Part shown: one piece after another, positions 1-64,000 of the stretch
Numbering within the stretch: position 1 is the stretch's first letter
How the letters are laid out: each line of letters begins with the position of its first letter
Assembly (NCBI GenBank): GCA_034190545.1
Contig: JAXIOF010000016.1
Location: 1 to 64,000, forward strand
Reading direction: 5' to 3'
Length of the DNA stretch: 64,000 bases
From: Candidatus Afararchaeum irisae
Lineage (GTDB): Archaea; Halobacteriota; Halobacteria; Halobacteriales; Afararchaeaceae
Program-made: the position numbers and the translations under genes
The notes under the pieces: generated by a model
What the model saw: only the letters and a program-made list of their open reading frames with translations
The model's database searches: none
What the model was told of the DNA's origin: nothing

Positions 1-55
1 CTCCTTTACATTAGTGGCTTAATCCAACGCAGTCTAGTGATTCACCAGAGCCAAG

Positions 56-1378
56 ATGATTGAATCTATTCCTAGAGATTTCGTAAAGCTGGAATCAATA
101 ACAAAATCCGTATCAGAGGGTATCCATTCGGGCAAGGATGAGGTATTTTTCCTGGGTCCTGAAACAATCACAGAATATAGTCTTGAAGAAGACTTACTTA
201 AACCCGTTCTCAAAGGAAAGGATATCAAAAAATATTTGCCTCCAAAAACGGGTTTAAAGGTTATTTACCCATATAAAAACGACGAAGTAATTCCTAAGAA
301 CCAACTCCAGAACGACTATCCTAACACCTGGAGTTATTTAAAGGAGAACGAAGGCAAGCTTCGAGAACGAGAGTACGTTCTGGATTCAGGTAAGGAGTGG
401 TATGAGCTTTGGTGCGAGCGTAAGGAGGAAATATATGAAAACCCAAAAATACTCTTACCCGAAATCGCTGACTCCAATAAATTCACTTTAGACACTGGTG
501 ATAATGAGTATTTCTTTAACACAAAGGTTAAGAGCATTAGAACCACTCAAGAGAATCATATAAAGACTCTCTTAGGGGTTCTAAATTCCAAGTTGCTTGA
601 GTTCATGTATCGGGGTATAGCGCCACCGAAAAGAGGAGGATTTAGAGCTTATAAATCGGGTTTCCTTTATGAGTTACGCGTCCCCAGAGATTCACAGAGT
701 CGTATACACGATTTAGTAGATGAGATGCTTAATCTCAAAAGTGAGTATTCTAATCTGAATCTATCAGTGCTTGACTATCTTGGTATCTCTACCGACGATG
801 GAATATCTGACTCGATAGGGGGCGAAACACTTGGCGACCTGTACATGCCGCCCGCCGGACTCGCCGACTCGCCGTTATCGAAGACTGCCGAGGACTACGA
901 GGGTCTGCGTGTCGAGGACGTACATTTCGAGAGCGACGGAGCGCGTCTCGTCATGCACGCCGAGGTTAGCTACAAGCCCGACGAGGACGACCCGCGCGAG
1001 ACCGACAACTGGGGACGCCTCGCCGAGGACGAGTTCGAGAGCTACGAGGCGATGGTCTTCACCGGCTTGTCCGACGCCGAGGAGACGCTCGTCCGCGAGT
1101 TCGTGCCCGTCGCCGTCGACGAAGCAGGCGGGTTCGCGGACTTCCGACAGAGCGCGAAACAGACAATAAGCCTCGTAGACAGGCTTGAAGACCTCACGCT
1201 CCCCGACGTGGACGCGACACGCGACGGACTCGAAAGGTACATGGAGGTCAAGAACCGCGCCGACGAACTCGACGAGAAGATAGAGAAGACTGACACTCTA
1301 ATAGACGAAATCGTCTACGACCTGTACGGACTCACCGACGAGGAAATCGAAATCGTAGAGGAAGCTGTCGCCGACTAA
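56..1378 (+). CDS. C-terminal (specificity) part of a type IIG / PglX-like DNA methyltransferase, probably a broken gene
   Basis: This 440-aa protein begins where the target-recognition half of Eco57I/TaqI-type DNA methyltransferases normally begins. The motif GIHSGKDEVFFLG (residues ~22-34) resembles the GI-TG-N-VF motif of the family. The segment LLGVLNSKLLEFMYRG, followed by YKSGFLYELRVP (~residues 175-220), resembles the TaqI-like C-terminal specificity domain. No methylase motif (NPPY) is present, so the catalytic half is missing; it may lie upstream of the window, in another frame, or be lost. Frame 1 is open from the window edge to a stop at 61-63, overlapping this ATG, which fits a frameshift or a separate upstream ORF. 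Base composition changes at about 820: AT-rich before it, GC-rich and host-like after it, suggesting recombination. The last ~20 residues are repeated downstream at 1479-1544. By itself it would bind but not modify DNA. Confidence 0.6.
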   Translation: MIESIPRDFVKLESITKSVSEGIHSGKDEVFFLGPETITEYSLEEDLLKPVLKGKDIKKYLPPKTGLKVIYPYKNDEVIPKNQLQNDYPNTWSYLKENEGKLREREYVLDSGKEWYELWCERKEEIYENPKILLPEIADSNKFTLDTGDNEYFFNTKVKSIRTTQENHIKTLLGVLNSKLLEFMYRGIAPPKRGGFRAYKSGFLYELRVPRDSQSRIHDLVDEMLNLKSEYSNLNLSVLDYLGISTDDGISDSIGGETLGDLYMPPAGLADSPLSKTAEDYEGLRVEDVHFESDGARLVMHAEVSYKPDEDDPRETDNWGRLAEDEFESYEAMVFTGLSDAEETLVREFVPVAVDEAGGFADFRQSAKQTISLVDRLEDLTLPDVDATRDGLERYMEVKNRADELDEKIEKTDTLIDEIVYDLYGLTDEEIEIVEEAVAD

Positions 1379-1478
1379 CCGCGAGTGACGAAGGAGCGAG
1401 CGGGTACTTTTTGGTTCAGATTTTTGCGAGAAGAGGTGAGCGAGCACCCCGAGAGAACCTGACGAAGTAAAAAGGTGG

Positions 1479-1544
1479 GTGTACGACATCTACGGACTTA
1501 CTGACGAGGAGATAGAGATCGTAGAAGAAGCCGTCGAGGGATGA
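1479..1544 (+). pseudogene. Duplicated 3' tail of the methyltransferase gene
   Basis: An open stretch reads VYDIYGLTDEEIEIVEEAV then Glu-Gly-stop. This is almost the same as the end of the gene just upstream (VYDLYGLTDEEIEIVEEAV then Ala-Asp-stop). The codons differ at several synonymous positions, so it is an older or independently acquired copy and not a sequencing repeat. It has no start codon. The ~100 bp between the two tails looks non-coding. The simplest reading is that the 5' part of one related gene replaced or was inserted before the tail of another, leaving the original tail behind. Confidence 0.7.
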
Positions 1545-1562
1545 GAAACACACTCAGAAGGA

Positions 1563-2012
1563 CTATATTTCTTCGAGTATCCGCTCTATGTCCTCGGCGT
1601 CGAACCCGTCTTGCCCCTCAACATACTCATTAACTTCAGCCTCGCCTGACAGACTGCGTATCCTTTCTAGAACATCTCCAGCCTTCGTATCGTACTTTGC
1701 TACCGGATACTTGTCGTACTCATGGTCAGTAACTTCGAGAAAGTAGAAGATATTGTATCCCTCAGGTTCGTCGGCGAAGACACAGTATCCCCTCATTTCG
1801 TCCCCTGCGCGGAACTGTTTGACGTTTTGGACACCGCTGTACGGCTTCTCGACGTACTGATCCGGCGTCGAACTTTCGAGCGCGTCTTGGAGGCGGGAGA
1901 GGAACTGCCGTTGGTACTCGGTCTTCTTATCTAAATCGTTGAACAGCGAATCAGCGGCGTCTCGGTGGAATATAGCTACGTTCTCATCTGACGTGAGGGA
2001 GTACTCCCGCAT
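1563..2012 (-). CDS. Putative RelE/HigB-fold toxin-like protein
   Basis: This 149-aa protein starts 1 nt after the stop of the upstream Panacea-like gene, so the two are co-transcribed. The central part (residues ~13-120: FHRDAADSLFNDL, then VKQFRAGDEMRGYCVFAD, then YNIFYFLEVTDHEYDKYP) has the layout of RelE/ParE-superfamily toxins: an N-terminal helical hairpin, then strands carrying Lys/Arg and an F-x-V-T-D-H motif. The C-terminal ~30 residues are acidic. The pairing with a SocA/Panacea-like gene supports a toxin role. The family match is by pattern only, and this could instead be an uncharacterised partner protein. Confidence 0.45.
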   Translation of the reverse strand: MREYSLTSDENVAIFHRDAADSLFNDLDKKTEYQRQFLSRLQDALESSTPDQYVEKPYSGVQNVKQFRAGDEMRGYCVFADEPEGYNIFYFLEVTDHEYDKYPVAKYDTKAGDVLERIRSLSGEAEVNEYVEGQDGFDAEDIERILEEI

Positions 2013-2013
2013 A

Positions 2014-2997
2014 TCAGTCTAACTCTTCAAGCACTTCCTGCGGTGACACCGTTTCCTCCTCGTCGAAGTCCTCGTCGAACTTTCTCGTGTCCTCTGTAGA
2101 GACGTCCTGTACTCGGCTCGATTCCGATACCAAGTCGTACTTTTCTGCTTCTTCCTTGAGCCTCGAAATCTCTTCGTTGTACTCGTTTCTTAGCTCTCCG
2201 AGCTCGTCTTCGATACTGTTGAGCAACCGGTCTTTGTTCTCGCCAGGCGATAGGTTTACGGTGTCTCTTGATATGAGGAGAGCGACGTACTTCCACGCCC
2301 CTCCATAGAAGTAGTCGAGCACCCTCTTAATAAACCGTTGCTGAACCTCTGTAACGTCGTCCCTATCGGACGCGGTGGTCAGTATCTCCGTCAGCAGAGC
2401 CTCGTAGTCCTGTATCTTGCCCACCGACTCCTTGAGGTTTGGATTCGAAGCAACCTCATGGATAACACGTGGGAAACGCTTCATGAGTAGAGAGACGACC
2501 TCCTCTCCTTCCTCATGCCAAGAGGGGTCTTCCCTTACCTTATCGAGAACCTGTTGGAGTTCGGCACTAGCGATGTATAGGTCACGGTACTCGTCGGGGG
2601 CATGCTCAAAGTAGAACTCTGTTAGATACTCTTTTGTATCAGTCTCGACGATATGTTCGAACTCGCCGAGGTCGTTACTAAAGAAATAAGAATACTCTTC
2701 CGGACTTCTCGTTTTGTCTGATGGGCTCTGCACCCTTGGCTCATTTACGGCTTGGACAGTGTCTGCCGGGCGTGGACTAACGCTGACTTTCTGATTCGCT
2801 ACATTTACCGGCGCAGGTCCGTATTTATACCATCCATAAGTTATTGGAATGTCGTACTCCTTGATAGCGAAGTAAGCCAGCTTATTGAACTTGATTGGGT
2901 CGACTGAATCGGAGCCATACCCCTTTCTGTGCATGGCTATTTCCACCCCTTCTTTGATGTCGTCCAGAATACTGTCTTCGTCGCCAAGGGTGAACAT
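2014..2997 (-). CDS. Panacea/SocA-like protein, putative antitoxin
   Basis: This 327-aa protein carries near its N-terminus FNKLAYFAIKEYDIPITYGW followed by YKYGPAP (residues ~37-63). That resembles the core of the Panacea (SocA/DUF4065) domain, where K-L-Y and G-P-V motifs are typical. Panacea proteins act as antitoxins for many unrelated toxins. The remaining ~260 residues are helical, ending in a coiled coil (~265-300) and an acidic tail. The next gene starts 1 nt downstream, giving the antitoxin-then-toxin order common in type II systems. The 327-aa length is long for an antitoxin, so a larger regulatory role is possible. The upstream TATATATAG-like element is divergent from the SNF2 helicase gene. 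Confidence 0.45.
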   Translation of the reverse strand: MFTLGDEDSILDDIKEGVEIAMHRKGYGSDSVDPIKFNKLAYFAIKEYDIPITYGWYKYGPAPVNVANQKVSVSPRPADTVQAVNEPRVQSPSDKTRSPEEYSYFFSNDLGEFEHIVETDTKEYLTEFYFEHAPDEYRDLYIASAELQQVLDKVREDPSWHEEGEEVVSLLMKRFPRVIHEVASNPNLKESVGKIQDYEALLTEILTTASDRDDVTEVQQRFIKRVLDYFYGGAWKYVALLISRDTVNLSPGENKDRLLNSIEDELGELRNEYNEEISRLKEEAEKYDLVSESSRVQDVSTEDTRKFDEDFDEEETVSPQEVLEELD

Positions 2998-3131
2998 GAA
3001 TATATCTATATATGAGACCTGATTAATGACTCTTTCTGTGTTGAGATTCGTCGTGTCAACAGTTATGTGCGAGGGTCAGTCAACTAATACATGATGAACG
3101 CATTAATTTCCAATAATTTGAGGGGGAGCCG

Positions 3132-6041
3132 ATGACCAACTACGAAGTCGGTGACAAGATCTCTTTTGCTGGAGGCAGGGGAGAAATAACTAAAATAGAA
3201 GAACGCGATGATTCCAACCTTCTATTCGTTCTGACCGAAGGCGATGATCGAGACCTCAAGAAACTGCATAGTACCCTTCCACACATAGAAAAGCTCGGAT
3301 CGGTCGCAGACAGTATCGTGGAGAAAGACTTCGACCAGCCGATCAAGTATGACCTGCGAAGGAAAGCCACCGAACTCGACTTAGCGTACAAACACGACAG
3401 GTTCCTCTCACTAACAAGTAGTCAGATAGAGATAGAGCCCTACCAGATACAAGCCGCCTACGAGATACTCAACTCATACGATCATAGGTATCTCATAGCT
3501 GACGAGGTCGGTCTCGGTAAGACTATTGAAGCAGGCATAGTCATAGAAGAGCTTGTAGCACGTGACAGAGCTGACCGCATTCTAATCGTCTCCCCTGCAC
3601 CACTCACGACCCAGTGGCAAGACGAGATGCGGGATAAGTTCGGCAGAGACTATGTGGTTTACGACAGAGGATATGTCAACGCTACAAGGAATGCCCATCC
3701 TAACAAGAACGTCTGGGAACAGGAAAACCACGTAATTACCTCTATAGACTTTGCCAAGCAGGATGATATGCTTGAGCCCCTCAAGAACGCCGAGTGGGAC
3801 GTAGCAGTATTCGACGAGTCACACCACCTAACGGCAAAGGAAGACGAAAAAACCGAACGGTACGAGGTTGGTGAAGCGGTCTCAGACAATACTGACGGAT
3901 TGATCTTCCTTACAGGAACTCCTCACAGCGGAAAGTCCGTTCAGTTTTATAAGATGGTCAGCCTTCTTGACCCGTACCGTTTCACAGATGAAAGCGATAT
4001 AACTCCTGACGAACTCGACGATCTTATGATACGTCGTCTCAAGTCCGATATGGTCGAACCCGACGGTACACCGATGTTTCCGGAGAAGGAAATCCGTACA
4101 CTCCCCGTAGACTTTACCCCTCAAGAGCGAGATCTATATGAGAATGTCACTGAGTATATAACTGAACACTACAACGAAGCTAAGGAGGAAGGCAATCAGG
4201 CGACTGGATTTGCGATGGCGATCTACCAAAAACGTCTCGTATCGAGTATCCACGCAATTCGGAAGTCGCTGAAAAAGCGGGTACGGACTATACAAAATGA
4301 CGCCATAAAAGAGGATATCTCGAACGAAAAACAGGATCTAATCGCACGCTACAGCACAGATCCCACCTCTCTCACCTCCAAGCAGAGAGAGAAGGTTGAA
4401 AAAGAGCTTCAGAATCTTACTCTATCGACCAACCCTGAAAGAGTCGAAAGAGAGCTGGATATAGTTAAAGAACTCAAAGAGCAGGCAGAGAACGTTGACG
4501 TCGACTCGAAGGCTGAGAAACTCAGAGAGTTTGTTGAGGGTGTGCTACAAGAAGACCCCGACGAGAGGATACTGATATTTACTGAGTACACAGACACGCT
4601 TGAGTATCTACGTGACGAGGTACTGTCGAATTACGACATAGCTCAGATCCACGGTGACATAGACCACGACAGACGACGCGCGGAGCAGCGAAAGTTCGAA
4701 GACGAAGTCAATATCATGCTGGCTACCGACGCGGCGCAAGAAGGTATAAACCTACAGTTCGCCCACATCATGGTGAACTACGACCTCCCGTGGAATCCCA
4801 ACCGGATAGATCAGCGTATGGGACGTCTACACAGATACGGGCAGGAGAACACCGTCCAGATACACAATCTGTTTGTCCGTGATACACGTGAGAATAAGAT
4901 ACTCGATCTCTTGATGGACAAAATCGACGCTATAGAGTCCGACCTCGGTATGAGTTCTGACGTGTTAGGTATGGTTCTAGAGGACTTTGACTTGGAGAGT
5001 ACTATAATGAACGCAGTCCACGAAGACTCTCCGGTCGAAAAAGTTGTCGAGGACATAGACACAGTTGTCGAAGAACAAAAAGAAGCACTCGAAACTGTTG
5101 AAAATAACTTCCTGATAAGAGACCACTTCGACCCACAGGACATACTTGATATCATAGACGAAAGTAGGGAAGAAGCCATCAGTGAAGACGATATTAAGCT
5201 ATTACTCCAGGAGTTCTTCGATAACTTCGGTGGTGAGATCAAAGGTTATAGACCCGGACCGTCTCGTAAGGATGGCGATGTATATAATCTAGAAGTACCT
5301 GAGGTAGTGTCCGGTAGTAATGTCAGAAACAGATACGAGAAGATGACATTTACACGCGAAGTCGCACTAGAGAGCGAAGACATTGACTTTTTGTCACTCG
5401 ATCACCCGTTGGTACAGAGTGTAATAGACTACTGTCTAAACGAAGAAAGGTTAGGAGGAAAGAGTACTGCGTTAGTGACTGACGAGAAAGAGAACGCGCC
5501 AGGAATACTGTTTAACTTCCGAGTAGGTTACGAGGCTGGAACCAACGGGGAGGAAATTAGCGAGGATCTGATACAGATTTATGGTAACTGGGAGCGCGAA
5601 ATAACCGAAGACCCGCCCGAGACAGTAGATACACTCTCACCTGAAGACGCGATGGATCATCCTGACGTAGACTCTATCTCTACCATAGCTGACCATCTAT
5701 ATGAGGACGCCAAAGACAGAGCTTGGTCAATAATTAATGGATCTGCGGAGGAAGCCCGTGAGAAACGAGAACACGAGATCGATATTAAAGAGGAACATGC
5801 AAAACGGTACTTTGAGAATGAAATTCAGAATTGGGAAGAACGTTTAGAGGAGTACCGCAGAAAGGATGACGAAGCTGACAAAGACATGACTATAGCAATC
5901 AGAAATGCTGAGACGAAGATACGTGACCTCAAAAGAGAAAGAGAGACCGAGTTACAGCGACTTGAGGAGGAAAAATCTGTCATACCCAAAGAGCCTGAAA
6001 TAGTGAATGCTTCTGTTATAGTTCGTCCCGAGGACGTGTAA
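3132..6041 (+). CDS. SNF2/RapA-family helicase-like ATPase of a defence island
   Basis: This 969-aa superfamily 2 ATPase has a Q/motif-I region with ADEVGLGKTIEAG (P-loop, residues ~123-135), motif II DESH (228-231), the motif III-like FLTGTPHSG, and in the second RecA domain ILIFTEYTDTLEYL, LATDAAQEGINLQ and NRIDQRMGRLHRYGQ (motif VI). This is the HepA/RapA/SNF2 signature. A long C-terminal region with charged coiled coil (~870-960) follows. The size and architecture resemble DrmD of DISARM and the SNF2-type helicases that accompany type IIG/PglX-like methylases in haloarchaea. The methylase fragment, toxin-like pair and HNH gene nearby support anti-phage defence. No drmA, drmB or brx core gene is visible here. 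An SD-like gagggg lies just before the ATG. Confidence 0.8.
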   Translation: MTNYEVGDKISFAGGRGEITKIEERDDSNLLFVLTEGDDRDLKKLHSTLPHIEKLGSVADSIVEKDFDQPIKYDLRRKATELDLAYKHDRFLSLTSSQIEIEPYQIQAAYEILNSYDHRYLIADEVGLGKTIEAGIVIEELVARDRADRILIVSPAPLTTQWQDEMRDKFGRDYVVYDRGYVNATRNAHPNKNVWEQENHVITSIDFAKQDDMLEPLKNAEWDVAVFDESHHLTAKEDEKTERYEVGEAVSDNTDGLIFLTGTPHSGKSVQFYKMVSLLDPYRFTDESDITPDELDDLMIRRLKSDMVEPDGTPMFPEKEIRTLPVDFTPQERDLYENVTEYITEHYNEAKEEGNQATGFAMAIYQKRLVSSIHAIRKSLKKRVRTIQNDAIKEDISNEKQDLIARYSTDPTSLTSKQREKVEKELQNLTLSTNPERVERELDIVKELKEQAENVDVDSKAEKLREFVEGVLQEDPDERILIFTEYTDTLEYLRDEVLSNYDIAQIHGDIDHDRRRAEQRKFEDEVNIMLATDAAQEGINLQFAHIMVNYDLPWNPNRIDQRMGRLHRYGQENTVQIHNLFVRDTRENKILDLLMDKIDAIESDLGMSSDVLGMVLEDFDLESTIMNAVHEDSPVEKVVEDIDTVVEEQKEALETVENNFLIRDHFDPQDILDIIDESREEAISEDDIKLLLQEFFDNFGGEIKGYRPGPSRKDGDVYNLEVPEVVSGSNVRNRYEKMTFTREVALESEDIDFLSLDHPLVQSVIDYCLNEERLGGKSTALVTDEKENAPGILFNFRVGYEAGTNGEEISEDLIQIYGNWEREITEDPPETVDTLSPEDAMDHPDVDSISTIADHLYEDAKDRAWSIINGSAEEAREKREHEIDIKEEHAKRYFENEIQNWEERLEEYRRKDDEADKDMTIAIRNAETKIRDLKRERETELQRLEEEKSVIPKEPEIVNASVIVRPEDV

Positions 6042-6044
6042 GTT

Positions 6045-6674
6045 TCAGTTCCACCAGTCCAGATCTTGGTTGTGTCTTTCTAAGAACTCTGGCTTTATTC
6101 TTACTTCTTCTGGGAGCTCTATCTTGTCCCCTTCTTTCTCTAATAAAGTCCGGCGGAGAAACGTACTTTCTGTCTCAAAATCAGGGGACACGTGGAGTCT
6201 ATAATCCTGTGATAGAGTGAATATGCCTGAGTCAAATGCCGCGTGATGTATTTTATTGAGTACCATGACGTTTTCAACTTCATGCCTATATTCCGGATAG
6301 TCGCTCCAAGAAAGAACGTGAGAAACTTCTAGCAGACGTGGATCATCAACAGAAGTTATCAGACACTGGTTATAGTATAATCTAAGAACCAACGGGCGAA
6401 ACTCAGATGGCGTGTTTCTTACTGTGGTTGAAGTCTCATGTTCGGATGTTTCGATACTCTCATCTCTCTTTTCCAGTTTCTCTTTTAGTTGAACTATATC
6501 TGAGGGATGCTCCTCTTCGTGATTACATTCATACCGAAGATGAGTCCTGACCGTTTCTTTCTTACAGTCAAATACCTCAGCAATCTCTCTCATTGAATAT
6601 CTTTTATCATAGTATAGAGATCTCATTTCACTGCAATCTTCCTTCGAAATATCTGTTCCCGCCATTTTCTTCAT
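6045..6674 (-). CDS. HNH endonuclease with N-terminal helix-turn-helix
   Basis: This 209-aa protein has two parts. Residues ~9-50 form a helix-turn-helix (YSMREIAEVFDCKKETVRTHL) like that of homing-type or sigma-like HTH proteins. Residues ~100-165 match the HNH_2 type nuclease fold: the family Cys in QCLIT, SHVLSWS (His119 as the first H), N135 in VENVMVLN, and HHAAFDSG (H143/H144), followed by the usual short hairpin with LHVSP. It converges on the SNF2 helicase gene, with 3 bp between stops. A role in restriction of foreign DNA, or as a mobile nuclease, fits the setting. The ATG at 6665 is an alternative start. The gene is AT-rich, like its neighbours. Confidence 0.75.
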   Translation of the reverse strand: MKKMAGTDISKEDCSEMRSLYYDKRYSMREIAEVFDCKKETVRTHLRYECNHEEEHPSDIVQLKEKLEKRDESIETSEHETSTTVRNTPSEFRPLVLRLYYNQCLITSVDDPRLLEVSHVLSWSDYPEYRHEVENVMVLNKIHHAAFDSGIFTLSQDYRLHVSPDFETESTFLRRTLLEKEGDKIELPEEVRIKPEFLERHNQDLDWWN

Positions 6675-6718
6675 ACCGTTGACTGAGTCGATTAATAAGA
6701 ATTAGGGACTTCTTTCAA

Positions 6719-6743
6719 TTCGTAGTTATCCGATAACTACGAA
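6719..6743. repeat. Perfect palindrome beside the integrase gene
   Basis: Two 12-bp arms (TTCGTAGTTATC and its exact reverse complement) flank a single C. The 9-bp core TTCGTAGTT recurs at 6803-6811 just before the recombinase gene and at 7427-7435 overlapping its stop codon. A symmetric site next to a tyrosine recombinase is what a crossover site or an autoregulatory operator would look like. Function is inferred. Confidence 0.6.
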
Positions 6744-6830
6744 CCATACACACCCTATTCGGCTATATACACCCTCAAAACAGCCTCGCCGACAGAACTA
6801 AGTTCGTAGTTGTCTATGGATAAGTAAGAA

Positions 6831-7433
6831 GTGGATATGAGGGTCGAGAAAAGCGGAAACGGATACAAATGTTGGCTCAATCAAGACGAGTTCGAGGAGC
6901 TCACGAGAGCAGCCGATGGATACCGAGAAGATCTGATAGTTCGACTTGGGGGGAGAGTAGGACTGCGTAGCTTCGAGATCCCCCAGGTCAAGCCTAAGCA
7001 CGTAAATAGAACGAGAGATGGAGAGCACTATATGCTCAGGATACCCCGAGGTAAGGACACCTCGGGGGACGGCGGTAAGCCTCGGGATGCCTACCTCCCT
7101 ACAGACCTGGAGAGAGACCTGCATCGGTATGTAAAAGCTGAGAGTATTGGACAGGATGAGGTGATTTTTGACATCTCACCTCGATGGATACAGGAGATAG
7201 TGTCTCAGACCGCCGAGAAAGCCGCTAAGAACACGGGTAACGACGACTTCGAGAGGGTGTCGAGTCACGACCTGCGCCGGTACTTTGCTCATCGAATGCT
7301 GGTCGAGGAAAGGATGAATCCCGAGGTGGTCATGGAAGTCGGAGGGTGGGAAGATTACGAGTCGATCAAGCCGTATCTCTCGAAGCCAAGTGAGGAGACT
7401 ATCGTATCCGAGTTCGAGAGGGTTAATTCGTAG
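6831..7433 (+). CDS. Small tyrosine recombinase (phage integrase family)
   Basis: This 200-aa catalytic-domain-sized protein has the full tyrosine recombinase set: R46 in RVGLRSFEI, K75, the box H146-x-x-R149 (SSHDLRRYFAHRM), W173 in GGWEDY (replacing the second His, common in this family) and Tyr182 in IKPYL as the nucleophile. It lacks the N-terminal SAM-like core-binding domain of typical XerC/D proteins, as in many short haloarchaeal integrases. The start is GTG 6831 or ATG 6837 (residue 3). Palindromic TTCGTAGTT elements lie on both sides. It presumably mobilised, or inverts, part of this island. No att repeat pair bounding the island was found in the window. Confidence 0.85.
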   Translation: MDMRVEKSGNGYKCWLNQDEFEELTRAADGYREDLIVRLGGRVGLRSFEIPQVKPKHVNRTRDGEHYMLRIPRGKDTSGDGGKPRDAYLPTDLERDLHRYVKAESIGQDEVIFDISPRWIQEIVSQTAEKAAKNTGNDDFERVSSHDLRRYFAHRMLVEERMNPEVVMEVGGWEDYESIKPYLSKPSEETIVSEFERVNS

Positions 7434-7848
7434 TTCCCACGTATTTTCATTCGAGGATAATGAGGATTCGATAGTAGTGTCGTAGAGCTATTGAGTAGAG
7501 GCTTCGGGTTCTTGGAAGGGAGTAAGTATAGATCCATGACCTTACTGAAGAGTTTTTATAGGAGCTGATGTCGGAGAAGGTAGGAAAGTACGACAAATAT
7601 CCGAGAAACACAGCCCTGAAGAGTTTTTCTAATCGTCTAAACCACTGGATAATGTCGTAAGTATGCATAAACACGACACTACATGAGATTAGAATACCAA
7701 GTAAGGATCAAAATTAGAAAAAAAAGAACCCTCATTTCCCGTGGATCAACTGGATCACTTAGACAAAAAGAGGCTACGGCGGGTTTTGATTTTGCGCGCT
7801 TACGCACACATATAAGGGGATATTGACAGATTTTGGCGAAACATCTAG
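7434..7848. other. AT-rich gene-free stretch with short direct repeats
   Basis: No convincing coding sequence was found here. The 13-mer CTGAAGAGTTTTT occurs at 7545-7557 and again at 7616-7628. A run of A residues lies near 7720, and a TATA-like CATATAAGG at about 7808-7816 faces the remnant downstream. The composition is markedly AT-rich, as in decayed mobile DNA. Confidence 0.4.
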
Positions 7849-7998
7849 ACTTCGCATAGCTCTGTAGACGTAGTTACACACAAGATCGAGAAGCTACTCG
7901 TGTCGCGTGGTATAGTCGCTGAAAACAGTAAGATACCGCTCTATGGTGTTTCTTGGGTAGATATATCAGAAATAAAACATAAACTGAGTGAAGCTTAG
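7849..7998 (+). pseudogene. Remnant of a small protein-coding gene
   Basis: An open frame without a start codon ends at 7998 and encodes about 49 residues with natural-looking composition. It includes VVTHKIEKLLVSRGI and KIPLYGVSWVDI, ending SEIKHKLSEA. The pattern resembles the C-terminal part of a small winged-helix or regulator-like protein. The stop at 7846-7848 cuts it off from a possible earlier part in another frame (LAKHLDFA). It is read as the frameshifted 3' end of a lost gene, and the family is not identified. Confidence 0.35.
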
Positions 7999-8014
7999 GC
8001 TGTCCGGTCTCGGA

Positions 8015-10000
8015 TTATCTCGGTCTCAGATCTGAGGTTATGCGGTAGTCGTCGTTCTGAATCACAAGCTGGGTTCTCTCACCGGACTTACCGAATGTAA
8101 GATAGTCATCGGGGTCGTCTGCGAATCTAAACGTAATACTGAGTACCTCGTCGTAGCCGCGGCGTGCTCCTAAGACACTGTATGCGGATCGCAGAAGCTC
8201 CTTAGCCTCGGATCTTGTCATCCTCTCTTGGTGAACCGTGAGTTCGTCGTCGCGCTTTAGATTGCCTTCTATACCCCATCTAGTAGCCCAGCGTTCTAGC
8301 GCGGAGTCAGACGCGGCTGCGGCTCTTTCACTGCGTAGCTGCTGGGATATGTCGGACGAGACGCTGGCTCCCTTCTCCAAGAGGTCGTCTAACCTGTCGA
8401 AGAGGTAGTCTGAGCTTATCGAGAGCTCGCCCTGGTCAAGGTCGACGACTGCCGAAAGCCTGTCTGAGACGTATCTATACACGCTTCTGACGGATCTATC
8501 GAGAGCCTCCGCAACTTCTCCGACTGAAGCCGATCCGTGTCTGTTTACGATCTCTTCGAGAGCCTCCAACTCTATCTCGTCGGCAACACCGACGACTCCT
8601 ACCGCAGTCTCCTCCTGAGCGTCTTCGATTTCGTCGCACGGGTCGACGTAGAACTCGACTCCATCCGATTTCATTGCCGTTACGGTAAACTCGTCGTCGT
8701 CAACATAGACCGTAGAGGTCGGATTAACCGGAATACCCGACCAACGGAGGGTATTCGTGAGAATAGTATCGGCGTCTGCCCGAGCCTCGTCGATCTTCTC
8801 CCAGGGTATACTGTCGCCCTTGATCTGTACTTCTACCTTCGGTTGGTCAATAGGGTCTTGGACGGAGTGTCTCGGGTTCTTGAGATGGTAATGTTTGATA
8901 TTCGCGGGATACGCGACATCCACCATGTCGCTAAGATCCTCTTCACCGAGACTGAGGTGAGTCATCCGACCCAGAACGTCCTGGTTGTCCCATTTGTACT
9001 CTCCTACGCTCTCGTCTTTCGACGCGTAGAACTTCGAGAGCTCGGTTAGCTTTCCGTCGAGTCCGACTATCCTATCCGAGTACTCTCTCTTTATCCTGAC
9101 GTGGCGTTCGATCTGTGTCCACGTTGAGAGGTCACTTCGGATATCCTTTTTCCGAAGATACTTGGGGTTAAAGTCGACGGCTTTTGCTACAGCCCGAGCC
9201 GCTGAGAGGACTTCGTCGGGTTCGAGATAGCTCGAATTTATCTGTACACGGAGACCACGAGGTGTCTCAGCGTTAGGCACTATACTCTCGCCGTCGAGAG
9301 ACTCCATCTTCTCCCAGCTTGGTCGCAGCACGAGAGAGATATCAGCCTGTCCGTCTACCTCTGTACACTGTATCGAGTACTCGTTGACTCTGTCGTAGTC
9401 TATCCTATCTATATCACTCGGGTCTAACTGACTCGACCAGTACTTGACAGCCGTTATCTTAAACTCACGACCGACAGCCTCGAAGGTAATGTCTCCGTCG
9501 ACATCAATAGTCTGGCTCTTTCCTGATTCTGACTTATGCTCGGGGTACTCGTCGCTGAGGTCGTAGACCGCTGAGACGAGACCGAAGTATGCGTCTAAGG
9601 TTTCGTGGTCAAACGCCGTCTTTGCTTCGAGACCGTGTGTGACGGGCTTGATTAGGTCTGTAGAATCGGGTGTTCTCGCTTCCTGTCCCTCTTCGAGAGT
9701 ACAGGTCAGGCTTTCTCTTACGTGTTCGTCTCTTTCCTGGAGGGTCTCGAAGGTCTCTCCGCAGCTACGGCATGTCGCGCGCGCCCCAAAGTCGACGTCT
9801 TCTTCGTTGTCCTCGTCTCCGCCACTGCGGTCTATGTAGTCGTTGAGGTCGAACGTCTCGGGATCGTATTCTCTGGGATGTCTGTTTTTGAGGTGTGTCT
9901 CCCAGATCTCGGCGTCGATATGTAGGCTACAGTCCTCACAGTATATCTTCTCGTCAGCCTCTATATTAGTCCCAACAGACTCATCACCCAAGCCGACCAC
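8015..10000 (-). CDS. Zinc-finger and winged-helix protein of a haloarchaeal mobile element, function unknown
   Basis: This 661-aa protein has two C2H2-like fingers near the N-terminus: CEDCSLHIDAEIWETHLKNR plus a His (residues ~20-40), and CRSCGETF...HVRESLTC (~75-98, last ligand Cys). The middle (120-480) has no family I can name with certainty. Residues ~485-530 contain a helix-turn-helix (SVGEVAEALDRSVRSVYRYV) like MarR/winged-helix regulators. The C-terminal ~100 residues end in a small beta-rich domain. Similar long proteins with N-terminal fingers occur in haloarchaeal proviruses and plasmids near integrases, so a replication or regulatory role is plausible. It is the last gene of the island before tRNA-Ala. 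Confidence 0.6.
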   Translation of the reverse strand: MVGLGDESVGTNIEADEKIYCEDCSLHIDAEIWETHLKNRHPREYDPETFDLNDYIDRSGGDEDNEEDVDFGARATCRSCGETFETLQERDEHVRESLTCTLEEGQEARTPDSTDLIKPVTHGLEAKTAFDHETLDAYFGLVSAVYDLSDEYPEHKSESGKSQTIDVDGDITFEAVGREFKITAVKYWSSQLDPSDIDRIDYDRVNEYSIQCTEVDGQADISLVLRPSWEKMESLDGESIVPNAETPRGLRVQINSSYLEPDEVLSAARAVAKAVDFNPKYLRKKDIRSDLSTWTQIERHVRIKREYSDRIVGLDGKLTELSKFYASKDESVGEYKWDNQDVLGRMTHLSLGEEDLSDMVDVAYPANIKHYHLKNPRHSVQDPIDQPKVEVQIKGDSIPWEKIDEARADADTILTNTLRWSGIPVNPTSTVYVDDDEFTVTAMKSDGVEFYVDPCDEIEDAQEETAVGVVGVADEIELEALEEIVNRHGSASVGEVAEALDRSVRSVYRYVSDRLSAVVDLDQGELSISSDYLFDRLDDLLEKGASVSSDISQQLRSERAAAASDSALERWATRWGIEGNLKRDDELTVHQERMTRSEAKELLRSAYSVLGARRGYDEVLSITFRFADDPDDYLTFGKSGERTQLVIQNDDYRITSDLRPR

Positions 10001-10145
10001 CTCGGTTCCTCAAAATAAAAGCCGGAAAGAGCCGACCTCCGTTCCGAGACGAGTCGGACTCCCTTTCACGGGAAGGTATTTTCGAGGTGTGAAGCGGTCG
10101 CTGTCTGGTGGTTTTGTGTTCCCGAAGAATCCGTAAAAATTTGCT

Positions 10146-10217
10146 TGGACCGGCGGGGATTTGAACCCCGGGCCTCTTCCTTGCGAAGGAAGCGATCTAC
10201 CACTGATCTACCGGCCC
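10146..10217 (-). tRNA. tRNA-Ala (anticodon CGC)
   Basis: Reading the minus strand, the acceptor stem is GGGCCGG/CCGGTCC with discriminator A. The anticodon stem is CTTCC/GGAAG around the loop TTCGCAA, giving anticodon CGC. The T arm is GGGGTTCAAATCCCC. CCA is not encoded. The gene marks the boundary between the accessory island (1-10,000) and the core genome; tRNA genes are common integration targets, but no second copy of its 3' end is visible in the window. Confidence 0.95.
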
Positions 10218-10233
10218 TCTATCTACTTTATAC

Positions 10234-10244
10234 TCTATATAAGT
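10234..10244 (-). promoter_or_regulatory. TATA box for tRNA-Ala
   Basis: On the minus strand CTTATATAGAG lies about 20-27 nt upstream of the mature 5' end of tRNA-Ala, as expected for an archaeal TBP site. Confidence 0.5.
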
Positions 10245-10269
10245 TAAGAGATGTTTTGTGGCTTGTGGT

Positions 10270-10578
10270 TTAACTCTCCAGCTCTATCTCGATCGAGACA
10301 TCCTCGGGAACCTGTATCCTCATGAGCTGTCTGAGAGTCCTCTCGTCGGCGTCGACGTCGATGAGACGTTTGTGGACGCGCATCTCCCAGTGCTCCCACG
10401 TCGCGTTGCCCTCACCGTCGGGGCTCTTACGTATGGGGATCTCGAGTTCCTTCGTCGGCAGAGGAACAGGTCCCGAGAAGTTGACACCTGTTCTCTCGGC
10501 TATCTCCTTCACATCGTCGGTAATCTGGTCTAAGTCGTCGGGCTCAGTTCCCGAAAGACGTACGCGAGCAGTCTGCAT
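10270..10578 (-). CDS. rps10: 30S ribosomal protein uS10
   Basis: This 102-aa archaeal S10 matches the family throughout: N-terminal [16 protein letters not shown], the loop [22 protein letters not shown], and C-terminal [18 protein letters not shown]. It forms part of the 3' major domain of the small subunit, next to uS3 and uS14. It starts 12 nt after the stop of tuf, the classical archaeal tuf-rps10 pair, and is surely co-transcribed with it. Its length is standard. Confidence 0.97.
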
Positions 10579-10590
10579 AGTCGTTAAGAG

Positions 10591-11859
10591 CTAGTCGCTC
10601 TCTTCGACTTCTATGACCTTACCCGCTGCGACCGTCTGTCCCATGTCACGGATGGCGAACGAGCCGAGCTGAGGTATCTCGCTCGAAGGCTCGATGCACA
10701 GAGGCTTCTGGGGACGGACGGTGACCATCGCGGCGTCACCAGCCTTTATGAAGTCGGGGTTCTCTTCCTTGACCTCTCCGCTCGACGGATCGAGCTTCTG
10801 GTCGAGGCTCTCTATCGTACACGCGACCTGTGCGGTGTGGGCGTGGAAGACGGGTGTGTATCCCTCAGTGATGACGCTCGGGTGCTGCATCACGACTATC
10901 TGCGCCGTGAATGTGTCGGCGACAGAGGGTGGGTTATCGACAGGACCACAGACGTCTCCGCGGCGTGTGTCCTCCTGTCCGATTCCACGTACGTTGAATC
11001 CGACGTTGTCTCCGGGACCTGCCTCGTCGATCTCCTCGTGGTGCATCTCTATCGACTTGACCTCTCCGCTAGATCCGGAGGGCTCGAAGACGACGTCGTC
11101 TCCGGGGTGGAGCATACCAGTCTCGATACGTCCGACGGGGACTGTACCTATACCCGAGATGGTGTAGGCGTCCTGTATCGGGATACGCGTCGGGAGGTCT
11201 ACGGGCTCCTCGGGCTTCTTGAGGTCGTTGAGTGCCTCTATGAGAGTAGGACCGTCGTACCACGGAGTGTTGTCCGACTGGTCGGCTATGTTGTCTCCCT
11301 CGAAGGCAGAGACGGGTGTGAAGACGACGTCGTCGGTCGGGAAGTTGACCATCTTGAGGAGCTCCTCGACGTCCTCGATAGCCGCGTTGTAGTCGTCCTC
11401 GTCGTAGTCGACTGTGTCCATCTTGTTGATGGCGATGACGAGCTCGTCGATTCCGAGTGTGCGCGCGAGGAAGACGTGCTCCCTCGTCTGTGGCTGTACA
11501 CCCTCGTCGACGTCGACGACGAGTACGGCGTTGTCAGCCTGAGACGCGCCCGTGATCATGTTCTTGACGAAGTCACGGTGTCCCGGGGCGTCGATGATGG
11601 TGAAGTAGTACTCGTCTGTGTCGAACTCCTGGTGAGCGATGTCTATCGTGACACCACGCTCACGCTCTTCCTCGAGGCTGTCCATCACGTAAGCGAACTC
11701 GAATCCGCCCTTGCCCTTCTCCTCTGCTTCTTCTCTGTGCTGTTCTATAACGTGCTCGGGAACGTTCCCCGTCTCGAAGAGGAGACGTCCTACGAGAGTC
11801 GACTTACCGGCGTCGACATGGCCTATGATGGCCAGGTTCATGTGTGGTTTGTCTGCCAT
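10591..11859 (-). CDS. tuf: Translation elongation factor 1-alpha (aEF-1A)
   Basis: This 422-aa GTPase delivers aminoacyl-tRNA to the ribosome. The G motifs are clear: GHVDAGKST (13-21), DAPGHRDF (switch II), NKMD and a late SA element (VSAFEGDN). Domains II and III follow, with [15 protein letters not shown] and [12 protein letters not shown] at the end. It is upstream of rps10. The leader on the minus strand has a TTATTAAG-like TATA region and AAGAGGAAGA before the ATG. Even this highly expressed gene uses ATA as well as ATC for Ile. Confidence 0.98.
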
Positions 11860-11978
11860 AGTTTTCTTCCTCTTGATTAACTGTTTTTGAACTGATTACT
11901 TAATAACGATTACGGTTAGGGTCACAAATACCAGACAGTAACGTGGTAAGGGTTAACAAACACCAACTTCAAAATGGG

Positions 11979-12143
11979 CTACTTGCTCCCGAGTCTCTTG
12001 TACCCCACGGTCGAGAATATGTAAGACAGGACTACGAGAGCGAGTATGAGTCCGAGTAAGACTCCTATCTGTCCCGTGGGTCCGAAGGCTGGTTTTATAT
12101 TTCCTGTGCTCGGGGCACCTGAGAGTAGTATTCCTGTGTCCAT
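11979..12143 (-). CDS. Small single-span membrane protein, 54 aa, unknown
   Basis: A 54-codon ORF runs from ATG at 12143 to TAG at 11979. It encodes a Gly/Pro-rich start (MDTGILLSGAPSTG), a clear transmembrane segment (GVLLGLILALVVLSYIF, residues ~27-43) and a short basic end (YKRLGSK), so the C-terminus is probably cytoplasmic. Codon use matches the core genes. It sits between tuf and hisD, divergent from hisD, and fills most of an otherwise empty 350-bp gap. I do not recognise the family. Confidence 0.55.
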   Translation of the reverse strand: MDTGILLSGAPSTGNIKPAFGPTGQIGVLLGLILALVVLSYIFSTVGYKRLGSK

Positions 12144-12236
12144 ACCCGCGTGTTAAACAGTAACAGGATAAAAAGCTCTCGGTTTAGAGTGTGAGAACAC
12201 CGAAAGCCGTTAGGAGACGAGAGATGATTAGGACGT

Positions 12237-13499
12237 ATGCGACAGATATCCGACCTGAGTCCCGACGAAAGGAACCAGATTATCGACAGGTCTACAGAGA
12301 CCGACCGTGTCGTGCCCGACGTCGGCGACATACTCAAGGAGGTCAGAGAGAGAGGCGACGCCGCAGTCGAGGAGTTTACCTCGAAGTTCGACGACGTAGA
12401 TCTCGACTCTCCGACTGTGGACGAAAGTAGGATAGAGGCGGCGTTCGACGAGGTCAACGACGGAGTCCTCGAAGCCGTAGACGAGGCGGCTGAGAGAATC
12501 GAGGAGTTCCACTCGAAACAGGTGCGTGAGGACTACACCGAAGAGACCGACGAGGGCATAGAGGTCGGGAGACGTTTCGTTCCCCTCGACTCCGTAGGAG
12601 CCTACGTCCCCGGCGGAGGCGCGGCGTATCCGTCTACGGCACTCATGACAGTGATACCCGCTAAGGTCGCGGGGGTAGAACGTGTCATAGCGTGTACGCC
12701 GCCGCGTCCCGAGCCCCTTACAGTCGTCGCCCTGAGTTTAGCAGGCGCGGACGAGGTATACGAGATAGGCGGCGCGCAGGCTGTGGGAGCGATGGCATAC
12801 GGCACTGACTCTGTCGAGGGGGTCGACAAGATAGTCGGACCCGGGAATATCTACGTCACGGCGGCGAAGGAGCTCGTACAGGGCGATGTCCTCATAGACT
12901 TCCCCGCAGGACCCAGCGAGATAGGTGTCGTCGCAGACGGGACAGCCGAGCCCGAGTTCGTAGCCGCCGACATGCTCGCACAGGCAGAACACGACCCGAA
13001 CGCGAGCGTCTTAGCCGTGGCGACGAGCCGAAGTATCGCCGACGAGATCGAGGACGAGATCGAGACACAGATGGGCGAGATGGAGAGGGGTGAGACGGCG
13101 AGCCAAGTAGTAGACGACTCCTCGGTTCTCTACGGAGACCTCGACGACTGCGTCGATCTGATGCGTGAGTACGCTCCCGAGCATCTCTCTATATTCACAG
13201 AAGACGACGAAGAAGTCCTCGACCGCGTCAGACACGCCGGATCGGTCTTCCTGGGTAACTACACTCCCGTAGCCGCGGGCGACTACGCCACGGGTACGAA
13301 CCACGTCCTCCCGACCTCGGGAAACGCACGTCTCTACGGAGGTCTGAGCGTAGACGACTTCGTCAAAGGCGTGACAGTCCAGAGGCTGTCGAAGGAGGGA
13401 CTGGGTAGCCTCGCCGACACCATAACCACACTCGCGCGCGAGGAGGGACTCCCAGCCCACGCCAAGTCGGTTGACTTAAGGACGCGCGAGGACGATTAG
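12237..13499 (+). CDS. hisD: Histidinol dehydrogenase
   Basis: This 420-aa enzyme catalyses the last two steps of histidine biosynthesis: L-histidinol to L-histidine with two NAD+, Zn-dependent. Family motifs are VGAYVPGGGAAYPSTALM, the long hallmark GGAQAVGAMAYGTDSV...VDKIVGPGN, DFPAGPSE, and the catalytic Glu-His pair in YAPEHLSIF. The full normal length is present. The gene begins a tight run with aspS (7-nt gap) and pantoate kinase (1-nt overlap). No other his genes are nearby. The ATG at 12237 is chosen because the upstream ATG at 12224 is in another frame. Confidence 0.97.
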   Translation: MRQISDLSPDERNQIIDRSTETDRVVPDVGDILKEVRERGDAAVEEFTSKFDDVDLDSPTVDESRIEAAFDEVNDGVLEAVDEAAERIEEFHSKQVREDYTEETDEGIEVGRRFVPLDSVGAYVPGGGAAYPSTALMTVIPAKVAGVERVIACTPPRPEPLTVVALSLAGADEVYEIGGAQAVGAMAYGTDSVEGVDKIVGPGNIYVTAAKELVQGDVLIDFPAGPSEIGVVADGTAEPEFVAADMLAQAEHDPNASVLAVATSRSIADEIEDEIETQMGEMERGETASQVVDDSSVLYGDLDDCVDLMREYAPEHLSIFTEDDEEVLDRVRHAGSVFLGNYTPVAAGDYATGTNHVLPTSGNARLYGGLSVDDFVKGVTVQRLSKEGLGSLADTITTLAREEGLPAHAKSVDLRTREDD

Positions 13500-13506
13500 T
13501 TGAAAA

Positions 13507-14796
13507 ATGAGTTCAGACAGAACATATGCCGGCGACCTCGAAGCCGGTGAGGAGACCACCGTAAAGGGCTGGGTTCACGAGGTACGTGACCTCGGGGGCA
13601 TAGCCTTCGTGATACTACGTGACACCTCGGGCAAGATACAGATAAAGCTCAAGGATGAGGTCGTCGACGAGGACGTCATAGAGAAGGGCAAGTCGCTCAA
13701 CCGCGAGTCGGTAGTCGCTGTAACCGGAACCGTCGAGGAGGAGGAACGCGCTCCTACGGGACTCGAAATACTCCCCGACTCAATAGAAGTTCTCAACGAG
13801 GCAGAGCCCGAGCTTCCACTCGACCCGAGCGGAAAGGTCGACGCCGAGCTTCCGACGAGGCTCGACAACCGTTACCTCGACCTCAGGAAGCCCGAGATCA
13901 AGGCTATATTCGAGATACGCGCCGAGATACTCGACGCTCTCAGGGAAGAGTTCCGGGCACAGCAAGCGACCGAGATAAACACGCCGAAGATAGTCGCGAC
14001 GGCGACAGAGGGCGGAACAGACCTCTTCCCTATGACCTACTTCGAGCGCGAGGCATTCCTCAACCAGTCGCCTCAGCTCTTCAAACAGATGATGGTGGGC
14101 TCGGGGCTCGAACGCGTCTTCGAGATAGGTCCTATATTCAGGGCGGAACAGCACAACACACCGCGCCATCTCAACGAGGCGACCAGCGTCGACTTCGAGA
14201 GCGCGTTCATAGACGACAGAGACGCTATGGAGATCTGTCAGGACGTCACAGTCGCGGCGTACGAGAGGGTCGTCGAGGAATGTGACGACGAGTTAGACGC
14301 AGTCGGTGTCGACATCGAAGTCCCCGATACGCCCTTCGAGTACCTTACCTATGACGACTGTCTCAACATAGCCAACTCGAACGGCGCGGACCTCGAATGG
14401 GGAGACGACCTCACGACCGAGGCGGAACACGCCATAGGCGAGGAGATAGGCGAACATTACTTCATCACTGACTGGCCCGCCGAGATAAAGCCCTTCTACG
14501 TACAGGAGAACGAGGAAGACGAGACCGCGAAGGCGTTCGACATGATGCATCCCGAGATGGAGCTGATGAGCGGCGCGCAGCGTGAGCACCGTTACGACCG
14601 TCTCAGAGACGGGATCGCCGAACAGGGGCTCGAACCCGAGTCGTTCGACTACTACCTCGACGCCTTCCGTTACGGAATGCCTCCCCACGCCGGATGGGGA
14701 CTCGGTCTCGAACGTCTCATAATGACGATGCTCGGACTCGACAACATACGTGAGGCGGTTCTGTTCCCGCGCGACCGTCAGAGACTACAGCCTTAA
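13507..14796 (+). CDS. aspS: Aspartyl-tRNA synthetase, archaeal type
   Basis: This 429-aa class II synthetase has an N-terminal OB fold ([20 protein letters not shown]) that binds the anticodon. The catalytic core carries motif 2 ([20 protein letters not shown]) and motif 3 ([16 protein letters not shown]). The short archaeal/eukaryal form lacks the bacterial insertion domain. Haloarchaea usually make Asn-tRNA through the transamidation route, so this enzyme may charge both tRNA-Asp and tRNA-Asn; that is inference. Its stop codon overlaps the ATG of the next gene (TAATG). Confidence 0.97.
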
Positions 14797-15626
14797 TGAG
14801 AGGCTTCGCGCCCGGACACATAACCGGCTTCTTCTCGTCTGCTGTCCACGACGACCCTCTCGAAACCGGGTCGAGGGGAGCGGGGATAGCCATAGAAGAC
14901 GGCGTCACAGTCGACGTAGAGGAAGCGGACTTGACAGTCGTGGTACTCGAAGACGACGAAGTCGAGTTCGAGCCCGTCGAACGCGTCTTGGAGATGATGT
15001 CGGTTGAGGCGCGGGTCGAGATAGAGACCGACGTCCCCCTCGGCTGTGGATTCGGTGCGAGCGGCGCGGCAGCAGTCGCGACGGGACTCGCCGCGAACGA
15101 GGTCTTCGGTCTCGAACTCGAACGGTCGCAGGTAGTCTCGGCGGCACACGTCGCAGACGTCGAGTCAGGGACAGGGCTCGGTGACGTAGTCCCTCAGTCT
15201 CTCGGGGGAATAGTCACGAGGGTAGAAGAAGGCGCACCCGAGCTCGGGACATTCGGGAAGATAGACCACGACGAGGACGACTTGATAGGCTATACCGTCC
15301 TCGGAAGCCTCGACACCTCCGATGTCCTGAGCGACGACGAGACTATGGAGAGGATCAACGAAGCGGGAGAGGAGGCTCTCGACGAGGTTCTGAGGAAGCC
15401 GTCTGTCGAGGGTCTGATCGAGGTTTCGTGGGAGTTCGCGCGCGAGACGGGTCTCGTAACCGACGAGGTCGAGACATATGTCGAAGAGATAGAGAACGCG
15501 GGCGGAGTAGCCAGCATGGCTATGCTCGGAGAGACAGTCTTCGGGGTCGGCGGCGACGGCGAAGAAGAAGACGTATTCGACGAGACGACACGGATAGACG
15601 ACGAAGGCGCGCGTCTTCTGTCATAA
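14796..15626 (+). CDS. Pantoate kinase (archaeal CoA biosynthesis)
   Basis: This 276-aa GHMP-superfamily kinase has the archaeal pantoate kinase start (RGFAPGHITGFFSSAVHDDP) and the ATP-binding GHMP motif (VPLGCGFGASGAAA, residues ~77-90). The end, GGVASMAMLGETVFGVG, is also typical. It phosphorylates pantoate to 4-phosphopantoate, the archaeal step replacing pantothenate kinase on the way to coenzyme A. It overlaps the aspS stop by one base, so the two are translationally coupled. The length agrees with the family. Confidence 0.9.
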   Translation: MRGFAPGHITGFFSSAVHDDPLETGSRGAGIAIEDGVTVDVEEADLTVVVLEDDEVEFEPVERVLEMMSVEARVEIETDVPLGCGFGASGAAAVATGLAANEVFGLELERSQVVSAAHVADVESGTGLGDVVPQSLGGIVTRVEEGAPELGTFGKIDHDEDDLIGYTVLGSLDTSDVLSDDETMERINEAGEEALDEVLRKPSVEGLIEVSWEFARETGLVTDEVETYVEEIENAGGVASMAMLGETVFGVGGDGEEEDVFDETTRIDDEGARLLS

Positions 15627-15680
15627 CTCGTAACGGGTCTTTTTAACCCTTCAGACCGGTGTAGAACTGAAGTGGAGAGT

Positions 15681-15851
15681 ATGGATACGCTTCCCGTCGC
15701 GACCCCGCCGAACGCGATAGTCTTCGGAACCGACTACATCGACAGACGACATATGTTACGCGCGGGTGGAGTCCTCGACGTCGTGATGGTAGTCGTGGCG
15801 ACGGCTCTTCTCCTCGTGGTTTCGAGGAGGATACTCGGAGTTCTGGTCTGA
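15681..15851 (+). pseudogene. 3' remnant of a DASS (SLC13) sodium/anion symporter gene
   Basis: A 56-codon frame encodes LPVATPPNAIVFGTDYI followed by a hydrophobic span (VVMVVVATALLLVV). ATPPNAIVFG-Y is a hallmark of the last transmembrane region of divalent anion:Na+ symporters, which are normally 450-600 aa, so only the extreme C-terminus remains. No further family sequence is visible upstream, where pantoate kinase ends only 55 bp away. Codon use is still host-like and the frame is intact, so the truncation may be recent, or the small peptide may be kept. Confidence 0.75.
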
Positions 15852-15912
15852 GACTAGGACGGCTTAGTAAGCGTAACCCTTATCGCCCCCCTCTCACTAT
15901 GTACCCACGAGA

Positions 15913-16152
15913 ATGTCCACAGAAGGAGAAGAGTCACAGCAAAGCCAGGACGCGACTCCTGCGGAAGTCATAGAGGTAGTAGGTAAGACAGGGATGCACG
16001 GAGAGGCGATGCAGGTCAAAGCGCGCGTCCTAGAGGGAAGCGACAAGGGTCGTATACTCACGCGTAACGCGATGGGTCCGGTGCGTGAGGGCGACGTACT
16101 CATGCTCAAGGAGACGGCGAGAGAAGCCAAGTCGCTGTCGGCACCCGTATAA
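15913..16152 (+). CDS. rps28e: 30S ribosomal protein eS28
   Basis: This 79-aa protein ends with the S28e core, [20 protein letters not shown] then [19 protein letters not shown]. The N-terminus has an extra acidic, Gln/Ser-rich stretch of about 14 residues, in line with halophilic adaptation. It is archaeal/eukaryal-specific and lies near the mRNA exit on the small subunit. The gene precedes aIF1 by 8 nt, a plausible translation operon. The common archaeal neighbours (rpl7ae, rpl24e, ndk) are absent here. Confidence 0.95.
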
Positions 16153-16160
16153 CGTAGATA

Positions 16161-16454
16161 ATGCCTGAGGTCTGCCCAACCTGTGGATTACCCGACGAAC
16201 TCTGTGTATGTGAGGACGTCGCAAAGGAGTCACAGGCTCTCTCGGTGAGAGTCGACGAAAGGAGATACGGAAAGGAAGTAACTATTGTGGAGGGATTCGA
16301 TCCCAACGACATAGACGTGAGTGAGATAGCCACGAAGCTCAAGAAACAGTTAGCGTGTGGAGGTACTGTCGAGGACGGCTCGATAGAGCTTCAGGGCAAC
16401 CACGAGGGAAGGGTCGAGGATCTTCTCAAGGAAGAAGGCTTCAACGTCTCTTAG
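16161..16454 (+). CDS. Translation initiation factor aIF1 (SUI1 family)
   Basis: This 97-aa SUI1-domain protein starts with a zinc-knuckle-like [13 protein letters not shown], then the beta-alpha fold with [13 protein letters not shown], the hallmark [19 protein letters not shown], and the terminal LLKEEGFNV. It promotes start-codon selection on the 30S subunit. It is co-directional with and close to rps28e. A T-rich stretch follows (16,480-16,510) that may end transcription. Confidence 0.95.
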
Positions 16455-16516
16455 CTTAGAATAAGACTACTAATTTAGACGTCTGTTCTGTTTTGTGCTT
16501 TTGCTTTGCTTCAGTA

Positions 16517-16945
16517 TTACTCGATAGCCTCGGCGTCGTCCGACTCCGACGTCTCTCCGTCTTCGGAGGCGTCGCCGACGGCATCTTGGTCGTCGAGCCT
16601 CTGTTTTAGCTCGTGGTTCTCGCGCGTGATCTCCTTTATACTGTCACGTAGCTCCTCGTTCTCAGCCTGAAGCTCCTGGTTCTCGTTCCTGTAATCTATC
16701 ACGGTCGCGCGCCAGTCCTCGTTCCATCTCTTGAGGTCTTCCTTCTCCTCGACGAGCTTACCCTTGTAGAACTCGACACTCACCCACGTCGCTATGAGTG
16801 TCCACGCGAAGACCGAGAGACTAACTGTCGACTCGTTGAGCTCTGTCGGCGCTGTCTGTGAGTACGAGACCGCGGCGCCCACGAATCCGAGTATCAGAGT
16901 GACGTGTCCGAACCGTATCCTACGCGTGATATCCGTGACGTCCAT
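16517..16945 (-). CDS. Two-span membrane protein with C-terminal coiled coil
   Basis: From ATG 16945 this is a 142-aa protein. There are two hydrophobic segments (VTLILGFVGAAVSY and LSVFAWTLIATWVSV) with a short, probably external, loop, then a long cytoplasmic coiled coil (ENQELQAENEELRDSIKEI) and an acidic tail. A longer start at 17017 would overlap the DUF502 gene by 41 nt and adds basic residues only, so the shorter start is preferred. It follows the DUF502 gene closely on the same strand and may share its transcript. The family is not recognised. Confidence 0.7.
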   Translation of the reverse strand: MDVTDITRRIRFGHVTLILGFVGAAVSYSQTAPTELNESTVSLSVFAWTLIATWVSVEFYKGKLVEEKEDLKRWNEDWRATVIDYRNENQELQAENEELRDSIKEITRENHELKQRLDDQDAVGDASEDGETSESDDAEAIE

Positions 16946-16976
16946 GCTTTGACCCTTGTTACCGAGTCTCCTTAAC

Positions 16977-17744
16977 TTAACTCCTTTCGGACTGTGTCTC
17001 GTCGGACGAAACGTCATCAGACGAAACGCCGAAGTCGGGGAAGTCGGTACTCTGGCTGTCGTTGTGGCTGTGGCTGTGGTCGTGGTCGCCGTCTCCGGTC
17101 ATTCCCGTCGTGAGAACCATCCTGAGACCCTTCTCGACGGGTATGTCGACCTCAGTGAGACGTGACTCGGGTACCATAGACAGGAAGCCCGCTGTGGGGT
17201 TGGGACTCATAGGTATGAAGACGTTGTAGAGATCCTCGTCTGTGACGTGTTCGTCACCGCTCTTCCATCTCTCACGTTCACGGTCGTTGACAGCCTCCTC
17301 TATCTCGTCGGGGCTGTCATTGGTGACGAATCCCATAGTGTAGACGCCCTTCCGAGGCCACTCGACGACGACGACCGTGTCGTACCTCGTGTCCCTTTCC
17401 ATGAGGGCGTCCGAGACCTGACGTACGCTGGAGTAGATAGGGCTCACTACTGGAATACGTTCTATGAGATGTTCGAACTCGGCGAAGACAGTCTGACCGA
17501 ACCCCTTCGTGGCGACGAAGCCGACGACTGTTACGAAGAAAACCAGAACCAGAGCGCCGACCACCTGTGCGACTATCTCTATGTTGGCTGTGTAACTCGT
17601 GAGGGCGGTTATCTCTATGAGAGGCTGGACGAAGCCGGTTATCCTCGTGAAGATGAACCTGAGGACGAAGAGAGTCACTGCGAGGGGTGCGAGGAGTGCG
17701 AGACCCGCTATGAATCCGTTACGTATCTCTCTCGACAGGGACAT
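16977..17744 (-). CDS. DUF502 family membrane protein
   Basis: From ATG 17744 this is a 255-aa protein. The DUF502 pattern is clear: two transmembrane segments (FIAGLALLAPLAVTLFVL and VVGALVLVFFVTVVGFVAT), then IPVVSPIYSSVRQVSDAL, a VVVVEWPRKGVYTMGFVT strand, and the signature MSPNPTAGFLSMVPES followed by VDIPVEKGLRMVLTTG. The function of DUF502 is unknown; plant members (COV-like) affect trafficking. A His/Asp-rich segment DHDHSHSHND near the C-terminus could bind metal and is not part of the family core. A longer in-frame start at 17798 adds 18 residues. Confidence 0.88.
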   Translation of the reverse strand: MSLSREIRNGFIAGLALLAPLAVTLFVLRFIFTRITGFVQPLIEITALTSYTANIEIVAQVVGALVLVFFVTVVGFVATKGFGQTVFAEFEHLIERIPVVSPIYSSVRQVSDALMERDTRYDTVVVVEWPRKGVYTMGFVTNDSPDEIEEAVNDRERERWKSGDEHVTDEDLYNVFIPMSPNPTAGFLSMVPESRLTEVDIPVEKGLRMVLTTGMTGDGDHDHSHSHNDSQSTDFPDFGVSSDDVSSDETQSERS

Positions 17745-17819
17745 TGTGGTTCGAGACACGGACGCGACGGATAAAAAACTACCATAAGGTATAATCACAC
17801 AAAGAGATACGATAAGACA

Positions 17820-19037
17820 ATGAAGTCATCTCCGTCCTCTCTCGACGACCTCGAAGCTACGGGCAAACGAGTTCTGATGCGCGTCGACTTCAACTCGCCG
17901 ATAGACCCCGCGACGGGACGTATACTCGACGACAAGAGGCTCCGCGGACATCTCGACAGCATAAGACGTCTCTCCGAGTCGTCTCTCGTCCTCTTAGCCC
18001 ACCAGTCACGTCCGGGCAAGGACGACTTCACCACACTCGAAAGACACGCCGAGAGACTCGGGAGACTCCTCCCGAACGAGAGGGACGTGGGATACGTCGA
18101 CAGCGTCTTCGGGTCGAGCGCGCGCGAGGAGATCAAGAGACTCGATAAGGGCGACGTTCTCCTCCTCGAAAACGTGCGTTTCTACTCGGAGGAGTACATG
18201 TCGATGGAGCCCGAGAGGGCGGCGAAGACACACGAGGTCGAGAGGCTAGCACCCCTATTCGACGCCTACGTAAACGACGCGTTCTCTGCGGCACACCGTT
18301 CCCAGCCCTCTCTCGTGGGCTTCCCGCGTCGTCTCGCGTCTTACGCCGGGGATCTGATGGAGAAGGAGCTACGTATACTCGGGGGAGTGACTGACTCCGA
18401 GAAGCCCAGAGTCTTCGCTCTCGGAGGCGGAAAGCCCGTCGACACAGTCGAGGTCACTCGTAACGTCCTCTCGAAGAACCGCGCCGAGAGGGTTCTTATA
18501 TCCGGAATCGCGGGCAACATCTTCCTGATCGCTCAGGGCATCGAAGTCGGAGACGAGACAGAGGAGTTTCTCCGGGACGAGGGGCATTACGGTCTCGTCG
18601 ACGACGCGAAGGATATACTCGACGAGTTCGAGGACTGTGTCGAGATACCCATAGACGTCGCAGTCGAGAGAGACGGCGAGAGGATCGAGGTCGGAGTCGA
18701 CGAGCTTCCGGCGGAGTCACAGGCTCTCGACATAGGCGTCGAGACGATGGCACGTTACTCACAGATTCTGAGGGACGCGGGAACAGTCGTCGTAAACGGT
18801 CCTCCGGGTGTCTACGAGAAGAAGCCCTTCTCACGTGGCACCGAGGCGGTGTTCGAAGCCGCGTCTGAGGCGGGCTTCTCGGTCGCGGGAGGCGGCGACA
18901 CCTCGGCGGCGATAGACGCACTCGACGTCAAGGGCTTTGACCACATCTCGTCGGGCGGAGGCGCGGCGACGTCTTTCCTCTCGGGGGAGAAGCTTCCCGC
19001 CGTAGAGGCTCTGTGTCGGCGCGAAGAAAAAGCTTAA
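17820..19037 (+). CDS. pgk: Phosphoglycerate kinase
   Basis: This 405-aa two-domain enzyme interconverts 1,3-bisphosphoglycerate + ADP and 3-phosphoglycerate + ATP in the lower glycolytic and gluconeogenic pathway. Motifs are VLMRVDFNSPI at the N-terminus, LLENVRFYSEE, YVNDAFSAAHRSQPSL, ALGGGKPVDT, and in the nucleotide-binding half VVVNGPPGVYE and VAGGGDTSAAI...ISSGGGAATSFLSG. The length is normal for archaea. It is divergent from the DUF502 gene and followed by tRNA-Thr. Confidence 0.98.
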   Translation: MKSSPSSLDDLEATGKRVLMRVDFNSPIDPATGRILDDKRLRGHLDSIRRLSESSLVLLAHQSRPGKDDFTTLERHAERLGRLLPNERDVGYVDSVFGSSAREEIKRLDKGDVLLLENVRFYSEEYMSMEPERAAKTHEVERLAPLFDAYVNDAFSAAHRSQPSLVGFPRRLASYAGDLMEKELRILGGVTDSEKPRVFALGGGKPVDTVEVTRNVLSKNRAERVLISGIAGNIFLIAQGIEVGDETEEFLRDEGHYGLVDDAKDILDEFEDCVEIPIDVAVERDGERIEVGVDELPAESQALDIGVETMARYSQILRDAGTVVVNGPPGVYEKKPFSRGTEAVFEAASEAGFSVAGGGDTSAAIDALDVKGFDHISSGGGAATSFLSGEKLPAVEALCRREEKA

Positions 19038-19071
19038 AGCCGTTGTACACGAATCTTGTAGTAGAGCGAGT

Positions 19072-19146
19072 GCCTCGGTAGCTCAGACTGGCCAGAGCGA
19101 GTCCCTTGTAAGGACTATGTCGAGGGTTCAAATCCCTCCCGAGGCT
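19072..19146 (+). tRNA. tRNA-Thr (anticodon TGT)
   Basis: The acceptor stem is GCCTCGG/CCGAGGC with discriminator T, as in haloarchaeal tRNA-Thr. The anticodon stem AGTCC/GGACT encloses CTTGTAA, giving TGT. The T arm is GAGGGTTCAAATCCCTC. A CTTAAA element about 35 nt upstream, just after pgk, may serve as TATA box. CCA is not encoded, and no intron is seen. Confidence 0.95.
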
Positions 19147-19150
19147 GTCT

Positions 19151-19390
19151 ATGTCGACTTCTGACATATCGTTGCCGTCGTCAGTTATGAGCCGTCTGCC
19201 GGTTCCAGAAGGTGAGAAGAAGAGATACCTCATCTACCACGGCAGGTGGCAGCTCTCTACTCTCGTGATGATGCTGCCTATGACTATGTTAGACCTTCTC
19301 AAGCTTCCGGTTCAGATCAACCTCGTGATAACCCAGTTCATAGGCGCGTGTATCTTCTGGTTTATCGACAGGAGGATATTCGACGAGTAA
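19151..19390 (+). CDS. Small membrane protein, unknown
   Basis: This 79-aa ORF starts only 4 nt after tRNA-Thr. Residues ~36-75 contain two hydrophobic stretches (LSTLVMMLPMTMLDLL and LVITQFIGACIFWFI) ending with the charged DRRIFDE. The N-terminus is polar and contains a basic EGEKKRY. It is probably a two-span inner membrane protein of a type common in haloarchaea; I do not know its function. The ATG at 19187 is an alternative start giving a 67-aa product. Closeness to the tRNA suggests a shared transcript. Confidence 0.6.
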   Translation: MSTSDISLPSSVMSRLPVPEGEKKRYLIYHGRWQLSTLVMMLPMTMLDLLKLPVQINLVITQFIGACIFWFIDRRIFDE

Positions 19391-19432
19391 AATATAGTCA
19401 ACTCTTTTTATCTCGGAGACTGACTCAGATCC

Positions 19433-20143
19433 ATGAACTTCGGCGACTGGAACGACTGGGACCACGTCACTAAGCTAGATCCCGACAAGGAGATAGAGCG
19501 ACACGAGATAGTCGAGGTGTGTGAGTCGGGTACCGACGCTATAATGGTCGGAGGTACACAGAGGATCACAGAGGAGAAGATACATACACTCACAGAGGTT
19601 CTGAGGGAGAAGGAAGTCCCTCTCACACTCGAACCCTCGAATCCCTCCGCCGTGGTACACGACGTCGACTGGGTCTTCGTTCCGACGGTTCTCAACGCGG
19701 GAGACGTCCTCTGGGTCACGGGTGCCCACAAGGAGTGGGTCAAGGATCAGAGGGACGAGATACGGTGGGATCGGACAGCGATGGAGGGATACATAGTTCT
19801 CAACCCCGACAGCGCGGTGGCTGAGCTAACCAACTCCTACACCGATATAGATGCCGACGACGTCGCTTCTTACGCAGTCGTCGGCGAGAAGGCGTTTAAC
19901 CTGCCTATCATATACGTCGAGTACTCGGGAACCTACGGAGACCCCGACGTAGTCGAGGAGGTCTCGGAGGCTCTCGACGACGCCGCGCTCTTCTACGGCG
20001 GAGGAATAGACTCCTACGAGAAGGCGGAGGAGATGGCGGAGTACGCCGACACAGTAATAGTCGGAGACGCCGTCTACGACGAGGGCGTCGAGGCTCTGAG
20101 ACAGACCGTCGAGGGAGCTAAGTCTAAGTCTCAGTCTAAGTAG
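19433..20143 (+). CDS. Geranylgeranylglyceryl phosphate synthase
   Basis: This 236-aa TIM-barrel prenyltransferase of the GGGPS/PcrB family makes the first ether bond of archaeal lipids from sn-glycerol-1-phosphate and geranylgeranyl diphosphate. Motifs are the N-terminal HVTKLDPDKE, GTDAIMVGGT, PLTLEPSNPSAV, the long YIVLNPDSAVAELTNS, YVEYSGTYGDP, and the phosphate-binding FYGGGIDSYEKAEE with DTVIVGDAVYD. It is the haloarchaeal (group I-like) short form. A TATA-like CTTTTTATC lies 25 nt before the ATG. Confidence 0.93.
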   Translation: MNFGDWNDWDHVTKLDPDKEIERHEIVEVCESGTDAIMVGGTQRITEEKIHTLTEVLREKEVPLTLEPSNPSAVVHDVDWVFVPTVLNAGDVLWVTGAHKEWVKDQRDEIRWDRTAMEGYIVLNPDSAVAELTNSYTDIDADDVASYAVVGEKAFNLPIIYVEYSGTYGDPDVVEEVSEALDDAALFYGGGIDSYEKAEEMAEYADTVIVGDAVYDEGVEALRQTVEGAKSKSQSK

Positions 20144-20633
20144 TAGAGTCCCAGTCCCATCCCGGAAGACGTGTCTGTATCCCCGCGGCTATCCCCGCGA
20201 GTACGTCGTCGTATCCCGCAGTCGTGGTCGTGGCTTCCTCGTCTCTGTTATCCGAGTCACCCACCACCTCCTCAGTGTAGACGTCGATGTAATGGAAGGT
20301 CGACTCGGCGAGTGTACGATGTGGGTCGTCGCCCGCTATCATAGAAGCGATTCTTCTACCTATGATCTCGTCTACTATGAAGCCGTCGTAGTCGTTCTCG
20401 ACTTCGAGACCCTCTCCGAGTTTCACGAGTGCGGCGAGGTTGACCGCGAGATCTTCGTCCTCAAGAACCGTCTCAAACTCGTCTATGACCTCGTCCTCGG
20501 TGACATCTCTGACGTCCTGGTCGAAGACCTCGCCGAGCTTCCGGCGTGCGAAGTTTATGAGACGCGTTATATCGTCGGCGTCGTCGACGACCTCACGTCT
20601 GACTTCTTCTACGGTGTCCTCCGAGAGCTTCAT
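20136..20633 (-). CDS. Conserved haloarchaeal protein of unknown function
   Basis: This 165-aa acidic, mostly helical soluble protein contains ITRLINFARRKLGEVFDQDV and DEIIGRRIASMIAGDDPHRT. Its C-terminus is Thr/Asp-rich. I see no recognised domain. It starts 9 nt after the stop of aCPSF1 and is therefore the third gene of the psmB-aCPSF1 operon, which suggests a link to RNA processing or proteolysis, but that is only context. Its end overlaps the end of the convergent GGGP synthase gene by 8 bp. Confidence 0.7.
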   Translation of the reverse strand: MKLSEDTVEEVRREVVDDADDITRLINFARRKLGEVFDQDVRDVTEDEVIDEFETVLEDEDLAVNLAALVKLGEGLEVENDYDGFIVDEIIGRRIASMIAGDDPHRTLAESTFHYIDVYTEEVVGDSDNRDEEATTTTAGYDDVLAGIAAGIQTRLPGWDWDSTT

Positions 20634-20642
20634 TTTTTATAT

Positions 20643-22550
20643 TTATATGAACCTGTAGGTCTCGAGGTTCATCGGCGATATGGTTCTCATGTTGAACTTC
20701 TTGTACAGCGACGACGCGAGATCCTTCGTGTTCGACTCGTCGCCGTGGACGGTGAATATCTTCTCGGGGCGTGGGTTCATCGTCTCGACGAACTTGACGA
20801 GACCGTCCCTGTCGGCGTGTCCCGAGAATCCCTCTACCGTAGTGACTTCTAGGTTTATCTTGACAGTGTCAGACCTACCCTTTCCGCCCGAGACATGAAC
20901 CTCGTCACGTCCCGACTGTATGCTGTGTCCGGTAGTTCCGGCTGCCTGGTATCCGACGAAGACGAGCGAGTTCTCGTCGTCGGGCGCGAGGAACTGGAGA
21001 TGCTCCATCACGGGACCTCCCGCCATCATGCCGTTAGTGGCGAGGACTATGGCGGGGTCTCCGTCACGTATCTCCTGTCTCTGTTCGGTTCCCTCGTCGA
21101 CCTGTTCGAAGTAGTCAGCGAGGAACGGGTTCTCGTCCTCGTGGAAGATACGGTCTCTGAGGTCGTCGTTGAGGTACTCGGGGTGTGCGGTATGTATCGC
21201 TGTCGCCTCCCAGATCATTCCGTCGAGGTAGACGGGCATCTCGGGTATATCGCCGTTCCGCATAGCCTCCTCCAAGACGACCATTAGCTCCTGTGACCTT
21301 CCGACCGAGAACGCGGGTATCAGAACCTTTCCGCCCCTGTCGGCTGTCCTCTTTATGACGTTCTTGAGCTTCTTCTCCGCCTCGTCCCTCGACGGCTGTA
21401 TGTCGTTCCTGCCTCCGTAGGTCGACTCGAGGAAGAGTGTTTCGAGACGTGGGAAGTCGTTGACAGCACCGTTGAAGAGACGTGTGTCCTTGTAATGTAT
21501 GTCACCCGAGAATCCGACGTTGTAGAGTCCGTCGCCTATGTGGAAATGTGCGACCGCGCTTCCGAGTATATGTCCCGCGTTGTGGAAGGTGAGCTTGATG
21601 TCAGGGGCTATGTCGGTGACATCACCGTATTCGAGTGTGATACTGTGTTTTATCGCCTCCCTAGCCATCTCACTCGTGTAGGGCGGCGTTCTACCCTCCT
21701 TCGCGGCGACGTCGAGGTAGTCCTGCTGGAGAAGACCCATCAGGTCACGCGTCGGGGGTGTCATGTAGACGGGACCGTCGTAGCCGTACTTGTAGAGGAG
21801 GGGTATCAGGGCGGAGTGGTCGAGATGTGCGTGTGTCAGAACCACTGCGTCTAACTGGTTGAGAGGGTTCGCCTCGGGGACTTCGAGATGTGGACTCTCG
21901 TCGGTACCCGGCTTGTCACCGCAGTCGATGAGGACACGCGTCTCGGGAGTCGAGAGTATGAAAGACGCCCTTCCGACCTCACGGCAGCAGCCGAGCGAGG
22001 TGACACGTACCCACTCTTCGTCCGACGTGGTGTCCCTGTGTATCCTCCTACCCGTCTTACGCAGGAACTCCTTCCTGTCGTCGCTCTCGTGTCTGAGGTA
22101 ACGCCGTATGTCCCTCACAGTCCTCGACTCTATAGGAGGCGTCCTGACGACGTCGGGTGTCCATCCCGTAGCGCGCGTGATCTCACGTAATGTCGATCCG
22201 TTCTTTCCTATCACGAGACCCGGCTTCTTCGCCTTTATAGTGATCTCTCCGAGGTCGGGGTTGAACTCGTAGTCGGTGATTCCCGCCTCGTCGGGGACTA
22301 TATCCTCTATCTCGTCACGTGTCGTCTCGGGCTCAGCTAAGACGCTGGGGTCGGGACGTACAGTAATACGTTTCCTGAGCTTTCTAGCCAACTGGCGGAC
22401 TAGGTCTCCGTCGTGTGCGAACTTCTTGGGGTCACTCGTGTAGATCACGAGCTCCGGACCCTCGTACTCGACGTTACTCACACCGACGCCTGCTGGTAGT
22501 TCTTTCTCGATCTGTCTCTTGATGTCTTCGAGCTCGTCTTGGGCGTTCAT
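20643..22550 (-). CDS. Archaeal CPSF-like ribonuclease aCPSF1 / FttA
   Basis: This 635-aa KH-MBL-beta-CASP nuclease acts as the archaeal transcription termination factor, cleaving nascent RNA behind RNA polymerase. Two N-terminal KH domains are present, the second with VIGKNGS (113-119). The metallo-beta-lactamase domain follows with HAHLDH (240-245), the His in [11 protein letters not shown], and FSGDIHY. The beta-CASP part has [26 protein letters not shown] and [15 protein letters not shown]. The size is standard. It is downstream of psmB by 33 nt in one operon. Confidence 0.96.
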
Positions 22551-22583
22551 GTTTGTCTACGGCGGAGGGAGAAAAAGCCGAGT

Positions 22584-23297
22584 CTACAGCTCCTCTATTA
22601 TCTCTTCGATCTCGTCCTCATCTACCATCTCGAATCCCTCGTCGGGAGTTATAGTAGACAGAAGAATTCCGTTTCCACTCGCAGTGTCTCTCTCCATCGC
22701 GCTCTGGAGCGACCTGACGGCGAGGCTCTTTGCCTCCTCGACCGAGAGACCCTCGGAGAACTTGTCCTCTAAGACTCCGTACGCGATCACGGAGCCGCTG
22801 CCCGTCGTGGCGTAGTTCTCCTCCATGACTCCTCCCGCGGGGTCGAGTGTGAATACGTGGGGTCCGTCTTCGTCGACACCTCCGAGTATGGGGACGACGA
22901 AGAAACGGATCGACCTCATTATGTTGCCCGCCATGCTCGCGAGCGCCTTCATGGATATCGACTTGTCCCTACGTGTCTCGTAGAGGTTCGACTCGATCTT
23001 GAGAGTCTTAGCGAGACTCTGGCCATCTCCGACGCCTCCGCTTATCGTGAGACCCGCGGTGTCGGTGACCTGGTAGATCTTCTTCGCTGTCTTGCTCGCG
23101 ACGAGGTTGCCCATGCTCGCACGTCTCTCGGTCGCAAGCACGACGGCATCTTCGGTCGTGAGTCCTATCGTCGTGGTTCCCTCGGCGATGTCCTCCTCGT
23201 CTATGCCTTGCCTGTTAGCGGGTGCGTCTAGCTCGATTCCGCTTGGTGTGACTGTAGGTGTGTCTCTGTCTGTTCTGTTACTGTTAGGGTTCATCAT
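22584..23297 (-). CDS. psmB: Proteasome beta subunit
   Basis: This 237-aa N-terminal nucleophile hydrolase is the catalytic subunit of the archaeal 20S proteasome. A 40-residue propeptide ends in EG, and cleavage would expose Thr41 of TTTIGL as the nucleophile Thr1. Lys33 is conserved (SKTAKK). Position 17, normally the catalytic Asp (usual ATDxR), reads Glu here (LATERRASMG). GGVGDGQSL and LDPAGGVMEENYATTGSGS are otherwise typical. It is the first gene of the operon with aCPSF1. The start is ATG 23297 or 23294. Confidence 0.95.
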   Translation of the reverse strand: MMNPNSNRTDRDTPTVTPSGIELDAPANRQGIDEEDIAEGTTTIGLTTEDAVVLATERRASMGNLVASKTAKKIYQVTDTAGLTISGGVGDGQSLAKTLKIESNLYETRRDKSISMKALASMAGNIMRSIRFFVVPILGGVDEDGPHVFTLDPAGGVMEENYATTGSGSVIAYGVLEDKFSEGLSVEEAKSLAVRSLQSAMERDTASGNGILLSTITPDEGFEMVDEDEIEEIIEEL

Positions 23298-23453
23298 TAT
23301 ATCTCGTCTCTCCTTAGCTGGGTAGTCTGTCTCATCAAAACTCAGAACTATGTCGTACTTAGAGATGCCGACTATTTAAAATTTCTTGACGAAGACGGCG
23401 ACAGCCACAGTCACAGTCACAAGCCTCTTCTACATGAGAGCCATTTATCATAT

Positions 23454-23846
23454 ATGCTCGGACGTCTCCTACTCGTCTTCACAGTAATACCGTTTGTCGA
23501 CCTGCTTCTCCTACTACGGATAGCCGACGTCATAGGTCCTCTGGAGACACTCGGGGTGGTCGTACTCACCGGAGTCGCAGGAGCCTACCTCGCGCGGTCT
23601 CAGGGAATACAGACCCTCCGAAGGATACAGCACAGGCTCCAGCAGGGAGCGTCTCCGTCGGACGAACTCACCGACGGCGCTCTCATAATCGCTGGCGCGG
23701 CATTTCTGGCGACCCCGGGACTCATCACCGACACCGCCGGCTTCGTATTCCTACTCCCTTTCACACGTCCGCCCCTCAGAAGGTTCGTCCAGTCGTACTT
23801 CAGACGGAAGGCACAGCAGGGCTACGTCCACGTCGAGACGTATTAG
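23454..23846 (+). CDS. fxsA: FxsA family membrane protein
   Basis: This 130-aa protein has the FxsA layout: an N-terminal span (LLLVFTVIPFVDLLLLLRI), TLGVVVLTGVAGAYLARSQG, a conserved amphipathic LRRIQHRLQQGASPSDEL, then a second hydrophobic pair DGALIIAGAAFLATPGLITD-AGFVFLLP, ending with basic residues. In E. coli FxsA lowers phage-T7 exclusion by F; its general function is unknown. ATTTATCATAT just before the ATG is the likely promoter or start region. Confidence 0.9.
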   Translation: MLGRLLLVFTVIPFVDLLLLLRIADVIGPLETLGVVVLTGVAGAYLARSQGIQTLRRIQHRLQQGASPSDELTDGALIIAGAAFLATPGLITDTAGFVFLLPFTRPPLRRFVQSYFRRKAQQGYVHVETY

Positions 23847-23900
23847 GACAGGAGCGGAAAAAGAAAGCTTAAAACGAGAGTCGTCCAAACTTCGATCTGA

Positions 23901-23974
23901 GGGCCAGTAGCTTAGCTAGGTTGAGCGCTCGGCTGATAACCGGGAGGTCCGCGGTTCAAATCCGCGCTGGCCCA
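23901..23974 (+). tRNA. tRNA-Ile (anticodon GAT)
   Basis: The acceptor is GGGCCAG/CTGGCCC with discriminator A. The anticodon stem CTCGG/CCGGG surrounds CTGATAA, giving GAT, which reads ATC/ATT. The T arm is CCGCGGTTCAAATCCGCG. CCA is not encoded. Immediately after it lies a small hairpin, CAAAACC-TTC-GGTTTTG (23973-23989). The 3' end plus this hairpin is duplicated 140 bp downstream. Confidence 0.95.
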
Positions 23975-24158
23975 AAACCTTCGGTTTTGCGGACTCATGA
24001 ATCTTCGATTTAAGAATGGCCCATGAGAGACTGAACGCAGTGAGGAAGCGAATGGGACAAGCGGATTTGAATTAGGGAACCAAAGTGACCGTAGTTCAAA
24101 TCCGCGCTGGCCCAAAACCTTCGGTTTTGCGGACTCATGAATCTTCAATTTACGAATA
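23954..24158. repeat. Direct repeat of the tRNA-Ile 3' end, likely att scar
   Basis: The ~65 bp at 23954-24018 (T-loop, acceptor 3' strand, hairpin, and about 25 bp more) recurs at 24094-24158 with only a few mismatches toward the end. A duplicated tRNA 3' end in direct orientation is the mark left by tyrosine-recombinase integration. Only ~75 bp separate the copies, so the element has been deleted or excised imprecisely. The second copy is also part of an inverted repeat: GCGGATTTGAA at 24061-24071 with TTCAAATCCGC at 24095-24105. Confidence 0.75.
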
Positions 24159-24250
24159 GATCCATCCGCGGTATTGCTCGGTGTCCTCTGAGTCCTCAGC
24201 TGAATCTAAAACAGTAACTGTAACTTTACGACGCTCCAAGTATAACACAG

Positions 24251-25159
24251 ATGCAGAACACTGATCCTGACTACGACAACATCGTAATAGGCGCAGGAGT
24301 AGCCGGACTCTCAGCCGCACTCTACACGTCACGTCTCAACCATCCGACGTTAGTGATAGACAAAGGCGGCGGACGTATAAACCAGGTACGCCACGTCCAC
24401 AACTACATAGGAGTGACCGACGACAACACGGGCGAGGACTTACAGTCGGTCGGCATAGACCAGGTGAAGAAACACGGAGGCGAGTTCGTCCACGACAAGG
24501 CAGTCGACGCGACGAAGGAAGACGGCGTCTTCCACGTCGAGACGGACAGCGGTGACGTCTATACTTCGCGTTCGCTCGTCGTCGCGACGGGGATGATGGA
24601 CGTATTCCCCCAGGTTCCGGGACTCGGACGTTTCAACGGACACGAGGTGCATTACTGTCTCCACTGTGACGCCCATCTATGTATAAACGAGGACGTCTTC
24701 GTCTTAGGCGACGACGACCACGCCGCAGTCGTCGCACTCATTCTTCTCAACTTCACAGACGACGTCACATTTCTCACGAACGGCGAGACTCCCGAGTTGA
24801 GCGAAGAGTACTCCGAGAAGATCGAGACGAACGGGATAGATGTCGTCGAGAAGGAGATAGAGTGTGCGGAGGGAGACGAACACCTCGAACGTCTCGTCTT
24901 CGAAGACGGCGAGTCGCGGGAGTTCGACAGAGGCTTCGCGATGCTAGGCGGTAGGGTCAACAACGGGATACTCGAGAGCCTCGGAGCCGAACTCAACGAC
25001 TCGGGCTACGCCGTGATCGACGACGACGCTAAGACAGACATCGACGGTCTCTACGCCGTCGGAGACGTCACAGACGAGAACAACCAGATTCCGATAGGTG
25101 TCGGAAAGGGCGCAAAGGCGGGACTCGACATACACAAGAGCCTGAGGGAGTTTCCGTAA
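24251..25159 (+). CDS. Thioredoxin reductase-like FAD oxidoreductase
   Basis: This 302-aa class II pyridine nucleotide-disulfide reductase has FAD-binding IVIGAGVAGLSAAL (11-24), the redox pair C136-L-H-C139 (usual C-A-T/V-C), and a final FAD motif TDIDGLYAVGDVTDENNQIP. The NAD(P)H-binding region reads VLGDDDHAAVVAL instead of the usual Gly-rich GGGDSA, so the electron donor may not be NADPH. It probably reduces a thioredoxin or another disulfide partner. It is divergent from nothing close upstream except the tRNA-Ile scar, and an IS605-family relic begins 2 bp after its stop. Confidence 0.85.
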   Translation: MQNTDPDYDNIVIGAGVAGLSAALYTSRLNHPTLVIDKGGGRINQVRHVHNYIGVTDDNTGEDLQSVGIDQVKKHGGEFVHDKAVDATKEDGVFHVETDSGDVYTSRSLVVATGMMDVFPQVPGLGRFNGHEVHYCLHCDAHLCINEDVFVLGDDDHAAVVALILLNFTDDVTFLTNGETPELSEEYSEKIETNGIDVVEKEIECAEGDEHLERLVFEDGESREFDRGFAMLGGRVNNGILESLGAELNDSGYAVIDDDAKTDIDGLYAVGDVTDENNQIPIGVGKGAKAGLDIHKSLREFP

Positions 25160-25160
25160 A

Positions 25161-25460
25161 CTACCCCACCCTACTTCGCTCGGGCAAACCCTTGCTCGTG
25201 GAGGGATGGGGCTTTGACGTGGACTTCCGTTCTATGGCTATGAACCAACGGAGAGGCCTGTCTCCCCGTCGAAGGGGCATCAGTACTTACACGTTCACGG
25301 TCATCGTCCCGCCATTTAGCGCGACGTCTACGGGTGCGCCTCCGTCGCCGCCGTTCTGGTTGCGACGGAGTAGGAGTAAGGTATGCGACGCCGAGGCCGA
25401 TCCCAAGAACTGTTCTGTTCTCAGGGACTTCGGCGTTGCTTCCCTCACTATCAGTATCTA
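25161..25460 (-). mobile_element. Relic of an IS200/IS605-family element (tnpB fragment and right end)
   Basis: On the minus strand, one frame reads AEVPENRTVLGIGLGVAY (25,381-25,437), like the RuvC-I region of haloarchaeal TnpB, where the last motif is normally LGIDLG; the catalytic Asp is replaced by Gly. Another frame reads GGDGGAPVDVALNGGTMTVN then Val-stop at 25,287, like a TnpB C-terminus. The ~200 residues normally between them are deleted. The end near 25,164-25,211 forms an imperfect hairpin, CCCCACCCT with AGGGATGGGG, as at IS605 right ends. The relic abuts the stop codon of the reductase gene. No tnpA is present. Confidence 0.7.
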
Positions 25461-25570
25461 TCGTTTTATACAGTTAAATGTTTTACTACTATGTAGTGGT
25501 GGAGTTAACCGAGTCCAGAGAAAAGTGTTGGTGGAGGATGGGACGCGCTCCTCCCCTCCCTACTGCGTAT

Positions 25571-25778
25571 GCAAATCGAAGATTTGCTTGTGCTAGAAAA
25601 CTCTACGAGTTTTCTGCATCACAGAAATCTTTGATTTCTGAACGTCCTCAGAACGCTTCGCGGTCTGATGTGCGAACGAGAGCTCTGCTCTCGTTAACGT
25701 CCCCAGAAATCTTCGATTTCTGGTGTGCGAACGAATCGCTACGCGATTCGTTAACGCTGCTTGAGAGCCTGGGCTCTC
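25571..25778. repeat. Tandem array of eight short hairpins with 2-3 nt loops
   Basis: Eight successive palindromes lie at 25571-25587, 25595-25615, 25622-25640, 25649-25667, 25675-25695, 25704-25722, 25730-25752 and 25763-25778. Stems are 7-10 bp and loops are GAA, TAC, TTT, TTC, TCT, TTC, TAC and TG. From hairpin 3 on, linkers alternate between aacgtcc-N and N-tgtgcg, so hairpins 4-5 and 6-7 form a 55-bp dimeric repeat. Outer stem bases are constant within each class (CAGAA.., AACGA..), while inner bases change on both arms together. No gene is seen between 25,160 and 25,853. Confidence 0.85.
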
Positions 25779-25853
25779 TGCGCTGCTCGTTGAGGAAGGG
25801 GGCTCCGCGCTATCTTGTGCTGATCCCGAATTCCGATCCAGTCCCGACGACGA

Positions 25854-26543
25854 TCACTTCCCGTACCGTCTCTCCCTGTCCTGGAACTCTCGGAATGCAC
25901 GTAGAAGGTCGCGTTTCCTGAGCGAGTCCCACGAGAAGTCGGCGAAGTACAGCTCTGTGTAGACCGACTGCCAGATCATGAAGTCGGAGAGTCGGTCGTT
26001 TCCGGTTATCATCATGTCGGGCTCACCCTTGAAGACGAGATGTCTCTCTATGGTCTCCTCGTCTACGTCATCGGGATCGAGTTCGTCGTCCTCTACCTCG
26101 CGCGCCATCTGTCTGAGTGCACCGACGAACTCGTTGCGTCCTCCGAGACCCAGAGAGACCCTGACGTCCAACTCCGTCCCGTCGGTCTCACGTGTCTCGG
26201 TGTCGACTTCATCCGCGTGTCGGCTTACGAAGTCGATACTGATACCGTCGGTCTCCAAAGTACCGAAGCCGTCGTGTAGTCTGTCGGAATCGGGAACGGA
26301 ATCAGGATCAGGATCAGGATCGGGATCGGAGGCGGGGTTAGAGTCGGAATCAGATGTGCCCTCGGGAATGCTAACATAGAGGCTGACGCGTTCGACACCG
26401 AGATCCGAGGACCAGCCGAGGAGATCCGAGACAGTCTCGAAGCCACCGTCGAGGAGGTCGGAGCCCGACGTGACTACGGCTACGTGGTCAGGTGTACCAC
26501 GTCTTCTGACCTTACGTTCGAGGAGACGGTCATAGACGTACAC
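25854..26543 (-). CDS. Divergent undecaprenyl-diphosphate-synthase-family protein
   Basis: This 229-aa cis-prenyltransferase-fold protein keeps the family C-terminus: GGRNEFVGALRQMAREV, PDMMITGNDRLSDFMIWQS, YTELYFADFSW and FREFQDRERRYG. The N-terminal active-site motif HVA-x-x-MDGNGRW is changed to HVAVVTSGSD, without the catalytic Asp, so synthase activity is doubtful. Residues ~63-92 are a low-complexity insert rich in Ser-Asp and Asp-Pro, encoded by short imperfect DNA repeats (26,286-26,360). The start is GTG 26543, apparently leaderless. It pairs divergently with a DUF92 gene, pointing to a shared polyprenol role. Confidence 0.8.
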   Translation of the reverse strand: MYVYDRLLERKVRRRGTPDHVAVVTSGSDLLDGGFETVSDLLGWSSDLGVERVSLYVSIPEGTSDSDSNPASDPDPDPDPDSVPDSDRLHDGFGTLETDGISIDFVSRHADEVDTETRETDGTELDVRVSLGLGGRNEFVGALRQMAREVEDDELDPDDVDEETIERHLVFKGEPDMMITGNDRLSDFMIWQSVYTELYFADFSWDSLRKRDLLRAFREFQDRERRYGK

Positions 26544-26551
26544 GTTATCGG

Positions 26552-26578
26552 AATTATAAAGTGCGACGGCTTATATAG
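26552..26578. promoter_or_regulatory. Crossed TATA boxes of the UppS-like/DUF92 gene pair
   Basis: Between the starts at 26543 (leftward) and 26586 (rightward) are two TATA boxes. TTATAAAG near 26554-26561 is at the right distance for a rightward leaderless start, and CTATATAAG (minus strand, 26571-26578) is at the right distance for the leftward one. Each box thus lies nearer the other gene, and TBP/TFB complexes could not occupy both at once. Confidence 0.45.
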
Positions 26579-26585
26579 CTTCTAC

Positions 26586-27848
26586 ATGCGCTTGCCTCCC
26601 AAGACACGACTGTACGCCGTCGTCGGAGTCTTGGGACTCGCCTCGCCCTACCTCGGAAAGCTCTCTCTTCTCCCCTTCGCTCTAATAGGCTTCGCGGGAT
26701 TCGCTTCGAGGTCTCCGTCGTGGGAAACCCAAGCCACCGACGACGCGATGTCACTCGGATTCGCCGCGTTCGGCATATCTCTTCTCTCCTACTTCCTCGG
26801 TCTGCCCCAGGTCGGAGTCACCGGATCTATACTCGGGGTCGTAGCCGGCGACTTCGGTGTTCGGTCTCTGGGGAGAAAGAGCGTCTGGTCTCCCGTAGCC
26901 TTCGTCACAGCAGGAGGTGTCACAGGCGTCCTGGGGGTCGTAGTCTCGCCCCTCGTGGTGTCTGTTTCGGAAGCCTTCTTCGTTGTTACAGTGGGTGTCC
27001 TCGTCGCGGCAACTGTCGGATTCGGTCTTTCGGAGGGCAAACGGAGACTCAGTAGAGGCAATGCGTCGTACATGGCGGTAAGCTCAGCCGCGGCGATCTG
27101 GGTCACACGTAGCCTCGAAACCGAGGTGACGGGAGAAGGCGTCGGTGTCGCTTTCGCCGCAGTGGCAGCCTTCGCGTGTGTCTCGTACTACATAGGCGCG
27201 GCGAGTGTCACAGGAGCCCTCACGGGAACAGTCGTGGGCTTCGTGACCTCGGTGGCCGGAGGCTTCGGCTGGCTCGGAGTTCTAATGCTTTTCTTCGTTC
27301 TAGGCGCGGGTTCAACGAGGTACAGATACGACGACAAGATAGAGATGGGGGTCGCCGAGGAGAACGACGGAGCCCGAGGAGCCACGAACGTCCTCGCCAA
27401 CTCGGCTGTGGGTCTGGTAGCCGTAGTCGTCTTCGGTCTCGGACTCGGCGATCCCATCAGCGAGATAGCAAAGCTCGTATTCGCAGGAAGCCTAGCGACT
27501 GCGACAGCCGACACGCTTTCGAGTGAGATCGGATCAGTTCACGAGACTCCGCGTCTGATAACGACTTTCGAGAAGGTTTCGCCGGGCACTGACGGGGGAG
27601 TAACCCTCCAAGGTGAGGTGGTCACCGTCGCAGCGAGTGTCTTCGTCGCGGCTGTCTCGGCGGTGCTCGGTGTAGTTCCCGTCGAGACTGCTGTACTCGT
27701 ATTCGTCGGTCTGGGTGGTATCTTAGGAGCACACATCGACTCGGTACTCGGGGCGACAGTAGAGGGGAGTCTGATGAACAACACTGGCGTCAACTTCGCA
27801 GCCACAGCCTCGGGAGGCGTCGGGGCAGCAGTTCTCTACTTACTTTAG
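26586..27848 (+). CDS. DUF92 family membrane protein (VTE6-like)
   Basis: From ATG 26586 this is a 420-aa protein with about ten hydrophobic segments. The DUF92 core is clear in the C-terminal half: FFVLGAGSTRYRYDDKIEMG, RGATNVLANSAVGL, AGSLATATADTLSSEIGSV, then PRLITTFEKVSPGTDGGVTL, and the end VEGSLMNNTGVNFAAT. Plant VTE6 of this family is a phytyl-phosphate kinase, so a polyprenyl-phosphate kinase role is reasonable. An in-frame start at 26484 is possible but would overlap the divergent gene and its promoter. It ends 4 bp into the end of the next, convergent gene. Confidence 0.88.
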   Translation: MRLPPKTRLYAVVGVLGLASPYLGKLSLLPFALIGFAGFASRSPSWETQATDDAMSLGFAAFGISLLSYFLGLPQVGVTGSILGVVAGDFGVRSLGRKSVWSPVAFVTAGGVTGVLGVVVSPLVVSVSEAFFVVTVGVLVAATVGFGLSEGKRRLSRGNASYMAVSSAAAIWVTRSLETEVTGEGVGVAFAAVAAFACVSYYIGAASVTGALTGTVVGFVTSVAGGFGWLGVLMLFFVLGAGSTRYRYDDKIEMGVAEENDGARGATNVLANSAVGLVAVVVFGLGLGDPISEIAKLVFAGSLATATADTLSSEIGSVHETPRLITTFEKVSPGTDGGVTLQGEVVTVAASVFVAAVSAVLGVVPVETAVLVFVGLGGILGAHIDSVLGATVEGSLMNNTGVNFAATASGGVGAAVLYLL

Positions 27849-28300
27849 CAGTTCCGAGTCAGACGGACGTCTAGTGAGTCTGTCGAGTCAGTCGGCGGTT
27901 CGGAGACAACGACGGTTACCACGGTGGGGTTACAGTCGACCTCGAAGTTACGTCTGAGACGTTCGGAGGAGTCGGACTCCACAGTCAGGACGTAGCTGCC
28001 CGATCCTATCCTCGTGTCTGCGGTGTGTTCAGCCGACTCTGAGGCTACCCTGTAAGACCTCTCGAAGACTACCGTGTTCTCGTTCTCGAATAATGTCTCA
28101 ACTGATACGTCCACCCTGTGTGAGACAGTATCGTGGTTGACGACACGTATCTCGGCGTGTTCGCCGATCCTGTCGGTGACTAAGCCGGGCGCGCCCACGA
28201 AGACGGCTACGAAGAGGAGAGCTACGACGAGTTCGACCACGAGCACACGGAAAGCCCTCTTCCTGAGTCTCGACACACAGTGGCTGTAGTCCCGAACCAA
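27845..28300 (-). CDS. Membrane-anchored extracellular protein, unknown
   Basis: This 151-aa protein has a basic N-terminus (RLRKRAFR), one transmembrane anchor (VLVVELVVALLFVAVFVGA, residues ~18-36), and a beta-rich outside domain with alternating hydrophobic strands such as HRVDVSVETLF and SYVLTVESDSSERLRRNF. The outside domain resembles an Ig-like/CARDB fold but no family is certain. Two Cys near the C-terminus (..DCNP.., final NC) may form a disulfide. A short reading-frame overlap (4 bp) with DUF92 is convergent. Confidence 0.6.
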   Translation of the reverse strand: MVRDYSHCVSRLRKRAFRVLVVELVVALLFVAVFVGAPGLVTDRIGEHAEIRVVNHDTVSHRVDVSVETLFENENTVVFERSYRVASESAEHTADTRIGSGSYVLTVESDSSERLRRNFEVDCNPTVVTVVVSEPPTDSTDSLDVRLTRNC

Positions 28301-28446
28301 TATATCTCTTTGTGCGTCACATCTGTGGTGTGTTATGCAGTAACAGGGCGCATGACAACTCTTTTCACACCTTTAACATGCGAAACTTTTAAAGTTCTGA
28401 GACGGTTATACTGGTTTAGAACGGAACACGTTCGGCGCATAGATAG
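28301..28446. other. Intergenic stretch with possible promoter
   Basis: No gene is visible. CTTTAACA and ACTTTTAAAGT at about 28,371-28,396 are TATA-like, and the second is a short palindrome. They could drive the small ORF and the coiled-coil gene to the right. Confidence 0.35.
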
Positions 28447-28590
28447 ATGAACACGACACGTTCTCGTATAACTGGAGCTGACGCAGATACAGACCAGACT
28501 GAGACTGAGGGGAGACTGTTCTACCCAGACGTCGTACGAGCACAGACACGAACAGCTACGCCTACGCCGATGTGTACCGCAGACAGATAA
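28447..28590 (+). CDS. Possible 47-aa small protein upstream of the coiled-coil gene
   Basis: ATG 28447 to TAA 28590 encodes a Thr/Arg-rich peptide (MNTTRSRITGADADTDQTET... ending TPMCTADR). It sits 20 nt before the coiled-coil gene, downstream of a TATA-like element. Composition is less acidic than most genes here, and no family is recognised, so it may be only a long leader. Confidence 0.25.
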   Translation: MNTTRSRITGADADTDQTETEGRLFYPDVVRAQTRTATPTPMCTADR

Positions 28591-28610
28591 TAAGAACAGA
28601 GTGATCAGAC

Positions 28611-29489
28611 ATGTCTGAGATAGAAACAATCGAAGTAGACGAAGAAGAGATTCAGAACAAGAACAAGGGAGACTTGATCAAGCTCGCGGGTAAGCTGAGA
28701 GACCGCAGGAACGAGCTCAACTCGACTGCGAGCGAGAGAGCCTCGAAGAGGAACGAGCTCAACGAGAAGGCTCGTGACCTCGTAGACAAGGCTCAGGAGC
28801 ACCGTGAGAAGAGGGACGAGCTCAACGAGAAGGTTCAGGAGTACAAGGACAAGAGGAACGAGCTCAACGAGAAGGCTAACGAGCTCTTCGACGAGGTCGA
28901 GGAGAAGAAGGAGGAGCTCGACATGGACAACGACGAATCTCTTGAGGAGCTCAAGGACAAGATAGAGAAGCTCGAGTTCAGACAGCAGACAGAGGTTCTT
29001 GAGTCCGACGAGGAGAGCGAGCTCATAGACAAGATAGAGAACCTCCGCGAGAAGTACAACAAGAAGAAGGAGAAGTTAGACGACACGGGCGACATAGACG
29101 AGATACGTGAGGAAGCCGAGGAAGCACGTGAGAAGGCGAGTGAGGCTCACGAGAAGGTGCTTCAGGCAGCCGACGACGCACAGGAGCACCACGACAAGAT
29201 GATAGAGGCGTACAGGAAGGCTGACGAGGTACGTGAGGAAGCCGACGAGATGCACGAGAGCTTCGTCGAGGCTCAGGAAGCCGCCGACGAGCACCACGAG
29301 AACTTCGTGAAGGTTCAGAAACGCCTCCGTGAGCTCGACAAGAAGGAGGAGAAGGAGAAGAGATCCGAGAAGGAGAAGGAGAAGGAGATAGCGAAGGAAC
29401 AGGCACGCGAGGTCTACGAGAAGTTCAAGGAGGGCGAGACACTCGACACCGACGACCTCATGCTCCTCCAGAAGGCAGGTCTTCTGTAG
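28611..29489 (+). CDS. Archaeal coiled-coil protein (COG1340-like)
   Basis: This 292-aa protein is almost entirely heptad coiled coil, rich in Glu, Lys and Arg. Three near-repeats of KRNELNEKA (residues ~46-93, about 20 residues apart) give a regular surface. The C-terminal motif YEKFKEGETLDTDDLMLLQK is the conserved tail of the COG1340 archaeal coiled-coil family. The function is unknown; members have been suggested to bind RNA or organise the cytoplasm. It is unusually Lys-rich for a halophile. It is a single gene, convergent with the DRG GTPase gene. Confidence 0.85.
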   Translation: MSEIETIEVDEEEIQNKNKGDLIKLAGKLRDRRNELNSTASERASKRNELNEKARDLVDKAQEHREKRDELNEKVQEYKDKRNELNEKANELFDEVEEKKEELDMDNDESLEELKDKIEKLEFRQQTEVLESDEESELIDKIENLREKYNKKKEKLDDTGDIDEIREEAEEAREKASEAHEKVLQAADDAQEHHDKMIEAYRKADEVREEADEMHESFVEAQEAADEHHENFVKVQKRLRELDKKEEKEKRSEKEKEKEIAKEQAREVYEKFKEGETLDTDDLMLLQKAGLL

Positions 29490-29519
29490 TGTATACAGCG
29501 TAGTCAGACAGCTTACTTT

Positions 29520-30626
29520 TCACTTCTTCATTATAACTGAGAGGACGTCCTCGTCGCTGAGGACGTGATCCTCGCCAACCTGCTGACCGTCGTGTTTGGC
29601 ACTGTCTCCCCAGACCTTGGCGTAACGGAAACGCTCCTCGGCTTCGCCGTGTATCTTCGAGGCGAGGTCACCGACGGTAGCACCCTCCCTGACGACCATC
29701 GGCTCGTCGTAGTCGGGGTCGCCGCCCTGTGGCTTCATGTAGATCCTGATGAGATCGAGCGACTCGAAGACCATCTCCTTGAACGCGTCTAAGCCTTTGC
29801 CTTCCTTCGCGCTTATGCCGACGGCGTCGTCAACTCCGTACTCCGAGAGCTTCTCACGTGTCCTCTCGACAGTCGATGGGTCGGCGAGATCCATCTTGTT
29901 GACGGTGACGGCGGAGTCGACGTAGACGCGGTTGTCGAGGATGGCGTCGTTGAGTTCGTCGACTGTGACGTCTTCCCTTATGACGACAGACGCGTTGACT
30001 ATGCCGTGTTGTTCACAGATGCTCTCGACGAGTTCGTCGTCTATCTCGACGTCGTCGAACTTCCTCACGTCTATGCCTCCCCTGTCCTTCCTGTTTATCT
30101 TGACACGCGGGGGCGAGGCGTCTATACGTATTCCGTGTTCGTATAGCTCGTCGTGGAGTGTCTTGTACTGTTCGGGCTCGAAGACGTCGACCATGAAGAC
30201 GAGGAGGTCGGCGGATCTCACGACGCTCAGAATCTCCTTTCCTCCGCCGCGTCCCTCGCTCGCTCCTTCTATCAGACCCGGGACATCGAGTATCTGTATG
30301 TCGGTGTTCCTGTACTTGAGCATACCCGGGACGACCTCCAACGTAGTGAAGCCGTAAGACCCCGTCTCACTCTCTGCGTTCGTGATCTGGTTGAGAAGAG
30401 TCGACTTTCCGACACTCGGGAAGCCGACGAGAACGACCCTAGCGTCTCCCGTCTTGGGTATGTTGTATCCCCCACCGCCGCCGCTCCCCGACTCCCTCTG
30501 TGCGAGCTCGTCCTTGAGCTTCGAGAGCTTAGCCTTGAGACGTCCTATGTGTTTCTCTGTCGACTTGTTGTAGGGAGTGTTCTCGATCTCCTCCTCTATC
30601 TCCTGGATCTCTTCCTGAAGTCCCAT
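29520..30626 (-). CDS. DRG-family GTP-binding protein
   Basis: This 368-aa Obg/DRG-type GTPase has an N-terminal helical pair with a Gly stretch (SGSGGGGGY), then G1 GFPSVGKSTLLN, switch regions GSYGFTTLEVVPG and DVPGLIEGASEGRGGGKEIL, an S5D2L-like insert, G4 NKMD, and a C-terminal TGS domain (VVREGATVGDLASKIHG ... KHDGQQVGEDHVLSDEDVL). DRG proteins associate with ribosomes and relieve stalling in eukaryotes. The full typical length is present. Confidence 0.95.
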   Translation of the reverse strand: MGLQEEIQEIEEEIENTPYNKSTEKHIGRLKAKLSKLKDELAQRESGSGGGGGYNIPKTGDARVVLVGFPSVGKSTLLNQITNAESETGSYGFTTLEVVPGMLKYRNTDIQILDVPGLIEGASEGRGGGKEILSVVRSADLLVFMVDVFEPEQYKTLHDELYEHGIRIDASPPRVKINRKDRGGIDVRKFDDVEIDDELVESICEQHGIVNASVVIREDVTVDELNDAILDNRVYVDSAVTVNKMDLADPSTVERTREKLSEYGVDDAVGISAKEGKGLDAFKEMVFESLDLIRIYMKPQGGDPDYDEPMVVREGATVGDLASKIHGEAEERFRYAKVWGDSAKHDGQQVGEDHVLSDEDVLSVIMKK

Positions 30627-30893
30627 TCCGTAGTCGGTATAGTTAGCAGTGAAACATTAAGACTGGGAAAAGTTAGTAAGGTATAGCCCCGTACACTAAC
30701 TCCGAAGCTTCATCCTCTGGTAGTCCTCTGTCGGCTCCGGTGAACCCTCGTGCGGGGCATATCGCACGTCAGGGTTCTCCCCGTCTCATCCAGCGCGAGT
30801 GCGTAGTCAACGGAGGGATTTATGACGCGCACGGGAGAGTACGACGCCGAGGTATTAATCTCCTTTGTCTGTGTCTGTGCGCACCTACGTTAT
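30627..30893. ncRNA. Structured intergenic region, candidate RNA of unknown type
   Basis: This gap of about 270 bp has no ORF. It contains a long hairpin: GAACCCT-CGTGCG (30742-30754), an 8-nt loop GGGCATAT, CGCACG, a 2-nt TC bulge, then AGGGTTC (to 30777), with two more G-C pairs beyond a T-T mismatch. GC is high, and CT-rich sequence follows at about 30,855-30,880. The strand is uncertain. The asymmetric bulge recalls kink-turn or guide RNAs, but I could not fit a C/D, H/ACA, SRP or RNase P model. Confidence 0.3.
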
Positions 30894-31565
30894 CTATGTC
30901 CGATTTGATCCTCCGTCATTCTCTGACGACCAAGACCCTCTGTGGACGAGGTCTTCGAGGTCGATCCTCTCACGCCATCCCTCCTTCTGTAACGTCGGCT
31001 CGTCGGGGAACTCCTCGGGGTATCCGACACACAGATACGCGATCGGTTCGACGTGGTGGGGTATACCGAGTATCTCCCTGACTTCGTGGGGATACAGGAA
31101 GCTCACCCATCCGACTCCGACGCCCTCGGCACGTGCGGCGAGCCAGAGGTTCTGGACGGCGAGACACGTCGAGTAGACGTCGGCGCGTCTCATCGAGTTC
31201 CTTCCTAGGACGTGAGGAGCGTCCCTCGTCGGGTCACACGTCACACAGATATTGACGGGAGACTCCTCTATGCCTTCGAGCTTGAGACGTCCGAACTCCG
31301 ACTTTCTGGGTTCGCGGTACGCCTCCTCGGCTGCGTTTATGGCACGTTCGGCGACGTCCTTTATCTCCGACTTCTTGTCGTCGTCCTCGACGAGAACGAA
31401 GTCCCACGGCTGTGAGAAGCCCACGCTCGGGGCGTGGTGGGCGGCGTCGAGCATTCTCTCCAAGACGTCGTCGGGAACCTCATCGCTCCGAAAACGCCGT
31501 ATGTCACGTCTCGACCTCACGAGACGGTGAAAGGAGTCTATCTCGTCGTCTGTGAAGCTCGTCAT
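30894..31565 (-). CDS. bluB: 5,6-dimethylbenzimidazole synthase-like nitroreductase (BluB)
   Basis: This 223-aa flavoprotein has the BluB version of the nitroreductase fold: SRRDIRRFRSDEVPDDVL, DAAHHAPSVGFSQPWDFVLV, the LGRNSMRRADVYSTCLAVQN segment, and the hallmark AARAEGVGVGWVSFLYPHEV, then PIAYLCVGYP and LQKEGWRERIDL. BluB breaks FMNH2 with O2 to form dimethylbenzimidazole, the lower ligand of cobalamin. A general nitroreductase is the alternative, but the APSVGFSQPW and GVGWVS motifs favour BluB. No cob genes are adjacent. Confidence 0.85.
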   Translation of the reverse strand: MTSFTDDEIDSFHRLVRSRRDIRRFRSDEVPDDVLERMLDAAHHAPSVGFSQPWDFVLVEDDDKKSEIKDVAERAINAAEEAYREPRKSEFGRLKLEGIEESPVNICVTCDPTRDAPHVLGRNSMRRADVYSTCLAVQNLWLAARAEGVGVGWVSFLYPHEVREILGIPHHVEPIAYLCVGYPEEFPDEPTLQKEGWRERIDLEDLVHRGSWSSENDGGSNRT

Positions 31566-31616
31566 AGATGTATTTCCATGAGAAAGTAGTTTAAAGACGC
31601 GGTACGAAGCCGAGTT

Positions 31617-31937
31617 ATGGAGCTCGATCCTTTCCAGATGGGTCTGGAGTTCGGAGGCGGGGGTATACTCGGCTTCGTGATAGGCTATGCGACAAAGAAG
31701 ATAGCGAAGCTGATAGCAATCATAATAGGTGCAGAGCTCGCCCTCTTCCGTTTCTTAGAGACGAAAGGCGTCCTGTCGGTCAACTGGGACGCACTCGCCG
31801 ACGGAACCGCTAACCTGACCTCGACGGGTACACAGAACGTCGGGGAAGCCGCTAGCTACGTCACGAGTCTCGCGAGTGCGGTTCCGATAGGCGGCGGATT
31901 CGCCGCAGGAACCTACATCGGGTTCAAGAAGGGGTGA
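31617..31937 (+). CDS. FUN14 family small membrane protein
   Basis: This 106-aa protein has the archaeal FUN14 domain: MELDPFQMGLEFGGGGILGF with YATKKIAKL, a hydrophobic helix LIAIIIGAELALFRFL, VLSVNWDAL, then a Gly/Ala-rich span VPIGGGFAAGTYIGFKKG. It is a two- or three-span membrane protein with unknown archaeal role; eukaryotic FUNDC1 is a mitophagy receptor. It is divergent from bluB with ~50 bp between starts. Confidence 0.88.
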   Translation: MELDPFQMGLEFGGGGILGFVIGYATKKIAKLIAIIIGAELALFRFLETKGVLSVNWDALADGTANLTSTGTQNVGEAASYVTSLASAVPIGGGFAAGTYIGFKKG

Positions 31938-31990
31938 CGGGGTTCGCCACTGTCCTAAGTCTTAAGGATATGAATACAGTATGAATATGT

Positions 31991-32257
31991 ATGAGTGAGT
32001 CGGAGAAACGTAAGGTCGGCGAGCGGGGACAGATAACCCTCCCTAAGAGTCTCCGCGAGAAGCTCGACATCCACGGTGGTGACGAAGTCGTGGTTCACGA
32101 GGAAGACGGTAAGATAGTAGTCGAGAAACACATGGTACGTGAGAGGCTCGCCGAGGGATACAGATCTGTCTCGGATCGCTCGGAGAAGATCGCCAAGGAG
32201 ATGGAAGGTGTTTCGAAGGAGGCTAACGAGTACCTGGGTGACGCGCCCGAATGGTAA
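31991..32257 (+). CDS. mazE: AbrB/MazE-family antitoxin
   Basis: This 88-aa protein has an N-terminal swapped-hairpin AbrB domain, KVGERGQITLPKSLREKL then GGDEVVVHEEDGKIVV (residues 7-45), followed by a helical acidic tail that would wrap the toxin. The toxin gene starts 4 nt after its stop. The promoter region has two near-copies of ATGAATA (31,970-31,985), a possible operator for autoregulation. Confidence 0.88.
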   Translation: MSESEKRKVGERGQITLPKSLREKLDIHGGDEVVVHEEDGKIVVEKHMVRERLAEGYRSVSDRSEKIAKEMEGVSKEANEYLGDAPEW

Positions 32258-32261
32258 TGTA

Positions 32262-32624
32262 ATGGTAAACACGGTGCGTATTCAACGTGGAGACATAATA
32301 ATAGCCGAGTTAGACCCGACTCGGGGCTCCGAACAGCGCGGAACACGTCCATGTCTGGTAGTTCAGAATGACATCGGTAACCGAAACGCGCCGACTACCA
32401 TAGTCGCTCCATTCAGTACTTCTTATGACAGTATCTATCCGTTCGAGGTTCTCGTATCGGCTGACGAATCGCCCTTAAAAGAAGACTCAGTCGTAGACTG
32501 TAGCCAGATACGTACTGTGTCCGTAGAACACCGTATACGGGATAAGATAGGTTCCGTATCCGACGAAAAGATGGACGAAGTTGACTCGTCTCTGGAGTAC
32601 AGTCTGGGACTGACTCAGTTCTGA
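32262..32624 (+). CDS. mazF: MazF/PemK-family endoribonuclease toxin
   Basis: From ATG 32262 this is a 120-aa protein. MazF motifs are RGDIIIAELDPTRGSEQRGTR (the G-S-E-x-x-K/R-x-RP loop), PCLVVQND, NAPTTIVAPFST, and LKEDSVVDCSQIRTVSVEHR near the end. MazF cleaves mRNA at specific short sequences. A longer in-frame start at 32139 lies inside mazE in another frame and is rejected. mazE and mazF form a two-gene operon in a core-genome setting, ending 5 bp before the convergent methionine synthase gene. Confidence 0.92.
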   Translation: MVNTVRIQRGDIIIAELDPTRGSEQRGTRPCLVVQNDIGNRNAPTTIVAPFSTSYDSIYPFEVLVSADESPLKEDSVVDCSQIRTVSVEHRIRDKIGSVSDEKMDEVDSSLEYSLGLTQF

Positions 32625-32629
32625 GTCTA

Positions 32630-33610
32630 CTACTCGTACTCCTCTCGGAGCTCGTCGGCGGCGTCGACCATGTTCTTCATCTTCTGGTAGGCTACGTCTC
32701 TCGGAAGCAGCTTGACTCCACAGTCGGGGTTGACCCAGAGATCCTCGGGCGGCACGACTTCGAGACCCTTCTCTATGTTCTGTTTTATCTCCTCGACTGA
32801 CTCGACCGATGCGTCGTGGACGTCGAGACAGCCGAATCCGAGCTCCTTCGTGAAGTCGTGTTCCTTGAGAGTCTCGACGAACTCGAAGTCGTTGTTGGCG
32901 AACTCAAGTGCGAACTGGTCGATCTCGAAGTCGAGCATGTCGGGGTAGATCGTCGAGAAGTCGCCGTAACAGACATGCATGAAGGTCTTCTCGACATCGA
33001 GACCGTCGACGACCTCCGCGGTTGCCTCTCTGACGAGGTCGATGTCCTCGGGACGTGTCGAGAGAGCGGGCTCGTCTATCTGTATGTACTCCGCGCCCGC
33101 GTCGGCGAGTCTCTTGAGCTCGTCGTTCATTATGTCGGCGAGCTTCATCACGAGCTCGTCACGTTCGTAGACCTCGTTGAAAGCCCAGTCGGTCATCGTG
33201 TAGGGTCCTGTGATCGGAACCTTGACGGCGTGGAGCTCACTCGTGACGTCACGCGCGAACTCGTACTCGTCTACGAGCATAGGACCCGGCTCTCCGAGGT
33301 CTTCGACTACGCTCGGCTTGTCGTAGTAGTTGTTACCCCAGACACGTACGGGACCGTTGAACTCGAAGCCGGGAATCTCCTCTGCGAAGAACTCAACCAT
33401 CTCCTCACGTCGCATCTCACCGTCGCTCAGGACGTCGATTCCGGCGTCCTCGTGTTCGTCTATGACTACGCGGACGGCGTCGTCTTCTGCCTCCTGAAGA
33501 CGTTCGTCGGAGAAGTCATCGTCCTCGTGTAGTCTGTTCACTGCGTTGAGCCACTTGGGCTTGGGGTAGCTTCCGATTACTGTAGTGGGAAAGAGCTTGT
33601 CGTCGTACAT
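32630..33610 (-). CDS. metE: Methionine synthase, catalytic (MetE C-terminal-type) subunit
   Basis: From ATG 33610 this is a 326-aa cobalamin-independent methionine synthase barrel. It opens with [15 protein letters not shown], and carries [15 protein letters not shown] and [15 protein letters not shown]. The zinc site is complete: His and Cys in FMHVCYGD, the Glu in FALEFANND, and the last Cys in [13 protein letters not shown]. It transfers a methyl group to homocysteine; the archaeal methyl donor is uncertain. It overlaps the upstream paralogue by one base (TAATG), so the two are translated together. An N-terminal extension to 33670 is rejected because it lies inside that gene. Confidence 0.93.
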
Positions 33611-34581
33611 TATCTTACCTCCTGTGTTGCTTCTCCGAGACGTTCGACCTTGTCCTCCATGATGACCCACGGGAGGAAGTCGAGTCCCGCACTCGGCGCG
33701 ACGTAGGCTGTCTCGGGCGATCCGGCGTCTAAGACGTCGTTGACAGACGAGACGAGTTCGTCGACCGACTCGAGACGTGTGTTACGTGAGTTCATACAGC
33801 CGATCTGGAGACTCTCGGGGGCTCCGTACTCATTGACTGCGTCTATGTTGTCGTCTCCGGCGACGACGTCTATTCCTATCCCGTCGACCGCATCGAGAAG
33901 GTCAGGATAGACGTCTGCTATGTCTCCGAAGTAGGTGTTGACAATTACTTCGGCGTCGATCCCCTCGAGTGATCTCTCGACCGTCTCGACAGCCTTCTGA
34001 ACCTCGTCGTCGGTGGCGTTTATGAGAGACGGCTCGTCGAGCTGTATAGTCTCGGCACCCGCGTCGACGAGTGCTTCGAGTTCGGCGTTGACGACGTCTG
34101 CGAACCCCGCGAGGTAATCGTCCTCGTCTCCGTAGTAGTCGTCGTCAGAGAGGTCGGCTAGCGAGTAGGCTCCCGCCATCACAGCCTTCGCCTCCGAGTC
34201 GGCTATCTCGACTGCGTGTTCGTACTCGTCGACTGTGAGACCCTGCGAGTGTCCGAGTTCGTCCTCGACCATCGGGCGTCGGTAGTAACGGTTGTTGTCG
34301 TAGAACCGTATGATCCCCTTCATGTCGATACCGTCGATACGTGTCGCGGGGAAGGCGAGTATGTCGTCCCACGCTAACTGTCCCTCGGTCACGAGTTCGA
34401 GTCCGGCGTCCTCCTGTACCTCGATGACCTCCTTGCGTCCCTTGTCAAATGTCTCTTCGAGTTGCCTCTCGACCTCGGGGTCGAGTCCTTCCTTCTGGTG
34501 TCCTTCGTGCTCCTTGAGGGTCTCTATGACGTAGTCGGGTCGCGGGAAGTATCCCGCTGTAGTCCCTACTATATCGCTCAT
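33610..34581 (-). CDS. Methionine synthase paralogue, N-terminal-type subunit without zinc site
   Basis: This 323-aa barrel is homologous to the downstream subunit ([62 protein letters not shown]). The zinc ligands are lost: the H-x-C region reads VNTYFGD and the final Cys region reads APSAGLD. Together the two genes mirror the two-barrel MetE of bacteria, where the N-terminal barrel is a non-catalytic duplicate that helps folate binding. It is the first gene of the operon and is preceded by the hairpin leader at 34,584-34,689. Confidence 0.85.
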
Positions 34582-34694
34582 CTCGAAAATCCCTCCCCGA
34601 CGGATGGATTTTCGATGGTCGTGAATCGAAGATTCACGGGTACACGAGAACTTGTTCTCGTGATGATCTCGAAAATGATGTCATTTTCGCTCAT
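34578..34694 (-). CDS. Possible 38-codon leader ORF of the metE operon
   Basis: ATG 34694 opens a 38-codon frame (starting MSENDIIFEIITRTSSRV) whose TGA overlaps the ATG of the first methionine synthase gene (ATGA). It runs straight through four hairpins. Both this ORF and the gene begin ATGAGCGA. A TATA-like GTATTATAC lies about 55 nt upstream. It has no run of Met codons, so classical attenuation is not obvious; it could be a chance frame. Confidence 0.3.
   Translation of the reverse strand: MSENDIIFEIITRTSSRVPVNLRFTTIENPSVGEGFSR
34584..34689 (-). promoter_or_regulatory. Hairpin-rich leader of the metE operon
   Basis: Four palindromes lie between the likely promoter and the start at 34581: CGAAAATGA with TCATTTTCG (34670-34689), CACGAGAAC with GTTCTCGTG (34643-34662), CGTGAATC with GATTCACG (34620-34638), and CGAAAATCC with GGATTTTCG (34584-34614). 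The last has a 13-nt loop that, on the mRNA, contains the SD-like GGGGAG, and its stem ends two bases before the ATG. This fits translational control, or REP-like DNA inserted there. Confidence 0.5.
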
Positions 34695-34766
34695 TCTGTA
34701 TCCCCTCTGTACTGAGTTCTCATGTGGGAAAATAGTGTAGGACGAGTATAATACTGTTCCTTTGTC

Positions 34767-35759
34767 TCAGAGGAGATTCGACCTCAGAGCTGTTATGAGA
34801 AGAGTGAGAGTCACGATGCTCCCGACTGTGGTGACGAGTATCACTGTACTCATGTACTCGGGCGGCGAGACGTCTTCGTCGTCGAGGTCGGAGTAGGCTA
34901 TCGTGAGAGCGAGAGGTATGACAGCCGCGGGGGTCGCTGATTCGAGGACGAAGACATCTGCTACAGTAGGGTCGTCGAATCCGACGGCTGACGCGATGAC
35001 TAAGCCGACGGCGGGTGCGACGACTAGCTTGAGAGACGTCGGGAGGGCTATACGTGAAAACGACGTTCTACCGAGGTCTACGTCGACTAGCTGGACGCCG
35101 AGGACTGTGAGCATCAGGGGTATCGAGGCGTCGCCGACGAGACGTACCGTCTCCATCACCGATTCCGACGGGAGTACGCCGAGGTACCTCACGATGACTG
35201 CGGCAACGACCGCATATATTAGAGGGAGACGCAGAATCTCGATCAGGCTCTCTCGGGTGTCGGCGGTTCCCGACGACGCGACGTAGACACCGAGTGTATA
35301 GACTAGAAGGTTCTGTACGGTGAGGAAGAGTACCGCAGTAGTACGTCCTACCTCGCCGAAAGCGAACTCAGAGAGAGGAACTCCTATGAATCCCGAGTTG
35401 GGGAAGGCACTCGAAAGCACGACGACGCTCGCGACCGACCGTGGCTCGCCGAGTATCTTCGAGGCGACGTATCCGAGAGACATCATTCCGAGTGCGTAGG
35501 CTACGACCCCGACAGAGAGGCTGGCGACCGCACGACCCCCGAGGTCGGTAGTTGTGAGGCTGTGGAAAACGAGAGCCGGGACGAAGAAGTAGAGCGCCAC
35601 AGTATTTACAGACTCGACGTCTATCTCAAACCTGGTTCCGAGGAGATAGCCGACACCTGTTATACCGAGTATTGGGGCTATCGCAGTCGTGAACGCAGAG
35701 ACGAGTGACACGGAGTTGAGTCGTCGGGGAGTAACAAGAATCGACTGATTTCGACCCAT
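34767..35759 (-). CDS. AEC (auxin efflux carrier) family transporter
   Basis: From ATG 35759 this is a 330-aa protein with about ten transmembrane segments. Family features are an N-terminal APILGITGVGYLLGTRF, LYFFVPALVFHSLTTTD, the conserved SSAFPNSGFIGVPLSEFAFG, and in the second half ASIPLMLTVLGVQLVDVDL and VLESATPAAVIPLALTIAY. AEC proteins move small organic acids or related anions; the substrate cannot be told. The longer frame to 36014 has basic shadow-type sequence and overlaps the divergent gene, so it is rejected. Confidence 0.88.
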   Translation of the reverse strand: MGRNQSILVTPRRLNSVSLVSAFTTAIAPILGITGVGYLLGTRFEIDVESVNTVALYFFVPALVFHSLTTTDLGGRAVASLSVGVVAYALGMMSLGYVASKILGEPRSVASVVVLSSAFPNSGFIGVPLSEFAFGEVGRTTAVLFLTVQNLLVYTLGVYVASSGTADTRESLIEILRLPLIYAVVAAVIVRYLGVLPSESVMETVRLVGDASIPLMLTVLGVQLVDVDLGRTSFSRIALPTSLKLVVAPAVGLVIASAVGFDDPTVADVFVLESATPAAVIPLALTIAYSDLDDEDVSPPEYMSTVILVTTVGSIVTLTLLITALRSNLL

Positions 35760-35809
35760 GCCGCCGTAACTATTAATAATCGCCCAGAGCAATAGACTCC
35801 ATCTAACAG

Positions 35810-36712
35810 ATGGACAGAGACGAACTTCCCGACAACGTCCTCTTCGACTGGTACCTGCGTTACATAGGCGAGCCCGACGCCAAGACCGATGTCTACGCAG
35901 GCTTCGGAATATTCCTCGGCGGAATTGCTCTGGGTCTTCTGGGTCTAGTGATCTTCCTTCCGAGCACCGCGACCGAGGTCGGCTCAGACCTCTACTGGAC
36001 ATTGCGTGAGACATCGATCAGCATGGCTATCGTGGGCCTTCCCTTAGTGATGCTCGGAGTAGCGGTTCTCCTGCCTGTGAGAAAACGCGCCGTATACGCC
36101 GCAGTCACGGGAACCGCTGTCTGTGTCGTGGGTGTCGTGATGTTCGCCTCGTCTTATCCTTCGAACTTCAACGTCGATCAGTCTGTGACTGCGCGTGTTG
36201 TCTCGGTCTACGCAGTCGGTCTCGCGCTCGTGGTGTCGTCGACTGGAGCGGCTCTGATAGCCCACCATCTCGAAAAGGCACGTGGGGTAGGCGAACGATC
36301 CGAAGAGTCGGAGACTGAGACAGATACGAGACCCAAGGTCTCACAAGAAGACGTCGAGAGCGACATAGAGGAGGCAATGAGTACGACCGAGATATCGTGG
36401 GGAGGAGTCGAAAAGAAGGAGACCAAACGTCTCAGCCTCGATGTTGACACGGAGATAAGCGGACAGGGGTTTGACGTCGACGCCGAGGAGACGAGGGCGT
36501 CGGGTTCCGCTGTCGACGAGGCTGTCTCGGGACTCAAGAATCTCAAGGGAGGTGAGACAAAGGAGGCGAAAGGTGGGAGCACCGACGACCAGACGGAGGC
36601 TCTCAGACAGCTCCGTAACCAGGGAGACGCGGAGTCAGGATCGGAGGGAGTGGGAGGAGTAAAAACAGACTCCGGGGGACTCGTCGACAGAATCAGGAGA
36701 TGGCTGACTTAA
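35810..36712 (+). CDS. Four-span haloarchaeal membrane protein next to the actin homologue
   Basis: This 300-aa protein opens with LFDWYLRYIGEPDAKTDVY, a conserved start I have seen in haloarchaeal permease-like proteins (I believe DUF7139, from memory). Four transmembrane segments follow (~residues 28-150: FGIFLGGIALGLLGLVIFL, ISMAIVGLPLVMLGVAVLL, AAVTGTAVCVVGVVMFA, VYAVGLALVVSSTGAAL), then a long acidic cytoplasmic tail of about 145 residues ending in LVDRIRRWLT. It lies 42 bp upstream of the actin-like gene on the same strand, so the two may act together at the membrane. Confidence 0.7.
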   Translation: MDRDELPDNVLFDWYLRYIGEPDAKTDVYAGFGIFLGGIALGLLGLVIFLPSTATEVGSDLYWTLRETSISMAIVGLPLVMLGVAVLLPVRKRAVYAAVTGTAVCVVGVVMFASSYPSNFNVDQSVTARVVSVYAVGLALVVSSTGAALIAHHLEKARGVGERSEESETETDTRPKVSQEDVESDIEEAMSTTEISWGGVEKKETKRLSLDVDTEISGQGFDVDAEETRASGSAVDEAVSGLKNLKGGETKEAKGGSTDDQTEALRQLRNQGDAESGSEGVGGVKTDSGGLVDRIRRWLT

Positions 36713-36754
36713 CTGTAAGTTACTTTTATTAATCCCGAGACGTATCTTGGGAGC

Positions 36755-37843
36755 ATGGCAAAAGGATTGGACGTCGGGACGATGAACATTATCTCGTCCC
36801 GCCAGGACGGAGACGAGACAGCTTTCGTACAGCAGAGAAACTCCTTCGTCGAGATAGAGCACAGCGACATGGCGGAGCGGATGCTGTCGAGAAGCGATGT
36901 TCTCCACATTAGGAAGGACGACCAGGTCTACGTAGTCGGCGACGACGCCCTCAACTTCGCTAATATATTTAACGAGGAGACGCGCCGGCCGATGCAGCAC
37001 GGAATACTTTCGAGCGACGAGAAGTCGGCTATCCCAATGATCAAGCTCATAACCGAACAGGTCGTCGGCGAGCCGAGGAGACACAACGAACGTCTCTACT
37101 ACTCTACCCCCGCCGATCCCATAGACTCCGACATATCGACTCTGTATCACCAGAAAACTCTCGAATCACTCCTCGGTGACATAGGATACGACCCCGAGCC
37201 GATCAACGAGGGAATGGCTGTGATCTACTCCGAGCTAGCCGACCACAACTTCACTGGATTAGGAATAAGCTTCGGCGCGGGAATGACGAACGTCTGTCTC
37301 GCGTACTACGCAGTCCCCGTGATGAAGTTCTCGATAGCGAGAGGTGGCGACTGGATAGACGAAGAGGCAGCGAGTGCGACAGGAACACCCGTCGATAAGG
37401 TCACTTCGATAAAGGAGGACGACTTCAAGCTCGACTTCAGAACCGACGTCGGCGGGGTCGAGGGCGCTCTCTCTATCTACTACAACAACCTCATAGACTA
37501 CATAATCGAGAACATACAGGAGGAGGTCGACGAGGAGGACATAGAGGAAGGACTCGATGTCCCAGTCGTCGTCACGGGGGGAACGTCGAGTCCACGCGGA
37601 TTCGAGGAGCTCTTCGAGGAGAGCCTCTCGAACGCCGACATACCCTTCTCGATCAGCAGGGTGAGACAGGCAGAGGATCCCCTGTACAGCGTCGCAAAGG
37701 GCGCACTCGTCGCCGCACGTACTGAGGAGGAAGACGAGGGCGCTGACGTAGAGACGGGTGCAGGCACGGATATGGAGACAGACGCGGACGGCTCGACAAA
37801 CGACGAAGTCGAGGTACGTGACGACGCCGAGAGGGTCGACTGA
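36755..37843 (+). CDS. Actin/MreB-like protein of the salactin/volactin type
   Basis: This 362-aa actin-superfamily ATPase has phosphate-1-like [11 protein letters not shown] (5-15) and phosphate-2-like [18 protein letters not shown] (~168-185). The connector elements are [15 protein letters not shown] and [20 protein letters not shown] (adenosine motif). Haloarchaeal relatives (salactin, volactin) form dynamic filaments. The C-terminal ~45 residues are acidic and Thr/Glu-rich, probably disordered. A TTACTTTTATTA element lies just upstream. The preceding membrane protein is a natural candidate anchor. Confidence 0.85.
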
Positions 37844-37850
37844 CTCAGAC

Positions 37851-38336
37851 ATGAAGGTCAGTGAGGTGATGGAGACCGACGTCGTTACGGCTTCGCCCGA
37901 CGAGACAGTGAGCGAGGTGGCTAGGAGTCTGCGCGAGAACGACGTGAGCGGGATGCCCGTCGTAGAGGACAACGTCGTCCTCGGAGTGGTGAGCGAGGCT
38001 GACCTTCTCGATCTCATAGACACGAAGGAGGAGGAGAAGAACATCTGGCTTCCGTCACCCTTTGAGGCGATAGAGCTTCCCCTCAGAGCGTTCCCTCTCA
38101 GAGAGTGGCTTGAGAGACACGACATAATAGAGGAAGAGCTCGAAGACATAGGAGAGATGCCCGTGAGAGACGTCATGACACGTGACGTCAAGACGGCGTC
38201 GGCGGACGACACAGTCGAAGATGCGTCTCATCTCATGGTGAATTACAGCATCAACCGTCTTCCCGTTCTCGACGAGGACGGCGACTTCGTCGGAATTGTG
38301 ACGCGAGAGGACATACTCGAAGGTATAGTCGACTAG
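37851..38336 (+). CDS. Tandem CBS-domain protein
   Basis: From ATG 37851 this is a 161-aa protein made of one CBS pair. CBS1 is VMETDVVTASPDETVSEVAR then GMPVVEDNVVLGVVSEADLL, and CBS2 is VRDVMTRDVKTASADDTVED then INRLPVLDEDGDFVGIVTRE. The linker holds an amphipathic WLPSPFEAIELPLRAF segment. Such stand-alone CBS pairs bind adenine nucleotides and act as energy sensors. It follows the actin-like gene by 7 nt, so they are likely co-transcribed. The longer frame from 37758 is inside the actin gene. Confidence 0.9.
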   Translation: MKVSEVMETDVVTASPDETVSEVARSLRENDVSGMPVVEDNVVLGVVSEADLLDLIDTKEEEKNIWLPSPFEAIELPLRAFPLREWLERHDIIEEELEDIGEMPVRDVMTRDVKTASADDTVEDASHLMVNYSINRLPVLDEDGDFVGIVTREDILEGIVD

Positions 38337-38339
38337 AGC

Positions 38340-39404
38340 CTAGAGATCCCAGTACTCCGACTGTATATCCTTTACCTCTTCTAAGACATCAGAGACATCG
38401 GGCGACTCCGTCGGAGGATCGTAGATCGAGGGTTCACGTATCTGTGAGGTGTCGAGACCCGCGAGAGAGCCTATGACTGCGAGGTTGGTGTAGGGAAGAC
38501 CGCCTTCTATTCCGTATCCTCCCGAGAGAGACGCCACCACCCTTCCGTCACAGACTTCCTCGGCTGTATCGAGGGCTTTCTGCATAAGAGAAGCGTAGCC
38601 ACTCGCAGTGACGCCAAGATCCGTGATGGGATCGGTGAAATGGTTGTCCTGACCCGCCTCTATGAAGAGTAAGTCGGGGTTGAACTCGCGCGCCACGGGC
38701 TCGAAGACCTCCTCGACGACCCTGAGATAGCCGTCGTCGCCCGTCTTTGGGGGAAGAGGCACGTTGACGGTGTATCCCTCTCCGTCGCCCTTTCCGACCT
38801 CGTGTGCGTACCCCGTACCGGGGAAGAGTGTCTTGCCGTCCTGGTGTGTCGAGACTGCGAGAACCGAGGGGTCGTCGTAGAATATCTCCTGTGTGCCGTC
38901 GAAGTGGTGGGCGTCCCAGTCCCAGATCAGAACCTTGCCGACGTCCTTGGCCTCCTGTAGATACTTCACCATCACGGCGGTGTTGTTTATGAAACAGAAG
39001 CCGTGCCCTCTGTCGGGGAAAGCGTGGTGTCCCCCGGGACGTGACATCACGAACGAGGTGTCGTAGTCACCGTCGACGACTAACTCGCCCCCGAGCTTTA
39101 CGCCACCCGCTGAGAGACGTGCCGAGTCCCACGTGTGTTCGGAGACATGTGTGTCAGGGCTCAGGGAGCCGTCGCCCGAGTCGGACATGGACCTCAGGCT
39201 CTCTAAGTACTCCTCGTCGTGGACACGCAGGAGGTCTTCGTACGACGCGGGAGAAGGCTCGACTAGCTCAACCTCGGGGAGATCGAAGACACCCTCCTCC
39301 TCAAGCTGATCCATCGTGTAGGCGAGACGTTCGCGTCTCTCGGGATGGGTCGGAGTGTGTTCGTGGAGTAGGTAGTCGTCGTCGTAGACTAGCCCGAGAG
39401 TCAC
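38340..39404 (-). CDS. Histone deacetylase family protein (AcuC-like)
   Basis: This 354-aa arginase/deacetylase-fold hydrolase has zinc and catalytic motifs SRPGGHHAFPDRGHGFCFIN (His-His dyad), WDWDAHHFDGTQEIFY (Asp-x-His ligands) and FIEAGQDNHFTDP (third ligand Asp). It deacetylates lysines or small acetylated amines. It overlaps hyuA by 4 bp (ATGA) and is the third gene of an operon with a CorC-like transporter. It is convergent with the CBS gene. Confidence 0.93.
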   Translation of the reverse strand: MTLGLVYDDDYLLHEHTPTHPERRERLAYTMDQLEEEGVFDLPEVELVEPSPASYEDLLRVHDEEYLESLRSMSDSGDGSLSPDTHVSEHTWDSARLSAGGVKLGGELVVDGDYDTSFVMSRPGGHHAFPDRGHGFCFINNTAVMVKYLQEAKDVGKVLIWDWDAHHFDGTQEIFYDDPSVLAVSTHQDGKTLFPGTGYAHEVGKGDGEGYTVNVPLPPKTGDDGYLRVVEEVFEPVAREFNPDLLFIEAGQDNHFTDPITDLGVTASGYASLMQKALDTAEEVCDGRVVASLSGGYGIEGGLPYTNLAVIGSLAGLDTSQIREPSIYDPPTESPDVSDVLEEVKDIQSEYWDL

Positions 39405-40987
39405 TGTTTCTCACCTCGACTGTGGCTGGGGACGTGTCTGTTTGTGTAGCTGAGATCGGGGACGACCTGTGCGGTGGCGTCGGCTATCTGTCCCACGACA
39501 CGGCTGTTCTCGACGACGTTGAACCTGCGCATGTTGACCGTCTCGACCTCGTCCATCCCTGTGTCCTCCCCCGCACCTGCGTCCTTGGCTGCCCTGAGTG
39601 CCTCCTCACACGCTATACGTTCAATCTCTTCGTGGGTGAGTTGGTCGTATCCTGCCTCCCTCTTAGTAGAGCCGAGGGCTGTGACAGTGGTGACGTTCTG
39701 AACCGTGTCTATGTGTATGTCCGTCTTGACACTCACACGTGCCGCGGCACATCCCACGGCTCCCGATACCTCGGCGTTCTCGGGAACTACGACACCGATG
39801 TCGGTCTGGGTCGCCTCACGTATACGTGGAGCGATATACGGTGCGAGAACACCGCCGGCTACGAGGAGATCCTTGTCGTAGCTCCGTGAGAGACGTCCGA
39901 CCTCGTCGGCTATACGTGAGACGGCTTCGTCTATTATACCCTCCGCAGTAGCCCCCGACGACTCGACGGCTGACTCAGCAGCCTCGACGTCCCCCTCGTC
40001 CATCTCGCCGAGGGCATGTAGGGCGTCCGTAGGAGTAGGAGTGTCCCCCCCGAATGCGACAGCCGAAGACCCACGGTAGTCCCCGAGTTCGCCGTCGACG
40101 ACAGCCGTGTCGCCACCGACGGGGAGGTTTACCGAGTCGACGCCGTCGTAGTATGTACTCAGACCGTTGACCGTATAGCCCTCGTCGGTAACCGGAAAGC
40201 CACCGTCGAGGACTGTTATGTCGGTCGTAGTGCCGCCTATGTCGACACAGACGGCGTCGCGTCTCCCCGAAAGAGCCGCGAGTCCGAGCGCGCTCGCCGC
40301 CGAGCCACTCCTGACCGTGTGTGACGGGTTAGAGAGGGCGGCGTCCTCGGATAACATCGCTCCGTCTCCCTTGAGGTAGTAGACCGGAGCGTCGACGCCC
40401 GCGTCAGCGAGTGCCTCGCCTATGTCGTCCTCGAAGCTCTCGAAGACTGTCTTCGACTTGGCGTTGAAGACTGTGGTCGCGGCGCGCTCGGGAAATCCGA
40501 GCTTTCCTCCCGACTCGTTTCCGAGGGCGATGAAGTCGGCGTCTTCACTGATCTCGTCTGCGACCGCCTCTTCGACCTCGGGGTTTCTCGGAGAGAACTT
40601 CGAGGTCACAGCAACGACCGGGTTCGAGGGCTTCTCCCCGATCTGTGCTTTTTCGGTGACACGTCCCCTGTGGTCTATCGCACCCCTCGCGAGTATATTC
40701 TCGTCACCGTGGAAAGCTAAGCTGGGCGAGAGACCCGGACCCGGAACAACGACGTTCGTGGCGTCTGGAAGCCTGTCCTGTAAAGCCGAGTTGAGAACGA
40801 GTGTCGTGGCGACGACTACGCGTTCGACTTCCTCCCCACGTGTTTCGAGCTTAGAAACCGAGTCACGTACCGACTTCGAGGGGTTGGAGGGGTCGAGGCT
40901 AGCCTTCGAGGTGGTCACGACTCCGTCCTCGGGATCGAGACCCACGGCGTCGACGTTGGTTCCTCCGGCGTCTACTCCTATTATCAT
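39401..40987 (-). CDS. Hydantoinase/oxoprolinase family protein (HyuA-like)
   Basis: This 528-aa ASKHA-fold protein opens with IIGVDAGGTNVDAVGLDPED, then VVVATTLVLNSALQDRLPD, and the central phosphate motif VCVDIGGTTTDITVLDGG, with a later LLVAGGVLAPYIAPRI. The HyuA family splits hydantoins or 5-oxoproline using ATP, but stand-alone archaeal members like this one have no assigned substrate; a related archaeal protein acts in methanofuran synthesis. No HyuB partner is near. It overlaps the CorC-like gene by 4 bp upstream and the deacetylase gene by 4 bp downstream. Confidence 0.88.
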   Translation of the reverse strand: MIIGVDAGGTNVDAVGLDPEDGVVTTSKASLDPSNPSKSVRDSVSKLETRGEEVERVVVATTLVLNSALQDRLPDATNVVVPGPGLSPSLAFHGDENILARGAIDHRGRVTEKAQIGEKPSNPVVAVTSKFSPRNPEVEEAVADEISEDADFIALGNESGGKLGFPERAATTVFNAKSKTVFESFEDDIGEALADAGVDAPVYYLKGDGAMLSEDAALSNPSHTVRSGSAASALGLAALSGRRDAVCVDIGGTTTDITVLDGGFPVTDEGYTVNGLSTYYDGVDSVNLPVGGDTAVVDGELGDYRGSSAVAFGGDTPTPTDALHALGEMDEGDVEAAESAVESSGATAEGIIDEAVSRIADEVGRLSRSYDKDLLVAGGVLAPYIAPRIREATQTDIGVVVPENAEVSGAVGCAAARVSVKTDIHIDTVQNVTTVTALGSTKREAGYDQLTHEEIERIACEEALRAAKDAGAGEDTGMDEVETVNMRRFNVVENSRVVGQIADATAQVVPDLSYTNRHVPSHSRGEKQ

Positions 40988-42354
40988 CCTGTTTCCTCCT
41001 CGGCTCTTTTCGCGTCAGTGTCGGTGTCACGGTCACCGTCTCTACGGGGCTCGGTCTCTTTATGAGTATGAGTCTCTGTGGCGTCTTTCGAGTCGTCCTC
41101 CGTCTTCTGTATCCTGACACGGAGAATCCTCGTCCCCTCTGTCTCCTCTACCGTGAGACTGACACCGTCGTGCTGTATGGTCTCGTCCTCGTCTACGAGA
41201 CGCCCCATCCGGTTGTATATGAATCCTGCGACGGTCTCGAACTCACCCTCCTCGGGGAGGTCGACGCCGAGTGTCTCGTTGACCTCGTCTATGTTGACCT
41301 CTCCCTTGACCACGACGGTCGTGTCGTCGACCTTCTCTATAGGCGGCTCCTCCTGCTGTGTCTCGAATATCTCGCCGACTATCTCCTCGACCATGTCCTC
41401 TATCGAGACGATTCCCTGTGTCGATCCGAACTCGTCTATGACGACAGAGAGACGTATCCGTTCGAGCCTCATCTCAGTGAGGAGTTCGTCTATCTCCTTC
41501 GTCTCGGGAACGTGGAGAGTCGGCTGTATTATGTCATCGAGTGTCTCGCCCGTCTGTCTCGCTCTCAGAACGTCACGCAGGTCGACTATCCCCTCGATAT
41601 GGTCGAGTGTGTCGTGGTAGACGGGTAGACGTGTGTAATGGTTCTCGACACAGATCTCCTGGATCTCGTCGAGAGAGGTCTCGTCGTCGACAGCGACTAT
41701 GTCGAGGCGTGGTGTCATGACCTCCTTGGCTATCGTGTTTCTGAAGCTCAGAACCCTCTGGAGCATACGTCTCTCGTCTTCCTCTATCGCACCTTGACGC
41801 TCACCCGTACGGAGTATGCCTCTTATCTCCTCGCGCGTGATGTAGGACGACTCTATGTCCGAGCGTCCTCCCGTTATCTTGTTGACCCCGCGCGTGAGGT
41901 AGTCGAAGAAGAGTATAGCGGGGTACATTATCTTCTGTGAGAGCCTGAGAGGACGTGAGATTCGGAGAGCCCACGACTCGGTGTTCTCGACGGCGTAGGA
42001 CTTCGGCGCGCTCTCTCCGAGTATGAGGACGAAGAAACTCACAACTACGGTCGCCGCCGTGACGGCTAAGCCGCTGTTGGTGAAGTAGATGCCGAATAGA
42101 ACGGTCGCTATACTCGACATCGCTATGTTGACGACGTTGTTCCCGACGAGTATAGTCACGAGTAGACGGTGAGGATCGGAACGTAGCTCACTTAAGACGG
42201 AGGCTCTCTTGTCGTCGGAGTTCTCCATAGACTCTATCTTGTGTCTCTCTAGGGAGAACATGGCTATCTCGCTGGAGGAGAAGAAAGCACTCAGAACCAT
42301 GAGAAGAACCATGGCTCCAACGCCGAGAAGTACGACAGTAGATACTGTTACCAT
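40984..42354 (-). CDS. CNNM/CorC-type transporter (DUF21-CBS-CorC_HlyC)
   Basis: This 456-aa protein has an N-terminal DUF21 domain with about four spans (VLLGVGAMVLLMVLSAFFSSSEIAMFSLERHK start; LVTILVGNNVVNIAMSSIA), a CBS pair (KEVMTPRLDIVAVDDETSLD; HIEGIVDLRDVL and DEFGSTQGIVSIEDMVEEIV) and the C-terminal CorC_HlyC domain (AGFIYNRMGRLVDEDE). Related proteins export Mg2+ and Co2+. The C-terminal ~30 residues are polar and highly charged. It is the first gene of the three-gene operon with hyuA and the deacetylase gene. Confidence 0.93.
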   Translation of the reverse strand: MVTVSTVVLLGVGAMVLLMVLSAFFSSSEIAMFSLERHKIESMENSDDKRASVLSELRSDPHRLLVTILVGNNVVNIAMSSIATVLFGIYFTNSGLAVTAATVVVSFFVLILGESAPKSYAVENTESWALRISRPLRLSQKIMYPAILFFDYLTRGVNKITGGRSDIESSYITREEIRGILRTGERQGAIEEDERRMLQRVLSFRNTIAKEVMTPRLDIVAVDDETSLDEIQEICVENHYTRLPVYHDTLDHIEGIVDLRDVLRARQTGETLDDIIQPTLHVPETKEIDELLTEMRLERIRLSVVIDEFGSTQGIVSIEDMVEEIVGEIFETQQEEPPIEKVDDTTVVVKGEVNIDEVNETLGVDLPEEGEFETVAGFIYNRMGRLVDEDETIQHDGVSLTVEETEGTRILRVRIQKTEDDSKDATETHTHKETEPRRDGDRDTDTDAKRAEEETG

Positions 42355-42466
42355 ATCTGTGTAGTATATATAAAAACGTCGGGCTGACGGATAGTATTAC
42401 CGGATATTCGGCTTCGACTCGTAACGCATTATAGATACGACTCCGTATAAACAGTTACGAAAACTG

Positions 42467-43507
42467 ATGTCAGACGACAGAATCCGGTCGGCGTGTGTGA
42501 AGGTCGACGTAAAGGAGGGCGAGTCAACGCGTCAGCTTCTAGGAGAGACGGACGCAGTCGACGACGACCTCAAGCTAAGAACCGAGGATGGCTACCTCTA
42601 CATACCTGTCGAGTCGAAGAACGTGGTTCCCGAGAGCCTCGACGCCGAGATATGTGAGGCGGAGTTCGAGGAGCGCGAGACTCTCGTATCCCCCGAGGAC
42701 ATACTCGGCTACTCGCCGACCTTCGAGGCTGTCGGAGACATAGCCCTGATAGAGGAAAGAGAGGACGATGAAGTCGACACAGACACGGAAAATGTAGGCG
42801 AGGCAGTCGTCGAGGCAGACAACAACATAACGACGGCTCTCGCTGTCGAGTCGAAGGTCAAGGGACGTGAGAGGCTACGTGATCTCAGACACGTCTACGG
42901 CGACGAGACGACAGAGACAGTCCACCGTGAGTACGGCGTAGAGCTCAGAGTCGACGTATCGGAGGTCTACTTCACTCCACGTCTCGCCAACGAGCGTCAG
43001 AGGGTCGTGTCACAGATAGACGAAGGAGAAAGAGTCCTCGACATGTTCGCAGGCGTAGGTCCCTACTCGGTTCCCGCGGCGAAAAAGGGCGCTGAGGTCA
43101 CGGCTGTCGACGTCAACCCCGATGCAGTCGAGTACCTGAGGCAGAACGCCGAGAGAAATGGGGTCGGAGACCGAATCAGCGTCGTCGAAGGAGACGCACG
43201 CGATGTAGCCCGGCGTCTCGGCGGCTTCGACAGGATCATAATGAACCTGCCACAGTCCGCCGACGACTTCCTCGACGCGGCTGTAGAGGCGGCGGGCGAC
43301 GGCTGTGTGATCCATTACTACGACATGAGACACGAGGACGACCTCTTCGAGGGCGGAGTCGACGAGATACGTGAGGCGGCGAGCGACGGAGGATACGAGA
43401 TCGAGGTCCTCGACGAGGTCAACGTGCGTTCGTACGCACCCTACGAGTACAACGTCTGTATAGACGCCAGGCTTAAAGAAGAAGAAGAAGACGAGAGCTG
43501 TGTCTGA
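42467..43507 (+). CDS. trm5: tRNA (guanine37-N1)-methyltransferase, Trm5 family
   Basis: This 346-aa class I methyltransferase has the Trm5 order: N-terminal SACVKVDVKEGESTRQLL, a D2-like segment with LGYSPTFEAVGDIALIEE, HREYGVELRVDVSEVYFTPRLA, AdoMet-binding VLDMFAGVGPYSVPAAKKGA, and catalytic RIIMNLPQSADDFLDAA. It makes m1G37 in tRNA and so keeps the reading frame. The acidic insert EEREDDEVDTDTENV is halophile-like. The acylphosphatase gene follows after 5 nt. Confidence 0.94.
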   Translation: MSDDRIRSACVKVDVKEGESTRQLLGETDAVDDDLKLRTEDGYLYIPVESKNVVPESLDAEICEAEFEERETLVSPEDILGYSPTFEAVGDIALIEEREDDEVDTDTENVGEAVVEADNNITTALAVESKVKGRERLRDLRHVYGDETTETVHREYGVELRVDVSEVYFTPRLANERQRVVSQIDEGERVLDMFAGVGPYSVPAAKKGAEVTAVDVNPDAVEYLRQNAERNGVGDRISVVEGDARDVARRLGGFDRIIMNLPQSADDFLDAAVEAAGDGCVIHYYDMRHEDDLFEGGVDEIREAASDGGYEIEVLDEVNVRSYAPYEYNVCIDARLKEEEEDESCV

Positions 43508-43512
43508 GAACT

Positions 43513-43794
43513 ATGACGGAAGAAATCAGAGCCCACGTCTTCGTCTCGGGGAAGGTACAGGGAGTCTACTACCGCGCAAACACACGTGACACGGCGCGCG
43601 AGAACGGCGTCGACGGCTGGGTCACGAACTTAGACGACGGACGCGTCGAGGCTGTCTTCGAGGGAGAACGCGACGCAGTCGAGGAGACAGTCGAGTGGTG
43701 TCACGAGGGTAGCCCCGCGGCGGAAGTCGAAGGGGTCGAGGTAGACTGGGAGGAACCAACCGGGGAGTTCGACGGCTTCGGTATCAGGTACTGA
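43513..43794 (+). CDS. acyP: Acylphosphatase
   Basis: This 93-aa protein has the complete signature VSGKVQGVYYRANTRDTA (catalytic Arg in YYRA) and VTNLDDGRVEAVFEGE (Asn ligand). It hydrolyses acyl phosphates such as carbamoyl phosphate and 1,3-bisphosphoglycerate. The length is standard. It is the second gene of the trm5 operon, 5 nt spacing, and convergent with the amidohydrolase gene. Confidence 0.97.
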   Translation: MTEEIRAHVFVSGKVQGVYYRANTRDTARENGVDGWVTNLDDGRVEAVFEGERDAVEETVEWCHEGSPAAEVEGVEVDWEEPTGEFDGFGIRY

Positions 43795-43808
43795 CTCTGA
43801 TTCCAGTT

Positions 43809-44843
43809 CTACGACGGCACGACTACGCGTCTGACATCGACGGCTCCGGCTCTTCTCACGACTCCCGCGACGGCGTCTCTGACTCCGTCTAGCTCTCCCG
43901 ACGTACCGAGAACAGTGAGACGTGCCTCGGCGCCCTCCTCGATTACTCCGAGGTCGTCCCTGCCTAAGAGCTTACCACCGTTGACTGTCGCCATCCGCAG
44001 AACCTCGTCGTCGGAGACGTCGTAGAGCTTCGAGGTGAACTCCATCTCCCTCCAGACAGACGGCGAGTTGAGCATCACGTTGTCGGTACCGAGGGCGACG
44101 TCGGTGTGTTCGACGAGATCCTCGACGGGAGGCAGACCCACGTCAGTCACGAGGTTCGACCGCGGACAGACAGCGACGGGTATCTCGTCGTCTTCGAGCT
44201 TTTCGAGGTCGGCGTCGCGGGCGTGTACCATATGGACGAGGAAGTCGGGATCGAGGTCGAATGCGTCGTCTATGTCGTCAGCGTCGCGCTCTCCGGCGTG
44301 TATCCCGAAGGGCTTCCCGAGACTGCGCGCCTCACGTCTCGGTTCGCCGAAGTCTCCGTCTCTCGTGCCGCTCGCACCGTAGCCGTCGGCGACGTCTAAG
44401 ACGGAAGGGTCGCCACGTCCCATCGCTACAGCCTCGACACCCGTTCCTTCGGCTGCGCGCCGGAGACTCTCGACCCCCTCGGCTCCGCCCTCTCTGAAGT
44501 CGACGAAGGCTCCCGTACCCGAGTCGCGCATGAACTCGACTGTCTTCGTCATAGCATCAGTCTTCTCCTCCTGTGTAACGTCGCGGAGTATGCGGTGTTT
44601 GAGTCCATCGGGCGGCGCGACCCTCTCGTCGAGCGAGAGACCCCTTCCGGCTTCCTTCGCAACCGAGTCGCCTATGTGGGTGTGTGCGTTGACGAAAGCC
44701 GGCATAACGATGTCGTCGGAGGCGACCGGCTCCTCGGTTACCTCGGTGATTACGCCGTCCTCGATATGGAGGGTGCCCTCTACGACATCGACCTCGTCTG
44801 TGTCGCTCAGTACTCGTAGAATACGTCCCTCGACCTTTTCCAT
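43809..44843 (-). CDS. Amidohydrolase-superfamily metal-dependent hydrolase
   Basis: This 344-aa protein has a split beta-sandwich (residues 1-45 and the end) around a TIM barrel. Metal ligands are HTH in VMPAFVNAHTHIGDS, His in GKPFGIHAGER, His in LVHMVHARD, and Asp in ALGTDNVMLNSP. AVCPRSNLVTDVGLPP places it near the SsnA/TrzN cytosine-deaminase-like branch (COG0402-like), so deamination of a nucleobase-like substrate is likely. The substrate is not known. It has a single gene layout, divergent from serS. Confidence 0.88.
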   Translation of the reverse strand: MEKVEGRILRVLSDTDEVDVVEGTLHIEDGVITEVTEEPVASDDIVMPAFVNAHTHIGDSVAKEAGRGLSLDERVAPPDGLKHRILRDVTQEEKTDAMTKTVEFMRDSGTGAFVDFREGGAEGVESLRRAAEGTGVEAVAMGRGDPSVLDVADGYGASGTRDGDFGEPRREARSLGKPFGIHAGERDADDIDDAFDLDPDFLVHMVHARDADLEKLEDDEIPVAVCPRSNLVTDVGLPPVEDLVEHTDVALGTDNVMLNSPSVWREMEFTSKLYDVSDDEVLRMATVNGGKLLGRDDLGVIEEGAEARLTVLGTSGELDGVRDAVAGVVRRAGAVDVRRVVVPS

Positions 44844-44938
44844 GGGTCAGATAAGAGAGAAAGGAACAACCGTGTTTCGGCTTGTCTCGGAGATGAAGAG
44901 TTAAGACGGAAACCCACTAAACCGACTGTAAGAAGACA

Positions 44939-46216
44939 ATGCTCGATCCCGACTACTTACGTGAGAACCCCGACGAGGTCAAGGAGGCGATGGAGAGACG
45001 CGGCTCAGACGCCGACATAGACGGAATACTCGAACGTGACGAGAGATGGCGCGAACTCAAACAGAAGGGCGACGACCTGAGGCACGAGAGGAACCAGACG
45101 AGCCAGAGGATCGCAGAGCTCAAACAGGAGGGAAAGGACGACGAGGCGGAGGAAGCGATACAGAGGAGCCAGGAACTCAAGGAGGAGATAGAGGAGGTCG
45201 AGGAGGAGGCGGAGAGGCTCAAGGAGGAACGTGACGAGATGCTCCTACGTGTCCCGAACGTACCTCACGACTCGGTACCAGTCGGCGAAGACGAGGACGA
45301 CAACGTCGAGGTTCGACGGTGGGGATGGGACGACAGACGTAACCACGGCTTCGAGATCGAGCCCCACGACGTCTTAGCCGAGGAGAAAGGTCTCATAGAC
45401 TTCGAGAGGGCTTCACGTATATCGGGTTCGGGATTCTACTTCATGCGCGGAAAGGGGGCGAAGCTACACCACGGTCTCGTCGAGTTCATGCGCGACCTCC
45501 ACGACGACGACTACGAGGAGGTCTATCCTCCCGTTCTGGTCGACACAGACGCGATGAAGGGGACGGGACAGTACCCCAAGTTCATAGAGGAGGGCGACGC
45601 CTACGGCGTCAAGGACGAGGATCTCTGGCTGATTCCGACTGCGGAAGTCCCCGTCACGAATATGTACAAGGGCGAGTACCTCAGCGCCGACGAGCTTCCG
45701 ATATACCACCAGGCGGTCTCGGCGTGTTTCAGGAGAGAGGCGGGGAAACACGGCACAGAGACGCGGGGGATAGCGCGTGTCCACCAGTTCGACAAGGTCG
45801 AGTTGGTGAAGTTCGCCGAGCCCGACGAGAGCTACGACGAACACGAAACACTCCTGGGCGACGCCGAGAGGGTTCTTCAGGAGCTCGGACTTCCGTACCG
45901 CGTCCTCGAACTCTGCACGGGCGACCTGTCGTTCGCCGCCGCGAAATGTTACGACCTGGAGGTCTGGGCACCCGCACACGAGCGATGGCTCGAAGTCTCG
46001 TCGGTCTCGAACTTCGAGGACTTCCAGGCGAGACGCGCCGAACTCAAGTACAGACCCGAGCCACATCTCGACCTCGAACATATACATACCCTCAACGGAA
46101 GCGGTCTCGCAGTTCCGCGAGTCATCATAGCGATCCTGGAGTACTACCAGACGGAGGACGGCACCGTCGAGGTTCCCGAGGCTCTTCAGGAGTACGTCGG
46201 GTTCGACGAGATATAG
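44939..46216 (+). CDS. serS: Seryl-tRNA synthetase, canonical type
   Basis: This 425-aa class II enzyme begins MLDPDYLRENPDEVKEAMER and has an N-terminal antiparallel coiled-coil arm (residues ~30-105) that grips the long variable arm of tRNA-Ser. Motif 2 is FRREAGKHGTETRGIARVHQFDKVE in part, and motif 3 is NGSGLAVPRVIIAILEYYQ. It is the common, not the rare methanogen, SerRS. The length is normal. TTAAGACGG upstream could be the TATA region. Confidence 0.97.
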   Translation: MLDPDYLRENPDEVKEAMERRGSDADIDGILERDERWRELKQKGDDLRHERNQTSQRIAELKQEGKDDEAEEAIQRSQELKEEIEEVEEEAERLKEERDEMLLRVPNVPHDSVPVGEDEDDNVEVRRWGWDDRRNHGFEIEPHDVLAEEKGLIDFERASRISGSGFYFMRGKGAKLHHGLVEFMRDLHDDDYEEVYPPVLVDTDAMKGTGQYPKFIEEGDAYGVKDEDLWLIPTAEVPVTNMYKGEYLSADELPIYHQAVSACFRREAGKHGTETRGIARVHQFDKVELVKFAEPDESYDEHETLLGDAERVLQELGLPYRVLELCTGDLSFAAAKCYDLEVWAPAHERWLEVSSVSNFEDFQARRAELKYRPEPHLDLEHIHTLNGSGLAVPRVIIAILEYYQTEDGTVEVPEALQEYVGFDEI

Positions 46217-46269
46217 ACAGACCGCGACGCGACAAGATTTAAGAAGTTCTGATTCTTCTTATCCGGAGT

Positions 46270-46473
46270 ATGGTATTCAAAAAGATCACCGTGATCGGAA
46301 GCAGCAGCGAGTCGTGGGAGGACGCCGCGATGGACGCCGTAGAGAGGGCAGAGGCAACCCTACACGACATCCACTGGGTCGAGGTCGAGTCACAGGGAAT
46401 GGAGATAGCGAGAGCCGACGACCCCGAGTACCAGACAGAGGTCACTATCGCTTTCGAGCTAGAGGATAAGTAG
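46270..46473 (+). CDS. Dodecin (flavin-binding protein)
   Basis: This 67-aa protein is full-length dodecin: MVFKKITVIGSSSESWEDAA, DAVERAEATLHDIHWVEV (the Trp stacks on flavin) and YQTEVTIAFELED. Halobacterial dodecin forms 12-mers that store riboflavin or other flavins and protect them from light. AAGATTTAAGAAG about 30 nt upstream is the likely TATA box. The stop lies next to the end of the convergent pilin-like gene. Confidence 0.96.
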   Translation: MVFKKITVIGSSSESWEDAAMDAVERAEATLHDIHWVEVESQGMEIARADDPEYQTEVTIAFELEDK

Positions 46474-48189
46474 TCAGCCCGAGACGTTCACGTCGCTCTT
46501 CGTGACGTGGAGATAGGCGCGAGTGGGATCGTCGGTCTCACGTAAGCTCAGATACCTAAGGTCTGTGTTGTAATGTAGCGCGGAGTCAGTTATCTGAACT
46601 TCTTCAGCAATTATAGATCCATAAACCTCGGTACCTGACTCAACAAAGATTCTATCGTTATTTGGCGCGTATATGACTCCTCTAAATATAGAACCATCTC
46701 TTAGTCTGAGCTTGGGTCCTGTTCCAGTATCGGGATACGGAAAAACATACACCTGAAATAGATCCGTTCTGTTGTCTGGTGTTATTATCTCAGAACCAGT
46801 TAGTCTGAATGAATTATCGCTACTATGGTCTCCTCGGTATATTCTGACAGGGTTGTTACCTTTAACCTTGACATCACTATTAAGTCTGAAGTTGGTTTTG
46901 TTTTCAATAGCTACTGTTATCGGATGATCCCGAGTGTCAAATATCATTGTGCCCGAGTTGTGGTTGACGTTATTGCTGACAAGGTACCGTCTCTGGTCTA
47001 GATCAGAAGCAGTAGGATTATTTGGAAAAGAGGTGCCTCCTTCTTTTATCTCATCAACTATACGGGATGCAACAGGCTCAGGTACGTTAATATCGACATC
47101 TACACCGGTAGTGTTTTCTCCCGTTATATTTATTCGGTCATCCTCTATGTCATTCCGAGCGATGGCATCGCCATGAATAGTCGGTTTTGGGTTATTTTCT
47201 GAACCTCCTGTTATGCTGTCGTTGGAAACCACGTTTCCATAGATATGAGAGGGATTTTTGGGATTATTCGGAAAGAGAATTGTTTCCTCCGACTCCACAA
47301 GATCCACACCCATCACCCTGTCATCAGGGGAATAATCACCAGTTATCCCATAACTATACGCATCTATCGTAGCATTTTCGAGCTCCATCTCTGTTCCACT
47401 GGATAACGCCGCTTGTCTGAAAGGACGTATATCCTTAACGACATTGACGTGTCTGACCTTGACCCAGCCCGGACTAGCATCGTGGTTACTTTCGACTACG
47501 ACGACTTGCTTGTGTCTATCCTCGAAGTATCTCTCCCACGCCTCGGAGTGGGGACTCGTGACATTGACGTAGACAGTTCCGTTCCGTATCGGGCTCCTGT
47601 CACGGTACGGTCTATCGACCTTCGACTCGCGCGAGAGTGTGAATGTCTGCTGACCTCCGGCAGTCGCCAGATCGGTGTTACTTACATTGACGAGCGAAAC
47701 CGTGAGGGAGTTACGTGAGAACCCGAAGTCGGGCGCGGAGACCATCGTGGCATTGGCGTCCGCCGACGTTTTACGGAAGATACCACCCGCCTCGAACCAA
47801 ACCTCTCTGTCTCCCATCGTGTATCTGACCGAGTTGAGTTCGAAACTGTGGTTGAGGTTCTTCGCCGTATTGGTGACATTTATCCTAACACGCGTCGTGT
47901 CCTCGACGACTTCCAGACTCCCCTTCTGTAGATTCATCCGAACCTTCTTGGTACCCGATCCCGACGCAACCCCCGTTGCCTTCGAGTCGAGACGCATCAT
48001 CTCATTCAGCGCGCGATCAAACTGAACGTCGTCTCTCGCCGAGTCGAGCGTAGGGAATCCCGTGAGAGTGATTATACCGATTCCGGTCATCGTGATGCCG
48101 AAGATAAGTATTACTCCGACTACCTCCGACTGGGCAAGCCTCTGTCGGCTGTCCGTTCTCGTTGTGCGGGTGGTCTTACTTCGTCTCAT
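46474..48189 (-). CDS. Large pilin-like secreted protein with polymer-forming-type repeats
   Basis: This 571-aa protein starts with a basic leader and the archaeal pilin-type hydrophobic domain QSEVVGVILIFGITMTGIGII (residues ~20-42), like VSPVIGV of haloarchaeal type IV pilins. The rest is outside the cell: Asn/Thr-rich with many N-x-S/T glycosylation sites. Residues ~270-540 resemble bactofilin-like beta-solenoid segments (IYGNVVSNDSITGG, IHGDAIARNDI, GSIFRGVIYAPNND, VYGSIIAEEVQI). DNA for this part (~46,570-47,430) is clearly more AT-rich than the flanks. It is the last gene of the six-gene operon. Confidence 0.75.
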   Translation of the reverse strand: MRRSKTTRTTRTDSRQRLAQSEVVGVILIFGITMTGIGIITLTGFPTLDSARDDVQFDRALNEMMRLDSKATGVASGSGTKKVRMNLQKGSLEVVEDTTRVRINVTNTAKNLNHSFELNSVRYTMGDREVWFEAGGIFRKTSADANATMVSAPDFGFSRNSLTVSLVNVSNTDLATAGGQQTFTLSRESKVDRPYRDRSPIRNGTVYVNVTSPHSEAWERYFEDRHKQVVVVESNHDASPGWVKVRHVNVVKDIRPFRQAALSSGTEMELENATIDAYSYGITGDYSPDDRVMGVDLVESEETILFPNNPKNPSHIYGNVVSNDSITGGSENNPKPTIHGDAIARNDIEDDRINITGENTTGVDVDINVPEPVASRIVDEIKEGGTSFPNNPTASDLDQRRYLVSNNVNHNSGTMIFDTRDHPITVAIENKTNFRLNSDVKVKGNNPVRIYRGDHSSDNSFRLTGSEIITPDNRTDLFQVYVFPYPDTGTGPKLRLRDGSIFRGVIYAPNNDRIFVESGTEVYGSIIAEEVQITDSALHYNTDLRYLSLRETDDPTRAYLHVTKSDVNVSG

Positions 48190-48209
48190 GTCTGTTGGTT
48201 CTGTCTGTC

Positions 48210-49067
48210 TTATCTTGAGACTGAGATATTCAGCTTAGTTCTCGTGTGTATAGCTGTGTCGACGTAGTCAGGTGGGGGTGTGGGAGTCGATGGATCGACC
48301 TCAACCCACGCGGTGTCCGACGTACTTCCGTAGTCCACGTCATCGATGCTGTCGAAGTCTTCGAGGTACGTCTTCCATGCATCAAGACGGTCGTTGTCGG
48401 GTGTTCTGACGGTTATCCTGACACTCGAAACGTTGTAGTCGGAGTCCGTTCCACGGATACTATCGCCGAGTCTCCAGTCAGTCTCCGCGTTCTCTGCTGA
48501 GACGACGAATATACCCTCTCCGCCGACAGATCCCGAGCCGTTGACATCGATAGCGGGGACGACGGTACGGTCGGTCGAGATCCGCCAGTCGGGTTCCTCG
48601 ATCATCACACTGGCGTCGGATGCCGAAGCCTCACGTATGAGAGCACCGTTCTCGTAGACTACCGTCCCCGAGTCAGTCGAGTAAGCGACGTATCCGACGG
48701 TCGTGTTACAGATTTCGGGGTCACAGATGTTGTAGTCGGAGCCATTAATTATGGAGACGTTGACCCACGTCTGTGACCCGGCTCCGCTGTTGACAGAAAG
48801 AGCACCGCCGTTTAGTCTGACCTGTGTGTCACGGCTAGAGACACCGTCTGTCCGAGACACGGAGTCGAGACTGTCCTTCATGAGCGCGAACGAACGCAGG
48901 CTGTTCTCCGACTTAGCGGAGTCCCTTTGATCGTCGAGGGCAGGGACACCGTTGAGGTAAACGAGACCTATCGATGTTGTGACTATTCCTAAGACTATCA
49001 CGAAGCCCACGACCTCCGAGACACCGCGTTCGTCTTCGGAAGGGTTACATGTCGTTGTCCCACGCAT
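48210..49067 (-). CDS. Pilin-like membrane-anchored protein
   Basis: This 285-aa protein has the leader RGVSEVVGFVIVLGIVTTSI with GLVYLNGVPALDDQRDSAK, closely parallel to the start of the 571-aa protein (QSEVVGV... then GFPTLDSARDDV). The two are paralogues in their N-terminal ~200 residues, sharing the pattern of small Asn-rich strands and a DRLDAWKTYLEDF segment (compare SEAWERYFEDR). The ectodomain is acidic with N-glycosylation sites. It lies 20 bp upstream of that gene in the operon. GC is host-like throughout. Confidence 0.75.
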   Translation of the reverse strand: MRGTTTCNPSEDERGVSEVVGFVIVLGIVTTSIGLVYLNGVPALDDQRDSAKSENSLRSFALMKDSLDSVSRTDGVSSRDTQVRLNGGALSVNSGAGSQTWVNVSIINGSDYNICDPEICNTTVGYVAYSTDSGTVVYENGALIREASASDASVMIEEPDWRISTDRTVVPAIDVNGSGSVGGEGIFVVSAENAETDWRLGDSIRGTDSDYNVSSVRITVRTPDNDRLDAWKTYLEDFDSIDDVDYGSTSDTAWVEVDPSTPTPPPDYVDTAIHTRTKLNISVSR

Positions 49068-49068
49068 A

Positions 49069-49536
49069 TTACCTCACCTCTATCTCGTCGTCAGTGTAAT
49101 GTATACTCACATCGGAGCCGCTTCCGAACTCCGCCGAATCAGTCTGTGTGACTGTGTTGTACTCGACGGTAACGGACGCGTCCCTTACTCCTGAGTCAAG
49201 GGTTATCTCTCCGGTGCCGTCGACACCCGGATCAGGCTCGATCTCGACGGTATAAGTCTCGCCCACGTTTGGGAGACGGAGTTCGAGACTCCCCTCTGGA
49301 TTAGACCCTCTGTTGGACAGCGTGTCAGCCTCGACGAGCCTCTCGGCTATACTCTCGCCTGCCATACGCAGATTTTTTTCAGTCGTAGACTCACGGATAT
49401 ATCCCATCGTGCCGTGCATGTTCATCAGCATTATTCCGATTACGGTGATCGCCACGCCGAGATGGAGAACGTATCCCGTGACGGTCGAGAGTGCCTCGTC
49501 GTCTTCTGAGACCGAAACTGTCGACTCGCGTCTCAT
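49069..49536 (-). CDS. Small pilin-like protein
   Basis: This 155-aa protein has the hydrophobic start ALSTVTGYVLHLGVAITVIG with IMLMNMHGTMGYIRE, a variant of the pilin H-domain, then a short beta-rich acidic ectodomain (LELRLPNVGETYTVEIEPD and DASVTVEYNTV). It overlaps the vWA gene by one base upstream and is followed by 1 nt before the next gene, so it is firmly inside the operon. Minor pseudopilin is the likely role. Confidence 0.72.
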   Translation of the reverse strand: MRRESTVSVSEDDEALSTVTGYVLHLGVAITVIGIMLMNMHGTMGYIRESTTEKNLRMAGESIAERLVEADTLSNRGSNPEGSLELRLPNVGETYTVEIEPDPGVDGTGEITLDSGVRDASVTVEYNTVTQTDSAEFGSGSDVSIHYTDDEIEVR

Positions 49537-51812
49537 TACGACCCGCCTCCGTAGGTCTTTATCGACTTCACGCGCTGATAGTAGACCTTCAGGGTGTTGT
49601 TAGTGTCGTCGTCTCTACTCGGGTCGGTGTCCCGGAAGACTATGAATAGGTCGCCATTGTCTGTCGAGTTTATCGCCTCTGACTCCACGTCGGAGAGAGT
49701 GTAGCTCTCGGTTTTTATCATCCCTGACGTAGGCGGAACTGTGTAGTCAGTAGTCGGGTCGATCTCACTCGCGTTCGACTCGTAGACGGGAACAATCTCC
49801 ATCGCCTCAGAACCTGTGAGGCTGTACCTCAGTTCGACCTCGTGCCTGTCCCACGCCTTCTGTATCCCCGAGGTCTGAGAACCCACGCGGAGATCGTGTC
49901 CGTGGTCGAAGTTATCCGACCTGTTTTCGGTGAGGTTGGCGTACCTGTCGTCGTTCGCACTCATGTAGGTGATGTTGATCTTGTCAGGGTCGGAGACGTT
50001 CGTGCCGTTGATGAGGTTAGGCGGTATGTCCTTGTCGGGGTTGAAGACGCTCGGATAACTGATCATCGTCATAGCCGGAGCACCCGCCGAGATGCTGTTG
50101 GTGTGGCGGAGCGACGAGTCGGCGTACGATAGGTTGAGACGGACGTTCTGTAACGCGCCGACCGTGTAGACCGACGCGTTCGAACAGAAGGTCTTCGATC
50201 CACAGATCTTCGAAGTCGAGTCGGAGTCAATCTGTATGTCGTAGGTTCCCTTGGCGTTCACGCCGCCCTTTATCAGAATCCGATAGGTCGTGTTCTCGGG
50301 ATCAGAAGCGTATAGTAGGTCGGAGTGGAGGTTTCTTGGCGTCGAGTTTATCGAGTTGTTGGTGACACCAATCTCTACGGGCGTGCCGTTGTAGGTGTGG
50401 TTCTCCAGAACCTCTTTAGTATTGGTAGATTCATTCTGGTGACTGATCCTAATTTCAGGGTTCTTGTCGTCCCCATAGTAGCCGGGGTTCTCAACATCCA
50501 TACGCCAGATAGTTCTGTTATGAGATGTCGACTGGTTCTGGACTAGAAGGCTGAAGTTTCCGCTATCATCGTTGAACTCAGTGACGTTGTATCGCATACT
50601 GTGGATCTGTGTTATATTGTCGGCGATGAGTTTGTCGGGACTGGTTATTTCCTCGGCTATATCTCTAAAAATATCAGTGAGTTCATCGGCGTTATCGGCG
50701 TGGTTATAATTACCGCCGGTCTCCGTCGCTATGTATTTTAATAAAGTCCCATTAACCGAGTCACCCAGACCAACAGTATGCACAGTAGTATCTGTTCTGT
50801 TTGCCTCTCTAGCCCAGTATTTAGTTCTATTGTTGAGGTTAACGTCTCTAAACGAAGAGCCACCACATTCATCTATTTCCTCTGAGTTAGGAGGTTCTTC
50901 ATCGATAAACGCCCATTCGCTCCTGCAGTCTTCATAATCTCCATCAATATCATCCGAGATACTCTTGCCTTCGTAATTCACCCAACCGTACTGGTTTTGA
51001 CCGTCTGTCAGTATGATAGTGACATTTTCGGCTGAGGAGCTACTGTTGGCATCAAATTCTCGAAGTGAGCTTCGTAAACCTCCGCCTATATATGTACTTC
51101 CGTCATCCTCAGACATCTTATCAATAGTATCATTTATATTTTTATTCTCTGGTAAAGACTTGAAATAAACAGTATTAGTCACGCCGAGACTATCACTGCT
51201 ATTCTGTCTATAACTCGAAGGCACTTCGTATGTATCCTCGTCGAAGTCCAAGACAGAGATGTTATCCCTAGAGGAGTTCAGAGCACCCACGAAATCCTTC
51301 GAAGCATCTACTCTTATGTCATTAGGATCATTATCTTCCATCGATCCTGAGGTATCAATCACGAGAGAAGCATCTAGAGGATCGCGTCTAATGGGCTCCG
51401 AGAAATTCTTCGGCTTCTTCTGCCCCAGTCTCAGAGCCGGAGTCGACGCCTGGCTCACCGAGTACTCTACGTCAACAGCGGTACGTCTCGGAGCGTAGAT
51501 TCTCTGAACCTTCCTCGTGTAGTTCCTCATCGACCTGTTGAACTCGTCCCTGACCTCAGCATTAGTCCAGTTCTCGTAGATGCTCCTCTTGTTGATCGCG
51601 CCCATGATGTCACGCGCTCCCGACTCGACAGTCTCTTCGTACTCGACTGTGCTCTGTGACAGCGAGGGCGACGGTGAAGAGCGTGAGTCGGCGATCGAGT
51701 TCTGTGTGTACGCAGCCGAGTTGAGCATCACCGTCACGCCAATTATTCCGAGAGCGACGAGGAAGCCCGCGACTATGATGACCTGTGCTTTCTCGCGTCG
51801 GTCTATCTCCAT
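49536..51812 (-). CDS. vWA-domain surface protein with pilin-like anchor
   Basis: This 758-aa protein opens with KAQVIIVAGFLVALGIIGVT (N-in, single anchor). A von Willebrand A domain begins near residue 146 with a complete MIDAS: LVIDTSGSMEDN (D153, S155, S157), a Thr in DGSTYIGGGLRSSL, and VTIILTDGQNQYGW. Late domains look Ig/beta-rich with many N-x-S/T sites. Two Cys pairs occur (~residues 280-320 and ~555-565). DNA coding for about residues 180-480 (50,370-51,270) is more AT-rich than both ends. It probably binds a ligand or another surface in a metal-dependent way. Confidence 0.8.
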   Translation of the reverse strand: MEIDRREKAQVIIVAGFLVALGIIGVTVMLNSAAYTQNSIADSRSSPSPSLSQSTVEYEETVESGARDIMGAINKRSIYENWTNAEVRDEFNRSMRNYTRKVQRIYAPRRTAVDVEYSVSQASTPALRLGQKKPKNFSEPIRRDPLDASLVIDTSGSMEDNDPNDIRVDASKDFVGALNSSRDNISVLDFDEDTYEVPSSYRQNSSDSLGVTNTVYFKSLPENKNINDTIDKMSEDDGSTYIGGGLRSSLREFDANSSSSAENVTIILTDGQNQYGWVNYEGKSISDDIDGDYEDCRSEWAFIDEEPPNSEEIDECGGSSFRDVNLNNRTKYWAREANRTDTTVHTVGLGDSVNGTLLKYIATETGGNYNHADNADELTDIFRDIAEEITSPDKLIADNITQIHSMRYNVTEFNDDSGNFSLLVQNQSTSHNRTIWRMDVENPGYYGDDKNPEIRISHQNESTNTKEVLENHTYNGTPVEIGVTNNSINSTPRNLHSDLLYASDPENTTYRILIKGGVNAKGTYDIQIDSDSTSKICGSKTFCSNASVYTVGALQNVRLNLSYADSSLRHTNSISAGAPAMTMISYPSVFNPDKDIPPNLINGTNVSDPDKINITYMSANDDRYANLTENRSDNFDHGHDLRVGSQTSGIQKAWDRHEVELRYSLTGSEAMEIVPVYESNASEIDPTTDYTVPPTSGMIKTESYTLSDVESEAINSTDNGDLFIVFRDTDPSRDDDTNNTLKVYYQRVKSIKTYGGGS

Positions 51813-52522
51813 GCTGTGAGACGCACCTCCACTATGTTGTATATGTCAGAGACGTTTCCACGGTCGAACCTCGCGTCAGACTCCGAGACATCGACGTTGG
51901 GTATCGGATATCCCTCGCGCGTCGCGTTGGCGAGAGGCACGGTACCGTTGACGAGGTCGTCCTCGTAGAGTACGAGGGTCTCATAGGAGGTCACAGCGCC
52001 CTTACCCGGATTGCCGTTGTCTATGAGGCTACATCTCGCCATACCCTGCTTTTCGCCGGGTAATGTCTGAGTATGGTTTCCGAGGTACTCACATCCCCTA
52101 CGTTCGTCTATCCGGGCTGTGTCTTTCGACTCGAAACGTAGATCTACGTTATAGATCGCACCCCTGTCGCCTATACGTTCAAGAGTTGTGTTGAAGTCGC
52201 CGTGTATGTGCGACAGGTTCGACGTCCCTGTATACCCATAGACAGTAGGAGTGCTCCCGTTGAACCTTGGCGGCGTCGCGCTGGTGTCGAATCCGAGAAC
52301 GGCGCGTCTAAGATCGCCGCTCACCTTACCGTGTCTCAGGCTGTCCCCAACAAGGGAGTCGAGGGAGGCGTCACCACCCGACGCGGTCGCTGTCGACGTG
52401 GGTGTGACTGCGACGGAGTTGATAGCATAAAGGACAGACAGAACTATAAGGAATGCTGCGGCGAAGCCTTCGAGGGTATGCATCTGAGCCTCTCGATCCG
52501 TGTCGTCGGTGTTTCGCCTCAA
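51803..52522 (-). CDS. Pilin-like operon protein, single N-terminal span
   Basis: This 239-aa protein starts with QMHTLEGFAAAFLIVLSVLY and AINSVAVTPTST, then an outside part with LSHIHGDFNTTLERIGDRGA and a Cys pair (GCEYLG, MARCSLID). The hydrophobic start with an acidic residue at position +5 (Glu in TLEGF) recalls type IV pilin-like cleavage and assembly signals. It overlaps the vWA gene by 10 bp. I believe this family is among the haloarchaeal DUF728x set, but I am not sure of the number. Confidence 0.7.
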   Translation of the reverse strand: MRRNTDDTDREAQMHTLEGFAAAFLIVLSVLYAINSVAVTPTSTATASGGDASLDSLVGDSLRHGKVSGDLRRAVLGFDTSATPPRFNGSTPTVYGYTGTSNLSHIHGDFNTTLERIGDRGAIYNVDLRFESKDTARIDERRGCEYLGNHTQTLPGEKQGMARCSLIDNGNPGKGAVTSYETLVLYEDDLVNGTVPLANATREGYPIPNVDVSESDARFDRGNVSDIYNIVEVRLTAWR

Positions 52523-52523
52523 C

Positions 52524-53027
52524 CTATCCCCTCCATACGGTTATCTCGATCACAGTCGTGTTGCCCTCTTCGACATCGGTATCGTCTACTGTGACCGACT
52601 CATCGGCGTAAATGACACGTGTCCTCGTAGAGACCGAAGCTACATCAGGGGTCGAGTTACCGAAGACCTCGTCGTTGACGTCCGAAGTCCCGGTGTCATT
52701 GACTGTTATGTTATAGTCATAGAGTCCCGGATCGAGTCCAAGGCTCTTCTTCATCTCAGTTGTATCCTGACTGAAGAAGCCGCTCGCGTCCGTACTGTCA
52801 AGGGTGCCGTCGTCATCCGTTACCGAGGATACGAGAAGCGTAGATGCCCTATCGGCGATTACCTCCGTCTCGTCGGTGGATGTCGTCACGGGAGCCATCG
52901 TGTCGGTCATAAAGCCGAGGACGAATATGAGTGTAATCAGAAATATGGTTATGCCTGACAGGAAGTCTATACTCGTCTGTGCGTTAGTGCTCCGCCCCTT
53001 TCGTTTCTCGGAGTTAATGCTTATCAC
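52524..53027 (-). CDS. Pilin-like operon protein, first gene
   Basis: This 167-aa protein begins with GTG 53027 and a basic leader (SEKRKGRSTNAQTSIDFL), then the hydrophobic SGITIFLITLIFVLGFMTDT. The Q-x-S-x-D-F-L-S-G pattern is common to a haloarchaeal pilin-like family. The ectodomain is short and beta-rich. As first gene of the six-gene operon it follows a TATA-like ACTATAAGG about 20 nt upstream of the start. Confidence 0.7.
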   Translation of the reverse strand: MISINSEKRKGRSTNAQTSIDFLSGITIFLITLIFVLGFMTDTMAPVTTSTDETEVIADRASTLLVSSVTDDDGTLDSTDASGFFSQDTTEMKKSLGLDPGLYDYNITVNDTGTSDVNDEVFGNSTPDVASVSTRTRVIYADESVTVDDTDVEEGNTTVIEITVWRG

Positions 53028-53151
53028 TGTTCCGTCCGTGCCTTATAGTTCGCCGTAATTTACGTCTCACCCCACTTAATAGTTTCGCGGATGGGTAGGA
53101 ACCAAACCTGAAGCTTAATATGACTGACCGTATATTCGAACAAACACAAAC

Positions 53152-53901
53152 GTGAAGGGAAGAGAGTGGTACCAAAAGGAAGACACCGCCGAGGAGTACG
53201 ACGACTGGAGGTTCTCGAAGGGCGGTGCTCTCATAGATGAAGGCGAGAAGGAAGCCGTCTTCGACCTCCTCGGAGACGTTCAGGCTGCCGAGTCGGGATC
53301 CGCGGAGAGCGACAGTCTCGAAGATCTTTCAGTGCTTGAGATAGCGTGTGGCACGGGACGTTTCACCGTCGAACTCGCACGCAGGGACGCTGATGTAGTG
53401 GGAATGGACATAAGCAAGCCGATGATGGAGAAGGGAGTCAAGAAGGCGAAACACGCGGGCGTCTACGACTCGGTCGACTTCCTGAGAGGAGACGCGGGGG
53501 AGCTACCGTTCCCCGACGACTCGTTCGACGTCGTGATAGCTATGCGTTTCTTCCATCTCGCCGACACACCCCTCGATTTCCTCAGGGAGATGAGACGTGT
53601 GTCGCGCTCGAAGGTTCTCTTCGACACATTCATGGAGGGAAGCGCGCGAGTGATCTACAACCGTTTCCTTCCCATGGGTAGCAGACTTTACTCGGAGGAC
53701 GAGGTCAAACGTCTCTTAGACGACGCGGGTCTGTCGCTCGAAGAGACGAAGAACGACTTCTTCTTCCCGTTCGGTCTCTACCGGATAACTCCGACCAAGA
53801 TAGCCGAGGGAATACGTGACGTCGACGACACTATACTCGACATCAGCGACGACTTCTCGACGGTCTCCTACTGGCTCACGTCCACGGAAAGCGATAAGTG
53901 A
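53152..53901 (+). CDS. Class I SAM-dependent methyltransferase (Methyltransf_11-like)
   Basis: This 249-aa protein has motif I VLEIACGTGRFTVELARR, motif II DVVGMDISKPMMEKG, the acidic AGELPFPDDSFDVVIAMRFFH, and REMRRVSRSKVLFD. This is the UbiE/Methyltransf_11 group; the substrate is unknown. An insert of ~15 acidic residues (AAESGSAESDSLEDL) lies before motif I. The start is GTG, with CTTAATATG about 30 nt upstream as possible TATA box. It is co-directional with the cupin-MoaB gene 22 nt downstream. Confidence 0.9.
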   Translation: MKGREWYQKEDTAEEYDDWRFSKGGALIDEGEKEAVFDLLGDVQAAESGSAESDSLEDLSVLEIACGTGRFTVELARRDADVVGMDISKPMMEKGVKKAKHAGVYDSVDFLRGDAGELPFPDDSFDVVIAMRFFHLADTPLDFLREMRRVSRSKVLFDTFMEGSARVIYNRFLPMGSRLYSEDEVKRLLDDAGLSLEETKNDFFFPFGLYRITPTKIAEGIRDVDDTILDISDDFSTVSYWLTSTESDK

Positions 53902-53922
53902 GCGACACGTGTCTCTTCGGGT

Positions 53923-54777
53923 ATGAGAAGATTTGACGTCTCCGAAGTAACTGAGTTCTCGCCGGAGAAGTACGAGAAGGTCAGCCTATTAGACGCCGAG
54001 GGGGGATTCTCGGACTTCTACTGCTTCGAGCCAGGGCAGGAACAGGAGCCCCACGTACACGACGACTCCGACAAGCTATACTACGTCGTCGAAGGTGAAG
54101 GGGAGTTCACGGTAGGTGACGAGGTGCTGTCTCTGGGTGAAGGAGAGGGGATAGTCGCCGAGTCGGGCGAGAGACACGGCGTGAGGAACACGTCGGAGTC
54201 ACGTCTCACGGCTCTCGTCTTCATGGCGTGGGGGGAGAAAAGAGGCGACGGAGGGGACGAGGACAGCCACGGTCACAGTCACAGCCACGAACATGACCAC
54301 GATTCTGAGAAGGAAAGCCTCGACTTCGCGGTTCTGACAGTGAGTTCAACCAGAGACGAGAACGACGACCCGAGCGGCGACACAGTCAGACGTCTGGTGA
54401 CCGACGAAGGACACACGGTGACGGAGTACGGGGTCGTGTCGGACGACCTCGTCGAGATAAGACACAGGGTCAAGGATCTCGTCGGAGAGGTCGACGCCGT
54501 TGTCACAACAGGAGGAACCGGAATAACCCCCGACGACGTCACAGTCGAGGCGGTCGAGCCTCTGATCGACAAGAAGCTCCCGGGATTCGGAGAGCTTTTC
54601 AGACGTCTGAGCACGGAGGAGATAGGAACTTCGTCGATAATGTCGAGGGCGTTCGCGGGTGTCTCCGACGACACGCCCGTCTTCGTCCTTCCGGGGAGCC
54701 AGAACGGAGTACCTCTGGCTGTCGAGGAGATACTGCTTGAGGAGATAGACCACATAGTGGGTCTCGCGGGACGCTAA
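53923..54777 (+). CDS. Cupin-MoaB/MogA fusion with His-rich linker
   Basis: This 284-aa protein combines two domains. Residues ~1-105 are a cupin with metal ligands EPHVHDDSDKLYYVVEGEGE (H44, H46) and GERHGVRN (H85). Residues ~106-132 are a linker with HGHSHSHEHDHD. Residues ~133-284 are a MoaB/MogA-type molybdopterin adenylyltransferase domain (LTVSSTRDENDDPSGD, VVTTGGTGITPDDVTVEAV, KKLPGFGELFR, SRAFAGV, FVLPGSQNGVPLAVE). The MoaB domain would adenylylate molybdopterin before metal insertion. The cupin and His-rich linker suggest metal binding linked to cofactor assembly. Both halves are intact and in one frame. Confidence 0.88.
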   Translation: MRRFDVSEVTEFSPEKYEKVSLLDAEGGFSDFYCFEPGQEQEPHVHDDSDKLYYVVEGEGEFTVGDEVLSLGEGEGIVAESGERHGVRNTSESRLTALVFMAWGEKRGDGGDEDSHGHSHSHEHDHDSEKESLDFAVLTVSSTRDENDDPSGDTVRRLVTDEGHTVTEYGVVSDDLVEIRHRVKDLVGEVDAVVTTGGTGITPDDVTVEAVEPLIDKKLPGFGELFRRLSTEEIGTSSIMSRAFAGVSDDTPVFVLPGSQNGVPLAVEEILLEEIDHIVGLAGR

Positions 54778-54792
54778 ATAAAATATAAAGAC

Positions 54793-55203
54793 ATGAGAGG
54801 GAGAAAGACGAGGTACGTCTTAGCCGACACAGCACAGCAGACAGTCGGAGGTTTCATACTCGGAGGTCCTTTCGTGATGGCTGAGGAGATCTGGAACATG
54901 GCGGAGAACGTCTCGTCTCTCCATCTCGCCGCGACTGTCTTGATAGTCCTCGGAATCGGATACACCGCCCTCTATGAGGCTGACGAGGAAAGAGATCCCG
55001 ACACGGAGAAGAGCTTCCTCGGCATACCCCTGCGTTTCATCTCTCTCGTGGCTGTGTCGTACCTCTCAGTCGGAATAATCGCAGTCGTCGTCTCAGCCCC
55101 CCAGACCTTCGGCGCCGACGTCACGACGGGGGTCAAAGCAGTCATGATAAGTACTATATTCAGCGTCGTGGGAGCCGCGACAGCCGACACGGTCTTCAGA
55201 TGA
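54793..55203 (+). CDS. DUF2391-like membrane protein
   Basis: This 136-aa protein has four hydrophobic stretches: TVGGFILGGPFVMAEEIWNM, LAATVLIVLGIGYTALYEAD, LRFISLVAVSYLSVGIIAVVV, and VMISTIFSVVGAATADTVFR. The ADTAQQ-x-x-GGF... and P-x-R-x-I-S-L pattern fits the DUF2391 group of integral membrane proteins. Function is unknown. It is 15 nt after the cupin-MoaB gene and 9 nt before the K+ channel gene, so it is in the same run of genes. Confidence 0.75.
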   Translation: MRGRKTRYVLADTAQQTVGGFILGGPFVMAEEIWNMAENVSSLHLAATVLIVLGIGYTALYEADEERDPDTEKSFLGIPLRFISLVAVSYLSVGIIAVVVSAPQTFGADVTTGVKAVMISTIFSVVGAATADTVFR

Positions 55204-55212
55204 GATAATAAT

Positions 55213-56859
55213 ATGCCAGTCGAATCCAAGAGGAGGAAAGCGGTACTCTACATACTCGGAATAGGCGCGATAGCCGTCTTCTACTCCGTCATATATAGCT
55301 GGGGTATGTCTACCTTCGAGGGAAGGGAGAGGAGTCTAATACACTCGTTCCAGATAGTCGTCGAGACCTTCACGACGACGGGGTACGGAGAGGACGCGCC
55401 GTGGAGCTCTCCGGTTATGCTGACACTGATGGTCGCGATGCAGCTTACGGGTGTAGTCCTGATATTCATGGCACTCCCTCTCTTCGTGGTGCCGTGGATA
55501 GAGGAGGCGATAGAGACACAGGTTCCGACTTCGGCTGAGGATCTCGAAGACCACGTCGTGATCTGTGAGTTCGAGTCACTCGGCGAGACGCTCATCGATG
55601 AGTTGGAGTCGCGGGGGATAGAGTACGTCATACTCATCTGTAACCAGAACCGCGCGGTCGATCTCTACGAGTCGGGGTATCCAGTGGTGAGGGGAGACCC
55701 CGAGTCGGCACAGACACTCAGAGACGTCGGCATAGAGGAAGCGAGGGCGGTCGTTCTCGACGCCGACAACGACGTCAACGCAAGCATAGCCCTCTCAGTA
55801 CGTGAGGCTTCGGAGGACACACACGTGGTCAGCCTCGCCACAGATCCCCAGAAGTCGAGGTATCTGAGGTACGCGGGCTCCGACGAGGCACTCTCGCCGA
55901 GACATATAGTCGGGAGGAGCCTCGCCGACAAGGCGACCACAGCGGTGACCTCGGAGCTCGGAGAGAGCATAGAGATAGGAGACGACTTCCTCGTGGTCGA
56001 GATGCCCGTACACTCCGAGAGTAGTCTGGTAGGTCAGAGGCTCTCGGAGAGCGGAATACGTGAGACGACAGGGGTGAGTCTGATAGGAGCGTGGGTAAAC
56101 GGCAGCTTCCTCCACTCGCCGTCACACGACACACGTATAGACAGTAACACAGTCCTCCTCGTCGCGGGAACCGAGGACGAGCTGAAACACCTCCGAAAGA
56201 TCACTCTCGCGGAGGCGAGACGCCACAGACGGACGAGGGAGAACGTCGTGATAGCGGGTCTCGGCGAGGTGGGCTCGACAGTGAGGAGGTACGCCGAGGA
56301 GTCGGGTATCGACACCACGGTCATAGACGTCAACGACGGAGAGAACGTCGACGTAGTAGGCGACGCCGCCGACGAGGAGGCTCTGAGAGAGGCGGGAATA
56401 GAGGACGCCGCGGCTCTGATAGTCGCACTTCCCGACGACACCTCGGCGATATTCACGACCCTCATAGCACGAGAGATAAACCCCGACGTGGAGATAATAG
56501 TCCGAGCCAACAGGTCGGAGAGCCAGACGAAGCTCTACAGGTCGGGTGCCGACTACGTCCTCGCCCTGCCGACCGTGAGTGGTAGAGTGGTTGCACTCGA
56601 CATAATCGGCGAGGAGATAATGTCTCCCGGAAAACAGATAAAGATAGTACGTACAGAGGCTCCGAGGCTCGAAGGAAAGACTCTCGAAGACGCACACGTC
56701 GGAAGGAAGACGGGATGTACCGTCGTGGCTATAGACAGGAACGGCGAGGTAATGACGAGGGTTCAGCCCGACACACGTATACAGGAGGACGACAGGCTGA
56801 TAGTAGCGGGGTCCGACGAGAACATAAACAGCTTCAGAGAGGAGTTCGACGGTAGGTAG
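55213..56859 (+). CDS. Two-span potassium channel with two RCK (TrkA-N/TrkA-C) modules
   Basis: This 548-aa protein has an N-terminal span (VLYILGIGAIAVFYSVIYSWG), pore helix, filter TTTGYGED (residues ~54-61, near the K+ signature TxGYGD), and a second span (LTLMVAMQLTGVVLIFMALPL). Two RCK units follow: VVICEFESLGETLIDELESR (unit 1; the usual G-x-G-x-x-G is changed to E-F-E-S-L-G) and VVIAGLGEVGSTVRRYAEES (unit 2, intact NAD-type motif), each with TrkA-C domains. It is a ligand-gated K+ channel or a similar cation channel. Confidence 0.92.
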   Translation: MPVESKRRKAVLYILGIGAIAVFYSVIYSWGMSTFEGRERSLIHSFQIVVETFTTTGYGEDAPWSSPVMLTLMVAMQLTGVVLIFMALPLFVVPWIEEAIETQVPTSAEDLEDHVVICEFESLGETLIDELESRGIEYVILICNQNRAVDLYESGYPVVRGDPESAQTLRDVGIEEARAVVLDADNDVNASIALSVREASEDTHVVSLATDPQKSRYLRYAGSDEALSPRHIVGRSLADKATTAVTSELGESIEIGDDFLVVEMPVHSESSLVGQRLSESGIRETTGVSLIGAWVNGSFLHSPSHDTRIDSNTVLLVAGTEDELKHLRKITLAEARRHRRTRENVVIAGLGEVGSTVRRYAEESGIDTTVIDVNDGENVDVVGDAADEEALREAGIEDAAALIVALPDDTSAIFTTLIAREINPDVEIIVRANRSESQTKLYRSGADYVLALPTVSGRVVALDIIGEEIMSPGKQIKIVRTEAPRLEGKTLEDAHVGRKTGCTVVAIDRNGEVMTRVQPDTRIQEDDRLIVAGSDENINSFREEFDGR

Positions 56860-56875
56860 TTATACTTTCTTGTCT

Positions 56876-57238
56876 TCAGCTGTCGACCTTTCCGAGACGG
56901 ACATGTTCGCCGTCGTGTCTCTCTCTCAGCTTCTCGACGTACTCCTCGTACTCCTCGAGACGCTCCCTGAGATGGCGGTTTTCGAGTTCGAGACGTTCGT
57001 TCTCCCTCAGAACCTCCTTCGAGACCTTGACCTTAGGCGGGAAGTCGTCGTCGACCTCCTCGATTACGGAGTCGTCGGGAACCACAGACACGTCACCGTC
57101 GTGGCTCACGAGGCTGTCGACGTACTGACGGAATATGTCGGAGAGAGTAGTATCGCGCCTCTCGGAGATCTCAGAGAGAGTCTCGAAGGTCTCCTCAGAG
57201 ACGCGGAAGGAGACCGTCTTGTCCTTGTTCGATGCCAT
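56876..57238 (-). CDS. Ribbon-helix-helix protein with coiled coil
   Basis: This 120-aa protein has an N-terminal ribbon-helix-helix (KTVSFRVSEETFETLSEISE and SDIFRQYVDSLV, residues 8-45), followed by an acidic linker and a leucine-zipper-like coiled coil (RENERLELENRHLRERLEEY). It is a small DNA-binding regulator that probably forms dimers or tetramers. It is convergent with the channel gene and 30 bp downstream of hemB, with which it may be transcribed. Confidence 0.75.
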   Translation of the reverse strand: MASNKDKTVSFRVSEETFETLSEISERRDTTLSDIFRQYVDSLVSHDGDVSVVPDDSVIEEVDDDFPPKVKVSKEVLRENERLELENRHLRERLEEYEEYVEKLRERHDGEHVRLGKVDS

Positions 57239-57268
57239 ACGCCGTATAACAACGCCTCCAACTTAAAC

Positions 57269-58240
57269 CTAGTCGAGGTCGCGCGCGATCTCCTCGGCGA
57301 AGTAGGTTATTATGAGGTCGGCGCCCGCCCTCTTTATCGATAAGAGCGACTCGTGAGCGGTCTCACGCGCGTCGAGCCAGCCGTTTTGATCCGCAGCCTT
57401 GAGCATCGCGTACTCCCCCGAGACGTTGTAAGCAGCGACGGGGAGGTCGAAGCTGTCTCTCACGTCTGAGACTACGTCCAAGTAGGGGAGAGCGGGCTTT
57501 ACCATCAGCATGTCGGCACCCTCCTCGACGTCAAGGCTCGCCTCCTCGGCTGCGACACGTGAGTTGGCGGGGTTCATCTGGTAGTCGCGCCTGTGACCGA
57601 AGTCAGGTGCCGAGTCGGCGGCGTCACGGAAGGGTCCGTAGAAGGAGCTAGCGTACTTGACTGCGTACGAAAGTATGCCGACGTTCTCGTAGCCCGCGTC
57701 GTCAAGTCCCTGACGTATCTCACCTACCATTCCGTCGGTCATGCTACTCGGCGCGACTATGTCGGCTCCCGCCTCGGCGTGTGAGACAGCGATTCTCGAC
57801 AGGTAGGGAAGAGTGGCGTCGTTGTCGACCGTCTCCTCCTCATCGATCACCCCGCAGTGTCCGTGGTGTGTGTACTCGCACATACAGACATCTGTCACCA
57901 CGAGAAGGTCGGTCTCGTCCTTGACACGTCTCACCGCCTCCTGTACGACTCCGTCTTCTGCGTAAGCACGCGATCCCTCGGCGTCCTTCGACTCGGGGAC
58001 ACCGAAGAGTATCACAGCGGGTATGCCGAGTTCGTCTATCTCACGTGCCTTCTCCCGGACGTCGTCGAGGGAATGACGGTATACTCCGGGCATCGAGGGT
58101 ATCTCGAAGGGCTCGTCAGTCGTCGCGTCAACGAAGAGGGGAGCCACGAGGTCGTCCGCCGAGACCGAGTTCTCGGCTACCATCTCTCGTACTCCGTCGC
58201 GTCTCAGCCTTCTCATACGTCGGGTGGGGAAGCCTGCCAT
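57269..58240 (-). CDS. hemB: Delta-aminolevulinic acid dehydratase (porphobilinogen synthase)
   Basis: This 323-aa enzyme joins two 5-aminolevulinate molecules to porphobilinogen, an early step of heme, siroheme and cobalamin synthesis. Motifs are [18 protein letters not shown], the zinc-site Cys set [14 protein letters not shown], the Schiff-base Lys in [18 protein letters not shown], and the second Lys in [13 protein letters not shown]. The Cys-rich form needs zinc. The length is normal. It is divergent from the M24 peptidase gene. Confidence 0.97.
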
Positions 58241-58317
58241 ACACTGAGTAGACGTGTCGGAACCAAATTAATGACGGTAACAGTAAGGTTAACTCCGAAG
58301 ACGCGGAACTCCGTACC

Positions 58318-59493
58318 ATGACAGACCGAGACAGTGGGAGGACTACAAGCATAGACGAAGCCGTCGAGGAAGAAGGCTGTGACGCCTACCTCCGCACCGA
58401 CTCGTCGGACGACAGCGACATGTACTACGTCTCGGGGTTCGAGGCACCCGATCCCTTCAGCCTTCTGAGGACGCAAGACGAAACCGTTCTACTCGTCTCA
58501 CCCTTAGAGTACAGCCGTGCTAAGAAGGAGTCACTCGCCGACGAGGTGAGGTCGACAGCCGAGTACACCACAGGGGACATAAGAGGGAGCGAGGACGCCG
58601 AGATAGAGGTCGCGGCGTCGTTCCTCGAAGAGTACGGCGTCGAGTCGGTATGTGTACCGCGTGACTTCTTCCTCTACACAGCCGAGGCTCTCCGTGAGAG
58701 GGGATTCGAGGTCACCGCGGTGGACGACGGGATAGAGGGGACGAGGGCGGTAAAGACCGACGAGGAGATCCGGAAGATAAAGGCGGCACAGAGGGCGAAC
58801 GAGAACGCGATGGAGGTCGCCGAGAGACTCCTGAGGGAAGCCGAGGTCAAGGACGGAAGGCTCGTTCACGAAGAAGAGGCTCTGACCTCTGAGAGGCTGA
58901 GGACAGAGATAGAGGTCGACCTCATAAGGGCGAGATGTGACCTCGACGAGTCGATAGTCGCCTCGGGGAGCGAGACAGCCGACCCGCATTCGAGGGGTTC
59001 GGGGGCTATAGAGGCGGGTGAGCCCGTGATAGTCGACATATTCCCGAGACGTCTCAAGTACCACGCCGACATGACGAGGACATTTGTCAAGGGCGAGCCG
59101 ACCGACGAGGTACGCGAGATGTACGAGGCGACTGTGAGAGCACAGGAGGCGGCGTTCGACGTACTCGACGAGGGCGCAGGGGTGACAGGAGAGGAGGTAC
59201 ACGACGCAGTCTGTGACTCGTACGAGGAGGTGGGTTACGACACCGAGAGACAGGGTGCTGAGGAGGGATTCATACATTCGACGGGACACGGCGTCGGACT
59301 CGACATACACGAGATGCCGCGCCTGTCGTCGGGAGGGGGCGAGCTGGAGGCGGGACACGTCGTCTCTGTCGAGCCGGGACTCTACTACCAGGACGTCGGA
59401 GGCGTAAGGGTCGAGGATCTCGTCGTCGTGAGAGACGGCGGCTACGACAACCTCACCGAGTACGAGAAAGGCATCGAGAATCTATCTGTCTAA
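58318..59493 (+). CDS. M24 family Xaa-Pro peptidase
   Basis: This 391-aa protein has a creatinase-like N-terminal domain (1-~150) and a pita-bread C-terminal domain with all five metal ligands: VIVDIFPRRLKYHADMTRTF (two Asp), STGHGVGLDIHEMP (His), VVSVEPGLYY (Glu) and GVRVEDLVVV (Glu). It removes residues before proline. DPHSRGSGAIEAGEPV is also typical. The ATG follows ACCATG with a TTAATGA-like upstream region. Stand-alone gene, divergent from hemB. Confidence 0.93.
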   Translation: MTDRDSGRTTSIDEAVEEEGCDAYLRTDSSDDSDMYYVSGFEAPDPFSLLRTQDETVLLVSPLEYSRAKKESLADEVRSTAEYTTGDIRGSEDAEIEVAASFLEEYGVESVCVPRDFFLYTAEALRERGFEVTAVDDGIEGTRAVKTDEEIRKIKAAQRANENAMEVAERLLREAEVKDGRLVHEEEALTSERLRTEIEVDLIRARCDLDESIVASGSETADPHSRGSGAIEAGEPVIVDIFPRRLKYHADMTRTFVKGEPTDEVREMYEATVRAQEAAFDVLDEGAGVTGEEVHDAVCDSYEEVGYDTERQGAEEGFIHSTGHGVGLDIHEMPRLSSGGGELEAGHVVSVEPGLYYQDVGGVRVEDLVVVRDGGYDNLTEYEKGIENLSV

Positions 59494-59537
59494 AACCACC
59501 CAAAGTTACTTGATTCGTCTCTGGGTAACTCGGTTCT

Positions 59538-60482
59538 ATGACTCCCAAGGATATCAGAAGCTGGCTGTCCGAACACAGGATCGCCGCCGTCTCAGTCTTA
59601 GTCTCAGTTATTCTCGTCGTGGCTCTGGTGCTCGGAGCCGTTTCGACAGTCCTCTTCGGATTCGGATTCGGGATGACCGGAGGGAGTTCGTCACAACAGA
59701 CGGGGTTTGGAGGTGCTCCTGAGACGGTAGGGGTGGGTGAGGACACGGGAGCGGGGTCGGGCGCGGGCGAGTACGTCGAGGTACAGGAGGCGGAGATGAG
59801 CATCGAGTCGGAGAGCTTGGACGAAGATGTCTCGAGGCTGAGAGACCTCACACAGGAGTCGGGAGGATACGTCGAGGAGAGCTCACGGAGACAGTCGAAT
59901 CTCTATCTTACCGCGCGTATGACAGCGAGGGTGCCGTCTGAGAACTTCGAGGAGTTCGTCAAAAGTACGAGAGACGAGTTCGATGTCGAGAGCTACGAGG
60001 TCAGGAGTTACAGGCTCTCGATTGAGAGGGAAACGACAGAGCTCGACATACTCAACCAGACGCTTCGGGAGTACGAGGCAACGCGGTCGGAGATCGCCGA
60101 GATGAACGCGTCCGCGGAGAAGCTCGATCTTCTGATGGAGGTCACCGAGAAGGAGCTCGAAGTCAAGGAGAAGATGAGTAGATACAGGACGGAACTCGCA
60201 CAGAAACGCCAGAGGAGCGAGTACGCCACGGTGAGGATAGAGGTGAGGGAGAGGAGACAGCCCGAGATAGTCCCCGACAACATCGGCGACAGGTTCAGAA
60301 ACGAGGTGCGGCAGATGATAGAGACAGTCGTCAACATACTCATAACGACTGTCACGGGAGGTGTCGTCGTCTTCTTCAGAGCGATCCAGTACCTCATCTA
60401 CCTCGTCGTAGTCGCGGTTCCCGTCTTCGTGGCTTACAAGCTAGGGAGATGGATGTACGGCAGACTGTCAGAAAGAGGATAA
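59538..60482 (+). CDS. DUF4349 membrane protein
   Basis: This 314-aa protein has an N-terminal span (IAAVSVLVSVILVVALVLGAV), a Gly/Ser-rich spacer, the DUF4349 region (AEMSIESESLDEDVSRLRDL, ESGGYVEESSRRQSN, VPSENFEEFVKST, TTELDILNQTLREYEATR) with a coiled coil (~185-235), and a C-terminal span (FFRAIQYLIYLVVVAVPVFVAYKL). In bacteria such proteins are anchored surface lipoproteins of unknown role. Here both ends are in the membrane and the middle is outside. Confidence 0.88.
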   Translation: MTPKDIRSWLSEHRIAAVSVLVSVILVVALVLGAVSTVLFGFGFGMTGGSSSQQTGFGGAPETVGVGEDTGAGSGAGEYVEVQEAEMSIESESLDEDVSRLRDLTQESGGYVEESSRRQSNLYLTARMTARVPSENFEEFVKSTRDEFDVESYEVRSYRLSIERETTELDILNQTLREYEATRSEIAEMNASAEKLDLLMEVTEKELEVKEKMSRYRTELAQKRQRSEYATVRIEVRERRQPEIVPDNIGDRFRNEVRQMIETVVNILITTVTGGVVVFFRAIQYLIYLVVVAVPVFVAYKLGRWMYGRLSERG

Positions 60483-60580
60483 GGATGGGTATCCGGGTCT
60501 AACTCATCTGAGTCGGTATCTCTCTTCCACGGAGACACCCAACCTTCAGATTTTTATCTGACAAAGACGTATCTCCGCCA

Positions 60581-61558
60581 GTGACTCTCAAAGAGATAGA
60601 CGTAGGCGGCGAAAAACGGCGTGTTCTCGTGACGGGTTTCAGGTACGGCATAGACGACCTTCTCGAAGACGCCGAGGAGCTACTGGGCTCCGAGGTCGGG
60701 TTCGTCGAGTTCGTCGAAGCTGTCGTAGCCGAGACGTCGAGGGCGGGTGCCGACATCGATGTGGACGTAACTGCCAACGGCGACGTCTACACCGTCGAGG
60801 CGTCAGTAGAAGGATCTGTCTACTCGTCGGAGTCTTCGTCAGAGGCGGAGGCTTTCGACGCCGTGGTGAGAGGGTTTGAGGAGAACGGAATGGCTTGGAA
60901 GCCGAGGTACGACGGCGTCCTGGCTCTCAACGAGTACCTCAGGCAGAGAGGGTACGCCGTCGAGGGTGGCTGGGAGGTCGACGGCGACACGGCGTACGCT
61001 GTCGTCGAGAAGTCGGAGAAGACACGTGACGAGCTTCCGTACGAACAGTGGGACTGGAGACTCGGATACAACGACAACCCGATGGCGTCGGAAGAGGTCG
61101 AAAACTTGACACGGACACCCGTTGAGACTCCCGAGGGCGAGTTCTGGGTTGCTACGTCTTCGTCACCACGGTTTTCAGAAGAAACGGAAGCAGAGGCAGA
61201 GAGAAAGACCAAGACGGAGTTCGACGGAGTAGAGATATACGAGCGCAAGCTCAATCTAACGGGTGACTCGCTCGACCTCGAACTCGTCTTCTTCTCGGTT
61301 CACGAGCCCAACGAGGACGTCCCCGTCGAATCGGAGTACGATCCCGATGAGACCTCCGAACTCCGCATCGAGGCGGGAGAGACTGTGATACTCGTCTTCC
61401 CCGACGGCGAGATAGTCGGCCTGGGCAACTCGGAGAGATCTGAGGAGTACGTTGAGAAGCTCGGAGAGATGGTCATCGAAGTCTGTGAGGTCGACGAGGA
61501 AGTCTCTGTATCGGGATCAGTGGAGGACGCGAGACACGTCAGGATACGACCGAGATAG
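60581..61558 (+). CDS. Soluble acidic protein, unknown
   Basis: This 325-aa GTG-started protein is highly acidic and without membrane segments. Segments of note are VLVTGFRYGIDDLLEDAEEL, the ser-rich SSESSSEAEAFDAVVRGFEE, and a middle WDWRLGYNDNPMA. No family is recognised. An extra 5' start is not seen. It leads a run with the zinc-ribbon protein and the DUF1611 gene, 12 nt and -11 nt apart, so the three are one operon. Confidence 0.6.
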   Translation: MTLKEIDVGGEKRRVLVTGFRYGIDDLLEDAEELLGSEVGFVEFVEAVVAETSRAGADIDVDVTANGDVYTVEASVEGSVYSSESSSEAEAFDAVVRGFEENGMAWKPRYDGVLALNEYLRQRGYAVEGGWEVDGDTAYAVVEKSEKTRDELPYEQWDWRLGYNDNPMASEEVENLTRTPVETPEGEFWVATSSSPRFSEETEAEAERKTKTEFDGVEIYERKLNLTGDSLDLELVFFSVHEPNEDVPVESEYDPDETSELRIEAGETVILVFPDGEIVGLGNSERSEEYVEKLGEMVIEVCEVDEEVSVSGSVEDARHVRIRPR

Positions 61559-61570
61559 AGGCAAAGTAAA

Positions 61571-61819
61571 ATGAGTGACACAGACAGAGACTGTCCCCGT
61601 TGTGGGGGCGACCTCGTCGAGTACGTCCTTGATTCCGACGGAAGACAGTCGTACGTCTGTGAGAGATGCGGATACGTAGGCATCGAGACCCAACATGAGT
61701 CCGAACTCGTCGAGTCCGAGTCGTGGAACGAAGCTCTGAGGAGATTCAGAGAAGAAGAAGGAGAGGAAGATGAAAGGGCATCGGAGAAAGCGAGAGACAC
61801 CAGCAACGATGAGGGATAA
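61571..61819 (+). CDS. Small zinc-ribbon protein
   Basis: This 82-aa protein is a single zinc ribbon: CPRCGGDLVEY ... YVCERCGYVGI (residues 8-40, C-x2-C...C-x2-C), followed by an acidic helical tail. It resembles many archaeal transcription-factor-like or rRNA-linked ribbons but has no specific match. Its end overlaps the DUF1611 start by 11 bp. Confidence 0.75.
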   Translation: MSDTDRDCPRCGGDLVEYVLDSDGRQSYVCERCGYVGIETQHESELVESESWNEALRRFREEEGEEDERASEKARDTSNDEG

Positions 61820-62846
61820 CGGAGACACAGATAGAGACACAGACGGAAGCCGAAACGAGAGAATAGCCGTGCTCGCCCACGGCGGATTCCCAGATGGCGC
61901 GAAGACAGCCGTCGGTCTGGTACGTTACTCCGACTCCGAGGTGGTGGCTGTCCTCGACCGCGAGAAAGTAGGCAAGACCCATCTCGACGTCAATGTCTAC
62001 GGGTCGACCCGAGATGTACTCGAAGACCACGGGATCGACGCTCTCTACATAGGCATAGCACCCATAGGCGGCGGCTTCGACGAGACGTGGCGACCCGACG
62101 TACGTACCGCACTCGAAAACGGAGTCGACGTCGTCTCTGGTCTCCATTACTTCCTGAGTGAGGACGACGAGTTCTCGCGTCTCGCCGACGAGAACGACGC
62201 CGAGATAGAAGACGTCAGGAAGACGGAGTTCGAGGCTGTCGCCGAGGGCGTCGCGGGAGAGGTCGAGGCTCACGTAGTCCTCACCGTCGGAACAGACTGT
62301 TCGACAGGAAAGATGACGACTGCGGTCGAGTTAGTCGAGGAGGCGCGCGAGAGGGGATACGACGCCGAGTTCGCACCTACGGGACAGACGGGAATCATGA
62401 TAGAGGGCGACGGACATCCCATCGACCGCGTAGTAAGTGACTTCGCGGCGGGAGCCGTCGAGGAGACTGTCGTCGAGAGGGGCAACTCGGACTTCGTCTT
62501 CGTCGAGGGTCAGGGAAGCATACTTCATCCCGCCTACTCGGGAGTGACTGCTTCGATACTACACGGCTCGATGCCCGACTCTCTCGTGCTGTGCCACGAG
62601 GCGGGGAGACAGAGAGTAAAGGGCTATGAGAACTTCGAGATAGCCGATCTCGGGGAGGTCGCCGAGACCTACGAGAAGGTAGCCCTTACGGGAACCATCG
62701 ACGCAGTCTCCCTCAACACGTCGGGTCTGGGAGAGGAGGAAGCCGAACGCGCCATAGAGGAGGCGAGCGAAACTGCGCCTGCGTCGGACGTCGTGAGACA
62801 CGGTCCCGGTGAGATACTCGACGTCTTAGAGGAAGAGACCGGGTGA
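61809..62846 (+). CDS. DUF1611 family P-loop protein
   Basis: From ATG 61809 this is a 345-aa protein. It has a Rossmann-like N-terminal half (RIAVLAHGGFPDGAKTAVGL, YIGIAPIGGGFDETWRPDV, LENGVDVVSGLHYFLSEDD) and a P-loop-like C-terminal half (VLTVGTDCSTGKMTTAVELV; EFAPTGQTGIMI; FVFVEGQGSILHPAYSGV; DSLVLCHEAGR). This is the DUF1611/COG3367 layout, found next to dipeptide epimerases in haloarchaea; that epimerase is not seen here. The enzyme activity is not settled. The ATG at 61770 is an alternative start. Confidence 0.85.
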   Translation: MRDNGDTDRDTDGSRNERIAVLAHGGFPDGAKTAVGLVRYSDSEVVAVLDREKVGKTHLDVNVYGSTRDVLEDHGIDALYIGIAPIGGGFDETWRPDVRTALENGVDVVSGLHYFLSEDDEFSRLADENDAEIEDVRKTEFEAVAEGVAGEVEAHVVLTVGTDCSTGKMTTAVELVEEARERGYDAEFAPTGQTGIMIEGDGHPIDRVVSDFAAGAVEETVVERGNSDFVFVEGQGSILHPAYSGVTASILHGSMPDSLVLCHEAGRQRVKGYENFEIADLGEVAETYEKVALTGTIDAVSLNTSGLGEEEAERAIEEASETAPASDVVRHGPGEILDVLEEETG

Positions 62847-62900
62847 GAGACGAGTAGACGGATACGGAAGCTACTTAACTCGTCCGTCGAACCTTGAGTT

Positions 62901-64000
62901 ATGAAGCTACTGCTGATACATTCGGACTACATCGAGTACGAGGCGAAACAGGAGACTCCTGTCGCCGAGGACGAGTCCGAGATAGAGCCCGAGGGACGTC
63001 TCGACGAGGCTCTCACGGCGTTCATAGCCGTCGAGTCGGGCGACTCCGAGGACATAGACAGCGTGATCGAACAGGCGGAGGACGAGATACGTGACGTAGC
63101 CGACGAGCTCGAAGTCGAGAACGTGATGGTCTATCCCTACGCGCATCTTTCGGGCGACCTCGGTGATCCCGATACAGCCGTCGAGGTTCTCAGACGTATC
63201 GAGGAAGGTCTCGCCGATGTAGGCTACGAGGTCAAGAGAGCGCCCTTCGGCTGGTACAAGGCGTTCGAGATATCGTGTAAGGGACATCCGATGTCGGAGC
63301 TCTCACGTGAGATAGAGCCCACTGAGATAGAGCCCGAGTCCGAAGCCGAAGGCGACGAAGAGGAAGAGGAAGAAGAAGAGGAGAGCGACTTCGTCGTACT
63401 GACTCCCGAGGGCGAAGAACACGACCCCGTCGGGTTCAAGTCGATGTCAGAAGCGTCCGACGAGATGGTGAGCCTCATAGAGGACGAGGTCGAGGGGATC
63501 GAGGCGGGAGCCGGAGAGGAGCCACCCCACGTCGAGACTATGAAACAGAAGGAGTACGTCGACTACGACGAACTCAGCGACCCCGGGAACCTGAGATGGT
63601 ACCCGAAGGGAAAATGTGTCCGTGACTCGCTGATAGAGTACGTCAACGACCTCGTCGTCGACTACGGCGGAATGCCCGTCGAGACGCCGATCATGTACGA
63701 CCTCGGCTCCGACTGTATAAGCGAACACTCCGAGAAGTTCGGCGAGCGTCAGTACAGGTTCGAGTCGGGGAGTAGGAAGATGATGCTGAGGTTCGCGGCG
63801 TGTTTCGGTCAGTTCTCGATAATGAGGGACATGCATATCACCTCGAACGACCTGCCTCTCCGTATATACGAGATGTCGACCTACTCGTTCCGCCGCGAAC
63901 AGAGAGGCGAACTCACGGGACTCAAACGTCTCCGTGCCTTCACGATGCCCGACATGCACACGGCGTGTGGCGACATCGAGGAGGCACAGGACGAGTTCGC
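62901..64000 (+). CDS. thrS: Threonyl-tRNA synthetase (5' part, runs off the window)
   Basis: The frame is open from ATG 62901 to the window end (366 codons). The N-terminus is the archaeal DTD-like editing domain: [46 protein letters not shown] and [18 protein letters not shown], which removes Ser from tRNA-Thr. After an acidic Glu-run insert (residues ~140-155) the class II core begins ([49 protein letters not shown], motif 2 [20 protein letters not shown]). Motif 3 and the anticodon domain lie beyond the edge. Confidence 0.96.

Follow-up and report, generated by a model that had tools for sequence, protein, structure and literature searches.

A hairpin array in a haloarchaeal genome and the short double hairpin elements that probably build it

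Related repeats and the hairpin array

The closest described repeats are the CGTC-tagged REPs (Di Nocera et al. 2013, PMC3733652), reported from bacteria only. They carry a CGTC tag including TGTC and CCTC variants, have stems of 8-9 bp, occur as head-head dimers with the tags outside, as in-frame intragenic copies and sometimes inside palindromes, and have no known dedicated transposase (PMC3733652). GTAG REPs and REPINs, which go with TnpA-REP (RAYT), combine a foldback, a 5' tag and a dimer form and are thought to be cut as a single strand. In REP and IS200/IS605 hairpins, the foot carries a guide by which the target is paired (PMC6006769). Only TnpA subclass 1.1 (IS200-like) has been reported from Archaea (Quentin et al. 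2018, PMC6006769). Haloquadratum harbors PATEs, including terminal-only PATEs of 52 bp, which are short, non-coding and IS605-related, without target duplication and with near-terminal palindromes (Dyall-Smith et al. 2011, PMC3119063). It also carries SMR-A (~110 bp, prominent ITRs), a short element of unknown mechanism that lacks target duplications as well and sits in near-terminal palindromes of PATEs/IS605 (PMC3119063). Mobile two-hairpin elements are furthermore described for Allomyces mitochondria (Paquin et al. 2000, cited in PMC2800124); an RNA route has been proposed for them because target duplications are missing. Finally, the Rickettsia palindromic elements RPE-4/RPE-6 are palindromes found in frame in genes.

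Here, we study a hairpin array in the window, i.e., the whole 64,000-nt stretch of Candidatus Afararchaeum irisae DNA that was analysed. The array (25,566-25,756) is real and built from stacked inserted mobile elements (Table 1). All eight mini-hairpins of the preliminary description are present, and the fold energy of the array is far below that of dinucleotide shuffles, with z-scores of -10.9 and -11.0 for the two strands as DNA and -8.2 as RNA. Within 182 bp, the array holds six perfect hairpins with three-base loops and stems of at least 7 bp, while a first-order Markov shuffle of the whole 64 kb yields on average 7.05 hairpins of this type. The previously noticed 55-bp period with alternating linkers is borne out by the 55-57-nt repeats that share linkers and begin at 25643 and 25698. 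On the other hand, the eighth hairpin, formerly counted as an array member, belongs to the host element.

Table 1. Coordinates of the array, its parts and its host element in the window.
Feature	Position	Strand	Remarks
Host element, non-coding IS605-derived PATE, ~474 bp without array	25161..25823	.	whole-length alignment to L039
CG target dinucleotide, start of the stack	25566..25567	+	copies without array; CG at ten empty sites tested elsewhere
Module 1, three-hairpin insert	25568..25644	+	stems TGCAAATC, AGAAAACTC (with bulge), CAGAAATC; AACG end
Double hairpin unit 2, 55 nt	25645..25699	+	TCCTCAGAACGC..AACG; covariance model match 70 bits
Double hairpin unit 3, 57 nt	25700..25756	+	TCCCCAGAAATC..AACG; covariance model match 85 bits
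Stem 1 of unit 2 with tag	25643..25674	+	CGTCC..(bulged T)GTGCG; RNA minimum-free-energy fold
Hairpins 1-4	25571-25587, 25595-25615, 25622-25640, ~25648-25668		last with one mismatch
Hairpins 5-8	25675-25695, 25703-25723, 25730-25752, 25763-25778		
Eighth hairpin, GAGAGCC-TG-GGCTCTC	25763..25778	+	part of host element; present in array-less L039, L040, L042

Module 1 is a separate module, which recurs elsewhere in the genome with 89-99% identity (L002/L028, L003/L029, L004/L030); locus L033 holds a shorter, two-hairpin form of it. It is followed by two double hairpins, and the model score of unit 3 is among the best across 147 genomes. In the predicted fold of stem 1 of unit 2, the lower stem is formed by the CG tag and the linker's GCG.

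The array does not lie beside an IS200/IS605 relic, as assumed before, but inside an IS605-derived element. This PATE begins directly behind a thioredoxin-reductase-like gene (24251-25159), just past its stop codon, and the PATE end at 25161-25200 corresponds in reverse complement to the tnpB right ends found in L038 and L052. A copy in contig C36 of the same genome (L039) aligns across the whole joined element with the array absent. At the array site, L039, L040 and L042 read ...CCCTACTG-TG-CTGCTTGAG..., i.e., L039 shows an empty site with TG instead of CG, and it carries a different double hairpin elsewhere in the element. Both observations together imply that insertion took place in a single genome, among members of one host-element family.

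Hairpin arrays or host-element copies lie at or close to the ends of contigs C4, C23, C62, C67, C95 and C101. These repeats thus probably break the assembly, such that the copy numbers for this genome are lower bounds. On the minus strand, an ORF at 25854-26543 resembles (by translation only) the C-terminal part of a cis-prenyltransferase; its acidic Asp-Pro repeat DPDPDPDPD is encoded by a GGATCA-type repeat in the DNA close to 26300.

Structure of the double hairpin

Double hairpins follow the plan C-[GTC(C/A), stem 1 with bulged T, lower stem closed by G-C and T.G]-[stem 2]-AACG. The inserted length is 55, 57 or 59 nt, with 57 nt being the commonest (92/111 units). Among the 111 distinct units, 100 carry the tag CGTCC or CGTCA (variants being TGTC, CCTC and CATC) and 98 terminate in AACG. 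The bulged T is found in 130 of 132 distinct canonical units, the lower stem shows G-C in 127/132 and T.G in 126/132, and the pair of tag and linker base is C-G in 99, A-T in 27 and other in 6 of the 132 units. Both stems comprise 9-10 bp, stem 1 has a three-base loop, and C-G closes the three-base loop in 209/222 hairpins. Linkers read TGTGCG or TTGGC(G/T), and their C and G pair with the G and T of the tag. Tags CGTC and CGTT point outwards in the units studied, an arrangement favored by the search. Most of 43 further hairpin pairs, which were picked for a CGT start and an AACG end, adopt this plan as well, with stems of other sequence.

With regard to sequence variation, the two arms change together in the stem interior (C-G, A-T, T-A), with pairing kept. 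The two-sided stem changes first seen within the array are real and hold over 111-132 distinct copies. Except for the outermost pair of stem 2, mismatches in the stem interiors are balanced (16 G.T vs 13 A.C). The lengths of stems 1 and 2 compensate each other (Fisher p 8e-7, an optimistic value given that related copies are counted separately). Loops fit RNA/TNY (purine-N-A or its complement) in 204/264 cases compared to an expected 21%, and this restricted loop type is observed on both strands (84 vs 120). C-G-closed GNA loops are known from extraordinarily stable DNA mini-hairpins (PMC4686876); the GNA-like loops found here suggest that it may be the DNA hairpins that matter. Among 15 copies from one PATE family of one genus, pi is 0.01 for stems and linkers, 0.48 for loops and 0.22-0.39 for flanks. 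Since stems and loops vary freely and pairing is kept, the units provide a natural covariation library for testing HUH enzyme recognition. Hypervariable loops next to nearly invariant stems and linkers are also seen in a family of long non-coding repeats (L203-L218, from several genomes of one genus), whose copies hold as many as three hairpin pairs each.

Compared by description, double hairpins are closest to the bacterial CGTC-tagged REPs, with which they have the tag and its variants, the outward dimers, the in-frame copies and the occasional location inside palindromes in common. We do not file them as a member of this group, since CGTC-tagged REPs show an unpaired tag, a 3-base tail (CCA), 4-5 nt loops and AT first pairs, whereas double hairpins have 3-nt loops, a partly paired tag, a bulged T, a fixed-linker dimer and a demonstrated CG target. 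In contrast to GTAG REPs, they have neither the GTAG foot (the tag being CGTC/CGTT) nor a flanking RAYT. PATEs serve as hosts here, while double hairpins insert into PATEs as well as into unrelated genes. SMR-A, again compared by description, is longer (~110 bp) than the 55-59 nt of double hairpins and has prominent ITRs instead of terminal complementarity on the scale of CGT/ACG; the two may nevertheless be kin. In Haloquadratum J07HQW1, 16 further loci show single units of ~57 nt, mostly at PATE ends or tnpB tails, and no obvious 110-bp elements. Head-to-head unit pairs of ~115 bp, found in L091 (1480-1620) and L050, recall SMR-A by size and terminal symmetry. The Allomyces elements are similar in form but belong to fungal mitochondria, while double hairpins are haloarchaeal. 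Like RPE-4/RPE-6, double hairpins occur in frame within genes; the in-frame copies observed here are those in tnpB tails.

Insertion, distribution and array growth

To identify empty sites, units were cut out of their flanks and the joined flanks were searched in other genomes. For 10 of the twelve constructs, a gapless empty site was found and the joint is always ...CG/next base. The respective loci are an IS6-like transposase gene (L048), a tnpB body in reverse orientation (L067), IS605 element ends (L063, L072, L089) and other sites (L025, L071, L077, L080, L086). Each insert lies directly 3' of CG and terminates in (A)ACG, i.e., the landing CG is restored at its 3' end. As in non-autonomous IS200/IS605 elements, there is a fixed CG 5' of the element and, at the empty sites, no target duplication beyond the shared CG. 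The latter does not fit MITEs, which are defined by a target duplication together with the terminal inverted repeats of a known transposon. CG makes up ~10% of the dinucleotides in the flanks. A palindromic target was considered as well; over the 43 site clusters into which the flanks of copies group, the mean stem of 3.16 does not differ significantly from the 2.91 expected (SD 0.17), such that insertions do not generally go into hairpin loops. Empty sites at base resolution fix both ends and target of the element and may also help with bacterial CGTC-type REPs. They compare genomes or copies within one genome, and no move from strain to strain within a species was observed. On these sequence comparisons, it is near certain that double hairpins are mobile insertions. 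We further consider it likely that they form a Halobacteriales-wide family of non-autonomous mobile elements, 55-59 nt in length, with the array of the window being three insertions.

A covariance model built from 22 units gave 961 matches in 128/147 Halobacteriales genomes and 52/56 genera. The preliminary description had named such a search for copies in the genome and its relatives as its check; neither a lack of other copies or of conservation nor assembly error holds: other copies are numerous and widely conserved, also in genomes of cultured species. Outside Halobacteriales, only weak matches were obtained in a phylum-wide sample (G171, G180, G187, all one genus, E 1e-7 to 1e-8). Used as query, the array matches 29 places in its own genome; another search hit 30/59 Halobacteriales genomes. 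An exact pattern was found in 12 named contigs, e.g., of Halobacterium, Halorientalis, Haloferax larsenii, Halapricum, Natronobiforma and Haloquadratum, and seven named genomes contain 10 to 24 units apiece. Matches also occur on 51 haloarchaeal plasmids. A phage origin was rejected, given zero matches among 50,697 phage records. No description of double hairpins was found in the open literature (subscription papers and supplements not covered), and the archaeal sample of RepRanger includes no haloarchaea. An abundant, order-wide class of haloarchaeal mobile DNA thus seems overlooked, probably hidden inside IS605 remnants.

Most copies are located within IS605-derived elements, often at the same site (left end, right end, tnpB tail), and many of these may descend from a few old host-carried insertions. 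The same observation would be expected if double hairpins were optional parts of IS605/PATE ends that are spread only by the Y1 transposase of their host. We consider this improbable, given that the flanks form 43 clusters, that insertions occur in an IS6-like transposase gene and reversed inside tnpB, that two copies of one PATE hold different inserts at different places, and that the target CG is unlike the TTCAC-like ends of many hosts. Even less likely is a structured non-coding RNA under RNA selection, e.g., an extension of the TnpB omega RNA. The strong fold, the many copies in the tnpB tail (adjoining the omega-RNA region) and the T.G wobble retained on one strand are in accordance with it, but the balanced stem mismatches, the loop type occurring on both strands with little preference, and the copies in the IS6-like transposase gene, plasmids, left ends and non-coding repeats are not. 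This option of the preliminary description is therefore disfavored. A scan of seven loci against Rfam gave no relevant match up to E 0.05. The similar two-hairpin form and the absence of a target duplication beyond CG would also agree with movement by an RNA route, as proposed for Allomyces; still, DNA cut-and-join accounts more simply for the CG requirement and for an end that restores CG by itself, which leaves the RNA route very unlikely.

The regular 55-bp period, and the arms that stay complementary as inner bases change, could also result from local tandem duplication, with template switching or gene conversion keeping the arms alike. However, the neighbors in seven adjacent pairs are 13-19 edits apart, i.e., they differ like random units (median 13), while each unit has a near relative 1-6 edits away elsewhere. 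For instance, unit 2 differs by 15 edits from its neighbor and by 4 from its nearest relative (L002), and unit 3 is one edit from L076, a tnpB-tail unit of another genus. Since neighbors are unlike and have their twins elsewhere, arrays grow by serial insertion, and tandem duplication is hardly credible as their source. The edit distances thus refute the earlier idea of a palindrome-making copying process with regard to array growth; at the level of single hairpins, a palindrome-keeping process may still be at work, and template switching or gene conversion could help to keep each hairpin perfect. Under serial insertion, the array would result from three successive insertions into one CG site, two of the inserts being double hairpins, with new inserts entering where a previous copy ends in AACG. 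The stacking of different variants head to tail is observed. The array illustrates how clusters of hairpins can arise without duplication, through serial insertion. CRISPR, already dismissed in the preliminary description, needs identical repeats and unique spacers, while here hairpins are variable and linkers constant. Within the arrays of the window, L031, L038, L041, L053 and L057, neighbors resemble each other if anything less than random units do, which would fit a loss of identical neighbors by recombination.

Candidate mechanism and effect on tnpB

Tag, bulge, target and restored end of the double hairpin match the logic of REP and IS200/IS605 elements. Following this logic, the element would move as a folded single strand, and an HUH-type enzyme would cut and join at CG. 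The foot of the 5' hairpin with its bulged T could pair with the CG 5' of the element, such that the linker bases (GC/GCG) would act as guide pairing with the target CG. With regard to such a subterminal guide, the predicted structure has the bulged T and a tag CG paired to the linker's GCG, and covariation is seen in the lower stem. Only pairing, bulge, tag and end would be recognized, leaving stem interiors and loops free to vary.

Whether a Y1/HUH enzyme is the mover is about an even call. A Y1 match is present in 77/147 genomes, and 14 of the 70 genomes without one hold at least 10 units. The correlation of Y1 with unit number across genomes is weak (Spearman 0.25), and Y1 was thus rejected as an obvious partner. 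An adjacent hairpin pair is found at 6 of the 30 best Y1 loci, among which there is no dedicated Y1/RAYT gene flanked by the repeat. Among the options of the preliminary description, a REP-like mobile element is best: its REP-like and mobile nature stands, given empty sites, tag, bulged hairpin and CG target, while mobilization by Y1 is unproven. Only tentatively do we propose that double hairpins are a new group, i.e., archaeal single-strand elements of ~57 nt with a built-in foot guide, self-building CG arrays and a mover other than a resident Y1 transposase. Two Y1 transposase genes of one genome (L061 1822-1920 and L062) contain several perfect hairpins in their coding sequence; the frame stays open in L061 (140 aa), while L062 has one stop.

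In the tnpB tail, 57 nt are added in 20/20 copies. At six loci, a long tnpB frame (399-438 codons) runs through the insert and gains 19 residues between ...SEST and ...LTPVET. Such in-frame copies may change TnpB nucleases in the region of their guide RNA.
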